Below are positions 1-64,000 of a DNA stretch of 64,000 bases, piece by piece; position 1 is the stretch's first letter, and each line of letters opens with the position of its first letter. The position numbers and the translations under genes are program-made. Below the pieces are notes generated by a model. That model worked only from the letters and a program-made list of their open reading frames with translations. It searched no databases and was not told the DNA's origin. This stretch comes from Bryobacteraceae bacterium. Its GTDB lineage: Bacteria > Acidobacteriota > Terriglobia > Bryobacterales > Bryobacteraceae. The DNA lies in assembly GCA_023384675.1 (NCBI GenBank), contig JAHDVK010000017.1:1-64000 (forward strand). The letters run 5' to 3'.

Positions 1-360
1 TGGAAGCAAGCTGAATTGCGATTTGAATGACTTTATATTATGCGGGGCTTAGTAAAGCCGGCGTTGAGTCTTCTCGTATTCACCATGGATTTCGCGATTC
101 CGGGGATCTGGGTTTCAGCGGTCCCGCAAGAGTGCCCCAATGCGCCCAAATTTTCTCCGAGGCAGAAAAGGCCCACGGTCTGACTTCATCGGCCCCGATG
201 CTCAATCCGCCATCCTTCGCAACCTTGCGCGGTTTTCGCCGGTTTGAGCCACCGCCACCGCCGGATGTCTCCGGCGCGCATCTGTGAGATCATCTGTTAA
301 CACTGGGTGAGCCGCCTGCGACGGACTACCTCCCGTAGTAGATGCGGCTCGGCAATCATC
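1..360. other. leading stretch with no gene recognised
   Basis: An 86-codon open frame runs through positions 27-287 but has no ribosome binding site, no recognisable domain and a composition like non-coding DNA, so it is not called. The stretch must hold the promoter of the downstream protein kinase gene, but no convincing -35/-10 pair was found. The left edge may cut a gene that ended before the window. Confidence 0.4.
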
Positions 361-3165
361 ATGGTCCGCCAGTCTGGACTTCTCATCGGTCCCTATGAAC
401 TGCTCTCGCCCATCGGTGCGGGCGGTATGGGCGAAGTCTGGCTCGCCCGCGACCAGAGGCTCGACCGTCAGGTGGCCATCAAGTTCGCCCACGAGAACTT
501 CTCCCGCCGGTTCGAACGCGAAGCCCGCGCAATCGCCGCACTGAATCATCCCCATATTGCGACCCTCTACGACATCGGCCCCGACTACCTCGTCATGGAG
601 CATGTCGACGGACGTCCCCTCGACGGGCCCCGCTCCCCCGCCGAAGTCCTCGCGCTTGCCGCTCAACTCGCCTCTGCCCTCGCCGCGGCCCACGCCCGCG
701 GCATCGTTCATCGCGACCTCAAGCCCGCCAATATCCTCCTCACCGCCGCCGGCGTCAAACTGCTCGACTTCGGTCTCGCGCGCAGATCGGACCCCGATCC
801 CGATCCGAATGCGCCCACCATGGAAGTCACCGCGCAGGGCCTGGTCAGCGGTACCCCGCAATTCATGTCTCCCGAACAGGCGCGCGGCCAGGACACTGGT
901 CCCGCCAGCGACCTCTTCTCCCTCGGCTCCGTACTGTACTTCTGCCTCACCGGACGCCCGCCCTTTCAAGGCTCCAGCAGTATCGACGTCCTGATGCAGG
1001 TGGTGCAGAGCCCGCCGCCGCCCCTGCCGCCCGAGTCCCCCACGCTGAATGCCATCATCCTCCGGCTTCTCGAAAAGGAGCCCGGCCGGCGCTTCGCCTC
1101 GGCGGACGAACTGTTGCGCGCCGTCACGCAAGCGTCCGCGCATACCGCCGCCGGCGAGGCGCCGACCGAATGGGTCGCCCCCGCGCCGCCGGCGCCCGCT
1201 CCGCAAAGGCGCTCTATCAGAGTTGTGCTGCTCGTCCTGGCGGCCCTGGTCCTCGTGGCCGCCGGCGCCTGGCGGATCGCCGCCCACCGGCCCCATCAAC
1301 CTTCGGCCGAGGCGCGCCGCTGGTTCGAGGAAGGCGCCAACGCTCTGCGCGACGGCACCTTCATCAAGGCCAGCCAGACCCTCGAACGGGCCGTCGCGCT
1401 CGATCCTCGCTACCGGCTTGCGTGGATTCGTCTTGCCGAAGCCTGGTCCGAACTCGACTCTTCCGACAAGGCCCGCGAGTCGATCCTGCAGGCCTCCGCG
1501 TTGCCCGCCCGCGGCGCGCCTGAAAGCGAAACTCTCCTGTTCGAGGCGGTCCAGTCCACGCTCACCGGCGACTACCGCACCGCGCTGCAGCGCCACGAGC
1601 GGATCCTCGAGTTGAGCGCCGAGGCGGAGCGGCCGGCGGCGCTTGTGGACCTGGGCCGCGCCTGTGAAAAGGCCGATCAGCCCTCCGAGGCGATCGCCCA
1701 CTACCAGCAGGCCGCCCGCCTGAGCCCGCGGTTCGCAGCGGCCTTTCTCCGTCTCGGCGTCCTGCAGGCGCGGCGGCAGGATACCGCCGGCGCCGAGTCG
1801 GCCTTTGCCGAAGCAGCCGGCCATTACCAGCGCCTCGGCAGTAGCGAAGGTGTTGTCGAGGTTCAGTACCAACGCGCCGTCATGCTCAACCGCGCCGGCA
1901 AGTACGACGAGGCCGGCCGCCTCATCGTCGCCACTCTCGACCTCGCCCGCCACGCCCAGGCCCCCCATCAGCAGATCGCTCTACTGCTGCAGAAAAGCAT
2001 CGTCGCCGCCCGCCAGGGCCGCATCGACGATGCGCGCGCCGAGGCCTCCTCGGCCATCGACCTCGCTCGCCGCGCCCAACTGGAGAGCTTCGTCGCTCGC
2101 GGACTGATCGACCTCGGCAACGCCCACTTCCTCGGCCGGAATCCCGCGGCCGCCGAGGACCAGTTCTCTCAAGCCCTCGATTATGCCCGCCGCTGGAAGA
2201 ACCGCCGCACCGAGGCGCGCGCCCTGCTCAGCCTCGGCAGCCTCCACATCCAGAGCGGCGATCTTGAGCGCGGCGTCCCCCATGTCGAATCCGCCCTCAC
2301 GTACTACCGCGCCGCCGGGTCGCGCAACGAAACCATCCAGGGCCTCATCCTCCTCGGCCGCGCCGCCCGTGACCGCAACGACTTCCCCAAAGCCGAAGCC
2401 CTCTTCGAGGAACAATTGACCTTTGCCCGCCAGGCCGGGTTGAGCGAGGCCGCCGCCAATGCCCTCCACGGTCTCGCCTCCCTCGCGTTGCGGCGCGAGC
2501 GCTATGCCGGCGCCTCCGCCCGCTTCCGCGAAGAACTCGCTTCGCTCGGCTCCGGCGCCACTCCCACCCAGCGCGCCTACGCTCTGCTCGGCCTCGCCTC
2601 GGCGGAAGCCTTGTTGGGACGGACGCAGGAGGCCCGCCGCCTGCAAGCCGAAGCCCTCGACGCGGTAGGCTCCCTCGGCACCGCTGCAACCATACTCCAG
2701 CGGCGCGAGCAGCAGTTGCAGCACTTGGCGCTCATCGAACGGCGGGCCGAATCGCTCGCGCCCCTGCTGCGGCAAGCCCCCTCCGGCGACCCCGCCATCG
2801 CCGCCAACGCCTGCCTCGCCGCCGGCCTGTTGCGCTCCCTCGCCGCTGCCCGCGTCCACTGCCCCGGCGCCCCGCCGGTCGCCGCCTCCGAAACTTGGCT
2901 GGACCTCGGCCTGCCCGGCGAAGCCGAATCGGCCGCGCGGAACGCGCTCGAAGAGGCCCTTCGCCTCGGCTTGCCCGAATCCGGATTCCGCGCCGCCCTG
3001 GTCCTCGCCCGCCTCGCCCCGGACGACCCCGACCGCCGCCGCGCCGCCCGCGAGGCCTGGGAATCTCTCCGCGCAACTCTGCCCCCCACCGATGCCCATT
3101 CCTACGCCACGCGCCCCGATGCGCGCCGGCGATTGCAGTTGCTGCAAGCCCTGAATCCGTCTTGA
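361..3165 (+). CDS. Ser/Thr protein kinase with C-terminal TPR repeats (PknB type)
   Basis: Membrane-anchored Hanks-type kinase of 934 residues. The kinase domain (about 10-265) has the glycine loop GAGGMGEV (19-26), the VAIK lysine at 41, the catalytic HRDLKPAN (Asp119), DFG (136-138) and the SPEQ form of the APE motif. A linker rich in Ala and Pro follows, then one transmembrane helix (about 288-306) and a long C-terminal part of degenerate TPR helical pairs (about 315-900). The topology suggests a cytoplasmic kinase with TPRs on the other side of the membrane. The ATG at 361 was chosen over an upstream start at 307 because the kinase fold begins directly after it; the 18 extra residues look random. 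Substrates cannot be inferred. Acidobacteria carry many such kinases. Confidence 0.93.
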   Translation: MVRQSGLLIGPYELLSPIGAGGMGEVWLARDQRLDRQVAIKFAHENFSRRFEREARAIAALNHPHIATLYDIGPDYLVMEHVDGRPLDGPRSPAEVLALAAQLASALAAAHARGIVHRDLKPANILLTAAGVKLLDFGLARRSDPDPDPNAPTMEVTAQGLVSGTPQFMSPEQARGQDTGPASDLFSLGSVLYFCLTGRPPFQGSSSIDVLMQVVQSPPPPLPPESPTLNAIILRLLEKEPGRRFASADELLRAVTQASAHTAAGEAPTEWVAPAPPAPAPQRRSIRVVLLVLAALVLVAAGAWRIAAHRPHQPSAEARRWFEEGANALRDGTFIKASQTLERAVALDPRYRLAWIRLAEAWSELDSSDKARESILQASALPARGAPESETLLFEAVQSTLTGDYRTALQRHERILELSAEAERPAALVDLGRACEKADQPSEAIAHYQQAARLSPRFAAAFLRLGVLQARRQDTAGAESAFAEAAGHYQRLGSSEGVVEVQYQRAVMLNRAGKYDEAGRLIVATLDLARHAQAPHQQIALLLQKSIVAARQGRIDDARAEASSAIDLARRAQLESFVARGLIDLGNAHFLGRNPAAAEDQFSQALDYARRWKNRRTEARALLSLGSLHIQSGDLERGVPHVESALTYYRAAGSRNETIQGLILLGRAARDRNDFPKAEALFEEQLTFARQAGLSEAAANALHGLASLALRRERYAGASARFREELASLGSGATPTQRAYALLGLASAEALLGRTQEARRLQAEALDAVGSLGTAATILQRREQQLQHLALIERRAESLAPLLRQAPSGDPAIAANACLAAGLLRSLAAARVHCPGAPPVAASETWLDLGLPGEAESAARNALEEALRLGLPESGFRAALVLARLAPDDPDRRRAAREAWESLRATLPPTDAHSYATRPDARRRLQLLQALNPS

Positions 3166-3188
3166 CCGCTGGAAGGAGTACTTCACAA

Positions 3189-3707
3189 ATGCTTAAACGA
3201 CAACTTCGCTTCGCTCTCCCCCTCACCCTGGGCCTCATCGCCCTCGGTCTCACCTTTGCGCAGGACCGCGGCGGCGACCCGCCCATCATTATTGGGGATG
3301 GTTCTCTCATCCTCAAATCCCCGCGCGCGCCCTGGACAAACTGGCAAGCCAACTCCGGCGCCGAACGCAGCTTCCCCGATGCCGAAATCGCCATCGCCTC
3401 CCTGCGCATCGAGAGCCCCGGCAACGATACCTCGCTCGACCTCAACGGCCGCCGTGCCCGCGTGACCGTCACCTCCGGTCCCAACCGCATCGAGGTCTTC
3501 ACCTTCGCCAATGGCCGCGGCCTCCGCCTCCGCCTCCGCGGAAAGAACTTCTCCGACTTCCGCCCCTCCGGCGACGACCCCGCCGCTCTCGTGCTCGAAA
3601 CCACCGATACCATCTCCGCCATCGAGGTCCAACGCGACGGTCAGACCATCCTCGACCTGAAAGGCCTCAAGCCCAAGACCACCGTCACCTTTCTCCCGCC
3701 TGAGTAA
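3189..3707 (+). CDS. hypothetical secreted protein
   Basis: Protein of 172 residues opening with a clear Sec signal peptide (basic MLKRQ, hydrophobic core to about residue 24, cleavage near TFAQ). The ATG at 3189 is preceded by GGAAGGAG about 10 bases upstream, which decides the start over a longer open frame. The mature part is beta-rich by composition and has no motif I recognise. It lies 23 bases after the kinase gene on the same strand, so the two are probably co-transcribed; a link to signalling at the envelope is only inference. Confidence 0.75.
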   Translation: MLKRQLRFALPLTLGLIALGLTFAQDRGGDPPIIIGDGSLILKSPRAPWTNWQANSGAERSFPDAEIAIASLRIESPGNDTSLDLNGRRARVTVTSGPNRIEVFTFANGRGLRLRLRGKNFSDFRPSGDDPAALVLETTDTISAIEVQRDGQTILDLKGLKPKTTVTFLPPE

Positions 3708-3813
3708 GGTACGAAGGGCACACACCGGCGGCTATCGCATTTTCAAAGACCCAGAGCCGTCGTAGGGCGCGCAAGCTGCTGACGGAACTGATCGGAGACC
3801 CCGCAAAAGTTGG

Positions 3814-3847
3814 GCGGGCTTTAGCCCGCGCGGGGCTTCAGCCCCGC
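3814..3847. repeat. REP-like double palindrome
   Basis: Two adjacent perfect hairpins: GCGGGC-TTTA-GCCCGC (3814-3829) and GCGGGGC-TTCA-GCCCCGC (3830-3847). The paired short hairpins with 4-base loops match the architecture of repetitive extragenic palindromes. They lie about 40 bases upstream of a remnant of the transposase family that mobilises such elements. No T-run follows, so a rho-independent terminator is less likely, although the element does sit 3' of a gene. Confidence 0.6.
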
Positions 3848-3884
3848 CCCAACAGACCATTTACCCCAGCCGCTCCAAATACCG

Positions 3885-4118
3885 GACCTGGTCCCTTGGC
3901 GTGCCCGCCACACGCCAGAAACCTGGAAGTTATTCCTGGACAAGGGGTTACTGGAGGCCGCCCTGATCGGGCGAATCCGCGACGCCACCGAACGCGGCCA
4001 CCCTCTGGGCGACGAAGCGTTCGTCCAGCGGGTCCGGGAAGAATGGAAGGCGCAGAACGCGCAGCCCCCGGCAGAACCGCCGGAAACCGTCATAAACCAT
4101 GAAATGGCAGCGGCGTAA
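3885..4118 (+). pseudogene. remnant of REP-associated (IS200-like) tyrosine transposase, C-terminal part
   Basis: The frame 3885-4118 reads through a stretch with IRDATERGHPLGDEAF followed by VQRVREEW and a TAA stop. This pattern (IR-AT-x-G-x-PLG-x-x-x-F) is typical of the C-terminus of REP-associated Y1-type transposases. Nothing resembling the catalytic HUH and Tyr region is found upstream, and the preceding DNA is the hairpin repeat, so only about 77 codons survive. The evidence is motif resemblance only; a BLASTP of these residues would settle it. Confidence 0.55.
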
Positions 4119-4371
4119 AGAAAGGTGTTCACCAATCTTGACGAAAAGCGTTTGGGTACCGAGGTCTGACCCATCTGCCCCATCTGCATTCAGCCAAGCC
4201 GCAATCGGCCCCCGGCCACTTCGGTCTACTTCTGCCGCTGCGGCCCAAAGTTCACCGATCAGAGAAGTTCCGCTCGGATCAGGATCATCGTCCACCACCA
4301 TGCAACTGCCCTCCAGCGTGCTAGTATTGGGCTGAGATCTGCGGGCCCTGATCGTTCCATGCGAAGGCGAA

Positions 4372-6141
4372 ATGCGTTCTCCAAAGTCCAAACCAGGGAC
4401 GAATAAAACCGTTTCAGGCGGTCTCGTGAAGTGCTTAACCGGCATCCACGGACTTGACGAGATTACACTGGGCGGTCTTCCGCGAGGACGCCCAACTCTT
4501 GTCTGTGGAGGCGCTGGGTGCGGGAAGACGTTGCTGGGCATGGAATTCCTGGTCCGTGGAGCAACGCAGTTCGGCGAACCCGGCGTTTGCCTTTCTTTTG
4601 AAGAGACGGCCGAGGAACTCGCCGACAATGTGGCATCGCTCGGGTTTAATCTGGCCACTCTAATCAAGAATAAGAAGCTGGCGATCGATCATATCTATCT
4701 GGACCGGAGTCTGATCGAGGAAACCGGCGAATACGATTTGGAAGCGCTGTTCGTGCGGCTCGGGCACGCAGTGGATTCGATAGGAGCCAAAAGGGTGCTC
4801 CTCGATAGTGTGGAGGCGTTATTCGCCGGGCTGAAAAAACAAATGGTCTTGCGAGCCGAACTGCGGCGTTTATTCCGCTGGCTGAAGGAAAGGCATCTCA
4901 CCACCATCGTGACCGGAGAGCGCGGAGTGCACACCCTCACCCGTCACGGACTGGAAGAGTATCTTACGGACTGCGTCATCCTGCTCGATCACCGGGTCAC
5001 CGAAACGGTCTTGACGCGGCGTCTGCGCGTCGTCAAATACCGCGGCTCCACGCACGGCACGAACGAGTATCCTTTCCTGATTGAGAGCGACGGCATCTCC
5101 GTGTTGCCAGTGACTTCAATCGATCTTAAGTACGCGGCAAGCAACGACCGGGTATCGACGGGCGTTCCCGCTTTGGACTCGATGTTCGGGGGCAACGGCT
5201 ACTTTCGGGGCAGCAGCATTCTGGTTTCCGGAACGTCAGGCACGGGGAAAACGAGCCTGACAGCGCATTTCGTCGATGCAGCGTGCGCCCGCGGAGAGAA
5301 ATGTGTGTTCTTCTCATTTGAAGAGTCCGCGAACCAGATCATGCGCAATATGCGGTCAATCGGAATTGATTTGAAGCGCTGGGTCGACAAGGACCTGCTG
5401 CATTTTCATTCGGTTCGACCGACGACATTTGGCCTGGAAATGCATCTGGTTAAGATCCATAAGATCATCAAGGAGTTTGGTCCCAAAATCGTCGTGGTGG
5501 ATCCGGTAACGGGATTACTGCATGCCGGCACTGAATCCGAGACCAAGAGCATTCTGCTGCGTCTGATCGATTTTCTGAAAGAGAAGCAGATCACTGCCGT
5601 CCTGACGACCTTGACCAGCGGCGCGAATCCGCAAGAGCAGACGGAGGTCGACATTTCTTCGCTGGTGGATGCGTGGCTGCTGCTGCGCGATATCGAGAGC
5701 GGGGGTGAGCGGAACCGGGGCATCTATGTGCTCAAGGCGCGCGGGATTGCCCATTCGAATCAGATTCGCGAGTTTCTATTGACCAGTCATGGCATCGAGT
5801 TGCGGGAGATCTATTTGGGCGAAGCGGGGCTGCTCACCGGCTCCGCCCGCGTGACGCAGGAAGCGAAAGATGCATCCGCGGCTTTGCTGGGCCGGCAGAA
5901 AATTCGAAGGAAGCAGTTGCTTCTCGAACGCAAGCGAAAGGCGCTGGACTCTCAGATCGCCGCCCTCCAACTGGACCTTGAGACCGAGGAGCAGGAATTG
6001 CAGCAGATCATTGCCCAGGAGAAGCTGAAAGTGGCGAAATGCGAGCGGGACCGGGGCGAGATGGCCAACAGCCGCTCTGCAAATAAAGGTCCGCGCGGAG
6101 GAAATGGCGGGAGCGCTAAAGCCCGTAGAGGCGGGATATAA
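4372..6141 (+). CDS. kaiC: KaiC-family double-RecA ATPase/kinase
   Basis: Protein of 589 residues with two KaiC domains. CI has Walker A GGAGCGKT (46-53) and the Glu pair E77/E78 in SFEET. CII has Walker A GTSGTGKT (287-294) and E317/E318 in SFEES. In cyanobacterial KaiC the CII autophosphorylation sites are a Ser-Thr pair at 431/432; the aligned segment here, DISSLVDAW, gives Ser429-Ser430. The C-terminus (about 505-560) is a long charged coiled coil ending in a Gly/Arg-rich tail, not the short A-loop tail of clock KaiC. The ATG at 4372 follows a weak AAGGCG. Two kaiB genes and a sensor kinase follow in tight succession and there is no kaiA. The likely role is a KaiBC-type signalling or timing switch; circadian function is not implied. 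The region appears lower in GC than its neighbours. Confidence 0.93.
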
Positions 6142-6142
6142 A

Positions 6143-6460
6143 ATGGCGACGACATCGAAGCGTGCCGTGGACAAGGCCGCAATCGCAAAATGGGAATTGA
6201 AGCTGTATGTTGCGGGACAGACCGCGAAATCACTCCAGGCTTTCGCGAACCTGAAACAGATCTGCGAGGAACATCTGGCAGGCGAATATCACATCGAAGT
6301 CGTCGACTTGCTACAGAACCCGCAACTGGCAAAGGGCGATCAGATTTTCGCGCTTCCGACTCTTGTGCGAAAGCTCCCGGAGCCGGTTCGGAAAATCATC
6401 GGTGACCTGTCAAATACGGAGCGGGTGCTGGTCGGCCTCGACCTGCAGCCGCGACAATAA
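6143..6460 (+). CDS. kaiB: KaiB-family protein (first of two)
   Basis: A 105-residue thioredoxin-like protein. Recognisable KaiB signatures are LKLYVAGQT near the N-terminus, [12 protein letters not shown] in the middle, and LPTLVRKLP with [16 protein letters not shown] at the end. In cyanobacteria KaiB changes fold and binds the KaiC CI ring. The ATG at 6143 lies one base after the kaiC stop, implying translational coupling. An alternative ATG at 6104, inside kaiC and behind GGAGGA, would add 13 residues; neither start is certain. The C-terminus stops soon after the GLDL motif, as in ordinary KaiB. Confidence 0.9.
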
Positions 6461-6471
6461 GCGAGGGAAGT

Positions 6472-6852
6472 ATGAAACGCTTAAAGACGGCTGACAGCAC
6501 AAAGGCATTCGAGGATGCTCTCGCCGAAAAACCCGACGTGGCGCGCTACTATTTGCGCCTCTTCATAACCGGAACCACCCCTAGGTGCGCTCGCGCCATC
6601 GAAAATATTCGAGCCATTTGTGAGGCTAACCTGCCTGGCCGATACGACCTGGAAGTCATCGATATCTATCAACATCCGGAGCAGGCCAAGCCGGAGCAGA
6701 TTGTCGTTACGCCGACACTGGTCAAGAAACTACCACTCCCATTCCGCAGGATGATCGGGGATCTGTCCGACAACGAGCGCGTCCTGGTCGGGTTGGACAT
6801 TGTCCGGAGTCCGCGGCCGGCCACCGCGCCGGAGAAGGAACATGGCACCTGA
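6472..6852 (+). CDS. KaiB-family protein (second, divergent copy)
   Basis: A 126-residue KaiB paralogue starting 11 bases after the first. It has a longer N-terminus (about 25 residues before LRLFITGTT), the core motifs VIDIYQHPEQA and TPTLVKKLP, and [16 protein letters not shown] followed by a Pro-rich tail. The two copies differ clearly across the first half, so this is an old duplication or separate acquisition rather than a recent tandem copy. Its end overlaps the kinase gene by 11 bases. Two KaiBs beside one KaiC could let the module exchange partners; this is inference. Confidence 0.9.
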   Translation: MKRLKTADSTKAFEDALAEKPDVARYYLRLFITGTTPRCARAIENIRAICEANLPGRYDLEVIDIYQHPEQAKPEQIVVTPTLVKKLPLPFRRMIGDLSDNERVLVGLDIVRSPRPATAPEKEHGT

Positions 6853-8467
6853 TACACGGCCCGAAACTCGAGAGGAGCTACTGGAGCACAATCGAAATCT
6901 GCAATCACGCCTGGATGAGGCCGAGGAAATTCTCCGTGCGCTGAGGGATGGCGAAGTAGACGCGATCGTCGCTGCGGGTCCAGAGGGCGACCGAATCTAT
7001 ACGCTCAAGGGTGCGGATAATGCGTACCGGATCATGGTCGAGGAGATGGGGGAAGGCGCGCTCACTCTTTCGCTGGACGGCCTGATCCTATTCTCCAACG
7101 AGCACTTTGCCGCCATGCTCCGTCGTCCTCTTGAACGGGTGATTGGCGAGCACCTGGAAGATTTTTTCGTCCCGGAAGATACGGGCTTAGTCTCCGCGCT
7201 GCTCAAAAGTGCGGGCAGAAGGAAAGCCGAGGTCCGCTTGAAAACGGACCATGGAGCCTCCATACCGGTCTACGTATCGGTTCAGAATGTGCTTCTGAAT
7301 GGAACAGCCTGTCTCTGCGTCATGGTCACGGATTTGAGCGACCAGAAGCGCTATGCGGAGATAGCCGCCGTGCTGGAGGCGGTCCCGGCGGGCGTCTTCA
7401 TTGCGCAGGATGCGGAGTGTCGAAGCATATTCGGCAATCGCATGGCATACGAGCTATTGCGTGCGCCGCCCGCAAGTAATGTCTCGATGTCTGCGCTTGA
7501 ACCGGAGAAGTCAATGCCTTGGCGCGCAGTCAAGGACGGCAGGGACATCCCGACCGAGGAATTGCCAATGCGGCTCGCCGCCCGCACTGGCAAGCGAGTG
7601 CGGGACTACGAGTTAGACCTCTTGTTCGATGATGGCGTTTGTCGATGCTGGCTCGGTAATGCCGTGCCGCTATTCGATCAAACGGGCCAGTCGCGCGGAG
7701 CCGTGGGTGCATTCATGGATATTACCGAGCGGCGGCGGACAGCGGAGGCGCTTGAGTCAGTCAATGACGACCTTCGCAGCCTTGGTAACGCCCTCACGCA
7801 GGACATTTCGGAGCCGCTGAGCACGGTAGTGAAATTCACAAGGCTACTGGCAGAGGAGTACCAGGGAAAGCTTGGCAAAGATGCAGAAACATATATTTCT
7901 GATTCCGTCGAGGCTGCTCTAAGAATCGAGACCCTCCTGAAGACCCTCCTGGCTTACTGGAGCGTGACGGAGCGCACCGGAGTGAATCTATCATCCGTAG
8001 ACTGCAACCAAATGCTGTCACGGACGCTGCAACACGTCCAGGTTGCGATCCAGGAATGCGGCGCGACGGTGACTTCTGGTACCTTGCCGACCCTGGTGGC
8101 CGATGAGTTGATGCTGGAGGAGGTTTTCCGCACACTGATTGGTAATGCGATTCGGTATAGGGGGGAAGCAACGCCCAGTATCCACATCTCTGCCGTACCC
8201 ACTTTCGATCGCTGGCTATTCTCGGTGCGGGACAACGGCATTGGCATTGACCCGATCCATGCTGAGAAGGTATTCGGCATGTTCAAGCGTCTGCACGGAA
8301 GCGAAATCCCCGGCACGGGCCTCGGACTGACACTTTGCAAAAAGATCGTTGAGCGTCACGGTGGACGCATTTGGGTCGAGCCGGCCGCCGAAGGGGGTTC
8401 GGCTTTCCGATTTACCATTCCGACCTCCCTGGACACAATCCTGGGATACTCGTCGCCAGAACCATAA
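6842..8467 (+). CDS. PAS sensor histidine kinase-like protein with a missing H-box histidine
   Basis: Protein of 541 residues with a coiled N-terminus containing the EEILRALRDGEVDAIV motif often seen in KaiBC-linked kinases, then two PAS-like regions (about 60-180 and 185-300), a DHp-type helix pair and a HATPase domain. The ATPase part is intact: N-box with GNAIRYRG, G1 DNGIGIDP and G2 GTGLGLTLCKK. The H-box reads LTQDISEPLS, so Gln320 (CAG at 7799-7801) stands where the usual SHDLQEPL motif has its phospho-accepting His. The protein should bind ATP but cannot autophosphorylate at the normal site. The ATG at 6842 has a GGAGAAGG site and overlaps kaiB2. No response regulator is adjacent. It may sense, act as a pseudokinase, or partner another kinase. 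Confidence 0.88.
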   Translation: MAPDTRPETREELLEHNRNLQSRLDEAEEILRALRDGEVDAIVAAGPEGDRIYTLKGADNAYRIMVEEMGEGALTLSLDGLILFSNEHFAAMLRRPLERVIGEHLEDFFVPEDTGLVSALLKSAGRRKAEVRLKTDHGASIPVYVSVQNVLLNGTACLCVMVTDLSDQKRYAEIAAVLEAVPAGVFIAQDAECRSIFGNRMAYELLRAPPASNVSMSALEPEKSMPWRAVKDGRDIPTEELPMRLAARTGKRVRDYELDLLFDDGVCRCWLGNAVPLFDQTGQSRGAVGAFMDITERRRTAEALESVNDDLRSLGNALTQDISEPLSTVVKFTRLLAEEYQGKLGKDAETYISDSVEAALRIETLLKTLLAYWSVTERTGVNLSSVDCNQMLSRTLQHVQVAIQECGATVTSGTLPTLVADELMLEEVFRTLIGNAIRYRGEATPSIHISAVPTFDRWLFSVRDNGIGIDPIHAEKVFGMFKRLHGSEIPGTGLGLTLCKKIVERHGGRIWVEPAAEGGSAFRFTIPTSLDTILGYSSPEP

Positions 8468-8834
8468 CAAAGCTCTGAAGTGATGAGGCTTCTGACGCGG
8501 TGTCCCCGGAGCCAGTACCTTTCCAACGCTGGTCAGCCGTCTCCAGGCCATCCGGGGCCATCCGCAATCCGCGCCATCCGGGACAGCCTGACCCGTCCCA
8601 CAGCACTTTTTAGATCCAACTGATTCAAAAGCACTTCTTCGCAGCGGCACCCCGGTTTGCGCAGCCGTCGCGACGTTCGCGGGTGCCTCGTGCGCCGGAA
8701 GTGCTCGTATTTTCAGTCGCTTACGATTTCGTAGAAAAGTGCGCTGGGGCGGGCCAGGCTGCCCCGCGCCTGCCCCCGCGCCGATCCCATGGTCGCCCTC
8801 CGTCAGGAGTAGCGATAAGCTATGGGGAATCGCC
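8468..8834. other. intergenic stretch after the kai operon
   Basis: This 367-base stretch has no credible open frame. Short direct repeats of GCCATCCGGG-like sequence occur around 8545-8585, and a segment near 8580 resembles phrases that recur between genes in related GC-rich genomes. No terminator hairpin with a T-run was found after the kinase gene. The promoter of the downstream secreted ceramidase-family gene should lie here but was not identified. Confidence 0.4.
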
Positions 8835-10238
8835 ATGCGACCCCTGATCCTGTTTCTTGTTTTCGCCGCGGCGGCAGGCGCACAGCTTCGCGTGGGCTCG
8901 GCCACCGCTGACATCACCCCTCCCAACGGCACGCCAATGCCCGGCTACTATTACAACCGCGGCTCGGAAGGTGTGCATGATCCCCTGCACGCGAAAGCCA
9001 TCGTCCTCGATCACAACGGCGTGAAAGCGGCGCTCGTGGTGTGCGACGTGATCAGCATTCCCGCGGCCACCGTCGCCGCGGCCCGCCAACAGATCGAGCG
9101 CCGCACCGGCATCCCCGCCGCGCACGTCATGATCAGCGCCACCCACACCCACACTGGCGCGCTCCTCATGGCCGGCCACACGCGCTACAACCTCGAAGGC
9201 GAATTCCTCGCCCTGGCTCAAAGTTACGCAAAGCTGGTGCCGGAACGCATCGCCGAAGCCGTCGCCAGCGCCCACACGGCCTTGCAAACGGCGGAAGTCC
9301 GCGCGAGCACGGGGAACGAACCATCGCTCACTTTCAACCGCCGCTTCCTGATGACCGACGGCTCCATCGGCTGGAACCCCGGCAAGCGCAACCCGCGCAT
9401 CGTGAGGCCCTCCGGCCCAATCGACCCCGCGGTTCCCATCGTCTGGTTCGAGGGCGCAAAAGCCGAACCGCTCGCCGTCTATGTCAACTACGCGCTCCAC
9501 CTCGATACGGTCGGGGGCACGAAGGTCTCCGCCGACTACCCCTACACCCTCGCGAAGTCCCTGCAAAGCGTCTATGGCGAACAACTCGTCACTCTGTTCA
9601 CGATTGGCGCCGCGGGGAACTTGAACCACATCGATGTCTCCACCTCGCGGCCGCAGAAGGGTCACGGCGAAGCCGCCCGCATCGGTACGGTGCTGGCCGG
9701 GGAGGTGTTGCGGACGCTCTGGAATGCCGCGCCTGTTGCAGGCAGGCAGATTCAGACCGCCGCGGCCCAGGTTGCCCTGCCCGCCCGCGAATTCTCCGCG
9801 GCCGATCTCGAATGGGCGCGCAAAACGGCCGCCACGTTTGGCAAACCCGACGCCGCGCCCTTTATCGACCTCGTCCGCGCCTCCCGCATCGTCAGCCTCG
9901 CCGAGCGCGCCGGTAGGCCTTACGAAGCCGAAGTCCAGGTCATCGCCCTTGGCAGCGATGTCGCCTGGGTCGCCCTGCCCGGCGAGATTTTCACCGAGTT
10001 GGGCCTGGCCATCAAGCTGGCTTCGCCCTTCCGCCAGACCATCATCGCCACCCTCGCCAACGATGCGCTCGGCTACATTCCGCACCGCAAGGCCTATGCC
10101 GAGGGCGCATACGAAGTGGTCAGCGCCCGCGTCGCCGAAGGTTCCGGCGAGATGCTGGTGGACAAAGCCATCGAACTGCTTCTGAAACTCCACACCACCG
10201 CTGGAGAACGCGTGGCCGTCTCGGAGACCCGCCCATGA
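8835..10238 (+). CDS. secreted neutral/alkaline ceramidase-family protein
   Basis: A 467-residue protein with a Sec signal peptide (MRPLILFLVFAAAAGAQ) followed by VGSATADITPPNGTPMPGY, the usual opening of the neutral ceramidase N-terminal fold (Ceramidase_alk family). Typical internal features are SATHTHTG (metal-binding His cluster) and HLDTVGG near the middle. In acidobacteria many members are annotated as ceramidase-like without a proven lipid substrate, and this one is shorter than true ceramidases, lacking the C-terminal domain. The ATG at 8835 was preferred over 8739 because it opens the signal peptide. It overlaps the next gene by ATGA, so the pair is translationally coupled. Confidence 0.85.
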   Translation: MRPLILFLVFAAAAGAQLRVGSATADITPPNGTPMPGYYYNRGSEGVHDPLHAKAIVLDHNGVKAALVVCDVISIPAATVAAARQQIERRTGIPAAHVMISATHTHTGALLMAGHTRYNLEGEFLALAQSYAKLVPERIAEAVASAHTALQTAEVRASTGNEPSLTFNRRFLMTDGSIGWNPGKRNPRIVRPSGPIDPAVPIVWFEGAKAEPLAVYVNYALHLDTVGGTKVSADYPYTLAKSLQSVYGEQLVTLFTIGAAGNLNHIDVSTSRPQKGHGEAARIGTVLAGEVLRTLWNAAPVAGRQIQTAAAQVALPAREFSAADLEWARKTAATFGKPDAAPFIDLVRASRIVSLAERAGRPYEAEVQVIALGSDVAWVALPGEIFTELGLAIKLASPFRQTIIATLANDALGYIPHRKAYAEGAYEVVSARVAEGSGEMLVDKAIELLLKLHTTAGERVAVSETRP

Positions 10239-11464
10239 AACGCCGCGAAGCCCTCTCCCTGCTCGGTGTATCCGCGCTGCCCGCGCAGGCCGCCGCCCAA
10301 AGCCCTGGCATGCCGCCCGATGAGCCTCGCGCGCTGGCCCCGGCAAATTCGGACACCGGCACGCTCTTCGCCGAAATGGAGAAGCTCGGCCGCCGAACCG
10401 CGTTTCCGGAATCGTTCCTGAGCGGCAAGTGGAGTTCGTATGACGAATTCCGCCGCGCCGGCCGCAGACTCGCATTTGAAGCGCTGGGCTCAGAGCCGCC
10501 GAAGGTGGACCCGCGCCCGGAAATCGTTCACCGCCAGGAATTTGAGGCCTACACGCGCGAGAAGATCGTCTTCTCCACGGCGCCCGAATTCCGGGTGCCC
10601 GCTTATCTCCATTTGCCGAAAAAGCGCTCCGGCCGCGTGCCTGCCATCGTCGATCTTCACTCCCACGGCGGCATGTTCCTGTTCGGCAAGGAGAAAGTGA
10701 TCGACTTCGGCGAAAACCATCCGGCGATGACCCCGTATCACGCCGCCAACTACGAAGGCCGGCCCACCGCTACCGAACTCGCGCGCCGCGGCTATGCCGT
10801 CATCACCATCGACGCCTTCGGCTTCGGCGAACGCCGCATCCTGATGGACGACGACCACGCCGACGGCTGGGAACGCGCGAAACACTCGCTCGACGACGTC
10901 CGCCGCCTCAATCAGAAATGCCGCGCCAAGGAATCCACCATCGTCAAAACCCTCGCCTACGCCGGCCTCACCTGGCCCGGCATCATCGGCTGGGACGACA
11001 TCCGCACCGTGGACTTTTTGTTGACCCGGCCCGAAATCGACCCGGCGCGGATTGGCTGCGTGGGGGTTTCGATGGGCGGGTGGCGGTCGCTTGTGCTTTC
11101 GGGCCTGGACGACCGCATCGCGGCCGGCTGCGTTGTGGGCTTCATGTCCACCGCTAAACCCATGATGCGCAAGCACATGGATACGCATTCCTTCGTTCAC
11201 TTCATCCCCCGGCTGCACGACAAACTCGATCTGCCCGATGTCGTGGCGCTGCGCGCGCCGAAACCGCTGCTGGTGCAGCAATGCAGCCGCGACGGGCTGT
11301 TTCCGCTCGAAGGCATGCGGGAAAGTGTCGAGAAAATCGCCCAAATCTACGAAAAAACGGGTTCCGGAAGCGCGTTTTTGGGCAAATTTTACGACGAACG
11401 GCACATCTTCAACGTCGAGATGCAGAACGACGCCTTCGCCTGGTTCGACAAGTGGCTGAAATGA
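10235..11464 (+). CDS. exported alpha/beta hydrolase (acetyl xylan esterase / dienelactone hydrolase type)
   Basis: Protein of 409 residues with a twin-arginine-like or Sec leader (MKRREALSLLGVSALPAQA). The hydrolase core shows VPAIVDLHSHGG (oxyanion region), the nucleophile elbow GVSMGGWRS, and a late DERHIF that may provide the catalytic His. The long insert between strand and elbow is common in large prolyl-oligopeptidase-like esterases. It starts inside the stop of the ceramidase-family gene (ATGA), so both proteins are likely made together and exported to degrade an acylated polymer or lipid. The substrate is unknown. Confidence 0.85.
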   Translation: MKRREALSLLGVSALPAQAAAQSPGMPPDEPRALAPANSDTGTLFAEMEKLGRRTAFPESFLSGKWSSYDEFRRAGRRLAFEALGSEPPKVDPRPEIVHRQEFEAYTREKIVFSTAPEFRVPAYLHLPKKRSGRVPAIVDLHSHGGMFLFGKEKVIDFGENHPAMTPYHAANYEGRPTATELARRGYAVITIDAFGFGERRILMDDDHADGWERAKHSLDDVRRLNQKCRAKESTIVKTLAYAGLTWPGIIGWDDIRTVDFLLTRPEIDPARIGCVGVSMGGWRSLVLSGLDDRIAAGCVVGFMSTAKPMMRKHMDTHSFVHFIPRLHDKLDLPDVVALRAPKPLLVQQCSRDGLFPLEGMRESVEKIAQIYEKTGSGSAFLGKFYDERHIFNVEMQNDAFAWFDKWLK

Positions 11465-11468
11465 ACCG

Positions 11469-13040
11469 CTACCGCCCTGCTTCGCCGATCAACTGTTTCT
11501 GCTCCGACAATCTGCGCTGTAGTTCCGGCATCGGCAGATGGTGTACGGGCAGTTTCGCCTTCACCGCGAGCGCCGCCGCCGTGCCCGCCGCGTGCCCGGC
11601 GATCATGTATTGCGGCTCCATGCGAAACGACGCGTAGGCGATCGTGGAGGCTGAGATGCACGAGCTGACCAGCAGATTCGAAGCCTCGTGCTGGCGCGGC
11701 AGCAGCGCGCGGTAAGGAATTTCCCAAGGATCCACCGGTACGCTGACGTAGCCCTCCATCAGCAGTTCCTTCGCCATGTTCGGGAACCGGTATACCGTGC
11801 GCGCTACCCACTGCACTTCGCGGATGTCGATGTTGTAGCCCGCCATGCCGATGGAATCGTATTTCCGGCGGTGGCTTTGCAGGTCGTGCTGCGTCAGCAC
11901 ATACTCGCCCAGCATGCGGCGGCCTTCGCGGATGTAAAGCTGGTGCGGCCAATGCCCGTTGCCCGGGAACTCATCGCGCGCCAGGCCCCAGCGGTTCATC
12001 TCCTTGCGGATGTGTTCCGGCACGTTCGGTTCGTTAGCCAGGTAGTACACGAGCCCCTGCGCCCACCTCAGATGCTCATTCCAGATCTCGCGCCGCCGCG
12101 CATAACTGGCCTCCGGATACTCCCAGGAACCGCCGACCACGTTGGTGGAGATCCGCGAAGCGTTGATGTCGGTCTTCGAATTCGGCATCAGGGAAATGCC
12201 GAGAAAATCGCCGATCTGCGCGGAATCGCCGAGCGCCTTGAGATAGTTCGCCGCCAGCGCGTAGCGTTTCGGATCGTAGCCTTCGGGCCGCGGCAGCGGA
12301 AGCCGGTTGGCGGGATCGGAGGTCAGGCAGAGCCGGAAGCAATACGACTGGAACTTGCCGTCCGCCTCGCCAAGGTTGACGAGCGTGCTCTCGTCGACGA
12401 CGTACGGCGCAAGCCTGCCATCCTCGCCATTGGGCGAAATGGGCACGCGCGCCTGGTGGTTCCCCGGCAGGAAGTCCTGGCGGCCCGCATAGGATTCGTC
12501 GTATTTCGCGCGCGCCTCGCGCCCCACGGTGTAGGAAACGCCCGCCGCCCTCATCAGATCGCCTTCATAGGAGGCGTCGATGAAGACATCGGCTTCGAAC
12601 ACCGCGCCCTGAGTGGTGCGAAACCGCAGGATGCGGCTGTCCCGCTTGTCCACTGCGCCATGCTCGGCGATCTGCTGCCCTAAGTGCACGGTGACGCCCG
12701 CCTCCTTCAGCAATTCATTCAGGATGCGCTCGGCGACGCTCGGTTCGAAGGTCCAGGCCACGGGCTGGCCATAGTGGCGGCCCGCGCGTTCGAAAAACTC
12801 GCGGGCGATGCCGCCGATCAAGTGCTCCTGGCGGTCCATGTCGGTGCGGCCGAGGCCGCCCGAGAGCATACCGCCGATATGGCCCCCTGGTTCGACGAGC
12901 ACCACCGAGGCGCCAGTGCGTGCGGCGGCCACGGCCGCCGCGGCCCCGCTGGCGGTGCCCCCGTAAACCACAACATCGGCGCGCTGTGCGTACAGAGCCA
13001 AGCTGGCAAGAAGCGAAAGACAGATGGCCCGGGTTTTCAT
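11469..13040 (-). CDS. secreted FAD-dependent oxidoreductase
   Basis: A 523-residue protein with a signal peptide (MKTRAICLSLLASLALYAQ) followed directly by a dinucleotide-binding motif VVVYGGTASGAAAA and GGHIGGMLSGG, as in the FAD-dependent oxidoreductase family PF12831. The frame is open to 13079, but the ATG at 13040 opens the signal peptide and is chosen. Members are often found with glycoside hydrolases and are thought to oxidise sugars or related compounds in the periplasm; this is inference. It converges on the esterase gene with a 4-base gap and is divergent from the next gene with about 40 bases between starts. Confidence 0.87.
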   Translation of the reverse strand: MKTRAICLSLLASLALYAQRADVVVYGGTASGAAAAVAAARTGASVVLVEPGGHIGGMLSGGLGRTDMDRQEHLIGGIAREFFERAGRHYGQPVAWTFEPSVAERILNELLKEAGVTVHLGQQIAEHGAVDKRDSRILRFRTTQGAVFEADVFIDASYEGDLMRAAGVSYTVGREARAKYDESYAGRQDFLPGNHQARVPISPNGEDGRLAPYVVDESTLVNLGEADGKFQSYCFRLCLTSDPANRLPLPRPEGYDPKRYALAANYLKALGDSAQIGDFLGISLMPNSKTDINASRISTNVVGGSWEYPEASYARRREIWNEHLRWAQGLVYYLANEPNVPEHIRKEMNRWGLARDEFPGNGHWPHQLYIREGRRMLGEYVLTQHDLQSHRRKYDSIGMAGYNIDIREVQWVARTVYRFPNMAKELLMEGYVSVPVDPWEIPYRALLPRQHEASNLLVSSCISASTIAYASFRMEPQYMIAGHAAGTAAALAVKAKLPVHHLPMPELQRRLSEQKQLIGEAGR

Positions 13041-13079
13041 GAAGCCAGCATACACCGCAACGATTGATAGACTGCGCAC

Positions 13080-14291
13080 ATGGCGATCGAACGCCGTTCC
13101 TTTCTGGCAGGCATGAGTACGATGTGGGCTTTACAGGGTCCACCCCGGACCGCTCTTGACAAAGATGGCGCGCTGCTCGCCGCGGGCAAGCGCCGTTTCC
13201 TGCTGGCGCTCTATCATGTCCCGCAGTTAGGCGGCAGACCGGCCGGGCTGCGCGCGGCGAAGGAGGCCGGCTTCGACGTGGTCCACTGCCCGCCCACTCG
13301 CGAGGCGCTGGATGAGGCGGCCGCGCACGGGCTGGGCGCGTGGTGCACGGTGGGCTCCGTCTCCGCGGCGAAGCGGGCCGAGGATACGCGGCGAATCGAG
13401 GAGATCGTCCGCAGGCTGGGCGATCATCCCGCGCTGTGGTATTGGGAGACCGAGGACGAACCCTCCTACCAGTGGAACAAGCCCGGCGCGGCGCGCATTC
13501 CGCCCGAGGCGATTCGCGAAACCTATGCGCTGCTCCGCCGCCTGGACCCCACCCGGCTCGTCTATCTGAACCACTCGCCGACGAACCTGATCCCGACGCT
13601 GCGGCAGTACAACCCGGGCGGCGACCTGATCGCCACGGACGTGTATCCCGTGATCCCGCCTGGCATTCGCCAGCAGTATGGCCTCTGGCCCGAGGGGCGG
13701 CACGGCGATCTCACGAACCGTTACGTCAGCCAGATCGGCGCGTATGTGGACAAAATGCGGGAGGTGGCCGGCCCGGAACGCGCGGTGCTGATGGTGCTGC
13801 AGGGATTTGCCTGGGAGATGCTGCGCAAGGAGGGCGACCGCGACGCGAAGATGGTGCTCTACCCCACCGCGGACGAATTGTTGTTCATGGCCTGCCAGAG
13901 CATCGTGCACGGGGTGAACGGGCTGGTGTGGTGGGGCCTGCTGCGCACGCCGCGCGAATCGGGGCTGTGGGAAAGGCTCGCCGGGGTGGCGCGGCTGATT
14001 CGCGATTTAGGAGACACGCTCGTGCGGCCGCCGTTGCCGGATGCCGTGCGCCTGGACTACCACGACACCGGGCATTCGCTCGATCTGGGCGTGGAGTGGC
14101 GCGCCTGGCCCGCCGAGGGCGGCGTGCTGTGGATGGCCGTGAACGCGGACCCGAACCCGGTGGCCGTCACCGTGCGCGGGTTGGGCGGCAAAGTGACCGT
14201 GGCGGCGGGACAGAAGCCGGAGCGGGTTTCCGGCAGCTGGCGCTGCGAGTTTCCGCCGTTTGGGACGGCGGTGTGGCGGGTGGAGGGTTAG
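13080..14291 (+). CDS. TIM-barrel glycoside hydrolase-like protein
   Basis: Protein of 403 residues with an N-terminal MAIERRSFLAGM, a twin-arginine-like leader. The barrel includes a LALYHVPQLGG opening, the EDEPSY motif after WYWET, which resembles the acid/base Glu region of GH-A-like barrels, and DVYPVIPPG. The last quarter looks like a small beta domain. No specific family can be assigned by eye. It shares a short divergent promoter region with the FAD oxidoreductase, which suggests joint control of a sugar-degrading set. Confidence 0.65.
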   Translation: MAIERRSFLAGMSTMWALQGPPRTALDKDGALLAAGKRRFLLALYHVPQLGGRPAGLRAAKEAGFDVVHCPPTREALDEAAAHGLGAWCTVGSVSAAKRAEDTRRIEEIVRRLGDHPALWYWETEDEPSYQWNKPGAARIPPEAIRETYALLRRLDPTRLVYLNHSPTNLIPTLRQYNPGGDLIATDVYPVIPPGIRQQYGLWPEGRHGDLTNRYVSQIGAYVDKMREVAGPERAVLMVLQGFAWEMLRKEGDRDAKMVLYPTADELLFMACQSIVHGVNGLVWWGLLRTPRESGLWERLAGVARLIRDLGDTLVRPPLPDAVRLDYHDTGHSLDLGVEWRAWPAEGGVLWMAVNADPNPVAVTVRGLGGKVTVAAGQKPERVSGSWRCEFPPFGTAVWRVEG

Positions 14292-14327
14292 GCCGGCAAG
14301 ACGCGGGGTCGGGGTGCGCTATCGCCG

Positions 14328-15005
14328 CTAGGGGATCACCGGGGGCGGATTCTGCGCGATGAGATCGCGCACTTCGGCCAGGAATTCTTCTACCTGCCGG
14401 CCGCTGTAGGCCTTCAGGACGGGGTTGCTGCCTGTTGAACCGCGTGTTTTCTCGTAATGCCCCAAACCCCCGCCGGGTTCCACGCGAAAGGCGCCGGTCC
14501 ATACGCCGGTAATGACGAACCTCGGCAGGCCGCCCCGGTCCGGCAATTCGGGATTATCCCACGGCGTGAGAAACAGAACCACGCGGTCATTCTCTTTCAG
14601 GTGTTCGAATTGTTGGGGAATCGTTGCCCATTCCGGAGTTCGTCCTCCGGTCTGGTACACCCGGATCTCAGTGAACGGACTATCTGCCTTGAGGACGGTA
14701 TCCACTCGCACGATGGCCTCGGTACCGACAGTCCCGCAATCCCTCGGGTGGACCGGTTGAGCGGCCCTCCCGTGAACGTAGGCCTCGATGCTGGCGACTG
14801 TGCCGGTGAGGATCACTTGCGCCTGCCCCACGAGATCCCGCAGCGAGAGGGGCGCAAAGCCCACCGTCATCATCACCATAGACCCTCGGCCTTCAATGCA
14901 GGGAGAGCCCGCGGCCCTGCGCGTGCCGCGGACTGCCGGATCTTGCGCGGCGACGGATTGGACCAGCAAGCCAAGCAGAATCAGGTTCGAGAATGCTCGC
15001 GCCAT
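14328..15005 (-). CDS. hypothetical secreted protein
   Basis: Protein of 225 residues with a signal peptide (MARAFSNLILLGLLVQSVAAQ). The mature part contains LVGQAQVILTGTVASIEAY and later VRVDTVLKAD, a pattern seen in small exported beta-barrel proteins of unknown role found in acidobacteria and myxobacteria. A C-terminal helix with VEEFLAEVRDLIAQ ends in a Pro-rich tail. No catalytic motif is seen. It faces the glycosidase-like gene head-on with a 36-base gap. Confidence 0.7.
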   Translation of the reverse strand: MARAFSNLILLGLLVQSVAAQDPAVRGTRRAAGSPCIEGRGSMVMMTVGFAPLSLRDLVGQAQVILTGTVASIEAYVHGRAAQPVHPRDCGTVGTEAIVRVDTVLKADSPFTEIRVYQTGGRTPEWATIPQQFEHLKENDRVVLFLTPWDNPELPDRGGLPRFVITGVWTGAFRVEPGGGLGHYEKTRGSTGSNPVLKAYSGRQVEEFLAEVRDLIAQNPPPVIP

Positions 15006-15129
15006 GGCTATGCCTTTCCCGGAGATCTCCGCAATTCAATTATGCCGCAACAGCCCTTTCGCCTGGTCCAACCTGACCGCCGTTGCATTCGGGGAATTGG
15101 GGTCCAGTCACCTGATTCCCCTGATTACT

Positions 15130-16095
15130 TCAGGGCGCTGTCAGCATTTGTTCGAGGAATTGGTAGGCTTCTTCGCGGGTTTCGGGGGGGAAGTCGTGGG
15201 CGGCGTCGGGCATGCGGAGGGTGATGTTGGTCTTGGTGCGGGCGGAGGCGGACTGGATGGCTTCGACGACGCCGGGGGCGTCGAAGTTGTCGTCATGCAG
15301 GGGGGCGCTGACGAAGACGGGCCGGGGAGCGATAGCTTCGAGGATGTCATCGAAATCGAACGGCATTTTGGCGGGGGATTTGCCATAAACCTCCACGATG
15401 CGCGGCATGTAACCGCGGTGGGACCACCCCGTGAGATCGCCTCCTTTGTAGCGGCGGAAAGCGGTGAAGCCGCAACTGGTGACCGTGGCGCGGACGCGTT
15501 GGTCAAAAGCGGCGAGAAACAAGGAGTTGTGGCCGCCGAGCGAGTGTCCGATGGCGCCGATGCGGCGGGGGTGGACGTCCGCGAGGGATTCGAGCAGGTC
15601 GACGGCGCGGATGTGGTTCCAGATGCCCTTCATGGTGGCGCTGGCGTAGCCGCGGGCGTAGGCATCGAAGTGGTAGCCGCCGGAGCCGGGGTAGTCGGGG
15701 GCGATGGTGACGAAGCCGCGCTGGGCGAGTTCGACGGCGTAGTTGCGGTTGGGGAGTCCGCCGAGGCCGGCAGGGACGCCTTTTCCGAGCGGACTGGTGG
15801 GGTGGAGACAGACGGCCGCGGGTCGGGTGGGCAGGGGTTTGGCGGGGGTGAGCAGGTAAGCCGTGACGCGGTCGCCCGGTTCGGCGGCATAGGAGATGAG
15901 GGAGATGCGGAAGCCTTCGCCCTGGCGCTCTTCGATGGATTTGATATCGAGATCGGACTTGGGATGGGCCGGGAACGGGCCCATGACGAGTTCCATGTTG
16001 CGCAGGATCTGTTCGCGGCGGGACAAGGGGGGCTGAAAAGCGGCGAAAGCGAGAGCGGCGAGCCGGCGGCGCGTGAGGGTGGGTGGTTCTTCCAT
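15130..16095 (-). CDS. alpha/beta hydrolase, dienelactone hydrolase type, exported
   Basis: Protein of 321 residues with a leader containing LTRRRLAALAFAAFQ (possible Tat signal). Core motifs are AAVCLHPTSP, APDYPGSGGY, the nucleophile elbow GHSLGGHNS, ARPVFVSAP, and DAAHDFPPE, which supplies the catalytic His. This is a second member of the same broad family as the esterase at 10.2 kb but clearly divergent from it. GC is very high and third positions are nearly all G or C. The substrate is unknown. Confidence 0.83.
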   Translation of the reverse strand: MEEPPTLTRRRLAALAFAAFQPPLSRREQILRNMELVMGPFPAHPKSDLDIKSIEERQGEGFRISLISYAAEPGDRVTAYLLTPAKPLPTRPAAVCLHPTSPLGKGVPAGLGGLPNRNYAVELAQRGFVTIAPDYPGSGGYHFDAYARGYASATMKGIWNHIRAVDLLESLADVHPRRIGAIGHSLGGHNSLFLAAFDQRVRATVTSCGFTAFRRYKGGDLTGWSHRGYMPRIVEVYGKSPAKMPFDFDDILEAIAPRPVFVSAPLHDDNFDAPGVVEAIQSASARTKTNITLRMPDAAHDFPPETREEAYQFLEQMLTAP

Positions 16096-16599
16096 GGGGC
16101 CTTGGGTTTTATCTTAAGCCTCCGCGTGAGGACTCAGCGGCGGTTTCGTCTGTGGCAGGTCCCTGGAGTCCGGAAAGCTCGGCCGCCGGACGATCAGCCT
16201 TTCACGCGCGGCAGTGGGTTACCCCGCCGGCTTCAGCCGTAAGCGAAGCCTCTCGCGACCCAATCAGCCAGTCCAGCCCCGGCTGGCCCCATTCTTGCTG
16301 TGGAGCCTGTTCAGGCGGGCGCCTTCGCAAGTTCAACGTCATTTGTGACGGTGTGGTGTTCGCAGCGCATCAGCATCAAGTTAGGCTTGGCAGTCCTTAT
16401 TCGCCACCTCAGGATTGAATCGCCCCTCCGCCCCCCGAAGCAGCTTCGATGTGACAAACTCGGCCGATGCCCCCTCGGCATCCATCATCAGTTTGCAGCA
16501 AACGGGGAATGCAGAAAGGTTGCCAGGTTGCGAGAACAGTTCGCATAAAGCCCAACCTGTTGGCGTGAGGCGCCTTGGTTACTCTGCAATGCGAATCAG
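16096..16599. other. intergenic stretch, possibly degraded DNA
   Basis: About 500 bases between the hydrolase start and the DarG stop. Several short open frames occur on both strands but none has a start, ribosome site or recognisable domain. The base composition drops from the very high GC of the hydrolase toward that of the DarTG genes, so this may be the edge of an acquired segment. No inverted repeats or tRNA-like sequence were found at the border. Confidence 0.35.
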
Positions 16600-17664
16600 T
16601 CACGGCGTTTTTGGTGGGGCGCTCGGGCGATTCAACCAACCCTGGCTTGCCAACACGTCGAAAGCGACTTCGAGTTCCTTCCGCTCAAATCCCCTCTTCC
16701 GATCATTCCAGGCGTAGGTCCGCTCGACGGCCTCGCTCCCAGACTTCGCCGCTTCCCGAGTGCACACCCAATGAACGGTTGCCAGGAGTTCCATGCCATA
16801 CGGCGTCTCAAAGCCGTGAATGAGTTTGGCGACGCGGGCATAACGAGCCTGAGTTTCTGGGTGAGACTCGATGAACTGAGTCGCAGATCTTGACGCACCA
16901 GGAAGCAATTCTATCGGCCTCTCCGGATCGTCTTCAGCATCACCGTAGCCCCTGATGAAGTGTCCTTCGACGAGGCTCAAAACGTGCCGGAGGTTCTTTG
17001 CGTAAGGGCCGTAGGCGGCTTTTTCATACTTCAGTCGGAGGTCCTCCCCGGCCTCCTGCATGAAGTACATGAGCTTGTGGATCTCCAGCAGCGTGATGAA
17101 GGGATCCATCACGGCGGCAAGATATTGAGACATGAGTTCGACGAGCACTGCGCGCCCGGGTGTCATGCTGGGCGCCCGACGCTCTTTGACCATCTCTTCG
17201 GCCTTCGGCGCTCCGGCGGGTTCGTACAATACAACGCGCACGCCGCGAAGTTCGGCAAACGCCCGCTCGATTCTAGGCCGGACATCACTCCAGTCGAGTC
17301 CCCCTAGCCCGCAGCCCAATGGTGGAACGGCAACCGATTTGATGCCATGCCGCCTGATCTCATCGACGAGTGCTAACAGGCCGGCATCGATGTCTTCGAT
17401 TCGGCTCTTCCCCTTCCAGTGCCGCTTGGTCGGGAAGTTGATGATGTATCGCGGGCCGGTCAGCAGACCCGTTTCAAACACGAGCATCTTTCCAGGTCGC
17501 ACCCCTCCGCGGGCACACGCGGCCTCATAGACATTGAAGTTCTCAGGGAATGCCTTGCGGAACTGAAGCGCGATGCCGCGGCCCATGACGCCAACACAGT
17601 TGACCGTATTGACGAGTGCCTCAGCGTCCGCTGTCAGGATGTCGCCGTTCGTTATCTCAATCAT
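16600..17664 (-). CDS. darG: DarG antitoxin: macrodomain DNA-ADP-ribose hydrolase
   Basis: Protein of 354 residues. The N-terminal macrodomain (about 1-155) has GDILTADAEALVNTVNCVGVMGRG, here split as GDILTADAEALVN and NCVGVMGRGIALQF, and later VPPLGCGLGGLDW, all diagnostic of the ADP-ribosyl-binding loops of the DarG class. The C-terminal domain (about 170-350) with EIHKLMYFMQEAG and YGPYAKNL is the extra part of DarG thought to bind and block DarT. Known DarG removes ADP-ribose from thymidines in DNA. It begins 11 bases after darT, so toxin and antitoxin are one transcription unit with the toxin first. Confidence 0.92.
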   Translation of the reverse strand: MIEITNGDILTADAEALVNTVNCVGVMGRGIALQFRKAFPENFNVYEAACARGGVRPGKMLVFETGLLTGPRYIINFPTKRHWKGKSRIEDIDAGLLALVDEIRRHGIKSVAVPPLGCGLGGLDWSDVRPRIERAFAELRGVRVVLYEPAGAPKAEEMVKERRAPSMTPGRAVLVELMSQYLAAVMDPFITLLEIHKLMYFMQEAGEDLRLKYEKAAYGPYAKNLRHVLSLVEGHFIRGYGDAEDDPERPIELLPGASRSATQFIESHPETQARYARVAKLIHGFETPYGMELLATVHWVCTREAAKSGSEAVERTYAWNDRKRGFERKELEVAFDVLASQGWLNRPSAPPKTP

Positions 17665-17675
17665 TGCGCATGTGC

Positions 17676-18314
17676 CTAGTAGTACCAGTTTCGCTCAACG
17701 ACGACATCCGGTCGGTGACGAGCAACACTGACCACTTGTGTCACCGTCTCAGCCATTTGGGCGTCAATGACGCCGATGCGGTTAACTAGTTCCCATGGGA
17801 ACGATTCCTCGACCAGGAATTCCGCCTGTTTGCGTTCTCTGACAATCGGATCCCGCCAATTAGTGGCGCCGATTGCTGTCCAGTCCAACTGAGCGAGCTG
17901 GTCGATGTCGCTGCAAAACTGAGTGTACTTCGTGCCAGCGTTTCCATTGCTGAACGCCCACCGGCGTCGCACGGAGTCAGCCCAAGCGACAACTCCTCCA
18001 AGGTCGGCTTCAAGGTGAAGGATTGGACGCTGACCGCCGCGGTACGCGAGATCCACGTGGTTTCCTCGAAACAGCAAATAGAGCATGATCGAGCGGAAAC
18101 AGAAGTAGAACGGAACGTACTGGCCGACTTTCGTCCCAGGATGGCAAGCAACCTCCAGCTCCTCCAGTCGCCGCCGCTTAATCTCGCTCATGCCGACAAT
18201 AGTGCAGTTCACGTTGCGACGGAGGCATTCCGCATCCGACCACAGGACGGCATCGACCATCTGCGGCAGGTTCTCCACGTGCGTGATGTGGTAGATCTTC
18301 GGGCTTTCTGGCAC
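17676..18314 (-). CDS. darT: DarT toxin: DNA thymidine ADP-ribosyltransferase
   Basis: Protein of 212 residues in the DarT (DUF4433) family. It opens with IYHITHVENLPQMV, then SEIKRRRLEELEV (NAD-binding Arg region), YVPFYFCFRSIMLY (about 66-79), and KQAEFLVEE, where Glu165 is the likely catalytic residue. DarT uses NAD to modify thymidine in single-stranded DNA; DarG reverses it. The start is a GTG at 18314, giving low translation, which is sensible for a toxin. The gene appears complete, with no frameshift. Such pairs act in phage defence or as addiction modules. Confidence 0.92.
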   Translation of the reverse strand: MPESPKIYHITHVENLPQMVDAVLWSDAECLRRNVNCTIVGMSEIKRRRLEELEVACHPGTKVGQYVPFYFCFRSIMLYLLFRGNHVDLAYRGGQRPILHLEADLGGVVAWADSVRRRWAFSNGNAGTKYTQFCSDIDQLAQLDWTAIGATNWRDPIVRERKQAEFLVEESFPWELVNRIGVIDAQMAETVTQVVSVARHRPDVVVERNWYY

Positions 18315-18326
18315 GGAACATCATTG

Positions 18327-18356
18327 ATTGTAGATGTTTGAGCGCTCGCACGCGAG
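18327..18356 (-). promoter_or_regulatory. possible darTG promoter with small palindrome
   Basis: On the minus strand a TACAAT hexamer (18327-18332) lies 12 bases upstream of the darT GTG. Just upstream of it is a perfect palindrome CTCGC-GT-GCGAG (18345-18356) in the place of a -35 region, where a repressor could bind. The leader would be only a few bases, so transcripts may be nearly leaderless. No good -35 hexamer is seen. The call rests on position and symmetry only. Confidence 0.35.
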
Positions 18357-18669
18357 TCTGCCAACAGTCGCGAGGGCTGTCTTCCCGGCGCACAGTGGCG
18401 CATAGGGACGAAGGGATCTGAGGCCAGCCCTTGACGAATTCGCCAATTTCTCATGGGCTCTAGATCCTTCGTACCGATTCTCCGGAGCACTGGCGTCTGA
18501 CGCCTCTGGAGCCATTTTCTGGATAGCGGGATTCGGAGGCCGGAACCCGGCTCCCCTGTTTCATTGCCATTCTGATCATCAGGCCTGCCCGCCCATCGAT
18601 AGAGCCGGGCGCTTTTTGAACCCGAGGGTACTTTCACAACCCCTGGCGGCTACAATTAGGCTTAAACTC
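18357..18669. other. intergenic stretch upstream of radical SAM gene
   Basis: About 310 bases between the darT promoter region and the radical SAM gene. No open frame with coding character is seen. A GC-rich imperfect inverted segment lies around 18485-18520 (GGAGC and GGCGTC arms), but it lacks a T-run. No promoter was recognised for the gene to the right. Confidence 0.3.
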
Positions 18670-19782
18670 ATGCGCGCCCGCCTGGCTACCCTCCGCAACC
18701 GTGTCAACCTCCTTCGCGGGATCCTTGACGGCGAGCAGGCCCGCACCGGCCCCTTCTATGTCACCTTCGATCTGACCACCCGCTGCAACAGCGTCTGCCG
18801 CGGGTGTCTGTATCACTCCGCGGAGCAGCGGCCCACGTCGCTCGACGATCATCCGCTCCGGGAACTGCCGCTCGAGACGGTCCGTCAACTGGCTCCGGAA
18901 CTGGCCCGGATGCGGACCCGCGAAGCCTTCCTTGCGGGCGGCGGCGAACCCCTGCTGCATCCGCAATTATTCGAGATTGCCGCCTGTTTGCGCCGGGCCG
19001 GCCTCAAGGTCAATTCCTTCACGAATGGGACGCTCGTCAACGAGTCCACCGCCCGCGGGCTGGTTGAATGCGGCCTTGATGAACTCCGGCCCACGTTCTG
19101 GGCCGCGAACCACGAGGAGCACCTCGCCTGGCACCCGGGCGTGCGTCCCGAGATGTTGGAGCGCCGCCTGGAAGGTCTGGCGCTGCTGCGCGAGGCGAAA
19201 GCCCGGGCCGGCAGCCGCACGCCCCGCGTCCACCTGCAAATGCCGTTGCACCGGGGCAATTTCGGCAACCTGGAGGAGCGCGTCCGCGTGGCGGTGGACT
19301 CGGGCTGCGACCAGGTTTCCTTCGGGGTATTTCGCGACTTCGGCGGCCCCTCCGAAGCGGACTGCCTCAGCGCCGCCGATGTCGAAAGTCTCCGGCCCTC
19401 ATTGCTCCGCGCCGGAGCGCAACTCGATCGCGCCGGTATCGCGCACAACGCCGGCGGCTACCTGCGCCGCGCGCTGGCGGGACCCGATGTCTGGCGCGAG
19501 TCCCGCTGTTTCATTGGCTGGTTTCACGCCTATTTCCAGGCGGATGGCTCAGTGCTTGCGTGCTGCCGCTGCCGGGTGGCGCTGGGCAATGTCCGCGAGC
19601 AGCCGTTTTCGGCCATCTGGAACTCGGCCGCGTATCGCGATTTCCGCCGCCGTTCACTCGACGCCGGGGAACTCAACCGCATGAGCGAAAGCTGCGAATG
19701 CAACTGCGCGAATTGCAGCCATTGGCCCGATAACCGCCGAATCGACCGTGTGTACCGCCGGCTGGCTCTGTTGCGTTCCTGA
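18670..19782 (+). CDS. radical SAM protein with SPASM-like C-terminal Cys cluster
   Basis: Protein of 370 residues. The radical SAM cluster is TTRCNSVCRGC (Cys39, Cys43, Cys46), followed by FLAGGGEPLLHP, the usual GGEP motif binding SAM. The C-terminus has CFIGWFHAYFQADGS with nearby CCRC and then CECNCANC, an auxiliary Fe-S (SPASM) region. The ATG at 18670 is preferred; an upstream TTG at 18616 would add 18 residues. Related proteins modify peptides or help cofactor and carbohydrate synthesis, but no precursor peptide gene is seen next to it, so the substrate is unknown. Confidence 0.85.
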   Translation: MRARLATLRNRVNLLRGILDGEQARTGPFYVTFDLTTRCNSVCRGCLYHSAEQRPTSLDDHPLRELPLETVRQLAPELARMRTREAFLAGGGEPLLHPQLFEIAACLRRAGLKVNSFTNGTLVNESTARGLVECGLDELRPTFWAANHEEHLAWHPGVRPEMLERRLEGLALLREAKARAGSRTPRVHLQMPLHRGNFGNLEERVRVAVDSGCDQVSFGVFRDFGGPSEADCLSAADVESLRPSLLRAGAQLDRAGIAHNAGGYLRRALAGPDVWRESRCFIGWFHAYFQADGSVLACCRCRVALGNVREQPFSAIWNSAAYRDFRRRSLDAGELNRMSESCECNCANCSHWPDNRRIDRVYRRLALLRS

Positions 19783-19853
19783 CGCTCGTCACCGGCGCCG
19801 CCAGGGGGGCTCGTTCCATTGAGGCGAAAGACCGGCCGGTGGCGGAAGGCGAA

Positions 19854-19938
19854 TGGTGCGGACGGGGAGAGTCGAACTCCCATGGGTTGCCCCGCTGGAA
19901 CCTAAATCCAGTGCGTCTGCCGGTTCCGCCACGTCCGC
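19854..19938 (-). tRNA. tRNA-Leu (anticodon UAG), CCA encoded
   Basis: Read on the minus strand, the sequence folds into a full cloverleaf. The acceptor stem pairs GCGGACG with CGTCCGC. The anticodon stem CTGGA/TCCAG encloses loop TTTAGGT with anticodon TAG. A class II variable arm (GGGCAACCC) and T arm GGGAG-TTCGACT-CTCCC follow. The discriminator A is followed by a genomically encoded CCA (19854-19856). Length is 85 bases with CCA. No integrase or repeated 3' end was seen nearby, so there is no sign that it serves as an attachment site. Confidence 0.95.
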
Positions 19939-19948
19939 ACGGGTGCGG

Positions 19949-20518
19949 TTACAGGATAGCACCCGCCGCGCGCGCTCTTCCAGCTTGCCGCAGCCGCGGA
20001 GCGGGGTCGCCGCAGGCGCAGATTTCCAGCGCGGGCGTCATCCCCGGCAGGGAGATTCCCTCGCGCGCGATGTGGAAACCGCTGCCCGCCAGGCAGTCGT
20101 AGGCCAGCAGCCGGCCTTCGCTGTTTCGGATCTGCTGATGGACCGGCAACCCGAAAAGCGTGTACAGCTCATCGAGTTGCGACTCCGCTAAAGGTGTTTC
20201 GTTTTCCCGCAGCAAAGCCACCAGCGGGTAGTCCAACGCGGGCAGCCGCAGCGCGCCGTCGCGCCGCAGGGCGGCCACCAGCAGCAGTTCCGCGGGCGAG
20301 GCGGCGAGCGCTTCCGGCCGGCACGCCTCCAACTGCTTCGCATTCCATTGGGGCAGGCAACGCAGGTTGCGGGCCGGGGCGAAATGCCAGCCGAGTACGG
20401 CGACTCGGGGCATGGGCGAAATCGGGTAGCGCAGCGCGGGGCGCGGTTCCGCATCAGAAAGGCCATCGCCGAGCGCAAACCAGCGCAGCGACAGCAGGGA
20501 CGACAAAAGCGTACTCAC
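19949..20518 (-). CDS. hypothetical protein
   Basis: Protein of 189 residues, no signal peptide or membrane segment. It contains two similar-looking halves of alternating short strands and a motif LLAYDCLAGSGFHI near the C-terminus. I do not recognise a family. It starts 48 bases after the amidohydrolase stop on the same strand and ends just before the tRNA-Leu gene, so it is probably the last gene of that operon. Very high third-position GC supports real coding. Confidence 0.6.
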   Translation of the reverse strand: MSTLLSSLLSLRWFALGDGLSDAEPRPALRYPISPMPRVAVLGWHFAPARNLRCLPQWNAKQLEACRPEALAASPAELLLVAALRRDGALRLPALDYPLVALLRENETPLAESQLDELYTLFGLPVHQQIRNSEGRLLAYDCLAGSGFHIAREGISLPGMTPALEICACGDPAPRLRQAGRARAAGAIL

Positions 20519-20566
20519 CGGGTCTCCTTCCGCAAATAAGGAAGTGTCCCGAAGCAGGAAAAATTC

Positions 20567-21487
20567 TCACTTTGACGATAAAAAAGGTCCCAATCGGCGC
20601 AGATTTGCTCCCAAAACGCCGCTTTTCGCCTCTTCGCCCACGCCGAGCCAGTCAAGAATCCGGGACTGGCTTTCGTACACCGGCCGCACCCAGCCGCGCG
20701 GGAAAAACGAAGAGTCCGTACCGAACAGCAGCCGTTCCGGGCCTACAACCTCGAGCGCCCGCTCGAACACCTCTTCCAGCGTGGGCTTCGGTGTGAGGCA
20801 GCGCGTCCAATCGTTGCTGCTCGAGGTGTCGAGATAGATGTTCGGGCACAGCGAAGCCACCATCAGGGCCTCGCGAAAGTAGCCCGCGCCGAAGTGCGGA
20901 ATGATGAAGGGCAGGTTCGGATGCCGCAGCGCCACCGGATGCAGGTCCACCGGGTTCGAAAAGCGCAGGTCGAACGGCGAAGCCAGTCCCAGTTTCTTGC
21001 GCACGCCCACCGATAAGAGTCCGCAATGGACAAAAACCACCGCGCCGGGCTGGGCGGCGGCGGTTTCGATGACCCGGCCGGCCTGCTCGCCGGCGAGCGA
21101 AAAGCCGTGCATTGCCGGGAACAGACACACGCCGCGCAAGCCGAGGGCGAAAGCGCGGATGGTGCGGTCCACCGCGTCGGGCGCCAGCGGATTCAGAAAG
21201 AAGAAGCCCGCGAAACGATCAGGAAACGCGCGCACGGCCTTTGCGACGGACTCTTCATCGCCGGGCAGGGAAGCGATGAGCGCGGCGCCGGCGACCTCAT
21301 TGCGGTCCAACTCCTGCGCCCATTCGGCGGCGAGCACGGCGGGGTCTTCGGGGGGCACGGGCCAGCCCAGTTCGGCGCACACGTTCTCGGCGGTGGCGCC
21401 GGCGCCCTTCTGCCTGGCCAGCATTGAAAAGAAATTGCGGGAGAAGAAGTGGATATGCGCGTCGTAGATGGAATGGGCCATGGCCAT
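20567..21487 (-). CDS. amidohydrolase-family TIM-barrel hydrolase
   Basis: Protein of 306 residues with the amidohydrolase-2 layout: DAHIHFF at the start (HxH metal ligands), FFFLNPLAPD, VFVHCGLL, IIPHFGAGY and a late LLFGTDSSFFP (catalytic Asp). Members decarboxylate or hydrolyse aromatic or lactone substrates; this one cannot be assigned further. The start at 21487 lies 3 bases after the response-regulator stop, so it is co-transcribed with the two-component pair. An alternative start at 21481 is equally possible. Confidence 0.83.
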   Translation of the reverse strand: MAMAHSIYDAHIHFFSRNFFSMLARQKGAGATAENVCAELGWPVPPEDPAVLAAEWAQELDRNEVAGAALIASLPGDEESVAKAVRAFPDRFAGFFFLNPLAPDAVDRTIRAFALGLRGVCLFPAMHGFSLAGEQAGRVIETAAAQPGAVVFVHCGLLSVGVRKKLGLASPFDLRFSNPVDLHPVALRHPNLPFIIPHFGAGYFREALMVASLCPNIYLDTSSSNDWTRCLTPKPTLEEVFERALEVVGPERLLFGTDSSFFPRGWVRPVYESQSRILDWLGVGEEAKSGVLGANLRRLGPFLSSK

Positions 21488-21490
21488 GAT

Positions 21491-22198
21491 CTAGTTGCCG
21501 GCGGTGAACGCGTCGCCGCGCGCCGGGCTGGACAGTGACTCGGGAGGGCGCGCCAAGCCGCAGGCCAGCGCGATTTGCGTGAGGCCGGCGACATTGTTCA
21601 CGCCCAGTTTCTTCATCAGGGTCTTGCGATAGGAGCGCACCGTCTGCACGCCGAGATTCAGCATCACGGCGACTTCCTTGCTCGTTTTGCCTTCGGCCAC
21701 CAGGCGCATCACCTGCTGTTCGCGCGGCGTGAGCGTATCGAGAATGGAGGCCGCGGGACCGGCGGCGGCGTCGAGGTTGCCGCGCTGAATGCGGGTGAGC
21801 AGGCGGTTGGAGACTTGCGGACTCAGATAGGAGCCGCCCTTGACCACCGTGCGCAGCGCATCCACCAAATCGCTGTCGCTGGCTTTTTTGAGCAAGAAGG
21901 CGCGCGCGCCGGAGCGGATGGCCTGAATCACGCTGGCCTCGTCGTCGTACATCGAGAGGATCACGACGCGGGCGTCGGGCTGGTGGCGCAGGATCTCGAT
22001 GGTGGCTTCGATGCCGTTCAAGCCGGGCAGGTTGATATCCATCAGAATCAGGTGCGGCTTGAGTTCCGCGGCCAACCGCACGGCGTCCTCGCCTGTACCG
22101 GCTTCGCCGGTGACGCGAAATTCGCCGCTCTGCTTGAGGATGGCCTTCAGGCCATCGCGCATGATCTTGTGATCGTCGACCAGCAGGATGTCATGCAT
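21491..22198 (-). CDS. LuxR/NarL-family response regulator
   Basis: Protein of 235 residues. The receiver domain has DDHK acidic pocket residues, [13 protein letters not shown] with the phospho-acceptor Asp, and LLKKAS with the conserved Lys. The C-terminal LuxR HTH carries [22 protein letters not shown] and [19 protein letters not shown] short Pro/Ser tail ends the protein. It follows the degenerate kinase with a 9-base gap, which is the usual order for a NarX/NarL-type pair. Its target genes cannot be inferred; the amidohydrolase that follows is a candidate. Confidence 0.93.
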
Positions 22199-22207
22199 GG
22201 CGGCTCC

Positions 22208-22834
22208 TCATGCGCTTGCCCGCGATCCGGCGGGAACCGGCTTGAGCACCAGTTCGAACGCCCGGTTGGGATCGTCGCAGATGATCTCCACGCCCGCCGC
22301 GGCGGCCAGGTGCCGCCAGCCCTCGAGCCAGGGTTGGCAGGAACAGTCTTTTCCTGGCACGGTGAGCTTCATCCCGGCATCGGAGCGGCGCACGCGGAGG
22401 CGCTGCGCGGCTCGCTCGATCGAACACGCGGTCGCCCAATCCCGGGCCACGCGAAAACAAAGCTCGCACTGCGCGATCGTCCAGGCGCAATCGGTGGGCG
22501 GCTCTTCCCAGTCGATCAATTCGTGGCGCGCCAGCGCGGTTAATCCGCCATCCAGCCCGCCGCGCGCAAAGAGTTTGACGTCGTTTTCGGCCAGGAGAGC
22601 GCGGATCGCGGCGAGAGCCGAATCCAGCGCGGCGCGCAGACCTTCCGCCGATTCCTTCCAGTCTTCGCCGGCCCCGCCATTGGACGCTAACAGGTCCAGG
22701 TGCAAGCCCGCTGCGCAAAGGCTGGGGCCGACATCGTCGTGAAGCACCCGGCTGACGCGCTGCCGGACAGAGGCCACGGCGTAGTCGAGTGAACCAGCCG
22801 GCCCGCCGGAGCGGCTCTGCGCAGGATTCCCCAT
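22208..22834 (-). CDS. NarX-like histidine kinase with degenerate ATPase domain
   Basis: Protein of 208 residues from an ATG at 22834. It has a HisKA_3-type H-box RQRVSRVLHDDVGPSLCAA, with His in the LHDDVGP motif. The region after it should be a HATPase domain with an N-box and two glycine-rich loops. Only a remnant of the N-box (FRVARDWATA) and a strand are visible, with no DxGxG or GxGL motif, so it likely cannot bind ATP. There is no input domain or membrane helix. It may be a phosphotransfer or phosphatase partner for the regulator that follows, or a decaying kinase. Confidence 0.7.
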   Translation of the reverse strand: MGNPAQSRSGGPAGSLDYAVASVRQRVSRVLHDDVGPSLCAAGLHLDLLASNGGAGEDWKESAEGLRAALDSALAAIRALLAENDVKLFARGGLDGGLTALARHELIDWEEPPTDCAWTIAQCELCFRVARDWATACSIERAAQRLRVRRSDAGMKLTVPGKDCSCQPWLEGWRHLAAAAGVEIICDDPNRAFELVLKPVPAGSRASA

Positions 22835-22898
22835 ACAGGTACAGACCCTATCATGAACTACCCGCAAGCGCGGGTGCAAGATCCTCAGATTGGGGATG

Positions 22899-23861
22899 CT
22901 ACTTGCGCGCTATCGCCTTACGGGCCGCTTCCGCCACCTGGGGAGCACGCAGTCCGTAATGATCCAGCAGGCCGTCGGGGGTGCCGGATTCGGCGTAGCG
23001 GTTCTCAACCCCGATGAACTCGACCGGCGCGGGGGCATGCCGGGCCAGCGCCTGCGCGACGCGGGCGCCAAGACCCGAGTCCACCAGATGCTCCTCGGCC
23101 ACCACTAGCGCCCCGGTTTCGCGGGCCGCTTTCGCCAGCGCCTCGTCGTCGAGAGGCTTGATGGTGTGGATATCGAGGACGCGGGCAGAGACGCCTTCGC
23201 CCGCCAGCAGATCGGCCGCTTTCAGGCATTCGGCCACCAGCAGGCCCGTGCCCACCAGGGTGACGTCCGTGCCCGGGCGCAGTTGCATGGCTTTGCCGAA
23301 TTCGAAGGCGGTGCCGGCTTCATACACCAGCGGCGCCTTCGGGCGGCCGGCGCGGATGAAGACGGGGCCCTGATGCGCCACCGCCCATGCCACCGCCGCG
23401 CGCATGGCCACTTCATCGGCGGGGCTGAGCACCCAGAAACCGGGGAGCGCGCCCGCGAGGGCGAAGTCCTCGATCGACATCTGCGAGGGGCCGTCCTCGC
23501 CGATCGAGATGCCCGAGTGGGTGCCGATCACCTTCACGTTCACGCCCGGATACGCCACGGTGGTGCGCAACTGCTCGAAGCCTTTGGTCAGCACAAATGC
23601 GGAAAAGCTCGCGACGAAGGGAATCTTGCCGGCCATTGCCAGGCCCGCGCCGAGCGCCACCATATTGGCTTCCGCGATGCCGCAGGAGAAGAAGCGGTCG
23701 GGAAACTCCTGGGCGAAGTAGTGGACCATGGTGGACTTCGACAGGTCCGCATCGCACACCACGATATCGGGATTCTTCTTCGCGGCTTCCACCAGCGCGC
23801 GGCCGAAGGCTTCGCGCGTCGCGGCGCCGTATTTCAGTTCATAGGGGGTCACGGTGGCCAT
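22899..23861 (-). CDS. transketolase, C-terminal subunit
   Basis: Protein of 320 residues forming the pyrimidine-binding and C-terminal domains of transketolase. Motifs are ISIGEDGPSQMSIEDFA, FSCGIAEANMVALGAGLA with the catalytic Glu, and FIRAGRPKAPLV. The ATG at 23861 (MATVTPYELKYG) is used; the frame is open 4 codons further. It sits 4 bases after the N-terminal subunit gene. Such split transketolases act together as one enzyme in the pentose phosphate pathway and in some species in other keto-transfer steps. Confidence 0.93.
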   Translation of the reverse strand: MATVTPYELKYGAATREAFGRALVEAAKKNPDIVVCDADLSKSTMVHYFAQEFPDRFFSCGIAEANMVALGAGLAMAGKIPFVASFSAFVLTKGFEQLRTTVAYPGVNVKVIGTHSGISIGEDGPSQMSIEDFALAGALPGFWVLSPADEVAMRAAVAWAVAHQGPVFIRAGRPKAPLVYEAGTAFEFGKAMQLRPGTDVTLVGTGLLVAECLKAADLLAGEGVSARVLDIHTIKPLDDEALAKAARETGALVVAEEHLVDSGLGARVAQALARHAPAPVEFIGVENRYAESGTPDGLLDHYGLRAPQVAEAARKAIARK

Positions 23862-23865
23862 GGCG

Positions 23866-24687
23866 TTACGCAAGCTCCTTCAGGGCGAGTTCGACTTCAT
23901 CGGCGGTGGGCGGCACGCCGTGGAACTTCGGATTATTCTCCATGAAACTGACGCCCTTGCCTTTCACGGTGTGGGCGATGAGCACGGTGGGTTTGCCCTT
24001 GGTGGCGGCAGCCTCGGCGAAGGCCGCCTGCACGGCGGGAATGTCGTGGCCGTCCAGTTCGATGACATGCCAGCCGAAGGCGCGCCACTTCCCCGTCAGC
24101 GGCTCCAGTTCCATGATGTCCTTGACGAAGCCATCGAGCTGGAGCTTGTTGTAATCGACGATCGCCACCACGTTATCGATCTTGTGGTAGGAGCCGAACA
24201 TGGCGGCTTCCCAGATCTGGCCTTCCTGGATTTCGCCGTCGCCGAGCATGACGTAGGTCCGCCAGGTTTCGCCGTTCAAGCGTGCCGCCGCGCCCATGCC
24301 CAGGGCGAGCGAAAGCCCCTGGCCGAGCGAACCAGTGGAGGCCTCGAGCGAAGGGATATAGCGGATGTCGGGGTGGCCCTGGTAGATCGAGCCCAACCGG
24401 CGGAGGGTCTTCAGCGTCTCGACAGGCGTGTAGCCCGCTTCGGCCATCGCCGCATACAGCACCGGCGCGGCATGGCCCTTGCTGAGGATGAAGCGGTCGC
24501 GATCGGCCTTCTTCGGTTTCGCCGGGTCGTGGTTCATCACGTCCCAGTAGAGAACCGTGACAATCTCGACAGCCGAAAGCGACCCGCCGGGATGCCCGGA
24601 TTTCGCGGCGCCGGTCATTTCAACGATGTGGCGCCGGATTTGCTTCGCAACCCGGGCCAGCTCTTCGGGGGATGACGTCTTTTGCAT
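23866..24687 (-). CDS. transketolase, N-terminal (TPP-binding) subunit
   Basis: Protein of 273 residues matching the thiamine diphosphate-binding half of transketolase. It contains SGHPGGSLSAVEI, LSKGHAAPVLYAAMAE, ASTGSLGQGLSLALGMG and MLGDGEIQEGQIWEAA (GDGxxxEG, TPP/Mg site), then VAIVDYNKLQLDG. Partner of the downstream C-terminal subunit; the two genes are 4 bases apart. The length fits the split form rather than a truncated full-length enzyme. Confidence 0.95.
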   Translation of the reverse strand: MQKTSSPEELARVAKQIRRHIVEMTGAAKSGHPGGSLSAVEIVTVLYWDVMNHDPAKPKKADRDRFILSKGHAAPVLYAAMAEAGYTPVETLKTLRRLGSIYQGHPDIRYIPSLEASTGSLGQGLSLALGMGAAARLNGETWRTYVMLGDGEIQEGQIWEAAMFGSYHKIDNVVAIVDYNKLQLDGFVKDIMELEPLTGKWRAFGWHVIELDGHDIPAVQAAFAEAAATKGKPTVLIAHTVKGKGVSFMENNPKFHGVPPTADEVELALKELA

Positions 24688-24840
24688 GGCGGAACCCCCA
24701 ATTTACCACACAGGTGATGAAAGCAGACCTGTTTGTCCGGAGGCGCGGCGCTCCTCACCACGGGCACAGGCTGCCCGTCGAGGGGGAGGCCGGTCGGGCT
24801 CACCGCGGGTAACCGAACCGGCCGATCCGGTCCGGCGCGG

Positions 24841-25896
24841 CTAGAGGCGCCGCAGGACCCGGGCGCGGATGAACTCGCCGCCGGCCGGTCCGCTGGTCGC
24901 CGCATCGAACAGCTCAACGCGCTGGGGCGGGGCCGTGGCCAGTTGCCGTTGCATGGAGGCGGCGTCCACCAGTTTGTCCGCTCCCGTATTGATCCCCGTA
25001 TCGGAGGCCACGCGCACCAGAATCGGCAATGCCATGTGATCGAGCATCGGCCCGGCGAACAGGCCGCCCGCTACATCCGTGCCGAACCGTGCGGCTGCCG
25101 CTTTGAGAGACTGTTCGGCCGATTTGCCCGAGAGGTGCCCCTTAATGCCTTCGCCGGTCGCGTTAATGGACGCGCCGACCAGCACGATGACTCCCTTTTC
25201 CCTCGCGTTCTGGACCACCGCCTGCCGCATGCCGCCCGAGGCCGCCTGGCCGAATCGCGTGGTCATCGACGCGGCGTTCGCCGCGGCGGGATTCGCCGCC
25301 GCGCCAACGCCGATCACGCCCACTGCGAAAGTGAAGGTTCCATCGATGAGAGCCGCTCCCACGTTTCCCGTGTCCTGATACGTCCCCGTGCCCTTCAGCG
25401 CGGAACCCGCGCCCAGCACCGCGAGCGCCGTTCCCCCACTCAGGAAGGTCGCTCCGACCACCAGGGTCGTGGCCGAAACGTCCCGCACGACAGTGGCTGC
25501 CTGCAGGGCGATTTCTCCCCGCCCGACGCTGCGATCGATATTGCGCATGGTTTCGCCCGAAGCTTCCCGCTGCATCCGGGCGAGAGAATCGGCGGAGTTC
25601 TTCGTGGCCTCCCGCATGTCGGCCAGTTGATGGAAGCATTGGTCTGCATCGTGCAGCATCCGCCTCGCGAGGTCGTCGTATAACTGCGGCGCCTCGGCGT
25701 CCTTTGCGGCACGAAGGCCGTTGAAGTTGATATCGACCGTCACCAGGTCCGGCCCGATCCACTTCTTTTCGCGCACCACTCTTGCCCGCTGAAGGAGCAT
25801 GGATTCGTGCAAATACTCTCGAATCTGCATGTACAAACCCATCTGATTCACCAGCCAGCGCTGATTGCGGTCGTCTGTAAACTCTACCCAGGCCAT
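24841..25896 (-). CDS. unknown protein with glycine/alanine-rich hydrophobic middle
   Basis: Protein of 351 residues, no family recognised. The first third (about 1-120) is helical and charged, opening with VEFTDDRNQRWLVNQMG and containing heptad-like repeats. The centre (about 125-235) is Gly/Ala-rich and hydrophobic (SATTLVVGATFLSGG, FAVGVIGVGAAANPAA), resembling membrane-inserting hairpins of toxins or secretion-linked proteins. The last third has repeated small-residue helices and ends RVLRRL. The ATG at 25896 is preferred to a GTG two codons before. It is an isolated gene; neighbours give no hint. Confidence 0.6.
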   Translation of the reverse strand: MAWVEFTDDRNQRWLVNQMGLYMQIREYLHESMLLQRARVVREKKWIGPDLVTVDINFNGLRAAKDAEAPQLYDDLARRMLHDADQCFHQLADMREATKNSADSLARMQREASGETMRNIDRSVGRGEIALQAATVVRDVSATTLVVGATFLSGGTALAVLGAGSALKGTGTYQDTGNVGAALIDGTFTFAVGVIGVGAAANPAAANAASMTTRFGQAASGGMRQAVVQNAREKGVIVLVGASINATGEGIKGHLSGKSAEQSLKAAAARFGTDVAGGLFAGPMLDHMALPILVRVASDTGINTGADKLVDAASMQRQLATAPPQRVELFDAATSGPAGGEFIRARVLRRL

Positions 25897-25957
25897 ATTC
25901 ACGTAAGGGTACCAGACTCGTCTTGTTGAATGACGATTGCGCCGGGCGCGAAATCGT

Positions 25958-26929
25958 CTAGCCGAGCAGTTTCGCGGCGGGTTTGGCGAAATACGTCAGG
26001 ATGAAATCGGCGCCGGCGCGGCGGATCGAGGTCAGCGATTCGATCATGGCGCGGTCGAGGTCGATCCAGCCGTTGCGCGCGGCGGCCATGATCATCGAAA
26101 ACTCGCCGGATACCTGATAGGCGGCCAGCGGGACGTCGTAGCGGTCGCGGGCCATGCGGAGGATGTCCAGATAGGGGCCGGCGGGCTTCACCATCAGCAT
26201 GTCGGCGCCTTCGTCGAGATCGAGGTCCATCTCGCGGAGGGCTTCACGGGCATTGGCGGGGTCCATCTGGTAGCCGCGGCGGTCGCCGAACTGCGGCGCG
26301 CTTTCAGCGGCTTCGCGGAAGGGGCCATAGAAGGCGCTGGCGTACTTGGCGGCGTAGCTGAGGATGGGGGTGTGGGCAAAGCCGGCCTGGTCGAGAGCGG
26401 CGCGGATGGCCGCCACGCGCCCGTCCATCATGTCCGAAGGCGCGACGATATCGGCGCCCGCCTGCGCGTGGGTCACTGCCGCGGCGGCGAGCCATTCGAG
26501 CGTGGCGTCGTTGTCCACCTCGCCGTTGACGATCTTGCCGCAATGGCCATGGCTGGTGTATTCGCAGTTGCAGACGTCGGTGATAACGAGCAGGTCCGGG
26601 ACGGCCGACTTGATGGCGCGTACGGCCTCCTGGGTGATGCCCGCGGGGTTGTAGGCCTCCGAGGCCTGCTCGTCCTTGTGCTTCGGGATGCCGAACAGGA
26701 TGATGCCGCCGATGCCGAGCGAGCGGACTTCCTCGCACTCGCGCACGAGGTGGTCCACCGACATCTGGTGGTTGCCCGGCATCGAGGAGATCTCTTTGCG
26801 GATGCCCTCGCCTTCCACGACGAACAGCGGCAGGATGAAGTTTTCGGGCGCGAGGCGGGTTTCGCGCACCAGGCGCCGCAGGCTTTCGGTAGCACGCAGT
26901 CGGCGCGGGCGGTCGACGGGGAAGGGCAT
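25958..26929 (-). CDS. hemB: delta-aminolevulinic acid dehydratase (porphobilinogen synthase)
   Basis: Protein of 323 residues, usual length. Joins two 5-aminolevulinate molecules to porphobilinogen in tetrapyrrole synthesis. Seen are the metal-binding Cys motif [14 protein letters not shown], the first active-site Lys in [16 protein letters not shown], and the Schiff-base Lys in [11 protein letters not shown]. The Cys-type metal site indicates a zinc-dependent form. The gene is 9 bases after the stop of the upstream M24-fold gene and was probably transcribed with it. No other heme gene lies in the window. Confidence 0.97.
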
Positions 26930-26938
26930 GGTTCTATC

Positions 26939-28291
26939 TTATCCGCGGGTCATCACGAGCGAGGGTTCGAGCAGGTAGGGAGCGACCCAGCCGCAGAGGT
27001 TGCTGAGCGGCAGCACGCTTTCATCGAGCCGGATGCCGAGGGCGTCGCGCATCCAAGCGCGGCGGGCCCGGCAGCGGTGGAGGAGGCCCGGGTCGAGATT
27101 AGACTGCAGCGCTTCGTCCGCGATCAGGTAGCCGTCCTCCATGCGCGTGGAGTAGAGGTCTGGATGCGAGGGGATCACGTCGGCCTGCAGCACCATTCCG
27201 CTGCGCAGGGGCACATCGGAGCCGGCCCACACGGGCGAGGAGATCCATTCGTCGAAGCCGATGAGGTGGCCGGCGTTCAGGAAGACGTGGAAGCGGTCCG
27301 AGGGCAGGCGGTCGTGGATTGCCGCGTGGAGCGCGCCGCCGGGGGCGCCGGGCTTCAGCAGTTCGAACCATGCCGCCATGGCATCGAAGTAGGGCTGGAC
27401 GAAGTGTTCGACGTAGCCTTCGGCTTCGGCGGGCAGGCCCTTCGCACCGGCGGCGACCCAACCGCAGCGGCAGACGTTCGCGCCCCAATAGCAGATGCCG
27501 GCGGAGAAGCGCCCGCCGCGCGTGATGCGTTCGCCGCGCGCGCTGGCGAGGGAAACGCGGTTCTCGCCGCATTTGAGGGTCATGTGACAGCCGAGCGGAA
27601 CGCCGTTGTATCCGGCGCGGCGGAGCAGGTCGTGGTCGAGCGCGCCGGGTTCGATGGCTTCGATGATGCGGCGCAAGCCGTCGCTGGCGAGCGTGTTGGT
27701 CCATTCGAAGAAGGCGATCTCTTCGGGGTCCGCGGTGGTGCGGACGCCGTCCCGCGCATCGCTGAACCAGCCTGCCGCCGAGGTGACATTCTCGAAGCCG
27801 CAGGCGAAGCGGACGGCGTCCACGAGGTAGCTGGGCGCGTCGATCTGGTGGGGTTGCGGGTAATCCTTCCAGCCTGCGAAGGCGATGCGGGCGTGGGCGT
27901 CGAGGCCCTCGTCCTGGAAGATTTCGGCGAGGGCGCGCGAATCGCCGCGGGGCATATCGGGCAGGGAAAAGGGCTGGTAGCGTTCGATGCGCAGCGGCGC
28001 GGGTGAGGCGGGGGCGTAGTTGACGCACTCGTTGCCGAGCAGCAGTAGCGGATCGCGGCGGTCCGCTGGGAGAATCAACAGCGCCTCCTCGAAGCGCGGG
28101 TCGATGCCGGCGGCCCAGAGCAGGTTGGCGAAATGCTCGCGGTCGCCATAGACGAGCAGGTGGGTGAAGCCGTGGGCATGGAGGCGCGCGCGCAGGGTTT
28201 CGTGCCGCCCGGCATAGCGCGGGCGGCTAACGCGGAAGGGCGGCGGCGCGGCGGCGAGGCCAAAGCCGGGCCAGTTGAGTCGGGAGGGCAT
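26939..28291 (-). CDS. M24 (creatinase/aminopeptidase P) fold protein
   Basis: Protein of 450 residues with the pita-bread M24 architecture: an N-terminal creatinase-like domain (to about 170) and a C-terminal catalytic-type domain containing [25 protein letters not shown] and GYLIADE. The usual five metal ligands (D, D, H, E, E) are not all obvious: HLIGFDEW supplies a His, and the first Asp pair appears altered. It may therefore be a non-peptidase member. The ATG at 28291 is chosen for its GGAGGGCGGA ribosome site; another lies 12 bases upstream. It is divergent from glgX. Confidence 0.7.
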
Positions 28292-28340
28292 TCCGCCCTC
28301 CATTGTCGCCCGCCGCGGGCTGCGGATACACTGTGAGCTT

Positions 28341-30464
28341 ATGCCGACGATCTGGCCAGGCCGCCCCTATCCGCTCGGTGCGGCCTGGGATGGGGAGGGA
28401 GTGAACTTCGCGCTCTTCTCCGAAAACGCGACCGGAGTGGAACTGTGCCTGTTCGACGAAGATGGAGGCCGGGAGACCGCCCGCATCCCGCTCACCGAAC
28501 AGACCGATCTTGTGTGGCACGGCTACGTCCCTGGCATCGGTCCCGGCCAGCTTTACGGCTACCGCGTTCATGGCCCCTACGAGCCTGCCGCCGGCCACCG
28601 CTTCAACTCAAACAAACTTCTGTTCGATCCGTACGCCAAGGCGATATCCGGCCGCGTGCAGTGGAGCGACATCGCCTTTGGCTACCGCGTAGGCGCGCCC
28701 GAGGGGGACCTGCTGCCCGACGATCGCGACTCGGCGCCGGCGCTGCCGAAGTGCGTGGTGGCCGATCCCCGTTTCGATTGGGAGGACGATCGCCGCCCCA
28801 ATATCCCCTGGCACGATGCCATCATCTACGAGACCCACGTAAAGGGCCTCACCATGCGCCACCCGGACGTGCCCGAGCACCTGCGTGGTACCTACGCGGG
28901 CCTTGCCTCGCCGGCGATCATCGAGCACTTCCGTTCGCTGGGCGTGACGTCGATTGAACTGCTCCCCGTCCACCATTTCATCAACGACCGCCAGCTGGTG
29001 GAGCGCGGACTCGTCAATTACTGGGGCTACAACTCGATCGGCTACTTCGCTCCCGAGTGCCGCTACAGCTCGGCCGGGGCCAACGGCGAGCAGGTCCAGG
29101 AGTTCAAGCAGATGGTGAAGGCGCTGCACCGGGTGGGCCTCGAGGTGATCCTCGACGTGGTGTATAACCACACTGCCGAGGGCAACCATTTAGGGCCCAC
29201 GCTCTGTTTCCGCGGCATCGACAACGCGAGCTATTACCGCCTCACCGCCGACCGCCGCTACTACATGGACTACACGGGCTGCGGCAATACGTTGAACATG
29301 ATGCACCCGCGCTCGCTGCAGCTCATCATGGACAGCCTGCGGTATTGGGTGACGGAGATGCGCGTCGATGGCTTCCGCTTCGACCTCGCCTCGGCTCTGG
29401 CCCGCGAGTTGCACGAAGTGGACCGCCTCGGAGCATTCTTCGACATCATCCACCAGGATCCGGTGATCAGCCAGGCGAAACTGATCGCCGAACCGTGGGA
29501 TCTCGGCGAGGGCGGCTATCAGGTGGGGAATTTTCCGCCTGGCTGGACCGAATGGAACGGCAAGTACCGTGACACGATGCGCGACTACTGGCGCGGCGCG
29601 GACAGCACCCTGCCCGAGTTCGCCTACCGCTTCACCGGCAGTTCGGACCTCTACCGTTCGAACGGCCGCCGGCCCGTGGCGAGCATCAACTTTGTCACCG
29701 CCCATGACGGTTTTCCGCTGCGGGATCTGGTCAGCTACAACGAGAAACACAACCGCGCCAACGGCGAAGACAACCGCGATGGCGAGAGCCATAACCGATC
29801 CTGGAACTGTGGCGCCGAAGGGCCAAGCGAGGATTCCGAGATCAACGCCCTGCGCGCCCGCCAGCAGCGCAATTTCCTGGTGACTCTGCTGCTGAGCCAG
29901 GGCGTTCCCATGTTGCTGGGCGGCGACGAACTCGGACGTACCCAGCAGGGTAACAACAACGCTTACTGCCAGGACAACGAGGTCTCCTGGTATGACTGGG
30001 AGAACGCCGACCGGGACCTGCTCGATTTCACGAGGCGCGTGATCGGTCTGCTGCGCGGCCATCCGAACTTCCGCCGCCGCCGCTGGTTCGAGGGCCGGGC
30101 CGTACACGGCAACGGGGACGAAGACATCGCCTGGCTGACGCCCGCCGGCAAGGAGATGACCCGCCATGACTGGGAACAGGCCTTCGCCAAGTCCGTCGGC
30201 GTCTTCCTGAATGGTCAGCGCATTCATTCGCCCGGGCCGCGCGGCGAGCAGATCGAGGACGACAGCTTCCTGCTGCTGTTCAACGCGCACCATGGGCCAA
30301 TGAACTTCAAGCTGCCGACCCGCTGGGGCAAGAGCTGGAAAGTGCTGCTCGACACCTTCGAGCCGGGGCGCGAGAATCGGACTTTGCGCGCGGGACGGAA
30401 TGCGCCGGTAGGGCCGCGGGCGGTGGTCGTCCTGCAGATGACCCGCCCGGCGCACACCTTCTGA
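28341..30464 (+). CDS. glgX: glycogen debranching enzyme GlgX
   Basis: Protein of 707 residues, normal for GlgX/TreX isoamylase-type debranchers. It opens with [20 protein letters not shown] (split CBM48 strand) and has the GH13 signatures: [10 protein letters not shown] (region I), [11 protein letters not shown] with the nucleophile Asp (II), [11 protein letters not shown] with the acid Glu (III) and [10 protein letters not shown] (IV). It removes alpha-1,6 branches left after phosphorylase action on glycogen. The ATG at 28341 is chosen; an earlier start in the divergent spacer would add unrelated residues. No glycogen synthase or branching gene is nearby. Confidence 0.96.
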
Positions 30465-30521
30465 CCGGACCGTTTTTTTCGCGACGCCCCGCGACGGGGA
30501 TGCATCTATCTAGGAGTGGAT

Positions 30522-30628
30522 TAGTCCGATTTTATCTCTATGATAAATAATGGCCAAGAGTTCGGATCTCTGGCTTGACCTGGTCTTGATCGAATGGTAC
30601 CTTATCATAGAGGACCGAAATAGTCCGA
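30522..30628 (+). promoter_or_regulatory. probable IscR operator and promoter region of the isc operon
   Basis: Upstream of iscR, CTCTATGATAA (30536-30546) and its exact reverse complement TTATCATAGAG (30602-30612) form an inverted repeat 55 bases apart. In addition TAGTCCGA occurs as a direct repeat at 30522-30529 and 30621-30628, flanking the first. A TTGACC (30575-30580) with TACCTT 17 bases downstream could be the promoter, overlapped by the second arm. The region is AT-rich in a GC-rich genome. Autoregulation by the Rrf2 protein encoded just downstream is the natural reading, by analogy with known iscR promoters. Confidence 0.6.
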
Positions 30629-30629
30629 G

Positions 30630-31100
30630 ATGCTGAAACTGACGAAAAAAGCGGACTACGGGCTGATCAGCCTGAAGCACCTGGCGATGAGGCGGGACAG
30701 TGGGGCCTCGAGCGCGAAGGAGATGTCGGAGGCGTACCGGATACCTCTGCCGATTCTGGCGAAGGTGCTGCAAAAGATGGTGAGGGAAGGGTTTCTGGTC
30801 TCCGAGCAGGGCACCAATGGGGGTTACCGGCTGGCGCGCGACCCGGCGACGATCACGACACTGGAAGTGATTCGGGCGATTGACGGACCGATCATTCTCA
30901 CATCGTGCTTCAACGACCACGGCGAGTGCGATCTGTCGGACGACTGCACGGTGCGCGAGCCGCTGCGCAAGGTGCATGAAGGTATTCTGCGGCTGTTGGA
31001 CAGCATTACTATTTCAGACTTAATGGACGAGACGGGGACGTCCGGGGCGGTGGAGCCGCCCCGGGCGTTCGCATCCGGGCTGACGGTCCTGCGGAGTTAG
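30630..31100 (+). CDS. iscR: Rrf2-family Fe-S regulator, IscR-like
   Basis: Protein of 156 residues with an N-terminal winged helix ([14 protein letters not shown], and TNGGYRLAR wing) and a cluster-binding loop with Cys93, Cys100 and Cys106. E. coli IscR has Cys92, Cys98 and Cys104 in the same place, with a [2Fe-2S] cluster. The spacing C-x6-C-x5-C differs by one residue from C-x5-C-x5-C. The C-terminal tail (about 40 residues) is Pro/Gly-rich. It heads the isc operon and starts 17 bases after the second operator arm, so it probably represses its own operon when holo. Gene symbol given by context and motif. Confidence 0.88.
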
Positions 31101-31120
31101 AGGGAGAGTATTTGGACGCC

Positions 31121-32338
31121 ATGTTGAAATTCCCGATTTACCTGGACAATCACGCGACGACGCCGATGGACCCGCGCGTGTTCGAAGCGATGAAGCCGTT
31201 TTTCATCGAGCACTTCGGCAACGCCGCGAGCCGCAACCATGCTTTCGGCTGGGAGGCCGAAGAGGCCGTGGAGAAGGCGCGCAAGCAGTTGGCGGGGCTG
31301 GTTGGCGCGACCGCGAAGGAGATTGTTTTTACGAGCGGCGCCACCGAGTCGAACAATCTGGCGCTCAAGGGCGTCGCCGAGATGTATGCGCAGAAAGGCA
31401 ACCACATCATCACGGCGGCCACCGAGCATAAGGCTGTGCTGGATACGTGCAAGCGGCTCGAGAAGCACGGCGTGAAGGTGACCTATCTGCCGGTGCGCCC
31501 CGACGGGTTGGTCGATCTCGACATGCTGAAGGACGCCTTCACGGACAAGACGATTCTGGTGTCGATCATGTACGGGAACAACGAAATCGGCACGATTCAG
31601 CCGATACGCGAGATCGGCGCGCTGTGCCGCGAGCGCGGCGCGTTGCTGCACACGGATGCCACGCAGGCCGTGGGCAAGATCCCGGTGAACGTGATCGCGG
31701 ACAACATCGACCTGATGAGCTTCACGGGCCACAAAATGTACGGACCGAAGGGCGTGGGCGCCCTCTATGTGCGGCGCAAGAATCCGCGTGTGCAACTGAC
31801 CGCGCAGATGGATGGCGGCGGGCACGAGCGCGGCATGCGTTCCGGCACGCTGAACGTGCCCGGCATCGCGGGCTTCGGCGAGGCGGCGGCGATCGCGCAG
31901 GCGGAGATGGAGCAGGAGATGGCCCGGTCGCTCGCCTTGCGCCACAAGCTGCAGGCCGCCATCGAGGCCGAATTGGACGAGGTTTACATCAACGGCACGA
32001 TGGAGCACCGCCTGCCGCACAACCTGAATATCAGCTTCGCTTACGTGGAAGGCGAGAGCCTGCTGATGGGCATTAACGACATTGCCGTGTCTTCGGGTTC
32101 GGCCTGCACGTCGGCCACCCTGGAGCCAAGCTACGTTCTGAAGGCGCTGGGCGCCGGCGACGACCTCGCCCACTCCTCGATCCGGTTCGGCATCGGCCGG
32201 TTCACCACTGAAGAGGAGATCGATTACACGGCGGGCAAGATCATTGAAGTTGTGAAGAAGTTGCGGGAACTCTCGCCGCTGTACGAGATGGTGAAAGAGG
32301 GAATCGACCTCTCGAAGGTGGAGTGGACCGCTCACTAA
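31121..32338 (+). CDS. iscS: cysteine desulfurase IscS
   Basis: PLP enzyme of 405 residues that takes sulfur from cysteine as a persulfide and passes it to IscU. The motif [10 protein letters not shown] carries the PLP Lys205, and [12 protein letters not shown] carries the persulfide Cys329 on the flexible loop, numbering almost as in E. coli (206 and 328). The N-terminus [11 protein letters not shown] is typical. The ATG at 31121 is preferred; a TTG at 31112 behind AGGGAGAG is also possible and closer to that site. It lies 20 bases after iscR. Confidence 0.97.
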
Positions 32339-32368
32339 AAATTAAAGGAAAAGGGGACGCAAATCGAC

Positions 32369-32776
32369 ATGGCATATTCCGACAAGGTTCTGGACCACTA
32401 CAACAATCCGCGCAACGTCGGCTCGCTCGACAAGAAGGACCCCGCCGTGGGGACTGGCCTGGTGGGCGCGCCCGAGTGCGGCGACGTGATGAAGCTGCAG
32501 ATCAAGGTGAACCCGGAAACGGGCGTCATCGAGGATGCGAAGTTCAAGACGTTCGGCTGCGGTTCCGCCATCGCCTCTTCCTCTCTGGCCACGGAGATGT
32601 TGAAGGGTAAGACGGTGGAGGAAGCGATGGCCATCAAGAACACCGAACTGGTGAACGAACTCAGCCTGCCGCCGGTGAAGATCCACTGCTCGGTGCTGGC
32701 CGAGGACGCCATCAAGGCGGCGATCCAGGATTACAAGGCGAAGGCGCCGGCGCCGGCGCCCGCGGCCACCGCCTGA
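32369..32776 (+). CDS. iscU: Fe-S scaffold protein IscU
   Basis: Scaffold of 135 residues on which the [2Fe-2S] cluster is assembled. The three cluster Cys and the Asp are present: APECGD (Cys and Asp), TFGCGSA and KIHCSVLAEDA. The LPPVK motif recognised by the HscA chaperone is intact. The C-terminus has a short Lys/Pro/Ala extension absent from E. coli IscU. Start ATG at 32369 follows AAGGAAAAGG. It sits between iscS and iscA, in the standard order. Confidence 0.97.
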   Translation: MAYSDKVLDHYNNPRNVGSLDKKDPAVGTGLVGAPECGDVMKLQIKVNPETGVIEDAKFKTFGCGSAIASSSLATEMLKGKTVEEAMAIKNTELVNELSLPPVKIHCSVLAEDAIKAAIQDYKAKAPAPAPAATA

Positions 32777-32850
32777 GCGCCTGGAGGGCGTAAGATAACG
32801 GTGGGGGTCGCGAACGGCCCCCCATGGGAACAAGGATTTTGGTGAAGGCA

Positions 32851-33177
32851 ATGCCCGCGATTGAAGTAACTCCGAAGGCGGTGGATAAGATCCGCTCCTC
32901 GTTCGAGAAGCAGGGAGTGCGGGGCGGCTTGCGTCTGGGCGTGCTGGGCGGCGGCTGCTCGGGACTCAGCTACCAGTTCAAATTCGAGCCGAAGCCGCGC
33001 GACACGGACCATGTTTTCGAGTTCGACGGAGTCCAGGTGTACGTGGACCCGAAGAGCATGGTATTCCTGGACGGCATGACGCTGGACTACAAGGAGTCGT
33101 TGATGCAGTCGGGCTTTGCGTTCGAGAACCCGCACGCGACCAAGAGCTGCGGCTGCGGATCATCGTTCTCGGCGTGA
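32851..33177 (+). CDS. iscA: A-type Fe-S carrier IscA
   Basis: Protein of 108 residues with the conserved cysteines in GGGCSGLSY and SCGCGSSF, which hold iron or a [2Fe-2S]/[4Fe-4S] cluster for transfer to target proteins. The ATG at 32851 is chosen because family alignment begins at IEVTPKA; an ATG at 32824 would add 9 residues without a ribosome site. Its stop overlaps the GTG of hscB (GTGA), giving translational coupling. Confidence 0.95.
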   Translation: MPAIEVTPKAVDKIRSSFEKQGVRGGLRLGVLGGGCSGLSYQFKFEPKPRDTDHVFEFDGVQVYVDPKSMVFLDGMTLDYKESLMQSGFAFENPHATKSCGCGSSFSA

Positions 33178-33866
33178 GCGAACTGCGCATTCTCGGCGAA
33201 CAGGCTCCGGCGGAGCATCCGCACTGCTGGCGGTGCGGCAACGGCCCCGCTCACGAGCACGCCGAGCCGGTTTCGCTTTTCTGTCAATTCTGCAATACGC
33301 TGCAGCCGCCGGTCGCCGATTACTTTTCTTTCTTCGACTTGCCCCGCCATTTATCCCTGGATTTGGCGGAATTGCAGCGTAAATTCTACGCTCTTTCGAG
33401 GCTGCTGCATCCGGACCGCTACACCCGGGCCGCTGAACGCGAACGCCGCTACTCACTCGAGGCCACGGCGATCCTGAACGATGGCTACCGGGTGTTGCGC
33501 GATCCCGTGGAGCGCGCCGAATACGTGCTGCGCGAAGCCGGTTTCGACATCGGCGAGCAGCGCACGCGCGATGTTCCGCCCGAGTTGCTCGAAGAGGTCT
33601 TCGAGTTCAACATGGCGTTGGATGAGCTGAAATCGGGCGATGAGACCGTGGTTCCGCAGTTGATGGAATCGCGCGCCTCTTTCGTCAGCTTGCTGGCGGA
33701 AATCGACCGGGAGTTGGACGCCCACTTCGCCGAGCATGACGGGGCGGCGGGGCGCGAAGCCAGGCGCGCGGTGCTCGAACGCATCCGCAAGATTTTGAAC
33801 CGGCGCCGCTACATCCGCAACCTGGTCGCCGAAGTGGACCGGCAGTTGACGGCTCAGGGCGCCTGA
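33174..33866 (+). CDS. hscB: J-domain co-chaperone HscB with N-terminal CxxC pairs
   Basis: Protein of 230 residues that brings IscU to HscA and stimulates its ATPase. The J domain (about 50-120) has the HPD motif in LLHPDRYT, followed by the three-helix HscB C-terminal domain. Ahead of it are CWRC and CQFC pairs (about residues 18-40), a zinc- or cluster-binding ribbon seen in eukaryotic HSC20 but not in E. coli HscB. The GTG start overlaps the iscA stop by 4 bases. Confidence 0.92.
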   Translation: MSELRILGEQAPAEHPHCWRCGNGPAHEHAEPVSLFCQFCNTLQPPVADYFSFFDLPRHLSLDLAELQRKFYALSRLLHPDRYTRAAERERRYSLEATAILNDGYRVLRDPVERAEYVLREAGFDIGEQRTRDVPPELLEEVFEFNMALDELKSGDETVVPQLMESRASFVSLLAEIDRELDAHFAEHDGAAGREARRAVLERIRKILNRRRYIRNLVAEVDRQLTAQGA

Positions 33867-33891
33867 GTTCAACCGGAATTTCAAGGGAATC

Positions 33892-35742
33892 ATGGGAACT
33901 TTTCAGATTGATTTTGGCGGAGCCGCGAACAAACGCATTGTCGGGATCGACCTCGGCACCACCAATAGCCTGGTGGCCTATCTCGACGGGGTGACGCCCA
34001 AGGTGATTCCTACGCCCGAGGGCGACAGGCTGGTCCCGAGTATCGTTTCCTACACGGACGAGGGTGTTTTCGTGGCCGGCGAGGCCGCGCGCGGTCTGCA
34101 GATTCAGCGGCCGGAGCGGACGGTCTATTCCGTCAAGCGGCTGATGGGCCGCGGCGTGGACGATGTGCGCGACGATCTCAAGCTGCTGCCGTTCCAGATC
34201 GCCGAAGGCAGCGAAAGCGTGATCCGGCTCGATCTCGGCGGCAAGCTGGTGACGCCGCCCGAGGTTTCCGCGCAGGTCCTGCTGGAGTTGAAGCGGAATG
34301 CCGAGGCTCACCTCGGCGAGGAGATCACGCAAGCCGTCATCACCGTTCCCGCTTACTTCAACGATGCCCAGCGGCAGGCCACGAAGGACGCCGGCCGCCT
34401 GGCGGGCCTCGAAGTGCTGCGCCTGGTAAACGAGCCCACCGCCGCCTCGCTCGCTTACGGGCTCGATAAGCGCAAGGAAGGCATTGTCGCCGTGTACGAT
34501 CTGGGCGGCGGCACGTTCGACATCTCGATTCTCCGGCTCCAGGAAGGCATTTTCGAGGTGCTCGCCACGAACGGCGACACCCGTCTCGGAGGCGACGATA
34601 TCGATGAACGCCTGATGGCGATCGCGCTCGAGGACATCGCTACCGAATGGGGCGAGAACCTGTCGGGCAATCTCGAAGCGGTGCAGACCATCCGGCGCGC
34701 GGTGATCGAGGCCAAGCATCAGTTGTCCACCCTGCCCAAGGTGGCGATCTCGGTGCGCTACGGCGGGCGCGTCTATCAACGCGAACTCACGCGCGAGCTG
34801 TTCGAGCAGCTCATTCAGGATATTGTCGAGCGCACCTTACAGCCCTGCCGCGAGGCGATGCGCGACGCCAACCTCACGCCCGAGCAGATCGACGAAGTCG
34901 TGCTGGTCGGCGGCTCCACGCGCATTCCGCTCGTCCGGAAAGCGGTCGAGGCCCTGTTCAAGACCAAGCCGCACACTGAACTGAACCCCGATGAGGTGGT
35001 CGCGCTCGGAGCCGCCGTGCAGGCGGCGATCCTCTCCGGCGACGTCCAGGACCAGTTGCTGCTCGACGTCACACCGCTGTCGCTTGGCATCGAAACCATG
35101 GGCGGCGTCGTCACCAAGCTGATTCACCGCAACTCAACCATTCCTGCCTCGGCCACCGAGACCTTCACCACTTCGGTGGACGGCCAGAAGAACGTGCTGA
35201 TCCACGTCCTGCAAGGAGAGCGCGAGCTGGTGAAGGACTGCCGCTCGCTGGCGCGTTTCGACCTGAAGGACATCGACCCGCTGCCCGCGGGCATGACCCG
35301 CATCGAAGTCCGCTTCCTGATCGACGCCAACGGAATTCTGAGCGTGACGGCCCGCGATTTGCGGACCGGCAGGCAGCAGAGCGTGGAGGTGAAGCCCTCC
35401 TACGGGCTCACCGATGAGCAGGTGGAACAGATGATCCGCGAGAGCTTCGAAAGGGCCGAGGAGGACTTCGCCGCCCGTCAGGTGCGCGAGGCCCGCGTCG
35501 AGGCCGACAATATCCTCTCCGCGGTCGAAAAGGCCCGCGCGAATGCGGCGTGGTTCGATCTGAGCGAGGAAGAGCGCGCCGCCGTGGATGCGGCCCTGAA
35601 CGGCCTCCAAATGGCCTACCATTCCGAGGATCACCGGCTGATTCTCGACCAGATCGAAAAGCTGGACGCGGCCACCCGCACCCTGGCCGAGTCCATGATG
35701 AACAGCGCCGTGCGCCAGGCACTGAAAGGAACGAAGATCTGA
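33892..35742 (+). CDS. hscA: Hsp70-class chaperone HscA
   Basis: Protein of 616 residues, the length of E. coli HscA. The ATPase domain has GIDLGTTNSLVA, YDLGGGTFDISIL and VGGSTRIPLV; the substrate domain starts near LLDVTPLSLGIETMGG. It releases clusters from IscU by binding LPPVK with HscB. A short N-terminal extension (GTFQIDFGGAANKR) precedes the fold. It is followed one base later by iscX; the ferredoxin gene normally found here is absent. Confidence 0.95.
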   Translation: MGTFQIDFGGAANKRIVGIDLGTTNSLVAYLDGVTPKVIPTPEGDRLVPSIVSYTDEGVFVAGEAARGLQIQRPERTVYSVKRLMGRGVDDVRDDLKLLPFQIAEGSESVIRLDLGGKLVTPPEVSAQVLLELKRNAEAHLGEEITQAVITVPAYFNDAQRQATKDAGRLAGLEVLRLVNEPTAASLAYGLDKRKEGIVAVYDLGGGTFDISILRLQEGIFEVLATNGDTRLGGDDIDERLMAIALEDIATEWGENLSGNLEAVQTIRRAVIEAKHQLSTLPKVAISVRYGGRVYQRELTRELFEQLIQDIVERTLQPCREAMRDANLTPEQIDEVVLVGGSTRIPLVRKAVEALFKTKPHTELNPDEVVALGAAVQAAILSGDVQDQLLLDVTPLSLGIETMGGVVTKLIHRNSTIPASATETFTTSVDGQKNVLIHVLQGERELVKDCRSLARFDLKDIDPLPAGMTRIEVRFLIDANGILSVTARDLRTGRQQSVEVKPSYGLTDEQVEQMIRESFERAEEDFAARQVREARVEADNILSAVEKARANAAWFDLSEEERAAVDAALNGLQMAYHSEDHRLILDQIEKLDAATRTLAESMMNSAVRQALKGTKI

Positions 35743-35743
35743 G

Positions 35744-35956
35744 ATGACGATTGAAATGACCTGGGGCGATTCCGAGGAAATCGGGATCGCCTTGTTCGAA
35801 AAGTATCCCGATATCGACCCGCTCACCGTGCGCTTCACGGATCTGCATAAGATGGTCTGTGAACTCGACGGGTTCGTCGACGACCCGGCGAAGTCCAACG
35901 AGGCCAAACTCGAAGCGATCCAGATGGCGTGGCACGAAGAGTACAACGACGAGTAG
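35744..35956 (+). CDS. iscX: IscX (Fe-S assembly regulator)
   Basis: Small acidic protein of 70 residues close to E. coli IscX (66 residues). It has the patterns WGDSEEIGIALFEKYPD and PLTVRFTDLHKMV, and a Glu/Asp-rich end, which bind iron and IscS. Starts one base after hscA and is overlapped at its 3' end by the next gene, so the whole block 30630-36741 is a single unit. Confidence 0.93.
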   Translation: MTIEMTWGDSEEIGIALFEKYPDIDPLTVRFTDLHKMVCELDGFVDDPAKSNEAKLEAIQMAWHEEYNDE

Positions 35957-36741
35957 GCTTCCTGCTGCTGGCGGCGGCCGCTTCCTGCTGGGCGGCGGAC
36001 CCGAAGGCTGCCGTCATTCTGCGTCAAGCCGCCGAAGCCGTGGCCAAGAACCGGCGCGAGGCGGCATTTTACATCTACCAGGAACGGATCCACGAACTCG
36101 AAATCCAGTGGGACGGCGAGGTTGTCGAAGGCGGCGAACTTGGCTACGAGGTCATCTTCGTCGAGGGCGAGACTTACCATAAGCGCGTCTCCGTGAATGG
36201 CAAGCCGCTGACGGGCCGCGCCGCCGAGGAGGAAGATCTCCGGCTGCGCAAGGTGACCGAATTTCGCCGCAATACGCCGCTCGAGGAACGCCGCCGGCGC
36301 TTCATCGCCGCCGAACGCACCCGGCTGCGCTTCGACGTCCGCACCATCGCGGAAAACCACCTGTCGCGGTTCGACCGGGAAGAGATTTGTCCTTCAGGCC
36401 CCTGTTTTGTGATCTCAGTGTGGCCGAAGCCCGGCACCAGGCGGCCCCGGCACGCCAGCGAATGGTCGTTGTCGCTGCGCGGCCACCTCTGGATCGACGC
36501 GGAAACCAGCCATCCCGTCCGCGCGGAACTGGAGCAGGCCTACGACGCCTTTACCCAACCCGAAGGCTCGAAATCGCGTTTCAAGTGGGAGCGCGTCGAG
36601 GGCGTGTGGCTGATTGAGAGCATCGTCTCGCGCATCGAAGTGGGTTCGCGGCGGGTGGCGGTTCGGGAATCCAGGCAGGAGTATTCCAACTACCAGCGCT
36701 TCCAGGCCGAATCGGTGCTGGTGTTCCCCGATTTCCCCTGA
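35929..36741 (+). CDS. hypothetical exported protein overlapping iscX
   Basis: Protein of 270 residues starting at a GTG (35929) inside the last codons of iscX, 28 bases overlapping. It has a basic leader (MARRVQRRV) and a hydrophobic stretch LLLAAAASCWA, with a likely signal peptidase site after it. The mature part has a regular alternation of beta strands and a late VEGVWLIESIVSRIEV, resembling outer-membrane lipoprotein-carrier-like or DUF beta sheets, but no family is assigned. Its place at the end of the isc operon may be a chance fusion of transcription units. Confidence 0.65.
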   Translation: MARRVQRRVGFLLLAAAASCWAADPKAAVILRQAAEAVAKNRREAAFYIYQERIHELEIQWDGEVVEGGELGYEVIFVEGETYHKRVSVNGKPLTGRAAEEEDLRLRKVTEFRRNTPLEERRRRFIAAERTRLRFDVRTIAENHLSRFDREEICPSGPCFVISVWPKPGTRRPRHASEWSLSLRGHLWIDAETSHPVRAELEQAYDAFTQPEGSKSRFKWERVEGVWLIESIVSRIEVGSRRVAVRESRQEYSNYQRFQAESVLVFPDFP

Positions 36742-36816
36742 TTCGCGCGTGGATCTGCTACACTAAAAAAGTTGCCGTGCCCAGCCCGGGCGCGGCCTTC
36801 TCAATAGGACACAATC

Positions 36817-37011
36817 ATGCCCAAGCTGAAGACCCATAAGGGTGCGGCCAAGCGTTTCAAGAAAACCGGGACCGGCAAAGTGGTGCGCAACAAGGCGTTC
36901 CGCCGCCACATCCTGACTTCGAAATCCACCTCGCGCAAGCGTGGCTTGCGTCAGAGCGTGGTCGCCGACAAGGCGGACCAGGCCAAACTCCTTGAAATGA
37001 TCCCCTACTAA
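36817..37011 (+). CDS. rpmI: 50S ribosomal protein L35
   Basis: Protein of 64 residues, very basic, opening with [14 protein letters not shown] and containing the [12 protein letters not shown] stretch, both diagnostic of bL35. Start ATG follows an AGGACAC about 7 bases upstream. A TACACT (36759-36764) and a GC-rich imperfect hairpin (around 36773-36796) lie in the leader and could form a promoter and an L20-type control element. infC, usually just upstream, is not in this position. Confidence 0.97.
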
Positions 37012-37099
37012 GCGCAGGGGATCCCCCGCGCGAGCCGGAGCGCCGCACGTGCCCGAGCCGCCGGTTTGAATGCGATGAAGTAAGAAAGGACCAAGAAAC

Positions 37100-37456
37100 G
37101 TGCCCAGAGTCAGACGTTCCACTAACCGCCGCGACAGCCGGCGCAAGACTCTCGCCCTCGCCAAGGGCTATTTCCTCACCAAGAGCAAGCTCTACCGCTC
37201 CGCCCAGGAAGCGGTGGAAAAGGCGCTACGCTATGCGTACGTCGGCCGCCGCAACAAGAAGCGCGACTTCCGGCGCCTGTTCATCCTGCGAATCAACGCA
37301 GGCTGCCGCCTGAACGGGCTCAGCTATTCGAAGTTCATCGGCGGGCTGAAGAAAGCCGGCGTCGATCTGAACCGCAAGATGCTGGCGGACCTGGCGGCGA
37401 ACGAGCCGGCCGCATTCACGTCGCTGGTGGAAAAAGCCAAGGCCGCGCAGGCGTAG
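37100..37456 (+). CDS. rplT: 50S ribosomal protein L20
   Basis: Protein of 118 residues, standard size for bL20. It begins with [14 protein letters not shown] and has [18 protein letters not shown], followed by [14 protein letters not shown] in the globular part. Binds 23S rRNA early in assembly and in many bacteria represses its own operon. It starts with GTG at 37100, with AAAGGA upstream, 88 bases after rpmI. Confidence 0.97.
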
Positions 37457-37468
37457 TAGTCTGGATTC

Positions 37469-37762
37469 ATGCAACCAAACCGGGAAGACGAAGACGCTCT
37501 GACCCGCCTGGAAGCCAAGCTGGACCAGTTTGCGCAAACCCTCTCCGCGCTGAAGGCCCGCAACAGCGAACTGGAACAGCAGCTCAGCGCGGCGGAAGCT
37601 TCGCGTGATGCCGCTGTCGCCGAAGTGGACGAGGTCCGTGAGCAACTGACTCGCGCCACGGAGGAATCCGAGGCGCTTCGTAGCCGCCAGCGGGAAGCCG
37701 CCTCGCGGATCAAAAATCTCCTCACGCAAGTCGAGCAGATGGACCTGCTCAGCGAAGGCTAG
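37469..37762 (+). CDS. coiled-coil protein, ZapB-like
   Basis: Protein of 97 residues that is almost entirely heptad-repeat coiled coil from residue 10 to 85 (LEAKLDQFAQTLSALKARN and onward). The size and place just before zapA suggest a ZapB-like partner of the division machinery, but coiled coils give no family evidence on their own. It lies 12 bases after rplT. Confidence 0.65.
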   Translation: MQPNREDEDALTRLEAKLDQFAQTLSALKARNSELEQQLSAAEASRDAAVAEVDEVREQLTRATEESEALRSRQREAASRIKNLLTQVEQMDLLSEG

Positions 37763-37780
37763 GCAAAGGAGCCGATACGC

Positions 37781-38077
37781 GTGGATTCCGGCTCGTCTGA
37801 AAAAAATCTGGTTCGGGTCACCATCTTCCAGTACCCCTACACGCTCCGCTCGTCCGGAGAGCCGGGCGAGACCGAAGCGCTGGCGCGGACGGTGGATGAG
37901 TTGATGAATCAGATCGCATCGCGCGGCGCCGTCAACGACCCGGCGCGGGTGGCGGTGCTCACGTCGCTCCATCTGGCCGACCGCGTGCGAACCCTCGAGC
38001 GGCAGATCAATCAATTATTCGATCGCGCTGAAGAACTCGAAGGGCGCGCGGCACGCATCCTGGAAGAAAACCGATAG
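37781..38077 (+). CDS. zapA: cell division protein ZapA
   Basis: Protein of 98 residues with VRVTIFQYPYTLRS and ARTVDELMNQIASRG, the typical ZapA N-terminal strands and helix, then a C-terminal coiled-coil helix (LHLADRVRTLERQINQLF). ZapA binds FtsZ filaments and bundles them. The start is GTG at 37781, 18 bases after the coiled-coil gene. A 6S RNA gene often follows zapA elsewhere; none could be recognised here. Confidence 0.85.
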   Translation: MDSGSSEKNLVRVTIFQYPYTLRSSGEPGETEALARTVDELMNQIASRGAVNDPARVAVLTSLHLADRVRTLERQINQLFDRAEELEGRAARILEENR

Positions 38078-38118
38078 TCGGGGCGCACCCCGGCATCGCA
38101 TGATCGGTTGAGGCGCTT

Positions 38119-38176
38119 TCCACCTCGCTTACAGCCGGTGCTGGGTGGCGGTAAGCCCCGCGCATCAGCAAGGGGC
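38119..38176. repeat. dispersed palindromic repeat, copy 1
   Basis: A 58-base unit that starts TCCACCTC, continues CTTACAGCCGGTGCT, and ends with a GCCCC/GGGGC hairpin around GCGCATCAGCAA (38155-38176). A second, shorter copy lies 22 bases downstream. Read in reverse it spells part of the LADARG phrase that turns up in spurious short proteins in acidobacterial genomes, pointing to a genome-wide family. No target-site duplication was seen. Confidence 0.6.
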
Positions 38177-38198
38177 TGCGCTTCGTCGTTCCATGCCA

Positions 38199-38249
38199 TC
38201 CACCTCCCTTACGGTCGGTGCTTCGACGCCCCGCGCATCAGCAAGGGGC
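38199..38249. repeat. dispersed palindromic repeat, copy 2
   Basis: A 51-base unit related to copy 1: TCCACCTC then CTTACGGTCGGTGCT and the same hairpin (38228-38249). Copy 2 lacks a short inner segment around GGGTGGCGGTAA of copy 1. The shared hairpin ends make a tandem pair with both hairpins in the same orientation. Confidence 0.6.
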
Positions 38250-38686
38250 AAAATCAATAGCCAACGGAGGATGGGAGAGGCTTCCAGTGTCCTTTTCAAC
38301 TCCCACCCTATAAGTACCCGGGGGCCGCAATGTATGCCGGGCGCCCGCCGCCACGTGCTTCCGGAGAAGCTGGAAGGGCGACTATTATGGTCACGCAGAA
38401 CATCAATACGCGTCATCGGGTCCGACTCGGGGCCAAGGCCAGATAGCCACTGTGAATCGGCGCCGTTCTGTCACATCGCTGGCTCGACGGCTACGCTTGG
38501 GCGAATTTGGTTCGTCAGCGTTTGAGAGGTCTTTGCCGGCCGGCTGGGAACCTGCTCCGGTTCCACATTAGCATTGCGAAGGAATTGTCAATGGGGCGGT
38601 GGAGGGCGGAAATCGTGGTAATTCGTTGAAATGGGGCGGGATAAAAATATTTCTTATTCGTGAACACGAGGGTGCGGCGCCGGAGG
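38250..38686. other. non-coding stretch before the glutamate dehydrogenase gene
   Basis: About 440 bases with no convincing gene. A 126-codon open frame crosses it from 38145 but includes the repeats and has no ribosome site or domain. A small hairpin (TCGTG/CACGA, 38663-38674) followed on the minus strand by an AT-rich run may end the dehydrogenase transcript. The rest appears unstructured. Confidence 0.35.
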
Positions 38687-39916
38687 TCAACTGCCGCGTT
38701 GCTGGGTGGCTTGCCACACTCGCCGGATGGCTAGCACGTAGGCCGCGGTACGAAGGTCGCAGGCCAGTTCGTTGGCGGTCGCGCGCAAGTCACGCCAGGC
38801 TCTTTGAATGAATCGCTTGAGTTCGCCATTCACGCGGTCTTCCTCCCAGTAGTAGTTCTGGTGGTTTTGAACCCATTCGAAATAGCTTACGGTGACGCCG
38901 CCGACATTGGCGAAGATGTCGGGGAGAACCACGACTCCCTGGCTGCTGAGAACCTCGTCGGCATCGGCCTCGGTGGGGCCATTGGCGCCTTCGAGGATGT
39001 AGCGGGCGCGGATGCGGTGGGCGTTCTCGCGGGTGATGACGCCGCCGAGAGCGGCGGGAATCAGGACGTCCACGCTTTCGGCGAGCAGGTCCGCACCGGT
39101 GAAAGGATCGGCTTCGGGAAAGCCCTGGATAGACCCGTTCCGCCGCGTGTACTCAATCAGCGCGCCGACGTCGAGTCCGTGAGGATTGCGGATGGCGCCG
39201 GTGACATCGCTGACGGCCATGATGCGGCCGCCGCGCTCGTGAATGAGGCGTGCGGTCCACATGCCGACGTTGCCGAAGCCCTGGATGGCGTACGTAAAAT
39301 CGGCCACCATGCGGTGTTCGTCCTCGAAGAGGCACTCCGCGCCGAGCACCAGGCCGCGGCCGGTGGCGGACTGCCGGCCCGCGGAGCCGCCGAGTTCGAT
39401 GGGTTTGCCGGTGACTACGCCAGGGGTCCAGCCATGGTATTTGGCGTATTCGTCGGCCATCCAGCCCATAACGGCAGCGCTGGTGCCCATGTCGGGGCCG
39501 GGGATATCGATGTTGGGGCCGATGACGTCGTGGAGGCGTTGGATGAAGACGCGGGTGAGGCGTTCGAGTTCCGCAATGCTGAGGGTGGAGGGATCCACGG
39601 CGATGCCGCCCTTGGCGCCGCCGTAAGGCAGTCCGGCGACGGCCGTTTTCCAGGTCATGGCGGTGGCGAGAGCGGTGACTTCGTCCTCGCCGGCATGCGG
39701 GTGATAGCGGATGCCGCCCTTCATGGGGCCGCGGGCGTTGTCGTGCTGCACGCGGTAGCCGACATAGGTGGCGGCGCTGCCGTCGTCGCGGACCAGCGGA
39801 CATTCGACCTTCACTTCGCGGTAGGGGGTCAGGAGGCGCTGCCGGGCGGCGTCGTTGAGATCAAGAATGGAAGCGGCGCGATGGAAGTTGCGGGCAATGG
39901 ATTCAGTGGCTTTCAT
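38687..39916 (-). CDS. glutamate dehydrogenase, Glu/Leu/Phe/Val family
   Basis: Protein of 409 residues. Visible motifs are PMKGGIRYHP and PYGGAKGGI with the catalytic Lys, IPGPDMGT, and the dinucleotide fold YAIQGFGNVGMWTA. It interconverts glutamate and 2-oxoglutarate with NAD(P); coenzyme use cannot be decided by eye. The motif VGYRVQHDNARGPMKGG is typical of the hexameric GDH1-type family. It is divergent from moxR with only 45 bases between starts. Confidence 0.95.
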   Translation of the reverse strand: MKATESIARNFHRAASILDLNDAARQRLLTPYREVKVECPLVRDDGSAATYVGYRVQHDNARGPMKGGIRYHPHAGEDEVTALATAMTWKTAVAGLPYGGAKGGIAVDPSTLSIAELERLTRVFIQRLHDVIGPNIDIPGPDMGTSAAVMGWMADEYAKYHGWTPGVVTGKPIELGGSAGRQSATGRGLVLGAECLFEDEHRMVADFTYAIQGFGNVGMWTARLIHERGGRIMAVSDVTGAIRNPHGLDVGALIEYTRRNGSIQGFPEADPFTGADLLAESVDVLIPAALGGVITRENAHRIRARYILEGANGPTEADADEVLSSQGVVVLPDIFANVGGVTVSYFEWVQNHQNYYWEEDRVNGELKRFIQRAWRDLRATANELACDLRTAAYVLAIRRVWQATQQRGS

Positions 39917-39961
39917 GAAGATGGTCCGGTGCGTGCGGCGTCAACGCTATTATTATTCTAG

Positions 39962-40921
39962 ATGGCGGAGCCTGAGACCCTTATTTCTCTCACCGCGAAA
40001 CTGCCGGAAATGGAGAGTTCCATCGGCCGCGTCCTCCGGGGCAAGGCCGAGGTGGTGCGCCTGAGCCTGGTATGCCTGCTGGCACGCGGGCACCTGCTGA
40101 TCGAGGACGTACCCGGCGTGGGCAAGACCACGCTGGCGCACGCGCTCTCGCGCTCGGTAAGCTGCGGCTTCCAGCGGATCCAATGCACTTCCGATATGCT
40201 GCCGGGCGACATATTGGGCGTCACAATCTATAACGCCAAGACCGGGGCGTTCGAATTCAAGCCCGGTCCGGTGTTTACCAATTTCCTGCTGGCGGACGAG
40301 ATCAACCGTGCCACGCCGAAGACGCAGTCCGCGTTGCTCGAAGTGATGAACGAGCGCCAGATCTCGATCGACGGCCGCACGATGAAGATGACGGATCCGT
40401 TTCTGGTGATCGCCACGCAGAATCCGGTGGAACATCACGGCACGTATCCGCTGCCGGAATCGCAGCTCGACCGGTTCCTGATGCGGCTGCGCATCGGATA
40501 TCCGGATGCGGCGAGCGAGCGGGAGATCGTGCGGAATCACCGTTCAGGGATGGATGCCGAGGTGAGCACCGTGCTGACGCCGCAGGAACTCACCAGCCTG
40601 CAGGCGATGGTGGAGGAAGTGCGCGTGGACGAGGCGCTGGTGGACTATATGCTAGCCATCGTTGAGGAGACCCGCCGCCACGAATCGCTTTCACTGGGCG
40701 TGAGTCCGCGCGCCGCCCAGTCGCTGTACCGTGCCGCGCAGGCGCTGGCCGCGCTCGAAGGCAGGGAATACGCGATTCCCGATGACATCAAGCGGCTGGC
40801 CGGCCCCGTTTTTGCCCACCGCGTCGTGCTGCATCAGCGCGCCGCGCTCAGCGCCCGGAGCGGCGATGCCGCCGGACGCGTCCTCGACGATATCCTGAGC
40901 CGAGTCGAGGTCCCCCTTTAG
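39962..40921 (+). CDS. MoxR-family AAA+ ATPase
   Basis: Protein of 319 residues with Walker A DVPGVGKTT, Walker B LADEINRATPK, sensor 1 IATQNPVEHHGTYPLPESQLD and an arginine finger region. MoxR proteins usually sit with a von Willebrand/DUF58 partner to mature protein complexes; none is present here, as the next gene is YchF. The ATG at 39962 has no Shine-Dalgarno and a TATTAT element lies a few bases before it, so the mRNA may be leaderless. Confidence 0.93.
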   Translation: MAEPETLISLTAKLPEMESSIGRVLRGKAEVVRLSLVCLLARGHLLIEDVPGVGKTTLAHALSRSVSCGFQRIQCTSDMLPGDILGVTIYNAKTGAFEFKPGPVFTNFLLADEINRATPKTQSALLEVMNERQISIDGRTMKMTDPFLVIATQNPVEHHGTYPLPESQLDRFLMRLRIGYPDAASEREIVRNHRSGMDAEVSTVLTPQELTSLQAMVEEVRVDEALVDYMLAIVEETRRHESLSLGVSPRAAQSLYRAAQALAALEGREYAIPDDIKRLAGPVFAHRVVLHQRAALSARSGDAAGRVLDDILSRVEVPL

Positions 40922-40945
40922 TTTTGCCAGAGGAATGATTCCCGT

Positions 40946-42019
40946 ATGAAAACCGCGATTGTCGGTCTGCCGATGGTCGGCAAGACCAGTCTGTTTACGA
41001 TTCTGACCGGTGTGCATGAGTCCACGCGCATGGGGACGATGGAAGCCCGCGCGGGCGTGACGAAGGTGCCCGATCCGCGGCTGGACGCGCTTGCCGCGCT
41101 GTTCGAGCCGCCGAAAGTGACGCACGCGACGCTGGAGTATCTCGATTTTCCCTCGATCAGCAAGGAGAGCCTGCGCGAGCCTTCTTACCTGGCGAGCCTG
41201 AGGGTGGCGGATGCGATCGCGCACGTGGTGCGCCTCTTCGAATCCGATTCCATCCCGCACGAAAAGGGAGACGTGGACCCAGTGCGGGATATCGACGACG
41301 TCGATACGGAACTGATCCTGAGCGATCTTGTCGTGGTGGAGAAGCGCCTGGAGCGCCTGGAAAAGGACCGCAAAAAGATCAAGGATCCCGCCCTCGACCG
41401 CGAGTTTGAACTTCTGGAACAGGCGCGCGCGTGTCTGGAAGAGAACCGTGCGCTGCGAACCATGGCTCTGGAAGGCGAGGACGAAAAGCGCCTGCGCGGC
41501 TTCCAGTTCCTCTCGCTCAAGCCGATTCTATATGTGCTGAATCTGGGCGAGGAGGACGCCTCGCGGCTGCACGAGGTGGAGCGGGACCACCGCGAAAAGA
41601 TCCTGCCAGGGCGTCCGGGCGCGGAATTATCGGCGATTTGCGGCAACATTGAAGCGGAATTGGCGGAGCTTTCCGCGGAAGAGGCGGCGGAGTATCTGGC
41701 CAGCTACGGGCTGCCGGATTCGGGCCTGCATCGGTTGATCAACGCCACATACCAGGTGTTGGGGTTGATGAGTTTTCTTACCGCGGGCGAGACCGAGGTG
41801 CGCGCGTGGACCATTCCGGTCAACTCCACGGCGGTGAAGGCCGCGGGGGCGATTCACACGGATTTCGAGAAGAAATTCATCCGGGCCGAGGTGGTGAACT
41901 GGCGGGCACTGGTGGAGCACGGCGGCTACGCCGGCGTGCGTGAGAAGGGCCTGCTGCGGCTGGAGGGCAAGGAGTACATCGTCAAGGACGGCGACGTGCT
42001 TGTGATCCGGCACGGGTAG
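40946..42019 (+). CDS. ychF: YchF/OLA1-like P-loop NTPase
   Basis: Protein of 357 residues, close to the usual YchF size. The P-loop is GLPMVGKTS, where the typical Asn is Met. The G4 motif is NLGE (Asn199-Glu202), the NxxE variant that gives YchF its ATP preference over GTP. A helical coiled region is inserted (about 125-185), and the C-terminal TGS/DUF933 domain shows LTAGETEVRAWTI and KGLLRLEGKEYIV. It acts in ribosome-linked stress control. It starts 24 bases after moxR. Confidence 0.88.
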   Translation: MKTAIVGLPMVGKTSLFTILTGVHESTRMGTMEARAGVTKVPDPRLDALAALFEPPKVTHATLEYLDFPSISKESLREPSYLASLRVADAIAHVVRLFESDSIPHEKGDVDPVRDIDDVDTELILSDLVVVEKRLERLEKDRKKIKDPALDREFELLEQARACLEENRALRTMALEGEDEKRLRGFQFLSLKPILYVLNLGEEDASRLHEVERDHREKILPGRPGAELSAICGNIEAELAELSAEEAAEYLASYGLPDSGLHRLINATYQVLGLMSFLTAGETEVRAWTIPVNSTAVKAAGAIHTDFEKKFIRAEVVNWRALVEHGGYAGVREKGLLRLEGKEYIVKDGDVLVIRHG

Positions 42020-42079
42020 GAAGGGCTGATGAGCCGCCGAGGCGGGGCTGGAGCCCGTTCAGGATTTCGGGCAGAGGGC

Positions 42080-43000
42080 CTAGCTGAAAGCCTGCCGCAA
42101 GACCTGATAGCTCTTGGGCACCGCCGTGGCGGGGTCTTCCTTCCCCTCCATTTCGAGCGACACCCAGCCGTTGAAGCTGTGCTGGCGGAGGATGCCGGCG
42201 ATGCGGGGGTAGTCGAGGTCCAGCGTGTACCATTCGCCGCCGCCGTAGTAGGTCTTGGCCTGGACGATGGTGGCTTTGGGGGCGAGTTTGGCGATGCCGG
42301 GGTACGGGTCCCCGGGGTAGTTGCCGGTATCCATGTTGAGTCCGAGCCAGGGTGAGTTGACCATGGAATGGATTCGCAGCAGGGTATCGACGTCGGTGGT
42401 GAGGCCCCAGTGGTTTTCGAGGGCCATGAGGACGCCGAGGTCCTCTGCCTCGGGCAGGCAGGCCTGAATGGATTCGACGCACCACTTGATGGCGTCCGCG
42501 TTGGTGTAGCCTTCGATCGGGGGTTCATTGCCCTTGACCTTCATGAGGTCGTCGAAGCTGGGGATGGTTTTCCAGCGGCCGGAGTTGAGGCGGATGGCGG
42601 GAATGCCAAGGCGGGCGGCGAGTTCCAGGCAGCGCCGCGTGTGGTCGATGTGTTTCTGGCGCTCGGCGGGATCGGGAAAGACGAAGTCCTGATGAATGGA
42701 GAGCATCGGGAAGCAGAGGCCCTGCTCGAAGGCGCGGCGCTTGAGGGCATTCACGTAGGCGGGCGTCTCGTTGTCCATCTGGCGGTGGAGGATTTCGACC
42801 CCATCGAAGCCGATGCGGGCGGCATCGTCGATCACCTTTTCGATCGGATATTTGGGCGTGCGGAAGTGCCAGTAGGAATAGGTGGAGACGGCGAGAGGGA
42901 TGCGGCGGCGGGCCGCGGCGGCGGCCGGTTGGGCGGCGAGAGGCGCCGCCAGCGGCGCGAGCGCGCTGGATGCGAGAAGACTGCGGCGAGTAAGACTCAT
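42080..43000 (-). CDS. exported sugar phosphate isomerase/epimerase-like TIM barrel
   Basis: Protein of 306 residues with a twin-arginine-like leader ([18 protein letters not shown]) and a Xyl-isomerase/AP-endonuclease barrel: [20 protein letters not shown] (metal Glu), [11 protein letters not shown] and [11 protein letters not shown]. Acidobacteria have many exported members next to carbohydrate genes. It is the last gene of the leftward set that begins with the AbgT transporter, 10 bases after its neighbour. Confidence 0.83.
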
Positions 43001-43010
43001 ATCTGTGAGC

Positions 43011-44081
43011 TTACCCTACCGGGGCCAGAATCATCCCGCCGGGGATCAGTATCCACGGCTCGCCGCGCGGCCCGGAAAAGAACCGGGCCCCGCTCCCCTG
43101 AGCCGCATAGTGCACGGGGCGGAGGCGCCATTCGCCATACCGGTCTTCGGCCATCACTACGATCCGGTCCCCGTGGGTTCCGGCGGCGTGCAATTCGCCT
43201 TCGTGCAAGGCGAGGGAATGGACGGCGACGCTCTCTTCGCGCAGCAGCGTGCGCCAGGGGCGGCCGGCAGCCGGCGCGCGCGCGACGGTCCCGGGATAGC
43301 GGGTGAGTTTGTCGCCAAGAAAGGCCGCGGTGAGCGTTTCACCATCATCGAGCAGGCTGGCGAGGTTGCCGGGAGCGGGGGCCACGCCCGGCGCCCAGGA
43401 GGCGCCACCATCGCTGGTTCGCAGCAAAGCGAGCGCGGGGATGCGGAGGCGCCCGCGCTGGCGGCCGGTAAGCGGTTCGCCGTCGGGACCTTTGGCGTCC
43501 AGGGCGAGGGGCAAATCGGCGCTGCCGGCGATCAGACCGTGCGCGCGGTCGCGGAACCGGATGAGGTTCCAGTTCAACTCACGCGGAAACAGCGGGGCCT
43601 CGGCGGCCGGTACTACGGTCCAGCGGTTGCCCGCGTCGCTGGTTTGATAGACGCGGCGTCCGGCGCAGGCGAAGCCGCGCAGGTGATCCACGAAGTGAAT
43701 GGAAGTCGCGTTTTTGGGGCCTGAGAGGCTGCGCCATTGCCAGCCACCGTCGGAAGCGAACCAGAGGCGGTTGGGGCCGAGGAGCCAGACATGGGATTCA
43801 CCGAGGGTGAAGGCATCGAGTGGCCGGCCGGGGGCATTTTTGCGGACCCACGTTTTGCCGGCATCCTCGGTGTGAAAGAGCAGGTTGTCTTCGCCAAAAT
43901 CGATGTGCCGGCGAGAGAATCCGGCGGCGAATCCGGTTCGCGGGGCGGGAAAGCAGGCTGCGGCGAGGCGGAAATCGTAGCCGGGTTCGTCGAGGGTCAA
44001 CACCGGCTGCCAGCGCGCTTCCCCGGATGCGCGGGCCGCGCCCGCGGCGGCGAGGGCGAGGCAGGCGCGGCGGGTCAGCAT
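43011..44081 (-). CDS. BNR/Ycf48-like beta-propeller protein (second of tandem pair)
   Basis: Protein of 356 residues with a leader ([20 protein letters not shown]) of Tat/Sec character. Repeated blades carry the BNR-type sequence (D-x-G-x-W): [28 protein letters not shown] and SDGGASWAP. Folds like this belong to the Ycf48/photosystem stability factor-like family, which in non-photosynthetic bacteria are mostly exported proteins of unknown role. It is 7 bases after the first paralogue and is clearly related to it. Confidence 0.78.
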
Positions 44082-44088
44082 GGCGCGC

Positions 44089-45279
44089 TCAGGTCTCCAG
44101 GCGCAGGATCATGCCGTTAGGCAAGGCGGCGAAATAGCGGCCGCCCGCGCCGCCAAGCAGGGCGTCGGGGCCTTGGGCGCGGTAGTCCACCGGCATCTGG
44201 AACCACTGCCTGCCGTCGGGCGAATAGACGATGCGCAGGCGGCCGGGAATTCCCGCGGCGGGCAGGCGGCCGAAGGGTTCGATCAGGCTCAGGATGCAGG
44301 CCGAGTCGCCGTGAAGCAACAGGTCGGTGACGCGGATGGTCTTGCGGCGGAACAGGGGCTCCGTCTTGCCGTTGGCCGTGGAATTGAGGAAGACCTCGGT
44401 GGGGAAGATGAAGCCTTCGCCGTAGTCGAAGAGTGCGATGCTGCGGGTTCCCGCGAGGCGCACGCTGAGTACGTCGCCGAACGCGGAGGTGACGGAGGAC
44501 TTCCAGGTGGCGCCGCCATCCGTGGTGATGAGCATCGCTGTGGTGGCGGGGATGGGCCGGCGGCTGATGGCGCGTTCGGGGGCGATCCAGGCGGGGACTT
44601 CCTCGCTGGGGATGAGGGGCCGGCGCGAGTTACCGGCGATCACGCCGAGGCTGCCCTGCCAGAAGACCATATCGCGGAAGACCGTATTGTCGTCGTTCAG
44701 TTTGAGGGCCTGGCTTTCGGGTACAGGCGTCCAGCGCCTGCCGCCATCCTCGGTGCGGTGGAAGACCTTGCCGTCGCCGAAGGCGAAGCCTCGCTGAGGG
44801 GTGGCGAAGCAGACGCGGGCGGATTTTCGGGGCAGGCGCAGGCGGTTCCAGCGCGCGCCGCGGTCGCCGGAGAAATACAGGCGGTTGCCGGAGACGAGCC
44901 AGATGTGATCGGCGTCGAGGGCGTGGATGGCCGTGGGGAGGGCGGGCAGTTTGAGATCGTTCCACGTGGCGCCGCCGTCGCGCGAAACGATCCCGATGTT
45001 CCGCGGGCGTCCGCGGCGGCGGCCTTCCAATACGCCGGAGGCCATCACGAAGTCCGGCGACGGGCAGATGAAGCCGGTGAACGTGAGGGCGGTGGTGGAC
45101 TCGTCGTGGAAGAAGGCGATTTTCCAGTCGGCCTTGTTGAAAGGCGGCGGGGCTTCGGCGGCGGGCCGCGGGGGCGCCGCCGGGATCTCGGGAATCTCGC
45201 CCGAGGACGGGCTTTTCATCTCCTGGCCGGCGGCGGGCAGGGCGCCGGCAGCGAGCAGGAAGTGGCGCCGGGAGATCAT
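44089..45279 (-). CDS. BNR/Ycf48-like beta-propeller protein (first of tandem pair)
   Basis: Protein of 396 residues starting at MISRRHFLLAAGALPAAGQ, a twin-arginine or Sec signal. Blades include RDGGATWND, GDRGARWNR, EDGGRRWTP and TDGGATWKS. The frame is open for 245 codons further upstream, across the GAF gene, but that part has no coding character and the signal peptide fixes the start at 45279. It lies in a leftward run with abgT-like, GAF and isomerase genes. Binding of a polymer or complex by the propeller is likely; no active site is seen. Confidence 0.78.
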   Translation of the reverse strand: MISRRHFLLAAGALPAAGQEMKSPSSGEIPEIPAAPPRPAAEAPPPFNKADWKIAFFHDESTTALTFTGFICPSPDFVMASGVLEGRRRGRPRNIGIVSRDGGATWNDLKLPALPTAIHALDADHIWLVSGNRLYFSGDRGARWNRLRLPRKSARVCFATPQRGFAFGDGKVFHRTEDGGRRWTPVPESQALKLNDDNTVFRDMVFWQGSLGVIAGNSRRPLIPSEEVPAWIAPERAISRRPIPATTAMLITTDGGATWKSSVTSAFGDVLSVRLAGTRSIALFDYGEGFIFPTEVFLNSTANGKTEPLFRRKTIRVTDLLLHGDSACILSLIEPFGRLPAAGIPGRLRIVYSPDGRQWFQMPVDYRAQGPDALLGGAGGRYFAALPNGMILRLET

Positions 45280-45290
45280 GAAGAGATTCC

Positions 45291-45902
45291 TTACTGCCGC
45301 ACCGGCGGCGTGATGGGCGGATTGTCGATGACCAGTCCGGCGTGGTTCTTCTGTTCGATGACGTCCGGAGCCATGCGGGCCAGCACCAGCAGGCAGCCCA
45401 CCTGCTCGCCCACGGTGGTGAGCAGTTCCATCTCGGCGCCGGAATGCCTGTGGGACTGGCGGTGCTGGACGTTGATCACGCCGATGACGCGGTTGCGGGC
45501 GATGACGGGCACGGAAAGAAAGGCCTCGAAGGTATCCTCGGGCAGATCGCGGAAGCTCTTGAAGCGGGCGTCCTTGTAGGCCTCCGAGGGGATGGCCACC
45601 ATGCGGCGCTCGCGGGCCACCCAGCCGGTGAGGCCCTCGTCGAGCTTCAGGCGGACCTTGCCGAGGTCGGGACTGTTCGCGTTTGATGAAGCGCAGAGGA
45701 CGAGTTCCTCGTTGTCGAGCAGGTAGATGAGGCACGCATCGCAATGCGTGAATTCGGTGACCAAATGGACCACGGCCTGGAGCGTGTCCGCCAGGCTCAT
45801 CTCGCGGACCATCAGGCGGCTGATTTTCTGGAACACGCTCAATTGCTGTTCCAGCTTTTGGATGCGCGCTTCGGATTCTTTTACTTTGCCCACATGGTTC
45901 AT
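45291..45902 (-). CDS. GAF-domain protein
   Basis: Protein of 203 residues with a short coiled N-terminus (ESEARIQKLEQQLS) and one GAF domain (about 35-170) with DACLIYLLDNEELVL, GLTGWVARER and VPVIARNRVIGVINVQH. There is no output domain. The ATG at 45902 is chosen because the fold starts soon after; the frame is open far upstream but in anti-coding DNA of abgT. Such single-GAF proteins may sense small molecules or redox; no ligand can be inferred. Confidence 0.83.
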   Translation of the reverse strand: MNHVGKVKESEARIQKLEQQLSVFQKISRLMVREMSLADTLQAVVHLVTEFTHCDACLIYLLDNEELVLCASSNANSPDLGKVRLKLDEGLTGWVARERRMVAIPSEAYKDARFKSFRDLPEDTFEAFLSVPVIARNRVIGVINVQHRQSHRHSGAEMELLTTVGEQVGCLLVLARMAPDVIEQKNHAGLVIDNPPITPPVRQ

Positions 45903-45931
45903 TATCCCAGGATCGCGGGGAATTGGAAAAC

Positions 45932-47452
45932 TCAGCGCGGCAGATGCATGAGGGTGCCGGGGCCCAGCGGCCAGCCGGTGGCGTACCATACCGCGAGCAT
46001 GATGGTCCAGACAATGAAGAAGGCGACGGAATACGGGAGCATGGCGGCGATCAGCGTCCCGATGCCCGCGTCCTTGTTGTAGCGCTGGATGTAGGCGGCG
46101 ATCAGGGCGAAGTAAGACATCATGGGCGAGATGATATTCGTGACGCTGTCGCCCACGCGGAAGGCCACCTGGGTGAGTTCCGGGGTGTATCCAAGAAGCA
46201 TGAACATGGGTACGAACACGGGCGCCATGACGGCCCATTTCGCCGAGGCGCTGCCCATGACGAGGTTAATGAAGGACGTAAGAAAAATGAACGAGACAAT
46301 CAGCGGGAGCCCTGTGAAATTCGCGGCTTTCAACACCTGCGCGCCTTCGACGGCGAAGATCAGGCCGAGATTGGTCCAGTTGAAATACGCCACGAATTGC
46401 GCCGCGAAGAACACCAGCACCAGGTACGCTCCCATGGTCTCCATCGACTTGCTCATGGCCTTCATGACGTCGGCTTCACTGCGGACGGTGCGGGCGCCGA
46501 TGCCGTAGGCGATGCCCGAGAGCGAACCGGTGAGGAAGATGATCGCGACGATGCCGGAGAGGAAGGGCGAGTGCAGCAGGTCGCCATCCTTGGGATTGCG
46601 GAGGAAACCATCCGCCGGGACCGTGCCCCACAGCAGCAGCGCGGCGAGCGCGATGACGGTGAAGAAAGCGAACCAAAGCCCGCGGCGCTCCGCGGCGGAA
46701 AGCTCGCGCAGCGGATCGGCGGCGCCCTCGCCCGTGTAATCACCGAAGCGCTTGGCCACGATGCCTTCGGTGACAAGCGTGCCCACGAGGGTGATCAGCG
46801 GGACCGACGCCGCCATGAAGTAATAGTTGCAAGCGGGATTTACCATCCACGAAGAGTCGATGATCTGCGCGGCTTCCTGTGTGAGACCGGAGAGGAGAGG
46901 GTCGATGGTGCCCAGCAGCAGGTTGGCGCTGTAGCCGCCGGAGACCCCGGCGAAGGCGGCGGCGAGGCCGGTCATCGGGTGGCGGCCCGCGGCAAGAAAA
47001 ATGGTGGCGGCCAGTGGAACCAGCAGCACATAGCCGACCTCGCCGCCGGTGTTCGAAAGCACGCCGGCAAAGACGATTACCACCGTAAGTAATTTTTTGG
47101 GCGCCGAAAGCACGATCAGGCGCAACGCCGCGCCGATCAACCCCGTGCCCTCGGCCACCCCGATGCCAAGCAGCGCCACCAGGACCGTGCCCAGCGGGGC
47201 GAAGCCGGTGAAATTGGTCACCATCTTCGTGAGGATCATGTGCAGCCCGGGCAGGGTGAGGAGGCTGAACGGTTCGATCTGCTGGCCGGTTCCGGGATGG
47301 GTGACGGAGAGGCCGAAGCGGGTGGCGATGTCAGACAGGACAATCACGAGCAGCGCGAAGATCAGAAACAGGGCGGCGGGGTGGGGCAGCGCGTTGCCGG
47401 CACGCTCGATGGCGCCGAGGGCGCGATTGATCAGGGTCTGAGGCTGCGTCAT
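45932..47452 (-). CDS. AbgT-family transporter
   Basis: Membrane protein of 506 residues with about 11-13 hydrophobic segments, beginning with [22 protein letters not shown] and having the family-typical [21 protein letters not shown] and [13 protein letters not shown]. The C-terminus has [18 protein letters not shown]. AbgT proteins take up p-aminobenzoyl-glutamate or export sulfonamides. It opens the leftward set; the GAF gene starts 29 bases after its stop. The length is usual for the family. Confidence 0.92.
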
Positions 47453-47603
47453 GGGCGCGGAGGAGCGAATTAGCTAGTATATCCTCCGGCCGCGTTGCGG
47501 AGACGGGGTCCGGACCTCTAGGATAGGAGCATTACCGTAGCGCTGACGTGGGCGGCCTTAGGGCCGGCGAGGGTGATTCTGCGAATCAGGAGATCGAGTA
47601 ACT

Positions 47604-48179
47604 ATGTGGAACCGTAACAAGAAAGAAGAGGACGACACGCCAATGCGGAGCACCGCTCCCGCGCCGGAAACAATGCGGGATACCTACGCGGCGCCGGCCT
47701 ACCCGGCCCGGCGCAGTATCGAGGACGCGCCAACGCGGGCGGCGGCGGTGATCGGCAAAAGCGTGGTCGTCACGGGTGAAATCACGGGCAAGGAAGATTT
47801 GCTCGTGGACGGCCGGGTGGAAGGCGACATCGATCTTCCAGAGAACCGGCTGACCGTCGGCGTGGGCGGGCACGTCGAAGGCGGCGTCAAGGCGCGTGAA
47901 ATCGTCGTGTACGGCGTGGTGCATGGCAACATGGAGGCGGGTGAGCGGGTCGAGATCAAGAAGAACGCCAAGGTCATTGGCGATCTGCGCGCCTCGCGGC
48001 CCGTCATCGAAGACGAAGCGTACTTCAAGGGCAACGTGGAAACCATCCGCGTGGACCCGCCGAAGCAGGCAGCGCGGCCCGCGGCCGTCGCGGCAGCGGC
48101 CGTTCCCGTAGCGGCGGCCCAACCGGCCGCGGCGCCGGCCGCCAACCCAGGGACACCACCGGAGATCCGGCGCGGATGA
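47604..48179 (+). CDS. bactofilin
   Basis: Protein of 191 residues with a central bactofilin beta-helix (about 50-150): GKSVVVTGEITGKEDLLVDG, then repeated short strands in the pattern VEGDIDLPEN, GGHVEGGVKAREI and VHGNMEAGERV. The N-terminus is a disordered 45-residue tail and the C-terminus an Ala/Pro-rich tail. Bactofilins polymerise without nucleotide and organise the cell envelope or shape. Its stop overlaps the next start by ATGA. Confidence 0.9.
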   Translation: MWNRNKKEEDDTPMRSTAPAPETMRDTYAAPAYPARRSIEDAPTRAAAVIGKSVVVTGEITGKEDLLVDGRVEGDIDLPENRLTVGVGGHVEGGVKAREIVVYGVVHGNMEAGERVEIKKNAKVIGDLRASRPVIEDEAYFKGNVETIRVDPPKQAARPAAVAAAAVPVAAAQPAAAPAANPGTPPEIRRG

Positions 48180-48814
48180 ACCCCGGCGCCGCTCCCACAG
48201 TCCGGAAGGCCGGTGCGGCGCGGCCATTGCCCGAGGGCGCACGGCGCAGCCACGCCCTCGAGCATTTCACAGGAGTGCTCACGCGCTCCGAACCCATGCA
48301 GGTACTCGACCTGGGCGGCATTCAACAGGGAACGCTGGACTTCGTGACCAATCTGGGGCACCGGCTCTATGCCGAAGACCTGTTGCGGGCCGCCGGGGCG
48401 GCGTTCACGCGCGAGCAGTTGGAATCGGGCAGTCTGGAGGAGCGGGCCGTTGAGGAGTTTCTCGCGCAGTCGATCCCCTTTCCCAATGGCGCGGCGGGCG
48501 GGGCTCTCATGTGGGACCGGTTCCACTTTCTTCCGGCGCCGCTCGCGCAAGCCGTGGCCGCCCGCCTTTACCGTGTGTTGCGGCCGGGCGCCGCGCTGCT
48601 GGCCATTTTTCACCCCGAGGCGGCGAAAGCCCAGCCGAGCGCGTGCGTCTGCAGGATTGTCGATGAACAGCACCTCCTGATGACGCCGCGGGGCGAGCCG
48701 CGGAGGACGCAGCCTTTCACGCCGCGCTCCATTGAACGGTTTTTCCATCAGTTTCAGTCGGTGAAATTCTTCATGACCCGCGAAAGCGTGCAGGAGGTCA
48801 TCGTCCGCCGCTAG
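48176..48814 (+). CDS. class I SAM methyltransferase-like protein
   Basis: Protein of 212 residues with a motif I-like sequence MQVLDLGGIQQGTLDF and later LYRVLRPGAALLAIFHPE, a typical post-I segment of small-molecule methyltransferases. Motif I has GG rather than GxGxG, and the following acidic residue is not obvious, so SAM binding is not assured. Translationally coupled to the bactofilin (ATGA). It converges on the asparaginase gene. Confidence 0.65.
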   Translation: MNPGAAPTVRKAGAARPLPEGARRSHALEHFTGVLTRSEPMQVLDLGGIQQGTLDFVTNLGHRLYAEDLLRAAGAAFTREQLESGSLEERAVEEFLAQSIPFPNGAAGGALMWDRFHFLPAPLAQAVAARLYRVLRPGAALLAIFHPEAAKAQPSACVCRIVDEQHLLMTPRGEPRRTQPFTPRSIERFFHQFQSVKFFMTRESVQEVIVRR

Positions 48815-48829
48815 CGGCGCAAGCGCCGC
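48814..48829. terminator. hairpin between convergent genes
   Basis: GCGGCGC-AA-GCGCCGC forms a near-perfect palindrome placed directly at the ends of the two convergent genes (stop at 48814 and stop at 48832). There is no T-run on either side, so an intrinsic terminator is uncertain; it may slow or protect the ends of both transcripts. Confidence 0.4.
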
Positions 48830-48831
48830 GG

Positions 48832-49335
48832 CTATGTGGCCACGAAGACGCCCCGCTCGCGGTCCTTGCGAACGCGGTCCCACGGGAAACACCGGCCATT
48901 CATCGCCACGTACACCCCGGCCGGCAGCACCTGCACGAATGCCAGCGCGCTGCCGAGATTGAACAGCCCGTCCGAGCTGCCGAACTTGTAGGGCACCATC
49001 GCGCCGGTCAACACAATCGTCTTGCCGAGATCGGCCTTCGCCAGCCACGCTGCGGTCTCCACCATTGTGTCGGTGCCGTGGGTGATCAGGACGCGGCTCT
49101 CCCGCGCGTTGCGGCACTGCTCGGTGATCAGGCGCCGGTCGCCGTCGCTCATTTCGAGGCTGTCGATCATCATGAGCGTGCGGAGTTCCACCGGCAGCAG
49201 GCAGCGGCCCAGCCGCAACATCTCGGGCAGGTGCGTGTCCTGGAAGAAAAGCGCCCCGGTGAGCTCGTCGTATTCCTTGTCGAAGGTGCCGCCGGTGATG
49301 AAGATGCGAATACGGGATTCGGCCGCGGATTCCAA
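48832..49335 (-). CDS. short asparaginase-domain protein (N-terminal domain only)
   Basis: Protein of about 167 residues with the asparaginase N-terminal signatures IFITGGTFDKEYD (first catalytic Thr region) and ITHGTDTMVETA (second Thr and Asp). It ends at the point where a full L-asparaginase (about 330 residues) would begin its C-terminal domain, so it is a single-domain form. The start is set at a TTG (49335) with GAGGAGA upstream; an in-frame GTG at 49398 would add a Pro/Arg-rich leader. It lies after the Gfo/Idh/MocA gene on the same strand. Confidence 0.75.
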   Translation of the reverse strand: MESAAESRIRIFITGGTFDKEYDELTGALFFQDTHLPEMLRLGRCLLPVELRTLMMIDSLEMSDGDRRLITEQCRNARESRVLITHGTDTMVETAAWLAKADLGKTIVLTGAMVPYKFGSSDGLFNLGSALAFVQVLPAGVYVAMNGRCFPWDRVRKDRERGVFVAT

Positions 49336-49413
49336 TCTGCTCGTCTCCTCGCGCCGCCCCGGCGGGACCGGCGGCGGGCCATGCCCCCACCGGTCCACCG
49401 GGCGCAGGGGTTG

Positions 49414-50571
49414 TTACTTCTTGCCCGGCTTGCAATCCACCCAGCCGCGCGACTTGTTGCTCTCGATGATCTTTTCGAGCAATTCCATGCCGCGCAGGCC
49501 GTCGGCGAACGTCGGGTACTCCACGGGCGATTTCGGATTGGCCACCCGCGCCCAGAAACGCTTGAACAGCATCTTGTGCGTGTCCGGATAGCCTTCGGCG
49601 TGCCCGCCCGGATAGTCCACGTAGCCGGCGGCGTCCGGATAGTACAGCGAGGCGTCCTTCAGCAGGACGCTGCTCGCCTCATTCCGGCGCCCGATCCAGA
49701 GTTCGTCCGGCCGCTCCTGGTTCCAGATCACGCCCGCCTTCGTGCCGAAGATCTGGATCTCGAACCGGTTCTTGCAGCCTGCCGAGACCTGGCTCACCGT
49801 GTAGGCGCCGCGGCAGCGCGGACCAAGGTGCAGCATCACCATGCCGAAATCCTCGGTGTCGATTTTGATCGTGTTGTAGTCCTCCGGCCGCAAGGTCTTG
49901 CCGGCGAAGGTCTCCACGGCGACCTTCGGCTGCTTGCGCGTTTTGTGGACGATATTGAGGTCCGCGCAGAGCTTGGTGATCGAAAGCCCCGTGACGTGCT
50001 GGATCATGTCCATCCAGTGCGAGCCGATGTCGCCGACCACGCGCAGCGGGCCGTTGTGCTTGCGCAGAATGCGCCAGTTGAAATCGGTGTCGTACAGCAG
50101 CCAGTCCTGCGAATAGGTGCCCTGGACCACCAGAATTTCGCCGAGGTCCCCGTTCTGGATCATCCGGCGGATCTGCTGCGTCGCGCCGTAGTATCGCAGG
50201 TTGTGATTCGTGGCATGGCACAGCTTCTTCTTATCGGCCAGCTCTTTCATCTGCCGGGCCTCGGCCGCCGACATTGCCAGCGGCTTTTCGCAGAGCACAT
50301 GCTTGCCCGCTTCCAGCGCCTTCATCGCGATGGGGAAATGGGTCGCGTTTGGCGTACAGATATGCACGCCCTGGATCTCCGGATCCTTGAGGATGGCATC
50401 CACGCTCGCGGCGGCCTTTTCGACGCCCATCGCGGCGGCGAACGACTTGGCTTCGGCCTCGGAGATACCGGCCACCGACGCGACTTCCACGCTGCCCAAC
50501 CGCCGGAGCGCCTCCACATGGGTGCGGCCCATGAAGCCCGCGCCGATCACTGCTGCTTTGAGTTTGCTCAT
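49414..50571 (-). CDS. Gfo/Idh/MocA family oxidoreductase
   Basis: Protein of 385 residues with an N-terminal Rossmann motif (VIGAGFMGRTHVEAL) and the signature CEKPLAMSAAEARQM with the catalytic-type Lys, followed by NLRYYGATQQIRRM. The C-terminal domain fits the family. The substrate is probably a sugar or inositol-like compound. The ATG at 50571 is used. It is 78 bases upstream of the chosen asparaginase start. Confidence 0.92.
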   Translation of the reverse strand: MSKLKAAVIGAGFMGRTHVEALRRLGSVEVASVAGISEAEAKSFAAAMGVEKAAASVDAILKDPEIQGVHICTPNATHFPIAMKALEAGKHVLCEKPLAMSAAEARQMKELADKKKLCHATNHNLRYYGATQQIRRMIQNGDLGEILVVQGTYSQDWLLYDTDFNWRILRKHNGPLRVVGDIGSHWMDMIQHVTGLSITKLCADLNIVHKTRKQPKVAVETFAGKTLRPEDYNTIKIDTEDFGMVMLHLGPRCRGAYTVSQVSAGCKNRFEIQIFGTKAGVIWNQERPDELWIGRRNEASSVLLKDASLYYPDAAGYVDYPGGHAEGYPDTHKMLFKRFWARVANPKSPVEYPTFADGLRGMELLEKIIESNKSRGWVDCKPGKK

Positions 50572-50685
50572 AAGTTCTGTTTCCTCGACTGGCGATTCCC
50601 TCTCGACGAGGGTCTAAACCCTTTACACTGTATTACAGAAGCTCTCCCGGCGAAAGAAACATTCAAGTTTGAGGGTGATTGAAAC

Positions 50686-51054
50686 ATGATCGTCCGGCTG
50701 CGTTTCAAATCCGGAGCCCCGAAGCGGTCCGTCATACCGGGTGCGCCGGAGCAGCGTCCTGTTCCTGTCCCCAGGCCGGCCGCGCCGCGGTCCTCGGGTC
50801 CGGCTGCGGTGCTGACGCCGGCAGCGGCGCTGGCTCTGGCCGTTGCGGCTTGGCGGATCGGCGCCGACCTCGGCCTGGCTCATGAGTTTTTCGTCACGGA
50901 TGGCATTCTTTCGCGCTGGCAGGTGTGGCTCGGCGGAGCTGTCCTCCTGCAGGTGACGGCCTTCCTGCTGAACCGCCGTGCCGGCGCACGGCCCGGTCTA
51001 CTGCCACCCGCAACTCAACTCCATCCCGATCGGCATCCCCGGCGGGGGCTCTAA
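50686..51054 (+). CDS. hypothetical small membrane protein
   Basis: Protein of 122 residues with two probable transmembrane helices (about 43-63 and 80-98), the rest Pro/Arg-rich. It has an ATG with GAGGGTGA about 9 bases upstream. Its 3' end overlaps the convergent metalloprotease gene by 57 bases, which lowers confidence, and no domain is recognised. The hydrophobic segments and ribosome site argue that it is real. Confidence 0.45.
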   Translation: MIVRLRFKSGAPKRSVIPGAPEQRPVPVPRPAAPRSSGPAAVLTPAAALALAVAAWRIGADLGLAHEFFVTDGILSRWQVWLGGAVLLQVTAFLLNRRAGARPGLLPPATQLHPDRHPRRGL

Positions 51055-53406
51055 CGCCTTCGGCAGCGCGGCCGATTTCGGGTCCTTCAGATACATCTCG
51101 ATTTGGGCGCGCAGGAACAGCGTGTCGGCCCTCGGGGCATTCATGAGCGCGCTGTCCACGCTCTTCAGGCTTGCGAGCGCCACGGCCCGCGCTTCAATCG
51201 AAGCGCGCTCATCGGCGGCCAGCGCCGCCAAGTGGCGGACGGTCTGCGCGCATACCACTTTGCGGATTCCGGCCGCCATTCCCGTTCCGATTTCTTTCGG
51301 ACATCCGGCCGCGCCGATCCTTTCGGCGATCTCGCTGGGCGACGGCTGATTCTCCGACCGTGCCCGCTGCACCACCAGCCGGGAAATCCGTTCCGGATGC
51401 AGCAGCAGCCCCAGAGTGAAGTCCGCGGCCGACTCGGCGGCGGCAAGCGGGTCGAAAGTCAATCCCGTGCGGCCGCTGAACAACTCCCGTGTAGATTCGA
51501 TGCCCGCCGGACGCGGCGGCAGCTGCGCCAGTACCCTCTCGGGGATCGCGAGGGCGCCGGGGCTTAACGTGCCGAGCAGCGCCTCCAGCGCGCGCATCTG
51601 CTCGGCGGCGGCTACAAATGCGGTCGCCATCTGCCCGTCTCCGCGCAGCGCGTAGCGGTAGTCGAACCCGCCCACCACCTTGGCCGCGGCCTCCACCTGG
51701 TAACGATGGCCGAAATAGAGCGGCGCGAGCACGTCCTCCAATTGAGCCAGTGCGCGTCCTTCGCGAAGATTGTTCTCGCCGAAGCGAGCCAGCGCCGCGG
51801 CCCGAACCTGCATGAAGCGGTTGAGTTCGTCCACGGCGTTCGCGCCGTTGTCCCAAAGATGCGTGGCGGGATGGGCGCTACCCGCCGGGCGGGCGTCCTG
51901 GTCTGATAGGAAGACAAGTCCGCGGCGGGCGGCTTCATCGAGAATGGCGTTCAGCGCGGCGCGCTCATCGGCCCCGGGCGCGAATTGCGAATAGCCCCAC
52001 GCGATCGAGACCTTGTCCCAAGCGCCGATCGCCCGGCCGTACGCATTCTCCACCGTCGGTCTTCCGGCGGCATCCAGTTCGATACGCGGGTGGGGATAGT
52101 CCATCACCGAGGCATCGCCGATGGCGGACGCGATGTAGTTGTGGGCCAGCCCCAGGGTGTGTCCCACCTCATGAGCCGAAAGCTGCCGCAGCCTGTCGAG
52201 CGCCATCTTCATCAGACTCGGGTCGGCCGCCGCGCCCGCTTCGTATGGCGCCCGAAACGCTTCCGCGATGAGGAAATCCTGCCGCACCCGGAGCGAACCG
52301 AGCGTCACATGGCCCTTCAGAATCTCGCCTGTGCGCGGATCGGCGACGCTGGACCCGTAGCTCCAACCCCGGGTCGAGCGGTGCACCCACTGGATCACGT
52401 TGTAGCGCACATCCATGGGGTCGGCGTCCTCGGGCATCAACTCGACACGATAAGCGTTGCGGAAGCCCGCCGCCTCGAACGCCTCAGCCCACCAGCGTGC
52501 GCCCTCCAGCAGCGCGGTGCGGATCGGCTCGGGCGTGCCCCGGTCCAGGTAGTACACAATCGGCTTCACCACTTCGCTCACCTTCACGCCCGGGTCCTTC
52601 TTCTCGAGCCGGTGCCGCCGGATGTAGCGCTTCACAATAGGCTGGTCGACGGGCGTCGCGAAGTCGTACCACGAAATGGGGAAATAGCCGCCGCGCGGAT
52701 CGAATTCACGCGGCCGGTAACCCGGCTCGGGCAGTGCGATCAGGCTATGACGCTGCCGCACCGTAACGGCGTCACGCGCCGGGGAAACCGCGCTCAGCCA
52801 CGCTCCCGCGGGTCCGCCGGTGAAGGTGACCGTCGCCTCGATCTCCGTATTCCTCGGGAAGTTCTTCGTCCGCTCCGCAAACAGGGCGCTGCGCGATGGC
52901 TCCACGCGCCACGTACCCTGACGGGCGCGCTGCAACCGCTCCGCCACGCCGTGGGCGTCGCGCAGCAGGAAATCCGTCGCATCCACCAGGACGCGCCCAT
53001 CCTGCTCGGCGGCTAATTCAAATCCCCAAACCACCGATTCGGCAAAGGAATCGCGCACGGCGCGCCGCTCGTCCTCGCCGGCTGCCAAGGCCCGGTAGTC
53101 CTGGTTCGGTTGCACCAGCAGAACCTTGGGCCCGCGGCGCTCCCAGCGCACGATCCGGGTCGGCCCCAGCTGGCCGCGGTCGAGTCCGATGTCGTTCGAG
53201 CCAATCCCCGCCGGCAGCGAACTCACATACAGGAATTCCTCGCCCCAGCGGGCCGCCTCCAGCCAGAGCTTGCCCGCGTTCTCGTCCCAGTAAATCGTGA
53301 AGAAGCCCTCCATTTTGCGCATTTCGCGTGTTTTCTCTTCAATCGTGGGTGCGGCCGCCGCGACCCAGGAGAGGCAGAGCAGAAGGACCAGCCCGTGTGG
53401 AACCAT
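50998..53406 (-). CDS. secreted zinc-dependent metalloprotease (DUF5117/DUF4953 type)
   Basis: Protein of 802 residues with a signal peptide (MVPHGLVLLLCLSWVAAAAP). The zinc site is HEVGHTLGLAHN (HExxHxxGxxH, met-zincin type) near residue 405, and upstream sections match the DUF5117 pattern (MEGFFTIYWDENAGKLWLE). The C-terminal third fits the DUF4953 half. These large enzymes are very common in acidobacteria and probably degrade proteins outside the cell. Near-complete length. Confidence 0.9.
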   Translation of the reverse strand: MVPHGLVLLLCLSWVAAAAPTIEEKTREMRKMEGFFTIYWDENAGKLWLEAARWGEEFLYVSSLPAGIGSNDIGLDRGQLGPTRIVRWERRGPKVLLVQPNQDYRALAAGEDERRAVRDSFAESVVWGFELAAEQDGRVLVDATDFLLRDAHGVAERLQRARQGTWRVEPSRSALFAERTKNFPRNTEIEATVTFTGGPAGAWLSAVSPARDAVTVRQRHSLIALPEPGYRPREFDPRGGYFPISWYDFATPVDQPIVKRYIRRHRLEKKDPGVKVSEVVKPIVYYLDRGTPEPIRTALLEGARWWAEAFEAAGFRNAYRVELMPEDADPMDVRYNVIQWVHRSTRGWSYGSSVADPRTGEILKGHVTLGSLRVRQDFLIAEAFRAPYEAGAAADPSLMKMALDRLRQLSAHEVGHTLGLAHNYIASAIGDASVMDYPHPRIELDAAGRPTVENAYGRAIGAWDKVSIAWGYSQFAPGADERAALNAILDEAARRGLVFLSDQDARPAGSAHPATHLWDNGANAVDELNRFMQVRAAALARFGENNLREGRALAQLEDVLAPLYFGHRYQVEAAAKVVGGFDYRYALRGDGQMATAFVAAAEQMRALEALLGTLSPGALAIPERVLAQLPPRPAGIESTRELFSGRTGLTFDPLAAAESAADFTLGLLLHPERISRLVVQRARSENQPSPSEIAERIGAAGCPKEIGTGMAAGIRKVVCAQTVRHLAALAADERASIEARAVALASLKSVDSALMNAPRADTLFLRAQIEMYLKDPKSAALPKALEPPPGMPIGMELSCGWQ

Positions 53407-53453
53407 TCCGTCATTACACCACGCACCGCGCCCGCACCAGTATGATTGAAGTC

Positions 53454-55295
53454 ATGCGGATGCTCCTTGTGTTGTGGACCGCGTTCGCGGCCCCGGTTTT
53501 CGCAGTCACCGCGTGCGATCCCGTTCCCGCTTACAGCCCTTGCGAGTTCGCCGTCGAACTCACCGCGGCCGAACGGAGCCAGCACCCGAACCCCTATCTC
53601 ACCGTCACTCTGTGGGCCGAGATGCGTTCCCCTTCGTTTAAGACCTTCCGCGTGCCCGCCTACTACGACGGCGAAAACATGGCCTTCCGCTTCTCGCCCC
53701 CCGAAGCCGGCGAATGGACTTTCCGTCTGACTTCCAACCTCACGTCGGCCAGCAATCAAATCGGCAAGTTCGCCGCCACGCCCTCGGAGAGCGTGGGCTA
53801 CATTCGCCCCGCCAATGTCCACTTCTGGATTCATCACGAGAACCGCAAACCCCACCTCTGGATGGGCGACACCTGCTACCGGTGCGCCTGGGTGGACCGC
53901 ACCCTGTTCGAGACCATCGTCCGCAAGCGCGCGGAGCAGAAGTTTACGCATCTCCGGTATCTCACGCTACCGTGGGCGGAAGCCCCGCAAAAAGCCTTCC
54001 TCTCGCCCGGCGAGCCGGACCAGGCCTGGTTCCGCGAACTCGACCAGCGGGTGGCGTTTGTCCACGAGCAGGGTCTGTTTTCCGATCTGATCCTCGGCGG
54101 CGACGGTAATCACCTCGTGAATCTCTTCCCTGAACGCGAACAACGCGAGCGCTACCTGCGCTTCATTGTTGCCCGGTATTCCGCCTTTAACGTCACCTGG
54201 CAGATCGTTCAGGAATACGAAGAGTACGATAATGCGCGCGAAATCATGCGCGAATTAGGTCTTAAATTGAAGGAACTGGACTATAATCAGCACCCGCGTA
54301 CCACTCACACACTGGAATCTAATTCAGCGCTTCTTGACGATGGCTGGCTCGACTATCTGCTGTATCAGTCCTCCGACGATGCACTCGGCTCCATCGAACA
54401 TCAGCTTTTTGCGAAGCCGCAGGTGAACTCTGAATTCGGCTACGAGGACTCCGGCGGAGGCCGCACCCACGGCCATCACATCGATTCCGCGCCCTTCATC
54501 AACCGCCTGTGGCACGCAACAATGAACGGCCAGGCGCCCACTTTCGGCAACACCGGCGTCTATGGCGGCAAGAAACTCGAACCGCGCGCCGAATTCCTCG
54601 ACTCGCCCGGCGCCCGGGCGATGACCCACTGGTTCGATTTCTTTTCCAATACGCGATTTTGGGAATTGGAGCCCTATTTTGACCTCGACGGCGGCCGCGC
54701 CCTGGCGCTCCCCGGCGTGGAATACATCGTTTATCTCGAAAAGCCAGGCCCAATCGAGATGATGATCGAGCGCCACAGCTACGACGTCTATTGGTTCAAC
54801 CCCACGACCGGCGAATCCGTCAAGGAGAAGAAGAGCTACAAGGATCACGTCTTCCGGGGCTCCCCGCCGCATAACAATCACAGCTGGGTGCTGCATCTGT
54901 CGCGCGACGGCCGCAAGCGAGGGATGCTGGGCAGCTATAAGTTCGAATCCCGCCGCAACCTGCTGCAGGATCCCGAACGCAACCCGCGCAACATGCCCTT
55001 CGAACTTGTCACTCCGCAGCCGGGGTCCACATTGAAAGCGGGCGCCCAGATAACATTCGAAATCAAACTCCGGCGTGAAACACCCGGCACCCGGCGCATG
55101 ATGTACCTGCTGGTGGCCGATGTTCCGTCGGGTGGCCAGGGTTTCCGCTATCTCGGCTCCGGGGCCTCTGGACAGATCCGCATCCGGCCTTCAGTTCTTC
55201 GTGACGCCCCCACCACCCTGAATATGCGCATCTACGCGCTGAACGCCCCCGGCAAAGTGTATTCCATCGACCAGATCTTCACGGTGACCAAGTGA
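53454..55295 (+). CDS. DUF5060/DUF4038 glycosidase-like protein (apiosidase-like)
   Basis: Protein of 613 residues with a signal peptide (LLVLWTAFAAPVFA). The N-terminal DUF5060 beta domain (about 20-110) has FRVPAYYDGENMAFRF, then a DUF4038-like TIM barrel (about 120-470) with HLWMGDTCYRCAW, QIVQEYEEYDNA and VNSEFGYEDSGGG (probable catalytic Glu), and a C-terminal beta domain. The family includes apiosidases and other glycosidases; the substrate is unknown. Two ATGs (53442 and 53454) are close; the second is used, with little difference. Its stop overlaps the tsaB start. Confidence 0.82.
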   Translation: MRMLLVLWTAFAAPVFAVTACDPVPAYSPCEFAVELTAAERSQHPNPYLTVTLWAEMRSPSFKTFRVPAYYDGENMAFRFSPPEAGEWTFRLTSNLTSASNQIGKFAATPSESVGYIRPANVHFWIHHENRKPHLWMGDTCYRCAWVDRTLFETIVRKRAEQKFTHLRYLTLPWAEAPQKAFLSPGEPDQAWFRELDQRVAFVHEQGLFSDLILGGDGNHLVNLFPEREQRERYLRFIVARYSAFNVTWQIVQEYEEYDNAREIMRELGLKLKELDYNQHPRTTHTLESNSALLDDGWLDYLLYQSSDDALGSIEHQLFAKPQVNSEFGYEDSGGGRTHGHHIDSAPFINRLWHATMNGQAPTFGNTGVYGGKKLEPRAEFLDSPGARAMTHWFDFFSNTRFWELEPYFDLDGGRALALPGVEYIVYLEKPGPIEMMIERHSYDVYWFNPTTGESVKEKKSYKDHVFRGSPPHNNHSWVLHLSRDGRKRGMLGSYKFESRRNLLQDPERNPRNMPFELVTPQPGSTLKAGAQITFEIKLRRETPGTRRMMYLLVADVPSGGQGFRYLGSGASGQIRIRPSVLRDAPTTLNMRIYALNAPGKVYSIDQIFTVTK

Positions 55296-55921
55296 AGCAC
55301 CGTATCGTCGCCCTCGACACTACTTCCGAATACGGCAGCCTGGCGCTGGTGGAAGACGGAGCGACGGTAGAGGAAGTGGAAATCCACTCGCCCGATGGCT
55401 TCGGCCATGTGCTGTTTCCGCAGCTGCAGCGCCTGCTTCAGCGCCATGACTGGCGCCATGAACTGGTCACCGGCTACGCCGCCGCCGCGGGACCGGGTTC
55501 GTTTACAGGTGTGCGGGTGGGCCTCGCCGCGGTGAAAGGCCTGGCCGAAGCCGCCGGTGCGCGCGCCGCAGCGGTTTCCACGCTCCGTGCCATCGCCTCC
55601 TTCGGAGCCGCAGCCCGCCGGGCCGCCTGCATCGACGCGCGCCGCGGGGAGATCTACGGCGCACTGTTCGACGCCGCGCTTTCTCCGCTCGGGGATGAGA
55701 TGGTTGGTCCTTTGGACAAATGGCTGGCTGCGCTGCCGCCCGATGCGGAACTGTTGACCCCCGCGCCTGAGTTGGCGCCGGGCCGCCTCTACACCCTCGT
55801 GCCCCGCGCATTGGCTGCAGCCGTTGGACGCCTCGCCGCTGCTTCGTTGACCGATCCCGCCGCCCTCGACGCAAACTATGTCCGCCGGTCCGACGCGGAA
55901 CTGTTCTGGAAAGAGCTTTAA
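55292..55921 (+). CDS. tsaB: tRNA N6-threonylcarbamoyladenosine synthesis protein TsaB
   Basis: Protein of 209 residues. It begins IVALDTTSEYGSLAL and has AAAGPGSFTGVRVGLAAVKGLA, the diagnostic TsaB stretch. With TsaD and TsaE it makes the t6A modification on ANN-reading tRNAs. It starts with GTG inside the stop of the upstream glycosidase gene (GTGA), an unlikely functional partner, so coupling is a genome economy. Its stop shares a TTAA palindrome with the convergent PEP-CTERM gene. Confidence 0.93.
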   Translation: MKHRIVALDTTSEYGSLALVEDGATVEEVEIHSPDGFGHVLFPQLQRLLQRHDWRHELVTGYAAAAGPGSFTGVRVGLAAVKGLAEAAGARAAAVSTLRAIASFGAAARRAACIDARRGEIYGALFDAALSPLGDEMVGPLDKWLAALPPDAELLTPAPELAPGRLYTLVPRALAAAVGRLAAASLTDPAALDANYVRRSDAELFWKEL

Positions 55922-56601
55922 GCTTTCCGCCTGCGCCGCAACAGGGCCAGGCCCACGAGCGCTCCGCCCAGCAGCGCCATCGTCGCCGGCTCGGGAATCT
56001 CGTTCGGCGGAGGCGCGATGGCATTCGCGCTGGAGATCAGCACTACCTTATCGCTCCAGCCGTCGAGAGATTCGCCGCCCCGGAAGCGCACCGCCAGCCA
56101 ATACCCGGTTGATCCGCTGGCCGTGAAATCCGAAGCCGTCAAGCCTGCCAGCGTGCCAGTGAGATCAAATACGAAGGTTCCGGCTCCGCCCGCGGGGATG
56201 CCGCCTTTGGGCGAACCGCCCGCCAGCCACGAATTGGACGTGGAAACCCCGAAATCGAATCCGCCATAAGGCGGCGCGCTCACCAGGCCGCTGAACGCGG
56301 GACCGCCCAGCAGATGCGTCAGCCCGAAGGAGGTGGACGCGAGCGAGATCCCCTCCACCTGCCATGGCCGGCCCAGCGCGAACGCCGTAATATAGCCGCC
56401 CTCTTGCGACGTATTTTCGTTCGTCAGCATGAAGGTGACCTGATTTCCCCCATACTGCAGACTTCCGGAGAACCTGCCCAAGCCCTCGGTGGATTGTCCG
56501 TCCACGGATGAAAACAGGATCGGTCCGGCCGCTGCCGTGCCGCACATTGCCGTCAGGAACGCCAGTTGACGGACCAAAGTCAATCCTGCCTGTTTACCCA
56601 T
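55918..56601 (-). CDS. PEP-CTERM domain exported protein
   Basis: Protein of 227 residues with a signal peptide (LVRQLAFLTAMCGTAAAG) and a C-terminal sorting tail: IPEPATMALLGGALVGLALL then an RRRRK cluster. This tail is cut by an exosortase in bacteria with extracellular polysaccharide. The mature part is Gly/Ser-rich and beta. No exosortase gene is seen in the window. The stop overlaps tsaB by 4 bases in a convergent arrangement. Confidence 0.9.
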   Translation of the reverse strand: MGKQAGLTLVRQLAFLTAMCGTAAAGPILFSSVDGQSTEGLGRFSGSLQYGGNQVTFMLTNENTSQEGGYITAFALGRPWQVEGISLASTSFGLTHLLGGPAFSGLVSAPPYGGFDFGVSTSNSWLAGGSPKGGIPAGGAGTFVFDLTGTLAGLTASDFTASGSTGYWLAVRFRGGESLDGWSDKVVLISSANAIAPPPNEIPEPATMALLGGALVGLALLRRRRKA

Positions 56602-56795
56602 TTCCCCAATTCCTTCCCATTGCCAACACTTCGCCGCCGGTCTTACTGCCGGCCTAATTGCATGTTAGAGAGCGGGGCTGTGGCGGTCAGCCCAACGGTG
56701 GTCCCAATCGGGCTGGTACCCGTTCCAGTACTTTTCCCCGCGAAGCGCCCCGTTCGCTATACTGAGAGTCGCTCGCCCTCCGGAACGGCTCCACG

Positions 56796-58532
56796 ATGAT
56801 CGCTCTCCTGCTGCTCGGCTCGATCGCCGCTTTTGCCCTTGCTTACCGCCTCTACGGCGCTTTCGTTGCCCGCCGCCTGGAAATCAGCGACCGCCACGCG
56901 GTTCCGTCTGAAACGCTCTACGACGGCACCGACTACGTGCCCGCCCGCACCGCCATCCTGTTCGGCCACCACTTTTCCTCGATCGCCGGCGCCGGCCCCA
57001 TCGTCGGCCCCATTCTCGCCGCGATGTTCTTCGGCTGGGCCCCCGCCCTGGTCTGGATCATTCTCGGCTCGATCTTCGTCGGCGGGGTTCACGACTTCGG
57101 CTCGCTGGTGGCCAGCATCCGCCACAAGGCGCGCTCCATCGCTGAACTGGCCCGCCAGTACATGTCGCCGCTGGCCTATAAACTCTTCCTCGCCTTTATC
57201 TGGCTGACCCTGGTTTACGTAATCGTCGTCTTCCTCGATCTCACCGCGGTGAGCTTTATTGACACGCCCGGCTCCACCGGCGCCGCCGAAGTGCAGGGAA
57301 CGGGCGTGGCGGTCGCCAGCGGCATCTTCATGCTGCTCGCCATCGGGCTTGGCATCGTGCTCCGCCGGACGCAAATCAAGTTATGGATCGCCACCACCGG
57401 CTTCGTGGCTGTTTTGCTGGCTGCCGCCGTCTGGTCATCCGGCATCACCTCGGACGGCTCCTATCTGCCCACGCTGCTTGGCGGTCCGCGCGAGACCTGG
57501 TCGGTCGCCCTGCTCGTCTACTGCTTTATCGCCTCGGTTACGCCCGTCTGGGCGCTGCTCCATCCGCGCGACTATCTGTCGAGCTTCATGCTCTATCTGG
57601 CGGTGCTCGGCGGGGGCATCGGCCTGATTCTGGGCAGTTTTTCGGGGCGCATCGCGCCGGTCTACCCGGCTTTCGTGAACCCCTCGGACCCTCTTTTCGA
57701 GACCGTCCCGCATCTCGGGCCGCTCTTTCCCATACTGTTCATCACCATCGCCTGCGGCGCTTGCAGCGGCTTCCATTCCATGGTCAGCTCCGGCACCACC
57801 GCCAAGCAGGTGAGCTGCGAGACCGACGCCCGGCGCATCGGCTACGGCGGCATGCTCACCGAGGGCGTCGTCGCGGTGATCTCGGTCGCCTGCGTGATGA
57901 TGCTCGGCTTCAACGCCCAGACGCTCGCGCAAAATCCCGTCACCGTGTACGCGCAGGGCATGGGCTCGTTCCTCAGCTCCTTCGGACTGCCGCTCCGCAT
58001 CGGCAACATGCTCGGCCTGCTGACGCTTTCCACGTTCCTGCTCACCACCCTGGACACCTGCACGCGCCTGAGCCGCTACGTGCTTCAGGAGTTGTTCGAT
58101 TGGGACAACCGCGTGGCGGCGAACCGCGTGAAAGCCACGCTGGTTTCGCTGATCATCCCCCTGATCATGGCCTACACCACGTATACGACGCCGTCCGGCG
58201 TGGTTCTGCCCGTGTGGCGCGCCATCTGGCCCGTGTTCGGCAGCACCAACCAGTTGCTGGCCGGGCTGGCGCTGCTGGCTGTTACTTTTTGGCTGAAACG
58301 GACGGGCCGCCGCTGGCTGTTCGCGGGCATCCCCACGCTGTTCATGATCGCGATCACGCTGTCGGCGCTGGTGCTCCAGATGACGTCTCCCGCCACCGCG
58401 ACGCCCGTACGCCTCATCGCCATCGCGCTGTTCGTGCTCGGCGCTGTGCTGGTGATTGAAGCCATCCGCATTTTTGGCCGTCCGCAACTGCCACGCGAGA
58501 CGATTATCCTGCGCGCGGAGGGGGCGGCTTGA
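56796..58532 (+). CDS. carbon starvation protein CstA-family transporter
   Basis: Membrane protein of 578 residues with about 14-16 hydrophobic segments. It has DYVPARTAILFGHHFSSIAGAGPI near the N-terminus (here DYVPARTAILFGHHF then SSIAGAGPIVG) and FVGGVHDFGSLVAS, typical of CstA. Family members import peptides or pyruvate on carbon limitation. It is shorter than E. coli CstA (701 residues). The ATG at 56796 starts a hydrophobic helix. Confidence 0.93.
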   Translation: MIALLLLGSIAAFALAYRLYGAFVARRLEISDRHAVPSETLYDGTDYVPARTAILFGHHFSSIAGAGPIVGPILAAMFFGWAPALVWIILGSIFVGGVHDFGSLVASIRHKARSIAELARQYMSPLAYKLFLAFIWLTLVYVIVVFLDLTAVSFIDTPGSTGAAEVQGTGVAVASGIFMLLAIGLGIVLRRTQIKLWIATTGFVAVLLAAAVWSSGITSDGSYLPTLLGGPRETWSVALLVYCFIASVTPVWALLHPRDYLSSFMLYLAVLGGGIGLILGSFSGRIAPVYPAFVNPSDPLFETVPHLGPLFPILFITIACGACSGFHSMVSSGTTAKQVSCETDARRIGYGGMLTEGVVAVISVACVMMLGFNAQTLAQNPVTVYAQGMGSFLSSFGLPLRIGNMLGLLTLSTFLLTTLDTCTRLSRYVLQELFDWDNRVAANRVKATLVSLIIPLIMAYTTYTTPSGVVLPVWRAIWPVFGSTNQLLAGLALLAVTFWLKRTGRRWLFAGIPTLFMIAITLSALVLQMTSPATATPVRLIAIALFVLGAVLVIEAIRIFGRPQLPRETIILRAEGAA

Positions 58533-58641
58533 CAGCTAAGCCGTTTAACCGCCGAAAGAATGTTCGATTTCTTCCCATCCCGCGAAGAGTGGGCGGCATC
58601 ACTACCTGTGAGTGAATCCTCGTGCCGATTCGAATCAAGCT

Positions 58642-59610
58642 ATGACCACATCAGGGAATGCCAAAGCCAAGGCCTGGATGAACGCAACCGTGTCATCCGC
58701 GGGTCTGTACAACCTGATCTGGGCGGCTTACATTATCGCCAGGCCTGACGATCTCTTTGAACGGCTGGCTCTTGATGCGCCGAGCCACACCGTTCTTTGG
58801 CAGGCTCTGGGCTTCGCGATTGGTGTGCTTGGCTTCGGTTTCCTTCTCGCTTCGCAAGACGCGGTGAGGCATTGGCCCGTGGTGCTGATGGGGATGCTCA
58901 GTAAGCTGGGCGGCGCATTGGGCTTGGGTGCGGCGATTTACCGGGGCGCATTGCCGATCGAGGCTCTCTGGCTCCTGATCATGAACGATCTTGTCTGGTG
59001 CGTGCCCTTCTCCTTGATTCTCTGGGCCGCTTATCAGGCGGGTCTCCGCCAGCGCCGTGTCCTGTCGCCTGAGATCGTACGAATGGCGTTGCGCCGGCGC
59101 ACCAACCAGGGAGTGACCCTCGAGGAGATGACCGCCCTTTCGCCGGTCCTGCTCGTGTTTCTGCGTCACACAGGCTGCACCTTCTGCCGGGAGGCGCTCG
59201 CCGATCTGGCCGCCAAACGGCGGGAGATTGAGGCGCAGGGAGCGCGTCTCACCCTGGTCCACATGGGCAGCGAGCAGCAGGGTGGGAAGTTTTTCGCCAA
59301 GTATGGGCTTCAGGATGTGCCCCGGGTCAGCGACACGGAACGCGCGCTGTATCGCGCGTTCGGGTTGCCACGCGGGAGCTTCGGGGATCTGTTTGGCCCC
59401 AAAGTCTGGTGGCGCGGCTTTCAGGCAGGCATTCTCGGGCGGCACGGCGCCGGTCTGCTTGTTGGGGATGGGTTCCAGATGCCGGGCGTCTTCCTTTTAT
59501 TCCACGGCGAAGTACTCCGCAGCTACCGCCACCAATCCGCCGCGGACCGCCCCGACTATGTCGCCCTCGTGACCGGGCGGGAATACGCGTCTCCTGAATT
59601 GAGCACGTAA
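58642..59610 (+). CDS. membrane protein fused to a PRXL2/AhpC-like redoxin domain
   Basis: Protein of 322 residues. The first 135 residues hold four probable membrane helices (about 18-34, 50-70, 80-100 and 108-130). A linker of about 30 residues follows, then a thioredoxin-fold domain starting near 160, with LVFLRHTGCTFCREAL: Cys179 and Cys182 form a CxxC redox site like that of peroxiredoxin-like PRXL2/SelL proteins. The end has KVWWRGF and GVFLLFHGEVLRS. The ATG at 58642 is preferred to an upstream GTG (58612). The combination suggests a membrane-tethered redox protein. Confidence 0.8.
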   Translation: MTTSGNAKAKAWMNATVSSAGLYNLIWAAYIIARPDDLFERLALDAPSHTVLWQALGFAIGVLGFGFLLASQDAVRHWPVVLMGMLSKLGGALGLGAAIYRGALPIEALWLLIMNDLVWCVPFSLILWAAYQAGLRQRRVLSPEIVRMALRRRTNQGVTLEEMTALSPVLLVFLRHTGCTFCREALADLAAKRREIEAQGARLTLVHMGSEQQGGKFFAKYGLQDVPRVSDTERALYRAFGLPRGSFGDLFGPKVWWRGFQAGILGRHGAGLLVGDGFQMPGVFLLFHGEVLRSYRHQSAADRPDYVALVTGREYASPELST

Positions 59611-59798
59611 GCCCTTTAGCTACATGCGCTTATGCGCACCTGTCCAATCTCCATTTCAGCCGCCTCGCACCTTCCGCTACGCGGAGTCGATTCCCTCCAT
59701 GCACGACGTTTCCGGTAAAGAGAAGACAGGCAGGCCGGGCGACAGGACTAGTCCAGTATGGGCCGTCCTCCAGCCATCCCCTCAAAGACGCCTTCCGG

Positions 59799-60734
59799 TC
59801 AGCAGCGGTGACGCTGCGCCGCACGACGCCGGGCGAGGCCAAGTCCCAGAAGCGGCAGGCCGATCAGCACCAGGGTTGACGGTTCGGGGATTGCAGAGGT
59901 GTTGGCCTGGGCATCGAACGAAATCTGAAGCAGCGAGGACGTGAGTTCCGTGTTTCCGTTGCCCATGCCACGGACATCCTCCACGAATGAGTAAAACACC
60001 AGGCCACCGATTGGAGTTCCCGGAGCGAGTCCCACGGAGCCGAGCGTCATAGTAAAGTTGTTTGAGGGTCCGCTGCTTCCGGTGGCCGTGTTCGACGTCC
60101 CCACCCCCGTGACGGTGCCCTTGGACGCGGCTACATACCATCCCTGACCTGGGCTGCCGGTGAAACCAGGGTAGGAATTGTACGAGGATACGACCGGCAT
60201 CGGCGAAAACGGATTGCCCCCGGGTTGCAGAAAGCCGAGAATCGCATACTCCCAGGAAATCCCCGCGGTGTTCAGGCTGCTGAATACCGCCTCCACGTCG
60301 GTCACCAGCAGGTGCGAGCCAAACGTGATTGCGGTCATTGCGCTGTTCAGCGACCCCGGGTTGTTCGTGCCCGGCGCGCCTTGAAATCCCTGAATATTGG
60401 TAAATCGCCCGCTGGAGGCCGTCTGCCACTGAACGCGCGACCGTCCGAGGCTGCCGGTGGTCCCCACTGCGAAATCGAAGATAACGTCCGGCAAGCCGCC
60501 GTCGTCGAACGGAAGGCTGGCGAAAGTGGTGTCATGAATGAGGTTGTACGCAACACTGAAGGAGGATGACCCGTTCGTATCGACAATGGTAGTGTTCGAA
60601 CCGGGAAACGGATACTCGTTCAGTTGAATCGTGACTGGCGCCGCGTTCGCAGCCCAGGGGGCCAGCGTGGCGAGAACAGCCAGGCACAGCAACCGCGCTT
60701 TCAGGCAGGAATGCTGAAACTCTCCGAGTTTCAT
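59799..60734 (-). CDS. PEP-CTERM domain exported protein
   Basis: Protein of 311 residues. It has a signal peptide (LLCLAVLATLAPWAANA), a beta-rich Gly/Ser/Thr mature region and a C-terminal tail IPEPSTLVLIGLPLLGLGLA followed by RRRAAQ. The ATG at 60734 is fixed by GGAGGAGGG just upstream; the longer open frame to 61001 is not used. An extended -10 element (TGATATAAT) lies about 70 bases upstream. It is the second PEP-CTERM protein in the window. Confidence 0.9.
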   Translation of the reverse strand: MKLGEFQHSCLKARLLCLAVLATLAPWAANAAPVTIQLNEYPFPGSNTTIVDTNGSSSFSVAYNLIHDTTFASLPFDDGGLPDVIFDFAVGTTGSLGRSRVQWQTASSGRFTNIQGFQGAPGTNNPGSLNSAMTAITFGSHLLVTDVEAVFSSLNTAGISWEYAILGFLQPGGNPFSPMPVVSSYNSYPGFTGSPGQGWYVAASKGTVTGVGTSNTATGSSGPSNNFTMTLGSVGLAPGTPIGGLVFYSFVEDVRGMGNGNTELTSSLLQISFDAQANTSAIPEPSTLVLIGLPLLGLGLARRRAAQRHRC

Positions 60735-60804
60735 TTGCCCTCCTCCATCAATGAATTGCGGATTGTCACCATCTGCTCCCCCGCAGGGTGCGGATGTCCT
60801 CTGA

Positions 60805-60813
60805 ATTATATCA
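60805..60813 (-). promoter_or_regulatory. extended -10 promoter for the PEP-CTERM gene
   Basis: On the minus strand TGATATAAT is a perfect TGnTATAAT extended -10. No good -35 lies 17 bases upstream, which the extended element can compensate. Transcription would start near 60798, giving a leader of about 64 bases before the ATG at 60734. Confidence 0.55.
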
Positions 60814-60844
60814 TCTGTTCTTGGCCGCCTCGATGATTTTAAAC

Positions 60845-60873
60845 TTGACATTCTCATCATAAAATGCAATATT
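60845..60873 (+). promoter_or_regulatory. candidate rightward sigma70 promoter
   Basis: TTGACA (60845-60850) is a perfect -35. Seventeen bases on is AATATT (60868-60873), preceded by TGC, so an extended -10 of moderate quality. It points away from the PEP-CTERM promoter, and the next called gene to the right starts about 500 bases later, so any transcript would be long and untranslated at first. Confidence 0.45.
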
Positions 60874-61220
60874 CGCCCGTTGTTATTTATTCCGCTGTAG
60901 AGAAATTCAACAGTCGCCTTACCCGTGCCCAACCTTTGGGGAGTGCCCTTGCGGAACTCCAGCGCAGCAGCGCGCGGCGAGAGGAACCCCGAATGCCGCA
61001 AGCCCGCGTGCGCCGGCTCTTTCCAGGAAGAATGGGAGGATCGGCCGCGATTATGCCCTCATCGGGCTCGTCCTGCCGCGAACGCACCCTCCCTTGCCAG
61101 CAAACCAAGTGGTTGAAACTGCACTTCCGCCGGGTAGGCTCACGAGGCAGGGCGGGCAGCTAACGTTCTTCTCCGGAAAGAGCGCCCGGCGGCCTAGTAC
61201 TTTCGCTCTTCATCCGGGGC
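60874..61220. other. possible untranslated leader or small-RNA region
   Basis: About 350 bases downstream of the strong-looking TTGACA promoter, with no credible open frame. A 99-codon frame starting at 60864 has no ribosome site and the composition of random GC-rich DNA. No clear terminator hairpin or known riboswitch core was recognised. Transcription here would give a long 5' leader to the small protein gene at 61369, or a separate RNA. Confidence 0.3.
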
Positions 61221-61249
61221 TTGTCGAACCTGCCGGAGAATGTCATACT
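61221..61249 (+). promoter_or_regulatory. candidate promoter of the miniature protein gene
   Basis: TTGTCG (61221-61226), a 17-base spacer, and CATACT (61244-61249) form a moderate sigma70-type promoter. The start would be near 61256, about 110 bases before the ATG at 61369. Confidence 0.4.
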
Positions 61250-61368
61250 AACATCTATAGCGAGGAAACTCGAGATCGAGGGGCGTGTGAAGATCCACCG
61301 AGCGCACAAGCCTCCGCAGACCTCGCCATCGGATTATCGAAGAACTGAACGAGAGAATCGGAGACTTC

Positions 61369-61602
61369 ATGATGACTTTTAGCGGTAGCAAAACGGTAGC
61401 GTGCGCATTTCTGGGTCTAATGTCCCCTGCGGCGTTTGCCGAAACCTTGTCGCTGGCGCTTCCAGCCATCAAAGCCCCCTCGCTGCGTGTTCTGACTTTA
61501 CCTGTGCCCGAGGCGTCCGCCGCCGCCATGCTGGGGGTCTGCCTTTGTGGACTCGCTGTCATGGTGCTGACCCTGCGCAAGCGCGTCCGGCAGCAATCAT
61601 AG
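61369..61602 (+). CDS. miniature exported protein with PEP-CTERM-like tail
   Basis: Protein of 77 residues. Residues 1-24 are a signal peptide ending MSPAAFA, with a mature segment of only about 20 residues (ETLSLALPAIKAPSLRVLTLP) broken as ETLSLALPAI and onward. Then come VPEAS (46-50), a membrane helix (51-69) and RKRVR (70-74). This is the PEP-CTERM layout with Ala in place of the second Pro of the PEP motif. ATGATG at 61369/61372 follows CGGAGAC. An intrinsic terminator follows 22 bases after the stop. It is a complete gene with its own signals. Confidence 0.7.
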   Translation: MMTFSGSKTVACAFLGLMSPAAFAETLSLALPAIKAPSLRVLTLPVPEASAAAMLGVCLCGLAVMVLTLRKRVRQQS

Positions 61603-61624
61603 CCTGCCCGCAAGCAAGAAATAG

Positions 61625-61663
61625 GCCCGGGAGCAAACCGCGCGGTTCGCTCCCGGGCTTTTT
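61625..61663 (+). terminator. intrinsic terminator of the miniature protein gene
   Basis: A 10-base-pair perfect stem GCCCGGGAGC/GCTCCCGGGC (61625-61634 and 61649-61658), extended by AACC/GGTT inside with loop GCGC, followed by TTTTT at 61659-61663. This is a clear rho-independent terminator for the rightward gene that ends at 61602. Confidence 0.92.
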
Positions 61664-61837
61664 ATTCCATTTCGACCCGAGTCTCGCCTGCCGCTCTTCT
61701 CCGGGCGGCTTGCTCGAATCGAGCCGGTCACCCGGCGGGGAATCGCGGTGGTCAAAGGTTCCTCCGCGAACGCCTCGGCGAAGGAGAGAGCAAAAGTCTC
61801 AATCCGGCGCGTGACGGCGAGGCTTGGAACAGTGAAT

Positions 61838-61871
61838 GAACAGGCCCCCGGCATACGCCAGGGGCCTGTTC
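61838..61871 (-). terminator. probable terminator of the DUF4397 gene
   Basis: An 11-base-pair stem GAACAGGCCCC/GGGGCCTGTTC (61838-61848 and 61861-61871) with a 12-base loop, located 19 bases after the leftward gene that stops at 61890. Only a weak T-rich tail (TTCATTCACTG) follows on the minus strand. Confidence 0.65.
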
Positions 61872-61889
61872 CAGTCAGTGATCCGTTGG

Positions 61890-62609
61890 CTAGCGGCGCG
61901 CGGTATCAATCTCCTTCAGCAGGAGTTCGAAGGTCTCGTTATCCAGCGACCCCACCGCATAGACAAGGTACGCCTTGAACGGGCGGAACTGCAGCGGAGC
62001 GCGATCCACAACCACCGGACTGCCGCCCGCGGCGGCGATCGTCAACTGCCAGTTACCGGGCTGGAAAACGGGGCTCGCCTGATCGCCATTCTCCACATTC
62101 TTGAGGGTTGCGGAAGGCGAACGCGGCGCCTGGTTGCGGGCCAGAGTGATGTCCACCGCGGGCGCATTGGCCGTGTGGTGCGCAATCACGCGCGCGGCGC
62201 CGCCCGTCCGGCTCACGTCATTCAAAAACGGGGTGATCGTGGGCGCGCCGGCCGCGGTGAGGTGCGCCACGATGGAGTAGTTCTTGCCCGCTTCCACCGT
62301 CGCCGAAGCGGAAAGCAGCGTCTCCGCCGAACAAGGAATCTCCGTGTTCGCCGGCTTGATTTCCAGACTATACGTCCCTGCCGGCAGCGACAGCGGACCC
62401 GCAATCGTGCCGAACGTGAAACCCTGCAACGCGCAGAGGCTGCCGTTCACCTGAACATCCACCGGAAGCGCAGGATCCACCTCCGCACCCAGGTCCGTTC
62501 CCGGGATTCCGTGGACCACGTACACCGACGCCGCATTCTGCGCCAGGCCAATCCCCGATAGGACAAACAACGCAAAGCACAAAGTCAGCACTTTGTTGAT
62601 CTTGAACAT
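61890..62609 (-). CDS. DUF4397-type exported protein
   Basis: Protein of 239 residues with a signal peptide (LTLCFALFVLSGIGLAQ) and two DUF4397-like repeats. The first opens ASVYVVHGIPGTDLG and has LPAGTYSLEIKPAN; the second is GAARVIAHHTANAPAVDI with FQPGNWQLTIAAAGG. The V-x-H-x-x-P-x-A-P-x-V/D pattern is typical. The protein probably acts at the cell surface; binding partner unknown. A strong hairpin lies just downstream. Confidence 0.87.
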   Translation of the reverse strand: MFKINKVLTLCFALFVLSGIGLAQNAASVYVVHGIPGTDLGAEVDPALPVDVQVNGSLCALQGFTFGTIAGPLSLPAGTYSLEIKPANTEIPCSAETLLSASATVEAGKNYSIVAHLTAAGAPTITPFLNDVSRTGGAARVIAHHTANAPAVDITLARNQAPRSPSATLKNVENGDQASPVFQPGNWQLTIAAAGGSPVVVDRAPLQFRPFKAYLVYAVGSLDNETFELLLKEIDTARR

Positions 62610-62761
62610 TTATATCCTCTTTTCTTTCTTAGACTTACCGAAAACGCCTCATCCCCGTGCTGGCGGAGTTCTAGGGTCTTCACTGCATGACTGATGCCCG
62701 AAAAGTAGGAGTAGTGATAGGATTAATCTGACCGGCGGATTTGGGAAAGACGAAAGAAAAG

Positions 62762-62794
62762 GCCCCGTGGCGGGGAGCGATGCCGCCACGGGGC
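62762..62794 (-). terminator. intrinsic terminator of the M48 protease gene
   Basis: A 12-base-pair perfect stem GCCCCGTGGCGG/CCGCCACGGGGC (62762-62773 and 62783-62794) with a 9-base loop. Read leftward it is followed by CTTTTCTTTCG, so it ends the protease gene that stops at 62828. Confidence 0.88.
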
Positions 62795-62827
62795 TTGCTG
62801 AGTGAGGAGCCTTCCGTTCAGGCAGGC

Positions 62828-63853
62828 TCAGGGATTTCGCCGCTTCAGGGTCGGCCTCTCGTCCGGATCTTCCTTCGGCTTCTTCGGATCTTCACCGGCT
62901 TCAATGGGATCGGTTGAGCCGGGCGCGCGCCGCAGCGTGGGCCGGTTCGGATCCTCGGGGGTCGCCTTGCGGCGGCTGGCCAGCATCAGAATCCGGTTCT
63001 TGACGTCCTCAAACTCGGAGGTGGTGACGACGTATTCGGGCCGTTCCTTCAGGAGCGCCTCGATGTTTTCCTGCGCCTTCACGATGCGGTCGCCCGTGGG
63101 CGGGTGAGAGCGGAAGATCTTGGAGATGGCGCCCGGCTTCCGCTTTTCCAGCGCTTCGAGCCGCTCGAAGAAATCGATGAAGCCGTTGGGGTCATAGCCG
63201 GCTTTGTACATGTACTGCAGGCCGAGGAGGTCGGCTTCGGATTCGAACGCGCGCGAGAAGCTCAGGAATCCGATGGGAATCGCGAGACCCGCCGCCTGCC
63301 GCGCCCCGAAACCTGCCCAGCCGCCCAGGAAGATGAGCGGGATGGTGGCCAGGTTGATGGTCTGGCCGCGGGTGGCCTGCCGTGTGCCGTGGCGCGCGGC
63401 GATGTGCGCGATTTCATGGCCCATGACGCCGGCGATTTCGCTTTCGTTCTCGGCGAGGGTAATCAGCCCGGTGTTCACGAAGAAGAAGCCGCCGGGCAGC
63501 GCCATGGCGTTCGGCTCGTCGGTGTCGATCACCTTAATGGTCACCGGGACCTGGCAGTCGGAGTTCCGCACCAGGTTCTGGCCCACGCGGTTGATGTACT
63601 CGGCGATGATGGGGTCGTCGACGATGCGCGCCTGGCGTTCAATTTCCTGCGCGATGCCCTTGCCGAGGGCGATCTCTTTCTCCAGGGAGTACCAGTTATA
63701 TCCCTTGCCGACATCGCGTTCGCCGATGGCTTCGACATCCTGCTTGGACCCCTTTTTGACCTTCTTCTGCGGTTCAGCGAAAGCCACGGGCAGAGCCAGC
63801 GCCAGGCTTAACACCAGCGCCAGCGGCTTCGCCAGAATTCGATGGAATCTCAT
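62828..63853 (-). CDS. M48-family exported zinc metalloprotease
   Basis: Protein of 341 residues with a signal peptide (LALVLSLALALPVAFA). The zinc motif is HEIAHIAARHG, and the third ligand Glu lies in ESEADLLGLQYM. Conserved AMALPGGFFFVNTGL precedes the site, as in BepA/LoiP-like periplasmic proteases. The C-terminus is a charged Arg/Pro tail. It probably acts in envelope protein quality control. The start ATG at 63853 opens the signal peptide. Confidence 0.92.
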   Translation of the reverse strand: MRFHRILAKPLALVLSLALALPVAFAEPQKKVKKGSKQDVEAIGERDVGKGYNWYSLEKEIALGKGIAQEIERQARIVDDPIIAEYINRVGQNLVRNSDCQVPVTIKVIDTDEPNAMALPGGFFFVNTGLITLAENESEIAGVMGHEIAHIAARHGTRQATRGQTINLATIPLIFLGGWAGFGARQAAGLAIPIGFLSFSRAFESEADLLGLQYMYKAGYDPNGFIDFFERLEALEKRKPGAISKIFRSHPPTGDRIVKAQENIEALLKERPEYVVTTSEFEDVKNRILMLASRRKATPEDPNRPTLRRAPGSTDPIEAGEDPKKPKEDPDERPTLKRRNP

Positions 63854-63956
63854 TGGCTCGCTCCTAACCCGGAGGGCGTCATCCCTCGCGCCCAGTATAC
63901 GCTTGTTCGCGGCGAGGGGGAACCCTCTCTACCATGTGTAACGTACACTCAATGAG

Positions 63957-64000
63957 ATGGGTTACAACGATCCCGGGACGCAGGGAATTGCCGCGCGCTG
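63957..64000 (+). CDS. possible 5' end of a gene cut by the window edge
   Basis: An ATG at 63957 opens GYNDPGTQGIAAR and runs off the right edge. The DNA before it contains short AT-rich elements, and the divergent M48 gene starts 103 bases to the left, so a rightward gene is plausible. An ATG at 63952 in another frame is equally open. With only 14 codons no product can be named. Confidence 0.3.
   Translation, partial: MGYNDPGTQGIAAR

What the first reader, a model, noticed from the sequence alone, without database searches (positions are those of the whole stretch)
22208..22834. Kinase of a NarX/NarL-type pair without an ATP-binding site
The His box is intact (LHDDVGP) but no G1 or G2 glycine loop can be found. 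This is the mirror image of the Kai-linked kinase at 6.8 kb, which keeps the ATPase and loses the His. Two half-functional kinases in one window raise the question of whether they work with others by trans-phosphorylation, although nothing links these two directly.
Basis: partly seen in the sequence, partly recalled or inferred. Interest (0 to 1): 0.55.

Follow-up and report, generated by a model that had tools for sequence, protein, structure and literature searches.

The report
Histidine kinase turned phosphate-relay protein
A small bacterial signalling protein has kept the histidine that carries phosphate but lost the part that binds ATP, and its relatives in one family of soil bacteria seem to have made the same change several times, which suggests that it passes phosphate on for another kinase instead of making its own.

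Summary
The 208-aa protein at 22208-22834 (minus strand) has a NarX/DesK-type (HisKA_3) histidine hairpin with its His and no ATP-binding motif; it is not a frameshift. Homologues in the same place (between a split transketolase and a NarL-type regulator) were read in 77 genomes of its family (Bryobacterales): His is present in 77 of 77, the ATP motifs are gone in 40 of 75 scorable. A tree needs about 9 changes (at least 4 well supported); a single origin is rejected (AU p 3.8e-6). After the loss, hairpin and regulator stay under purifying selection; the only fully invariant hairpin columns are the His and the Arg that contacts the regulator in DesK; the regulator keeps its acceptor Asp in 74 of 74. 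The former ATPase domain keeps its predicted fold but evolves faster. The Gln needed for phosphatase action in this class is Pro here and absent in 31 of 40. Best reading: a histidine phosphotransfer protein made from a kinase, working like Spo0B, ChpT or PhyT, fed by an unidentified kinase. The Kai-linked 'mirror' kinase is not a general partner (2 of 75 genomes). No biochemistry was done; the donor is unknown.

The parts
22208..22834 (-). Degenerate HisKA_3 histidine kinase, proposed histidine phosphotransfer protein (208 aa)
   Evidence: Pfam HisKA_3 only
22586..22801 (-). DHp helical hairpin (residues 12-83): two long helices
   Evidence: AlphaFold2 model; HisKA_3 match residues 24-82
22739..22741 (-). 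His32, phospho-acceptor codon, invariant in 77 of 77 homologues
22724..22726 (-). Pro37, at the place of the phosphatase Gln (His+5)
   Evidence: Gln role from passages of PMC3510030 and PMC5231405
22601..22603 (-). Arg78, aligned with DesK Arg235 that contacts the regulator; invariant in 75 of 75 scored homologues
22238..22573 (-). Pseudo-ATPase (CA) domain (residues 88-199): fold predicted, N box, G1 and G2 absent
21491..22198 (-). NarL-type response regulator (Response_reg + GerE), phosphorylation residues intact
22899..23873 (-). Transketolase, C-terminal half; upstream neighbour used as the anchor for homologues in the same place
23866..24687 (-). Transketolase, N-terminal half

Best explanation
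The protein is a former HisKA_3 sensor kinase that can no longer bind ATP and now serves as a dimeric histidine phosphotransfer protein. Proposed steps: (1) some other kinase, either directly in trans or through a receiver domain, puts phosphate on His32 [inferred; donor unknown]; (2) the NarL-type regulator next door docks on the hairpin through the class-typical contacts (Leu44, Arg78) [contacts inferred from DesK; residues shown conserved]; (3) phosphate goes to the regulator's Asp, and could go back [inferred]; (4) the remnant ATPase domain is kept only as a folded body, perhaps for stability or docking [fold predicted, role inferred]. The same change happened several times in the family. 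Likely split: no ATP-driven autokinase about 0.93; phosphotransfer as the main job, rather than phosphatase or sequestration, about 0.65.
For: No ATPase match; HisKA_3 in 77 of 77, HATPase_c in 36 of 77 homologues at E<=0.01. Motif score: 35 intact, 40 lost, 2 cut by contig ends. His in 77 of 77; among the 40 lost rows, of window positions 24-99 only His32 and Arg78 are fully invariant, and Arg78 aligns with DesK Arg235, which bridges to the regulator. Regulator acceptor Asp, Ser and Lys in 74 of 74. Selection in 14 lost pairs: hairpin omega 0.05-0.37 (13 computable, median 0.16), regulator 0.03-0.23 (13, median 0.06), pseudo-ATPase 0.20-0.58 (12, median 0.36); pseudo-ATPase above hairpin in 11 of 11 pairs with both. 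Phosphatase Gln lost in 31 of 40 lost rows against 1 of 35 intact, while His, which passages of PMC5231405 call nonessential for NarX phosphatase action, is never lost. Tree: 9 changes, bootstrap 8-10, 4 forced by well supported branches; one clade rejected, p-AU 3.8e-6; 9 changes also on the regulator alone. Model: hairpin plus alpha/beta domain; VraS ATPase domain Z 10.7 over 113 residues, phosphotransferase 4qpj Z 9.3 over 171 residues at 4.5 A.
Against: No donor found: one orphan intact HisKA_3 kinase is widespread (64 of 75 genomes) but in both states alike (5 of 40 lost and 6 of 35 intact lack it). 9 of 40 lost rows keep the Gln, and on the tree Gln changes only about 4 times, so the sign test cannot reach significance. 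Asp33 is lost in 3 of 40. Genome G174 has only an 88-aa piece and no regulator within the stretch read, so decay does happen. Pseudo-ATPase omega is raised, as expected also for slow decay. The models rest on 7 sequences each. Some pairs share a sequence and several have high dS.
Confidence: 0.62

Rival explanations
1. It is a dedicated phosphatase of the regulator: the kinase half is lost and the hairpin only removes phosphate put on by small donors or other kinases.
For: ATP binding is not needed in principle for a hairpin phosphatase; 9 of 40 lost rows keep the DxxxQ Gln.
Against: The class-typical phosphatase Gln is Pro in the window and absent in 31 of 40 lost rows; His, dispensable for NarX phosphatase action by the passage read, is kept in 40 of 40.
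Confidence: 0.12
2. Heterodimer with an intact HisKA_3 kinase: the partner's ATPase domain phosphorylates His32 in trans, or the pseudo-kinase inhibits the partner as RetS does GacS.
For: The window's genome has 7 other HisKA_3 proteins; in 2 of them (L134, L136) no regulator lies within about 1.5 kb; L136 has homologues in 64 of 75 genomes. RetS is among the structural matches of the second model.
Against: L136 does not follow the lost state; the L134 query matches 19 of 75 genomes at E<=1e-40 with identities of 36-50% apart from itself. Hairpin dimers between such distant members are not shown.
Confidence: 0.14
3. Gene in decay: the kinase is no longer needed and the sequence drifts.
For: Raised omega of the pseudo-ATPase domain; a fragment without regulator in G174.
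Against: Open frames in whole clades with deep branches, hairpin omega well under 1, His and Arg invariant in 40 of 40, regulator fully conserved in its active site.
Confidence: 0.06
4. A hidden or unusual ATP site: the protein still binds ATP through a diverged pocket.
For: The fold of the ATPase domain is predicted to remain.
Against: N, D, G, G, G, G motif positions are AVGDQW here; 18 of the 40 lost rows match none of the six (4 of these 18 have no aligned domain there) and the motif positions differ from clade to clade.
Confidence: 0.05

Closest known systems
PhyT (PhyP) of Sphingomonas melonis, HisKA_2-type phosphotransferase (PMC5898713: abstract and passages read)
   Same: Kinase with degenerate ATPase domain, intact His, coded beside its regulator; shown to pass phosphate to it
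   Different: HRxxN hairpin, membrane sensor, anti-sigma type regulator; ours is HisKA_3, soluble, NarL-type regulator
ChpT of alphaproteobacteria (PMC9981736: passages read)
   Same: Small soluble dimer, hairpin plus degenerate ATPase domain; full-length structural match of the window model; Pro at His+5 (ChpT Pro27 = CckA 327, CckA His322)
   Different: No sequence match of its family in Pfam at E<=10; fed by a hybrid kinase; not beside a NarL-type regulator
Spo0B of Bacillus (named in passages of PMC5898713 and PMC5231405)
   Same: Hairpin phosphotransferase from a kinase-like protein
   Different: HisKA-unlike sequence, sporulation relay; no sequence match here
DesK/NarX HisKA_3 kinases
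   Same: Hairpin family, His box, regulator contacts, NarL-type partner
   Different: They have ATP-binding motifs and the phosphatase Gln
Split kinases CheA3/CheA4 (PMC3591291: passages read)
   Same: His and ATPase on different proteins
   Different: There the ATPase partner is known; here none was found

Membership tests
Functional HisKA_3 sensor kinase (NarX/DesK class) | HisKA_3 hairpin with His | tested here: met
   PF07730 E 2.9e-7, above cut-off
Functional HisKA_3 sensor kinase (NarX/DesK class) | ATP-binding domain with N box, G1, G2 | tested here: not met
   No HATPase match at E<=10; motif positions AVGDQW against NDGGGG
Functional HisKA_3 sensor kinase (NarX/DesK class) | DxxxQ phosphatase motif | tested here: not met
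   Asp33 present, Pro37 instead of Gln
Histidine phosphotransfer protein derived from a kinase (Spo0B, ChpT, PhyT kind) | Intact His hairpin | tested here: met
Histidine phosphotransfer protein derived from a kinase (Spo0B, ChpT, PhyT kind) | ATPase domain present as fold, without ATP motifs | tested here: met
   Motifs absent; fold predicted
Histidine phosphotransfer protein derived from a kinase (Spo0B, ChpT, PhyT kind) | Accepts phosphate from and gives it to receiver domains | not testable with these tools
   needs biochemistry
ChpT family proper | Match to its own Pfam family (name recalled: HPTransfase) | tested here: not met
   only HisKA_3 at E<=10
PhyT / HisKA_2 | HRxxN motif | tested here: not met
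   HDDVG in its place; motif from passage

The most novel reading that the evidence does not exclude
In this bacterial family the autokinase step of a whole orthologous two-component system was already dispensable in the ancestor, because the protein was fed by a separate donor (as passages on Caulobacter PhyK describe for kinase-dead forms). The ATP site was then lost again and again, about 9 times, and once even the whole ATPase domain (genus code g8), turning a NarX-type kinase into a phosphotransfer protein each time. The rows with an intact ATP site may work the same way.
Probability: 0.35. Interest if true: 0.75.

Novelty: new variant of a known kind. Interest (0 to 1): 0.57.

Why it matters
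Spo0B, ChpT and PhyT show that kinases can become phosphotransfer proteins, each as a single case and none of the HisKA_3 class. Here one orthologous locus holds both states side by side in many genomes, with several changes of state. This gives replicate natural experiments on how a two-component system becomes a relay: which residues must stay (His, the regulator-contact Arg), which go (ATP site, phosphatase Gln), and in which order. It also warns that annotation as 'sensor histidine kinase' next to a regulator does not mean that the pair signals by itself.

Tried and rejected
Frameshift or sequencing error: rejected, because 15 of 15 rows of the clade share the state. Kai-linked kinase as partner: rejected as a general partner. 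Orphan kinases L134 and L136 as donors: L134 has no close homologue; L136 is widespread but does not follow the state, so no donor is named. Independent-pairs test of Gln loss with ATP-site loss: no power (4 pairs on starred branches). A profile of the 17-row alignment could not be used to scan named genomes; a narrower one gave 6 loci of named Bryobacterales/Solibacter/Acidobacteria records, all on contigs of the same lengths as genomes already in hand. Paper searches for a HisKA_3 phosphotransferase with degenerate ATPase domain found none (open-access library only; one search returned 0 papers). Structural searches list no Spo0B chain among the 50 rows shown; that says nothing against it.

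Rows left out: of 149 genomes with a transketolase match I took the 4 of the window's genus and 100 of the other 145, chosen by hand; the 45 left out were mostly near contig ends or further members of genera already in hand, so counts are for the sample and not for the family. Of the 104 stretches, 27 had neither kinase nor regulator by these searches; a few of these are cut short by contig ends. 2 of 77 were not scored because a contig ends in them; G174 (88 aa) is counted as lost but is not in the tree, which has 74 rows.

Full report
Check. The minus-strand ORF 22834-22208 codes for 208 aa. Pfam finds only HisKA_3. It follows the transketolase halves (22899-23873, 23866-24687) and precedes, by 9 bases, a Response_reg+GerE regulator (21491-22198), all on one strand. 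The regulator's start lies right behind a GAGGAG stretch that overlaps the end of the kinase gene (one search prints the sequence), so co-translation is likely [inference].

Homologues. A search of 61 relatives with the protein found 22 genomes with matches. Because similarity is low, I anchored on the transketolase: 149 of 200 genomes of the family match it at E<=1e-90. From 100 of these plus the 4 genomes of the window's genus I read the downstream stretch. 77 of 104 hold a hit to the kinase profile and 74 of these also the regulator; 27 hold neither. Named loci in the same group are Bryobacterales, Solibacter and 'Acidobacteria' metagenome genomes.

State of the ATP site. Pfam: HisKA_3 in 77 of 77, HATPase_c in 36 of 77 at E<=0.01. 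Six motif positions (N; D, G, G; G, G) were read from an alignment. Rule N+D+G gives 34 intact and 41 lost; five of six gives 35 and 40, used from there on; 2 rows are cut by contig ends. Genus codes with the lost state: g1, g6, g8, g23, g24, g28, g31, g34, g56, g59, g67, g76, g81, g88. In g8 (3 genomes) no ATPase domain aligns.

What stays. His is the only invariant column among 77 rows in one alignment and is in 40 of 40 lost and 35 of 35 intact rows in another. I note that the rows were trimmed around a His motif, but every profile hit had one and none was dropped. Among lost rows, of window positions 24-99, only His32 and Arg78 are 40 of 40. By the HMMER alignment Arg78 corresponds to the Arg 47 residues after the His in DesK, which is Arg235 (His188 in DesK); the paper's passage gives Arg235 a salt bridge to the regulator and Leu200 a place in its pocket; Leu200 is His+12, where all 40 lost rows have L, I, M or V. 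The regulator keeps acceptor Asp, Ser and Lys in 74 of 74; the first acidic residue is Asp in 67 and Glu in 7.

What goes. Apart from the ATP motifs, the Gln at His+5 is in 34 of 35 intact and 9 of 40 lost rows (P 20, S 7, G 4). Passages say that DxxxQ is needed for NarX phosphatase action (PMC3510030) and that His is not (PMC5231405). The pattern therefore fits transfer better than phosphatase action. But by the tree Gln changed only about 4 times and the paired test has no power. One intact row (G034, sister of the all-lost g24 rows) already has Pro, so Gln may go first. In ChpT a Pro at the same distance kinks the helix (passages: ChpT 27 = CckA 327, CckA His322); that Pro at His+5 is usual in HisKA kinases is recalled.

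History and selection. On hairpin plus regulator columns (ATPase domain left out) the state changes 9 times; bootstrap 8-10; 4 forced by well supported branches; 24 of 71 inner branches are open and some rows are long. Holding the 39 lost rows of the tree as one clade is rejected (p-AU 3.8e-6). The regulator alone also gives 9, with weak support. The count cannot by itself tell loss from gain; regaining all motifs is implausible [inference]. Pairwise omega: 14 lost pairs, hairpin median 0.16 (13 computable), regulator 0.06 (13), pseudo-ATPase 0.36 (12), the last above the first in 11 of 11 pairs with both; 7 intact pairs: hairpin 0.09, ATPase domain 0.11, regulator 0.04, ATPase above hairpin in 5 of 7. 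Some pairs share a sequence and dS is high in several.

Structure. AlphaFold2 of the window protein (7 sequences): pLDDT 77, pTM 0.68, helices 12-52 and 57-83, then an alpha/beta domain 88-199. Foldseek lists kinases first and phosphotransferase 4qpk at rank 17 with TM 0.46. VIA-align: VraS ATPase domain Z 10.7 (113 residues, 3.1 A), DesK Z 9.8 (108, 3.1 A), phosphotransferase 4qpj Z 9.3 (171, 4.5 A); unrelated helical proteins also score 8-10 on the hairpin, so only the alpha/beta part is telling. A second model, of the L132 homologue: pLDDT 83.5, ATPase-domain matches DesK, VraS, DosS at Z 12.4-12.9 over 107-134 residues at 2.4-3.7 A. So a GHKL-type domain remains as a fold without its motifs.

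Donor. The genome has 8 HisKA_3 proteins. The other 7 show N box and G1 by eye (L136 has an unusual G2); 5 of 7 have a regulator within the stretch read, L134 and L136 have none. L136, with HisKA_3 and HATPase_c and a hydrophobic N-terminal part in its sequence, has matches in 64 of 75 genomes at E<=1e-40, in 35 of 40 lost and 29 of 35 intact. It is a candidate, nothing more. Intact members of some genera carry an N-terminal PAS_4 domain; the window protein has about 30 residues before the His and no sensor domain.

Mechanism and verdict. Shown: no ATP motifs, retained and selected His hairpin, normal regulator, several origins, retained fold. Inferred: that phosphate reaches His32 from another protein and goes to the regulator. 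Works like: Spo0B, ChpT, PhyT (PMC5898713 abstract and passages). Is a member of: none of their sequence families; by descent a HisKA_3 kinase. New variant of a known kind.

Noticed in passing
window 6800-8467 (+): The Kai-linked PAS-PAS kinase has Gln for His in its hairpin (ALTQDISEPL) with an intact HATPase_c; its only match at E<=1e-100 in 75 genomes (G157, 75% identical) keeps the His, so the loss looks recent and private.
   Followed up: partly
G000:C5:46371-47552 (L136): An orphan HisKA_3 kinase with a hydrophobic N-terminus, no regulator within about 1.5 kb, with matches in 64 of 75 genomes of the family.
   Followed up: partly
L079, L083, L100 (genus code g8): The homologues in this genus are a hairpin with no ATPase domain after it, still followed by the regulator; two of three lost the Asp beside the His.
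   Followed up: partly
L093 (G174): An 88-aa remnant of the kinase without the regulator in the stretch read: a case of real decay within genus code g24.
   Followed up: no
window 21491-24687: Why a two-component pair sits behind a split transketolase in so many genomes is unexplained; the regulator may control carbon metabolism.
   Followed up: no
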